NCBI GenBank assembly: GCA_947258735.1
Contig: CAMYJJ010000140.1
Span: 1 to 7,843 of the forward strand
Reading direction: 5' to 3'
Source: Thermodesulfovibrionia bacterium
GTDB lineage: Bacteria; Nitrospirota; Thermodesulfovibrionia; UBA6902
DNA: 7,843 bases
Translations under genes and position numbers: made by a program
The notes under the pieces: model-generated
Seen by the model: the letters and a program-made list of their open reading frames with translations, nothing else
Databases searched by the model: none
Told to the model about the DNA's origin: nothing
Part shown: in pieces, positions 1 to 7,843 of the stretch
Layout: every line of letters begins with the position of its first letter
How positions within the stretch are numbered: position 1 is the stretch's first letter

Positions 1-38
1 GAAGGACTGATTTAACAGCAGAACATCAAACATCACAA

Positions 39-236
39 TTAAAACATGCCTTTTTCAAATAGCCTTGCAATTACCTCCATTACTGCACCCCAGATAAGTG
101 CCAGAACGATCAAAGCAATTAATATCCTGGGTTTTTTAATCAGCATATAAAGCAGAACTACAGCAGCTGCCCCTGCTGCAATTGGATTTGCTTCAGCATA
201 TTTTGTAACGTCACTAATTATTTTATTTATGTCCAT
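39..236 (-). CDS. Small two-helix membrane protein, unknown function
   Basis: This 65-residue protein starts at ATG 236-234 and ends at TAA 41-39. It has a short charged N-terminus (residues 1-17). Two hydrophobic segments follow at about 18-33 and 38-57, joined by a tight basic turn (K34, K35, P36), and the tail is short and amphipathic (RLFEKGMF). This predicts a hairpin in the inner membrane with both ends on the same side. No motif or family is recognised. The ribosome binding site is weak; only a poor purine stretch precedes the start. It is transcribed divergently from the VCBS gene, with 118 nt between the two starts. Hydrophobic low-complexity frames can be spurious, but the clean helix-turn-helix pattern and standard ATG argue for a real gene. 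Confidence 0.55.
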   Translation of the reverse strand: MDINKIISDVTKYAEANPIAAGAAAVVLLYMLIKKPRILIALIVLALIWGAVMEVIARLFEKGMF

Positions 237-311
237 GCAGTCCGTTTAAATATTTCAAAGTATATCACAGGAATGAGTAATTTTTATATGTATTTTTGAG
301 CATGTATTTCA

Positions 312-321
312 ATGATATCAT
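312..321. promoter_or_regulatory. 10-bp perfect palindrome upstream of the VCBS gene
   Basis: ATGATATCAT is a perfect palindrome 33 nt before the chosen ATG at 355, inside the AT-rich divergent intergenic space 237-354. It could be an operator for one or both flanking genes. A TACAAT hexamer at 343-348 resembles a -10 box but would leave almost no leader. Short palindromes are common in AT-rich DNA, so this is weak evidence. Confidence 0.2.
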
Positions 322-354
322 GTGACTTTTTCATGCAATAGGTACAATAATTCT

Positions 355-1470
355 ATGAAGATACGATTTATCATTATGGTGTCTGTAGCGATTCTGGTTT
401 TGATCATAATTCTGAATATGACTCATTATGCTGATTACCAGACGTCACTCCTGCCGGGTGTCTTTATTCAGCAGAAACAGGGTGTCCTTACAGCAAACAA
501 CTGGTCTGTCCCGCTGGTAGACGACTGGAATAATGACGGCAAGAAAGACCTTCTGATAGGAAACAGAACCTATGAGAACAAGGGTGCCGGCAAAGGGTAC
601 ATAAGTTTTTATCAAAATAGTGGCACAGACAGCCGTCCCCTATTTGATAATCTCAATTATGTAAAGACATGTACTGATATCTGCTCTGATCTAACTGTTG
701 CGCCTGATGGATGACAGGGCTCCTACCCTTCAGTCGTTGACTGGAACAATGATGGCCATAATGATCTCATTGTGGGAGACGGAGGCAGCAGTGTCTACTT
801 ATTTATAAACAGTGCGGAAGATGATATACCGGTTTTTAATCGTGGCACCATTTTGATAACTGAACATACCCTTGAAGGTTCTGAAAGAATCACCCCTGTA
901 CCCTATGACTGGAACAATGACGGTCACAAAGATATAATGACCGGCGGAATGGATGGCAGAATCAAGGTGTATATCAATAAAGGTACTGACCTGGCTCCGC
1001 AGTTTGAAGATTTCTTTTTTCTGCAGTTGGGAAGCAATATATTTACTATCGGGTCCAAGTCAGCACCCAGAATGCATGATTTAAACAAAGACGGGTTAAT
1101 GGATATTCTCGTTGGAGAAGTCATGGGGTATGTCTATTTTCTTAAGAATACCGGAACTGCCGATAACCCTGTGTATACCAGATCTGATAAACTGTTTTTA
1201 AAAAATGGTGATGCACTGAAATATCCGGGAAGCGGTCCCCGGTCACGTCTGGATGTTACAGACTGGAACAATGATGGTCTTGAAGATATTGTTGTTGGGG
1301 GCGCAGATGGAAAGGTCATGCTGTTCCTGTCATCACAGGATACATCTGTATCATTCTCAACCCTCCTGAACAGGACAAGAGTCAGGTCAATGGAGTCATT
1401 TTATAAAATAAAACATCACACAAAAACGCTGCTCAAGACAATCAGAGATATGGTCAAAAAAAAGGCTTGA
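355..1470 (+). CDS. Membrane-anchored VCBS/FG-GAP beta-propeller protein, interrupted by one in-frame TGA
   Basis: Read through the TGA at 712-714, this is one 371-residue frame. As conventionally called it gives two pieces: about 355-714 and a remainder with its first ATG at 772. ATG 355 is preferred over GTG 322 because it puts K2/R4 directly before a membrane helix (residues 5-21) that acts as signal anchor. Five calcium-binding VCBS/FG-GAP loops of the form DWNNDGxxD begin at residues 57, 129, 185, 242 (DLNKDG) and 303, spaced 56-72 residues. This is typical of an extracytoplasmic beta-propeller. The tail (about 330-371) is basic. The 57 bases between the TGA and the next ATG encode the conserved start of repeat 2 (VVDWNNDG) in the same frame, so the halves belong together. 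The only cysteines, C106 and C110, sit just before the TGA (residue 120). Options are selenocysteine, readthrough, recent nonsense mutation or sequencing error. The ribosome binding site is weak. Confidence 0.7.
712..745 (+). promoter_or_regulatory. In-frame TGA plus candidate bacterial SECIS hairpin
   Basis: The TGA lies at 712-714. Bases 729-735 pair with 739-745 to give a 7-bp stem (one G-U pair) closed by a GUU loop at 736-738. The loop begins with G and starts 21 nt after the TGA. As I recall the bSECIS rules (apical loop of 3-14 nt, G in its first two positions, 16-37 nt from UGA), this fits. The equivalent coding stretches of the other DWNNDG repeats do not form this same tight stem, so it is not forced by the protein motif. 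A second small hairpin (716-719 with 726-729) lies closer to the TGA. No biochemical or comparative support is available here. Confidence 0.35.
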
Positions 1471-1478
1471 GAGATCTG

Positions 1479-1646
1479 CTATTTCTTCCTGTCAATATCG
1501 GTACAGGATTTCTCTGTACAACTCTGGCCTTCAGGTTTCTGTGTTTGGCTGCAGCAGCATCCACCGCGAAACTTTTTTATGACAACCAGCAATAATCCCG
1601 CAAAAATCAGGTAACCAAAAACAAGACTCTGTGTATCTGCATTCAT
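1479..1646 (-). CDS. Small Cys-rich single-helix membrane protein, FeoB-associated-like
   Basis: The 55-residue protein starts at ATG 1646-1644. This start is favoured over one 14 codons further upstream because AAAGGGG precedes it at good spacing. One membrane helix (about residues 7-23) is followed by basic KKFRGG and then a Cys-rich tail: C30, C31, C32, C43 and C48. The layout of a short N-terminal helix followed by clustered Cys resembles the FeoB-associated Cys-rich membrane proteins seen beside ferrous iron transporters. No feoB lies in this window, so the assignment is by shape only. The tail could bind a metal or an iron-sulfur cluster; this is inference. It converges on the VCBS gene with only 8 nt between the two stop codons and no visible terminator there. 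Confidence 0.6.
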   Translation of the reverse strand: MNADTQSLVFGYLIFAGLLLVVIKKFRGGCCCSQTQKPEGQSCTEKSCTDIDRKK

Positions 1647-1744
1647 ATAAACCCCTTTCTGTAAGCTCTTCCTGTTAAACTCAAGCATATCAGCTAATTC
1701 TGAAGAAAATGTGAAGTATCCGTAATATATTTAATGATTACCTC

Positions 1745-1773
1745 TGGATTGTATGAAAATTCTGATGTATAAT
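1745..1773 (+). promoter_or_regulatory. Possible sodB promoter
   Basis: A perfect -10 hexamer TATAAT lies at 1768-1773. At 17-bp spacing the -35 is TGGATT (1745-1750), a poor match. The start of transcription would fall near 1780, leaving a leader of about 100 nt before sodB. That leader holds an 8-bp inverted repeat, GTGCATTG at 1800-1807 and CAATGCAC at 1840-1847. No recognisable Fur or OxyR site was seen. Confidence 0.3.
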
Positions 1774-1878
1774 TTGTTCATATAGTAGATGGCAGATATG
1801 TGCATTGACTCATTGAATACGATTACACATGACGATTCACAATGCACCGATAACTAACATTTAACCTAAGGAGGCAGC

Positions 1879-2472
1879 ATGGCAATCACATTACCGGATT
1901 TACCCTTTGCAAAGAACGCACTGGACCCGCACATCAGCGAACAGACACTCGAGTTTCATTATGGAAAACATCATAACGCCTATGTCGTTAATCTCAATAA
2001 GTTCATTGAAGGCACGGACCTGTCGGGACAGGACCTTGAGACAATTATCAAAAAGACAGCAAACGATGCTGATAAGGCCTCGATTTTCAATAATGCTGCC
2101 CAGGTATGGAACCATTCGTTTTACTGGAACTGCATAAAGCCCGATGGCGGCGGGGCTCCTACAGGTGCTGTTGCAGAGAAAATTAATTCTGTGTTTGGAA
2201 ACTACGATACCTTTGCCGAGGAGTTCAAAAATGCCGGTGTTACCCAATTCGGCAGCGGCTGGGCATGGCTGGTCCAGAAAAATGGCAAACTTGAGATCAT
2301 GAAGACATTAAATGCCGACACACCTCTTGCTCATGGAATAAAGCCGCTTTTAACCGTTGATGTATGGGAACATGCCTATTACCTTGATTACCAGAACAGA
2401 AGGCCCGATTACCTCGGCGTATTTATTGAACATCTGATTAACTGGGATTTTGTGAACTCTCAGATGGAGTAG
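1879..2472 (+). CDS. sodB: Superoxide dismutase, iron type
   Basis: This 197-residue protein covers the full Fe/Mn superoxide dismutase fold; it converts superoxide to oxygen and hydrogen peroxide in the cytoplasm (no signal peptide). The alpha-hairpin domain spans about residues 1-85 and the alpha/beta domain about 90-197. Metal ligands are visible: H27 (in FHYGKHH), H79 (in VWNH), D161 and H165 (in DVWEHAYYLDY). Y35 is the gateway tyrosine. Gln75 in NNAAQVWNH is the FeSOD-type position for the active-site glutamine, and TQFGSGWAWL also fits the iron type rather than manganese. Length matches E. coli SodB closely. AAGGAGG at 1868-1874, 4 nt before the ATG, is the strongest ribosome binding site in the window. 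It implies an organism that meets oxygen. Confidence 0.97.
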   Translation: MAITLPDLPFAKNALDPHISEQTLEFHYGKHHNAYVVNLNKFIEGTDLSGQDLETIIKKTANDADKASIFNNAAQVWNHSFYWNCIKPDGGGAPTGAVAEKINSVFGNYDTFAEEFKNAGVTQFGSGWAWLVQKNGKLEIMKTLNADTPLAHGIKPLLTVDVWEHAYYLDYQNRRPDYLGVFIEHLINWDFVNSQME

Positions 2473-2489
2473 ATCGAAAATCAAATGCG

Positions 2490-2575
2490 GACTTTGGGAA
2501 CGTTGCTGAATCCATAAACGTATGCTGCATTACATAAATATATTAGTTACATGAATCAGCAGCGTACTCAAAGTC
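2490..2575. repeat. Long imperfect inverted repeat between sodB and the Slp gene
   Basis: Two 23-nt arms (2490-2512 and 2553-2575) are complementary apart from four positions, with a 40-nt AT-rich spacer. In RNA two of the four differences become G-U pairs, so 21 of 23 positions can pair. The repeat begins 17 nt after the sodB stop codon and ends 24 nt before the Slp start. There is no T-run after the second arm, so it is not a standard intrinsic terminator. It could be an mRNA-stabilising or attenuating hairpin, or a small palindromic mobile element. Confidence 0.75.
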
Positions 2576-2599
2576 TAAAGTAAGCAGGGATTATCATAC

Positions 2600-3082
2600 A
2601 TGAAAAAATTCATCATTCTTTTTCTGGTCATAACCGTTCTTGCTGGTTGTGCCCATGTCGTGTCTGAAGAAGCAAGGCAGGCTGCTGACACATCACCCGA
2701 CCTTTCGCTTGTGTTTAAAAACCCTATGGATTATATAGGGGCATCTGTCGTGCTCGGAGGAAATGTTGTCAGCGCAGTCAATGAGCAGGACGGCACATAT
2801 GTAGAAGTGATTCAAAAACCGCTGGACTATAGGGGCCGGCCAAAAAATACAGACCAATCACTTGGAAGGTTCCTGGTTTTCCATGAAGGGTATCTTGAGA
2901 CAGCTGTTTTTTCAAAGGCAGAAAATGTCACTGTCGCCGGTGAGGTCATGGGTTCAAGGCAGGGCCAACTCGGGGAAATGGAATATCCCTACCTCCTTAT
3001 TAAAAGCAAAGAGATCCACGCATTGAAACCCGGCACTGGATTTCCGATCAGTATCGGCATCGGTGTCTTACACAGTTTTTAA
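2600..3082 (+). CDS. Slp-family outer membrane lipoprotein
   Basis: The protein has 160 residues. The lipoprotein signal peptide (residues 1-16) ends in a perfect lipobox, LAGC, with lipidation expected at C17. The mature part has the Slp family pattern in order: NPMDYIGASVVLGG (41-54), an EVIQKPLDYRGRP core (69-81), SLGRFLVF (87-94), then the VTVAGEVMG strand (110-118) and the LGEMEYPYLLI strand (124-134). E. coli Slp is a starvation-induced outer membrane lipoprotein of 188 residues whose molecular role is unclear; this one is slightly shorter at the C-terminus. The start is preceded by a weak AGGGA (2586-2590). It follows sodB after 127 nt holding a large hairpin, so separate control is likely. 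No linked partner genes identify its task here. Confidence 0.9.
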   Translation: MKKFIILFLVITVLAGCAHVVSEEARQAADTSPDLSLVFKNPMDYIGASVVLGGNVVSAVNEQDGTYVEVIQKPLDYRGRPKNTDQSLGRFLVFHEGYLETAVFSKAENVTVAGEVMGSRQGQLGEMEYPYLLIKSKEIHALKPGTGFPISIGIGVLHSF

Positions 3083-3092
3083 ATATCTACAA

Positions 3093-3174
3093 CCGTAGGG
3101 GCGGGACTTCCCCGTCCAGGGCAATGCGATTCAGAAACCATACATACCAGGGCGGGGAGACCGCGCCCCTACGG
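3093..3174. repeat. REP-like inverted pair of GTAG-headed hairpins
   Basis: Two facing copies start with the same CCGTAGGGGCG end (3093-3103 forward, 3164-3174 reverse). Over 28 nt the inverted arms differ at seven positions. Each copy folds alone. In the left one, GGGCGGG (3099-3105) pairs with CCCGTCC (3111-3117) over a 5-nt loop. In the right one, 3150-3157 pairs with 3161-3168 with one mismatch and a 3-nt loop. Each hairpin is directly preceded by GTAG on its own strand. GTAG/GGAG next to a hairpin is the mark of REP elements acted on by RAYT transposases. The pair lies just after the Slp stop codon and could also stop or protect its transcript. Confidence 0.8.
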
Positions 3175-3192
3175 CACATATAAGAACAGATC

Positions 3193-3387
3193 GTGGGATA
3201 TGATAACTATCAGACAACCAAACACATAAACCAGACAGGAAATCAATTTGGTATGCCTGTCTGGCAACGTAATTATTATGAACATATTATTCGCAATGAA
3301 GATGAATGGTATCGTATTCGTGAATATGTCCTGAACAATCCACAGCAATGGGATGATGACGATAACAATCCACAGAATATAACATGA
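3193..3387 (+). pseudogene. C-terminal remnant of a REP-associated tyrosine transposase (RAYT, Y1/IS200-like)
   Basis: The 64-codon frame (nominal GTG start, stop TGA 3385-3387) encodes VWQRNYYEHIIRNEDEWYRI followed by REYVLNNPQQW. This is the hallmark C-terminal block of REP-associated Y1 transposases, usually written as xWQRxYYxHxIRNExE...IxxYIxxNPxxW. The preceding residues YQTTKHIN match the segment linking it to the catalytic core. Full-length proteins have roughly 150-230 residues with an HUH motif near the N-terminus; that whole part is absent, and an in-frame TAA at 3181-3183 closes the frame upstream. There is no ribosome binding site. It lies between REP-like hairpins (3093-3174 and 3416-3440), as expected for an old RAYT unit. 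It is almost certainly non-functional as a transposase. Confidence 0.85.
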
Positions 3388-3415
3388 AAATTTATTGCAT
3401 ATATCGCTTATGCAT

Positions 3416-3440
3416 AGGCACGCTGCAACGTGCCCCTTAC
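3416..3440. repeat. REP-like hairpin at the right edge of the RAYT remnant
   Basis: GGCACG (3417-3422) pairs perfectly with CGTGCC (3429-3434) over a 6-nt loop. Read on the minus strand the element begins GTAAGGGGCACG, close to the GTAGGGGCG head of the left-hand pair. It starts 29 nt after the remnant's stop codon and plausibly marks the original right boundary of the unit. Confidence 0.65.
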
Positions 3441-3737
3441 ACAAGATAACATGATGTTATACTCGACATTGTGATTTACCAGTATGATCGAGAACAGATA
3501 TGTATTTGTTAAGCTGATACCAGTATCCTTCTTGAAGCATTGTCGGTTGAAACCTGGAGTCCACTTTCACGTTATTCTTATTATTCATGAACGCATATTT
3601 CATGTCAGGATTGTGAAGTAAGATTACTATCACTGATATTAAGACGTAAACATTACACAGCAGATTTGCAAAAAAGACTTGCCAATGAGTATATAATGGG
3701 ATATACTTTTTTTTAAAATATTAATCAGGATAATACA
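3441..3737. other. Long AT-rich intergenic stretch with a doubtful minus-strand frame
   Basis: No recognised gene is present. On the minus strand a frame stays open for 88 codons from 3720 down to TAA at 3459-3457. Its first ATG (3603-3601) would give a 48-residue peptide, MKYAFMNNKN to TGKSQCRV. The in-frame stretch before that ATG reads as a hydrophobic segment (VYVLISVIVILL). There is no ribosome binding site or family match, so it may be chance or a decayed gene. TACCAGTA occurs at 3477-3484 and 3518-3525, and once more at 4204-4211; no function is evident. Confidence 0.35.
3666..3697 (+). promoter_or_regulatory. Weak promoter candidate ahead of the DUF1508 gene
   Basis: TATAAT at 3692-3697 is a perfect -10 match. 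The nearest -35-like hexamer is TTGCAA (3666-3671), but its 20-bp spacing is too long. The leader to the ATG at 3818 would be about 115 nt and contains a small GC hairpin (3754-3770). Confidence 0.25.
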
Positions 3738-3817
3738 ATGAGAACATTAATCATGCCGCTCATGCGGGCAGATCATAATACATGTTACAACGGCATACTA
3801 AACAACAGGAGGCAAAT

Positions 3818-4156
3818 ATGGCATCAGGATGTTATGAGATCAAAAAAGCAAAGAGTGGACAGTATTATTTCAACTTAAGAGCAAAGAATACGGAAATAAT
3901 ATTATCCAGTCAGCAGTATACTTCGAAAACCGGCTGTAAAAGAGGTATTGGAGCTGTTCAATCCAATTGCAGTAACAAGGATGGCTATGAGCGAAAAGAA
4001 GCCAGAGGCGGCAAACAATATTTTGTCCTGAAGGCGAAGAATCACCAGGTAATCGGCAAGAGCCAGATGTATAAAAGCGCAGGCGGTGTAAGTAGCGGCA
4101 TTAAATCAGTCATGACAAATGGCAAGACAAACATGATAAAAGATGAAACAAAATAA
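3818..4156 (+). CDS. DUF1508 tandem-repeat protein, YegP-like
   Basis: The start at 3818 is chosen because AGGAGG (3807-3812) lies 5 nt upstream; a longer frame from 3782 has no such site. The 112-residue product is two DUF1508 repeats. Repeat A (about 6-51) runs from YEIKKAKSGQYYFNLRAKN through IILSSQQYTSK and CKRGI to AVQ. Repeat B (about 57-102) runs from YERKEARGGKQYFVLKAKN through VIGKSQMYKS to SGIKSV. Each repeat has the family's pattern of a strand pair, a SSQ-Y segment and a helix. There is no signal peptide, so it is cytosolic. E. coli YegP has the same two-repeat size. The family's biochemical role is not established, although members are often linked to stress. Repeat B has lost the Cys that repeat A keeps at residue 40. 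It appears monocistronic. Confidence 0.9.
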   Translation: MASGCYEIKKAKSGQYYFNLRAKNTEIILSSQQYTSKTGCKRGIGAVQSNCSNKDGYERKEARGGKQYFVLKAKNHQVIGKSQMYKSAGGVSSGIKSVMTNGKTNMIKDETK

Positions 4157-4301
4157 ACGCATATCTGAATATAGTGAATAACATTATTAGTATCACATTG
4201 TTATACCAGTAAAACAGAATAAAAGAAGCTGTTGAGTTTCTGTACTAAATGATGTTAAGCAAGAGTTAATCAACCATAATATATTGAAGGAGTACGCTTA
4301 C

Positions 4302-5237
4302 ATGACAAAAAAAGGATGGGCCATCACGCTGATAATGATACCATTGATTTCTTTTGCTCTCACCACCGGGTGTCATAAGGCAAAAGAGACAGTAACAGAG
4401 GCAACTGATAAGGCCGCTGAAACTGCTGGTGCCATTACAGAAAAAACCAACGCAGCTAAAGAAAAGGCAATAGAAGTCACTGAAGATGTCACGGACAAGG
4501 CAGCTGATATTGCTGGTGCCATTACTGAAAAAGCCAACGCAGCTAAAGAAAAGGCAAAAGAAATCACTGAAGATATCACGGACAAGGCAGCTGATACTGC
4601 TGGAGCAATCAAAGATAAGACAACCTCGGCTGCATCAGAACTGACTGACAAAGCTGTTGGTGTCGTTGGGGTCTCTAAAGAAGCTGCAGGGAACGCTCAA
4701 GAAACAGCGAAGGAAAACATAAAGATGGCCGTCCCTTCCGGTAATGATTATGTGGGTGTAAAAAAATGCAAGGCATGCCATTTCAAGCAGTATAAATCAT
4801 GGGACCAGACAAAGATGGCTTCAAGCTTTGAAAACCTGAAGCCGGGAGTAAATGGGGAAGCCAAGAAGAAAGCCGGCCTTGATCCGGGGAAAGATTATAC
4901 GCGGGATGCTTCCTGTGTTCGATGTCATACGACAGGATACGGGAAAGGCGGATTTGTAAGCCTGGAACAAACCCCGGACCTCATTAATGTGCAATGTGAA
5001 AGCTGCCACGGGCCCGGGAGTGAGTACAGGGTGATCATGAAAGAAAATAAGGAGTTTAAACTTGCAGAGGTAATACAGGCCGGCCTGCTCCTCCCTTCAG
5101 AGAAGAGCAACAATTGCCTGGAATGCCATGGAAGCGACAGCCCGTTTAATGAAAACCTGGATCCAAAGTATGCCTTTAATATTAAAGAACGTCTGAAAAA
5201 TACTCACGACCATTTTCCATTAAAGTATAAACACTGA
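4302..5237 (+). CDS. Exported tetraheme cytochrome c554-like protein with N-terminal LEA-like repeat domain
   Basis: ATG 4302 is chosen because AAGGAG (4287-4292) sits 9 nt upstream; the alternative TTG at 4284 would place that site inside the gene. The 311-residue product has a basic N-terminus and a hydrophobic segment (7-20). TTGC follows, so C24 is a possible lipid anchor, although Thr at -3 is unusual. Residues 27-140 are rich in Ala, Lys, Glu and Thr and built of 29-residue repeats (DKAAxxAGAITEKxNAAKEK), like LEA or apolipoprotein helices. Residues 150-311 hold four CxxCH heme sites: CKACH (156-160), CVRCH (205-209), CESCH (232-236) and CLECH (272-276). The contexts YVGVKKCKACH, CVRCHTTGYGKGGF and GVQCESCHGPG-like NVQCESCHGPGSEY match periplasmic cytochrome c554-family proteins. 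The role is electron transfer in the periplasm; partner unknown. A terminator lies at 5412-5439. Confidence 0.9.
   Translation: MTKKGWAITLIMIPLISFALTTGCHKAKETVTEATDKAAETAGAITEKTNAAKEKAIEVTEDVTDKAADIAGAITEKANAAKEKAKEITEDITDKAADTAGAIKDKTTSAASELTDKAVGVVGVSKEAAGNAQETAKENIKMAVPSGNDYVGVKKCKACHFKQYKSWDQTKMASSFENLKPGVNGEAKKKAGLDPGKDYTRDASCVRCHTTGYGKGGFVSLEQTPDLINVQCESCHGPGSEYRVIMKENKEFKLAEVIQAGLLLPSEKSNNCLECHGSDSPFNENLDPKYAFNIKERLKNTHDHFPLKYKH
4407..4667 (+). repeat. 87-bp in-frame tandem repeat inside the cytochrome gene
   Basis: The copies start at 4407, 4494 and 4581, exactly 87 bp (29 codons) apart. Copies 1 and 2 differ at 9 of 87 positions by hand count. Copy 3 matches copy 2 closely for its first 24 or so bases and then diverges, with a shortened echo of the motif from about residue 116. 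The high DNA identity points to recent duplication or gene conversion and suggests that copy number may vary between strains. Confidence 0.85.
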
Positions 5238-5270
5238 AAATATACATTGTCTGGAATATAATCGAATTAG

Positions 5271-5399
5271 TTCCTGTTGCGGAAAGCAACATCTCTAATA
5301 ACTGTCATTCTGAACTTGTTTCAGAATCTTATGTTTGCAACGAGTTATGAGACCCTGAAATAAATTCAGGGTGACAAATAACAGCTTCCGCAACAGGAA
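5271..5399. repeat. Nested palindromic element (MITE-like) downstream of the cytochrome gene
   Basis: A perfect 14-bp terminal inverted repeat, TTCCTGTTGCGGAA at 5271-5284 and its complement at 5386-5399, encloses about 100 bp. Two further GC pairs (5286-5287 with 5384-5385) extend it after a one-base bulge. Inside is a second inverted pair of hairpins at 5303-5376. The element separates the cytochrome stop codon (5237) from the terminator at 5412. No coding capacity and no clear target-site duplication were seen. Confidence 0.75.
5303..5376. repeat. Twin inverted hairpins of the TGTCA...CTGAA interspersed type
   Basis: The 28-nt ends (5303-5330 and 5349-5376) form an imperfect inverted repeat starting TGTCA. 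Each end also folds alone into a perfect 8-bp stem with a 5-nt loop. In the first, ATTCTGAA (5307-5314) pairs with TTCAGAAT (5320-5327). In the second, ACCCTGAA (5352-5359) pairs with TTCAGGGT (5365-5372). The differences between the two stems are paired changes (TT/AA against CC/GG). I recall similar palindromes scattered in many bacterial genomes; that is memory, not a search. Confidence 0.8.
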
Positions 5400-5411
5400 T
5401 AAAGTAAGAAA

Positions 5412-5439
5412 GGCCTGGATTAATCCGGGCCCTTTTTTT
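5412..5439 (+). terminator. Strong intrinsic terminator
   Basis: GGCCTGGA (5412-5419) pairs with TCCGGGCC (5424-5431) over a TTAA loop, with one G-U pair, and is followed by C and seven T (5433-5439). It most likely ends the cytochrome transcript. The purine-rich left flank gives only a weak T-rich tail on the minus strand, so it may also serve, less well, for the convergent OmpA-type gene. Confidence 0.88.
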
Positions 5440-5451
5440 ATCTCCTCCATA

Positions 5452-5474
5452 ATATCGAAGTTCAACTTCGATAT
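5452..5474. repeat. Perfect 11-bp palindrome between convergent genes
   Basis: ATATCGAAGTT (5452-5462) and AACTTCGATAT (5464-5474) are exact complements around a single C. The element lies 34 nt beyond the stop codon of the minus-strand OmpA-type gene. It has no T-run on either side, so it may be a transcript-end or protein-binding palindrome rather than a standard terminator. Confidence 0.6.
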
Positions 5475-5507
5475 ACATAGAATTCTGGTTCACCCTCCGG
5501 CTTACGT

Positions 5508-6968
5508 TTACTTTTGCAGCGGTTTAATGACAACATCAATCCTACGGTTAATCGCCCTTCCCTCTGCAGTCGCATTGGAAGCGAGCGGCCTCTCGGACCC
5601 GTATCCAACCGCCTGCATTTTGTCTACTGCCAGCGTCCCATTTGCCAGGAGATATTCCAGGACCGCCATGGCACGTTGATTTGATAAAAGTTCATTCACT
5701 TCTTCTGACCCTGTACTGTCTGTATGTCCCTGAATCACAACATTCGGCTTGCCAAACGACCTGATAGCCCACTGCACTTTGCTGAGCAGTTCATAATTGC
5801 TGGGCATCACAACGGATTTTCCGACCGGGAATTTCATGTCTTTCAATCGGATAACCATCTCATATTTCTGTTTGTAGACTTCGGCTTCATGTGGCTCAAA
5901 GTAATTCTGTACTTCCAGGTAGAGCTGGTTAAACTGCTGCTCCGCCTCCAGGCGCTCTTCTACCGCCCTCTTTTTCGCCTCGATCTGTTCCCGTGATGTT
6001 CTCTCTTTTACTGTTTGTGTCTCCAGATCTCCTATTTCCCTGCTCAGGTGGGATATCTTTGACCGATGCTCCTCGCTTATTTCCTCGATCTGAGCGTTCT
6101 GTGACTTCACTTTTTCTTCAAGGAATGTTCTGTCATTCTGTAGCGCCCCGATCGAAGCGACTATATTTTCAATAAACAGTCCGCGGTCTTCAGCACTCAT
6201 GGCATTCAACTGTTCGCTTAAGTTCATCACGTTACCCAGCCGGTCTGCGTCATATTTCGCCCTGTCAGCCTTTCTGCGTATTTCTTCTGCGTCATAACGA
6301 TTGTCGGTAATATATTGATCAGCCACCTGCAATGAACTGCTTGCCTGAGCAAAAGTAGCCGGTACAATTTTCTTTGCCCCTGCCTTCCCTGCCAGCCTCA
6401 AGGATTCCCGGATGTCTCCTACGGCCTTTTTCCTGATCGACCGGAGTTCCAGGTCCCTGAACCAGAGAGACACTTCCCTCTGTTTTTTCTTGGCCCGGGC
6501 CACTTTGTCATTCTCAACAGATCTCGTCAGGTCGATAAACGCATCTTCTGCATCAGCATATTCTTTTTTAAATTGTTCAGCTCCTGCATGACGGGCAAGG
6601 TCTCTGGATTCAATGGCTTCGGATAATATATTTGTTACGATCGGCAGTTTCTTTTCAGCAACCTTCAACTCAAGCCGTCCTCGTGATGTATAGTCCATTA
6701 TCTTCGAGATCTCACCGCCGCGTTCCAATGCTGTTTTTGCCCGTTTGTTATAGTCCTCAGCCCTTGCAAATGCATCCGGCACCAGAATATCGATCCTGTT
6801 CTGTCTCGCTTTGTCCACTTCACGTTCCAAAAGGTCTACATTCGCTGCCGGGTTCTCAGCAACCGGGGCTGGTGCGTCAATTAATGGTCTGGAGCCTGAA
6901 CAGGCAGCCATCATACACAATACAGTAATTGATAAGGTGTATATCCACTTATCTGTTCGTATTATCAT
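5508..6968 (-). CDS. Peptidoglycan-binding OmpA-family lipoprotein with DUF4398-like N-terminal half
   Basis: The 486-residue lipoprotein starts at ATG 6968-6966, with GGAGGAG 4 nt upstream. The signal peptide ends MAAC, so lipidation is expected at C23. Two related helical stretches follow: one around VPDAFARAEDYNKRAKTALE (63-82) and one around VPATFAQASSSLQVADQYIT (202-221). These look like duplicated DUF4398-type units. A charged coiled coil spans about 280-350. The C-terminal OmpA domain (about 372-484) has its peptidoglycan-binding signature: GHTDSTG (414-420), NxxLSxxRA (425-433), GYGSERP (455-461) and GRAINRRIDVVI (470-481), with D417 and R432 as the expected diaminopimelate ligands. 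The protein should tether outer membrane to cell wall across a long periplasmic rod. It is convergent with the cytochrome gene and divergent from the gene at 7180. Confidence 0.93.
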   Translation of the reverse strand: MIIRTDKWIYTLSITVLCMMAACSGSRPLIDAPAPVAENPAANVDLLEREVDKARQNRIDILVPDAFARAEDYNKRAKTALERGGEISKIMDYTSRGRLELKVAEKKLPIVTNILSEAIESRDLARHAGAEQFKKEYADAEDAFIDLTRSVENDKVARAKKKQREVSLWFRDLELRSIRKKAVGDIRESLRLAGKAGAKKIVPATFAQASSSLQVADQYITDNRYDAEEIRRKADRAKYDADRLGNVMNLSEQLNAMSAEDRGLFIENIVASIGALQNDRTFLEEKVKSQNAQIEEISEEHRSKISHLSREIGDLETQTVKERTSREQIEAKKRAVEERLEAEQQFNQLYLEVQNYFEPHEAEVYKQKYEMVIRLKDMKFPVGKSVVMPSNYELLSKVQWAIRSFGKPNVVIQGHTDSTGSEEVNELLSNQRAMAVLEYLLANGTLAVDKMQAVGYGSERPLASNATAEGRAINRRIDVVIKPLQK

Positions 6969-6972
6969 CTCT

Positions 6973-6979
6973 CTCCTCC
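6973..6979 (-). promoter_or_regulatory. Ribosome binding site of the OmpA-family gene
   Basis: The minus strand reads GGAGGAG here, 4 nt before ATG 6968-6966. This fixes that start. It is a strong site at slightly short spacing. Confidence 0.7.
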
Positions 6980-7179
6980 ATTGTGATATTCGATTTAATA
7001 TTCTTTCAGAATTTATTTTTTATCATTGTAGCTCATAATTACGAAAACTACTAGCCCCGCGGATATGAACGCATGATGGACTGTCTACATATTTTTTAAT
7101 GCTATTATGAAAAAGGATCGAACTTAGGGGAAAACATGCTATTATGTTCATAGAATATGAATATGTCGAAAGGAATTCT

Positions 7180-7836
7180 ATGGATCCGGTTTCATTTATC
7201 CCGTGGGTAATAGCTGCCCTGGTCATCTTTATTTTTATTGCTTATGCCCAGGGGAAAAAAAGAACAGAGGCCTTTCACAGATTTGCCCGTCGAAAAGGCA
7301 TGTCCTATGCAAAGACATCGGACCTCCCGGTGCCGGAAGAGTTTAAAGATCTTGAACTGATTCCGGACAATACCATAAACACGGTGAGTAACATTATGCA
7401 GGGAGAAGTCGAGGGTGTATCCGTTATGATCTGCGATATGCGCACTACAAAAATAACAGGCAACAGATCAATGCCGACACATCAGACCGGGCACACCGTT
7501 GCCATTCTGCAGGGAAATCAGATTGACCTGCCTTTTTTCACCATGCACCCTGCCAACTTTGTGTATAACATGTTACGTACACTTGGCAGGAAGAGCATTG
7601 ACTTCCCTTCTCACCCTGAATTCGCCCATACCTATGTTCTGAAAGGCGATGACGACAATGCCATAAGAATGTCTTTTCACGACCAGGCTCTTGCCTATTT
7701 CACTAAACACACAGGGATGAGCATTGAAGCGAGAGGGGACCGGCTTCTGTACTTCAGGTTTGGAAAATTATTAAAACCCGAAGAACTGAATACCTTCTTG
7801 TCAGAAGGCCTTGCCGTATTCAGATTGTTTGAATAA
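7180..7836 (+). CDS. Single-helix membrane protein of an unnamed conserved family
   Basis: ATG 7180 is chosen because GAAAGGA (7168-7174) lies 5 nt upstream; an in-frame ATG 12 codons earlier (7144) has no good site. The 218-residue product has one N-terminal helix (about 6-24), then basic KKRTEAFHRFARRKGMSYA and a soluble domain. From memory its layout matches widespread hypothetical proteins that share these blocks: a NIMQGEVEGVSVMICDMRTT strand segment (71-90), HTVAILQGNQIDLPFFTMHP (105-124), SIDFPSHPEFAHTYVLKGDD (139-158), and the C-terminal LLYFRFGKLLKPEELNTFL (189-207). No enzymatic motif is visible and the function is unknown. The soluble part is probably cytosolic because of the positive residues after the helix. 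The divergent OmpA-type gene starts 211 nt away. Confidence 0.8.
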   Translation: MDPVSFIPWVIAALVIFIFIAYAQGKKRTEAFHRFARRKGMSYAKTSDLPVPEEFKDLELIPDNTINTVSNIMQGEVEGVSVMICDMRTTKITGNRSMPTHQTGHTVAILQGNQIDLPFFTMHPANFVYNMLRTLGRKSIDFPSHPEFAHTYVLKGDDDNAIRMSFHDQALAYFTKHTGMSIEARGDRLLYFRFGKLLKPEELNTFLSEGLAVFRLFE

Positions 7837-7843
7837 CAAAGCA

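Follow-up and report, generated by a model that had tools for sequence, protein, structure and literature searches.

The gene of interest lies on the forward strand of the window, a stretch of 7,843 nucleotides, and is predicted to encode an exported FG-GAP/VCBS β-propeller protein containing selenocysteine (Sec, U). It extends from the ATG at 355 to position 1470, with the GTG at 322 as a possible alternative upstream start, and its frame is open save for one TGA at 712–714, a putative Sec codon at residue 120 of the 371-residue read-through product that has a TGA at the aligned site in relatives. Membership in the FG-GAP/VCBS propeller class is evident from Pfam repeats over cut-off (FG-GAP_3, PF13517, 79.4 bits in the read-through product against 26.9) together with propeller structure matches, the nearest solved folds found with Foldseek being the propellers of KICSTOR/ITFG2, the BBSome, integrin alpha and CRTAC1 (TM-scores by query length of 0.33–0.41); a sequence-profile match to integrin alpha-4 was also obtained (E 1.8e-8), and five DxNxDG-type motifs were counted in the read-through sequence. 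The AlphaFold2 model (alignment of 54 sequences; mean pLDDT 93, pTM 0.89) is laid out as an N-terminal helix, a strand region and a long C-terminal helix beyond the propeller (residues 334–370; 1354..1464). The N-terminal helix (residues 2–25; 358..429) is hydrophobic in sequence and is read as a signal or membrane anchor that would take the protein out of the cytoplasm. C106 and C110, whose codons lie within 670..684 (CxxxC), may act as partners of Sec120; that they are the sole cysteines of the read-through product was claimed, along with the intact frame, in the preliminary description, and both claims were borne out. Two cysteines ahead of the TGA are present in all ten Nitrospirota TGA loci among the best 80 (L009 with other spacing), unlike L108, which is without them. 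Positions 729..745, behind the TGA, form a bSECIS-like hairpin with a 7-bp stem (729–735 paired with 739–745) and the loop GUU (736–738).

Elsewhere in the window, in the ORF at 4302–5234 (+), a cytochrome c554 domain (83.8 bits) follows a long stretch of helical repeats, which gives an apolipoprotein match under the cut-off; the start of this ORF appears lipoprotein-like by eye. A short ORF at 3193–3387 (+) resembles the C-terminal part of the REP-associated tyrosine transposase (NF047646; 29.7 bits against a cut-off of 80) and is probably a transposase remnant, adjoined at 3093–3174 by a REP-like, GC-rich inverted repeat whose 28-nt arms are 79% complementary. The intergenic region at 5271–5399 holds a MITE-like inverted repeat whose perfect 14-nt arms lie 101 nt apart. 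Rfam gave six matches across the window, none over the gathering score. As to conserved neighbours, three ORFs of the window other than the gene itself are each matched by a similar ORF in the flank of a single relative, and none is matched in several, while some Nitrospirota copies have neighbours in common with one another. A counterpart of the window's OmpA-family protein is present in the genome G272, with 61% identity in the C-terminal and 41% in the N-terminal half. Among viral contigs, 75 stretches fit a pattern and none encodes a relative; in plasmid records there was no near match.

A protein search with Cys placed at the site in the query returned 647 relatives, 120 of which were listed. 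Ninety-two of the 120 do not cross the site, and the alignments begin at query residue 128 in 56 cases and at 122 in 13; gene callers had apparently halted there, and the DNA of the relatives, with its TGA, shows why. The public gene models, downstream pieces mostly from query residue 128 or 122 among the 120 listed, would also suit two proteins, one a short N-terminal fragment with the anchor, terminated by the TGA, and the other a separately started propeller piece, an idea we find scarcely credible given that the downstream piece begins inside the propeller without an export signal, that full-length Cys relatives are single proteins with a hydrophobic start, and that the Val codon GTG at query residue 128 is simply a convenient start for a gene caller. 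The 28 site-crossing proteins among the 120 listed have Cys in 21 instances and Trp (P0003), Arg (P0018), Gly, Asn, His, Leu or a gap in one instance each. Cys opposite the TGA, for which a homologue search had been proposed in the preliminary description, is thus what the search found; Trp, Arg and Gly, which the same text had named as speaking against Sec, do occur, in one homologue each, against Cys in the 21.

At the DNA level, the best 80 loci from genome contigs were compared with X at the query site, a selection and not a census. A stop within aligned positions 117–122 is present in 38 of these loci (the TGA of L066 at aligned 122 being counted as a site stop) and is TGA every time, with TAA or TAG in none of the 80; Cys occupies the site in 30 loci, and 12 have neither stop nor Cys, one of them a fragment. 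Stops elsewhere in the matched stretches of the 80 loci number three, one each of TGA, TAA and TAG. Within the class around the nearest relative (G001), 230 genomes were searched and 23 proved to contain the gene (E 1e-20 or better): a TGA is present in 21 of the 22 genomes with a site-covering copy, and the 23rd copy stops short of the site. A sense codon in other strains, another sign against Sec named beforehand, was accordingly met once, in G279, set against the 21 genomes with TGA. The copy concerned (L105) has GGA (Gly) in place of TGA although its genome has both selA and selB, and is likely to reflect a recent loss of Sec. In total, 52 distinct TGA sites were collected, the window included. 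TGA loci occur in eight named phylum-level groups as defined by record title or NCBI rank, namely Nitrospirota, Planctomycetota, Lentisphaerota, Calditrichota, Caldifarciminota (WOR-3), Stahliibacteriota, Fermentibacterota and Eiseniibacteriota. Purifying selection acts on the coding sequence before and after the TGA: dN/dS between the window and L001 is 0.30 before the TGA (121 codons) and 0.17 after it (251 codons), and four other pairs gave 0.13–0.28 before and 0.08–0.22 after, with a fifth, L060/L074, saturated downstream.

These comparisons bear directly on the proposal that a recent nonsense mutation or a miscalled base produced the TGA in a broken gene, which the preliminary description had considered an equally simple explanation. 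The window itself is represented by one sequence only, and the group is not free of decay or error, as seen in the copy from G272 (L091, 59% identical), which has a second in-frame TGA at the 14th codon after the first and a weakened stem, and which may be a decaying gene or contain a wrong base. However, 52 distinct sequences, the window included, share this TGA in alignment, TAA and TAG are lacking there among the best 80 loci, and both sides show purifying selection; for the family as a whole the conserved TGA already refutes the proposal, parity between the two explanations is not upheld, and we regard mutation or error as extremely improbable.

The family places its putative Sec at two positions. 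U takes the place of the conserved Cys (G-C-x-G) in Nitrospirota and the Eisenbacteria group, whereas in most other TGA loci it stands one residue ahead of that Cys (U-C-x-G). Forms with the UC pair come from WOR-3, Stahlbacteria, Fermentibacteria, Calditrichota, Lentisphaerota and two Phycisphaerae, and the residue following U at the 52 sites is Cys in 23, Gln in 13, Leu in 9, Met in 6 and Gly in 1. A quick tree of 82 rows, inferred with the trait columns removed and having 28 weak branches among its 79 inner ones, requires 4 changes for C, 5 for U and 3 for UC. Four U rows are found inside one starred clade together with 27 C rows, which amounts to Sec/Cys exchange as expected of a selenoprotein. 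The nearest relatives of the window by propeller gene in this tree reside in G001 and G272, and the window probably belongs to the class of these genomes.

The hairpin behind the TGA was described beforehand as a 7-bp stem with a GUU loop starting 21 nt after the TGA; stem and loop are as described, but it is the loop that begins at 21 nt, the stem beginning at 14 nt. The published bSECIS rules (PMC13188914) give a loop of 3–9 nt, a stem of 4–16 bp, a G in the first two loop bases, a spacing of 16–37 nt and a minimum free energy of −7.5 kcal/mol or lower. The window has a loop of 3 nt, a stem of 7 bp, G as first loop base and a spacing of 21 nt, in keeping with the earlier assignment to the loose bSECIS geometry, while the isolated hairpin reaches −5.7 kcal/mol against the published −7.5 (−11.5 for the folded 48 nt that follow the UGA). 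That limit is a heuristic one, missed by the isolated hairpin at 37 of the 52 family TGA sites; the 15 sites at or below it compare with none of the 30 Cys sites. Taken alone, the window hairpin is no better than chance against dinucleotide shuffles of 706–770 (z 0.14) and gives p 0.11 against synonymous-codon shuffles; the case for TGA and hairpin together exceeding chance is made by the relatives and not by the window hairpin. Across 39 TGA sites, the window included, the mean positioned stem score is 15.9, compared with 8.6 at 30 Cys sites (Mann–Whitney p 3e-9, uncorrected for kinship), the synonymous-shuffle means being 8.3 and 8.0, respectively. A p of 0.05 or lower against synonymous shuffles was reached by 18 of the 39 TGA sites and 3 of the 30 Cys sites; by lineage, it was reached by 17 of 24 UC or U-G (L067) sites, 1 of 11 Nitrospirota sites (window included) and none of the four Eisenbacteria-group U genes, in which p ranges from 0.07 to 0.61. 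The hairpin signal beyond the needs of the protein thus comes mostly from the Sec-Cys lineages, and the Nitrospirota hairpin is conserved yet rarely significant alone. Two loci, L024 and L040, lack a stable hairpin that fits the rules (−1.2 and +1.1 kcal/mol). In L062 the loop reads GGUCU, resembling that of E. coli fdhF. The folding energy of the whole 48 nt parts U from C weakly (p 0.007, uncorrected for kinship), and the positioned hairpin does so better.

Compensatory changes of the stem are seen across 18 sequences sharing one stem register (17 UC forms and L067), a set that omits two loci identical over the 30 bases as well as L062, L064, L068 and L073, which use another register. Three of the eight stem pairs changed on both sides, one being A-U in 5 sequences, G-C in 5 and unpaired in 8, the second A-U in 13, G-C in 4 and G-U in 1, and the third A-U in 12, G-C in 3 and unpaired in 3. 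Double-change cells number 12 versus 4.6 on shuffling, with none of 500 shuffles as high, and both the proportion of paired cells (86%; at most 40% in slid controls) and the covariation score lie above all 500 shuffles; the other two of the five covariation measures fall within the shuffles (double-change pairs, 3 versus 2.4; further pair types, 5 versus 6.4). In the Nitrospirota stem, the Val before VDW is encoded by GTC in 22 of 22 genes, versus 139 of 536 other Val codons; Nitrospirota copies outside that count have GTC (L019) and GTA (L091). The stem Asp codon is GAC in 21 of 22 genes versus 69 of 86 at other DW motifs, which is not significant (p 0.11). The L105 copy, its TGA lost, retains the stem codons.

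Genes for Sec decoding were compared between 37 genomes with the TGA and 39 others, the latter having Cys, neither stop nor Cys or, in G039, a fragment short of the site. Curated cut-offs were exceeded by selB in 29 of 37 versus 16 of 39 and by selA in 33 versus 15, and tRNA-Sec exceeded its gathering score in 32 versus 20. Because weaker matches may be other tRNAs, a stricter line of 60 bits was also applied, above which 31 and 15 genomes remain. At least one of selA, selB and tRNA-Sec (above 60 bits) is present in 36 of 37 TGA genomes and 19 of 39 others (Fisher p 1e-6, uncorrected for kinship); controlled for the tree, co-occurrence of TGA and machinery is represented by only 4 independent pairs on starred branches and is not significant. 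Within the class of the nearest relative, the test is uninformative since selA is over cut-off in 201 of the 230 genomes. Both selA and selB were detected in the nearest relatives (G001, G272, G039), with no tRNA-Sec over cut-off found in G001 and G039, and G002 carries selA, selB and tRNA-Sec on one contig, within 3.6 kb. Among 12 further class genomes with the gene, selB is over cut-off in 11, the remaining one (G278) having neither selA nor selB over cut-off. None of the three genes was found in G033 (the genome of L073), and G005 and G009 have selA alone; these genomes without full machinery, G278 among them, may be incomplete.

A UGA read as Trp or another standard residue, through near-cognate decoding or a changed code, would likewise yield a full-length protein. 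It finds some accommodation in the homologues with Trp and Arg at the site (P0003 and P0018), the Trp perhaps owing to a gene caller set to table 4, and in the few TGA genomes that lack detectable Sec machinery. Yet the usual residue in relatives is Cys and not Trp, TGA also serves as a terminator in the family, whose normal gene ends use TGA, TAA and TAG alike (the window gene itself ends with TGA), and hairpin and Sec machinery go with the TGA. We consider such read-through most unlikely, although not quite as remote as a mutation or sequencing error. The apparent stop codon is very probably read as Sec, to judge from sequence comparison. Of the refuting signs named in the preliminary description, those open to a check mostly fail. 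The selenoprotein interpretation offered there is supported by the conserved TGA, the Cys homologues, the hairpin and the machinery in relatives, and with high confidence we understand the gene as encoding a membrane-anchored extracytoplasmic propeller, with the UGA at 712–714 decoded as Sec by SelA, SelB and tRNA-Sec with the aid of the hairpin at 729–745, and as a member of a new selenoprotein family spread over several phyla. Decoding would follow the standard bacterial route, in which SelB carrying Sec-tRNA would bind the hairpin and insert Sec at the UGA.

In its repeat, the window protein is like the FG-GAP/VCBS proteins at large (PF13517, PF01839; integrin alpha, ITFG2, BBS7, CRTAC1); it differs from integrin alpha, ITFG2, BBS7 and CRTAC1 in having five repeats by motif count and in TM-scores of 0.33–0.41. 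To our knowledge, none of these proteins, nor any other FG-GAP/VCBS protein, carries Sec. Shared with the bacterial selenoproteins decoded by SelA, SelB and tRNA-Sec with a bSECIS are the in-frame UGA, the Cys homologues, the Sec genes in related genomes and a downstream hairpin whose loop opens with G at 21 nt from the UGA. The propeller fold sets the family apart from the 119 families and subfamilies of bacterial selenoproteins inventoried in Table 1 of a May 2026 review (PMC13188914), in which no FG-GAP/VCBS or other propeller family is entered; the majority of characterised selenoproteins have a thioredoxin-like fold, according to the same review. A full-text literature search, outside which most subscription papers and supplements lie, gave no paper on an FG-GAP/VCBS selenoprotein by title or abstract; a groundwater metagenome study cited in the review (Deng et al. 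2026, in PMC13188914) may contain this family. No NCBIfam model over cut-off covers the propeller in the eight family members tested. Absent from the literature and from Table 1 as far as searched, the family is regarded as new within the selenoproteins that use UGA for Sec.

Regarding function, Sec would either replace the conserved Cys, as at residue 120 in Nitrospirota and the Eisenbacteria group, or precede it to form a vicinal Sec-Cys pair. In the window protein, C106 and C110 precede U by 14 and 10 residues and may be able to pair with Sec120 in a selenenylsulfide, and in the UC forms the adjacent Cys may be the partner, making a vicinal selenenylsulfide possible. A vicinal Sec-Cys motif, GCUG, is present in animal thioredoxin reductase. 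CU proteins are also contained in the review table, as SaoL, SaoC and HgcA (PMC13188914). The UC forms, at 23 of the 52 sites, resemble these proteins and thioredoxin reductase in having Sec and Cys adjacent, and differ from them in the order, U then C, and in being placed on a propeller. The role that appears most likely is that of an extracytoplasmic site for redox chemistry or soft-metal binding, partnered by C106/C110 in Nitrospirota or by the adjacent Cys in the UC forms; for the role of Sec itself, the likelihood we assign is about one half to redox chemistry and about one third to soft-metal binding. The location is suggested by export cues that vary with the member: the hydrophobic N-terminal helix modelled for the window protein, a lipobox-like start recognised by eye in L023, a T9SS tail that passes the cut-off in L068 and falls just short of it in L060, and, for the Cys homologue P0073, an above-cut-off match to a PEP-CTERM model. 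By these cues, the members examined seem destined for locations beyond the cytoplasm, via differing pathways. The wider picture, of a surface selenoprotein family built on an integrin-like propeller, distributed over at least eight phyla, exported by varied routes, with its Sec site shifted by one residue (U120 versus U119-C120) and forming an extracytoplasmic redox or soft-metal centre, is one that we favour moderately.

If the interpretation is correct, a widespread family with a fold outside the 119 listed ones would be added to the prokaryotic selenoproteome, and Sec would be placed on an exported repeat protein. Many members are truncated at the UGA in public gene models, and the records often hold the downstream part only. 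The natural U, UC and C versions of the protein would provide material for testing the function of Sec outside the cytoplasm.
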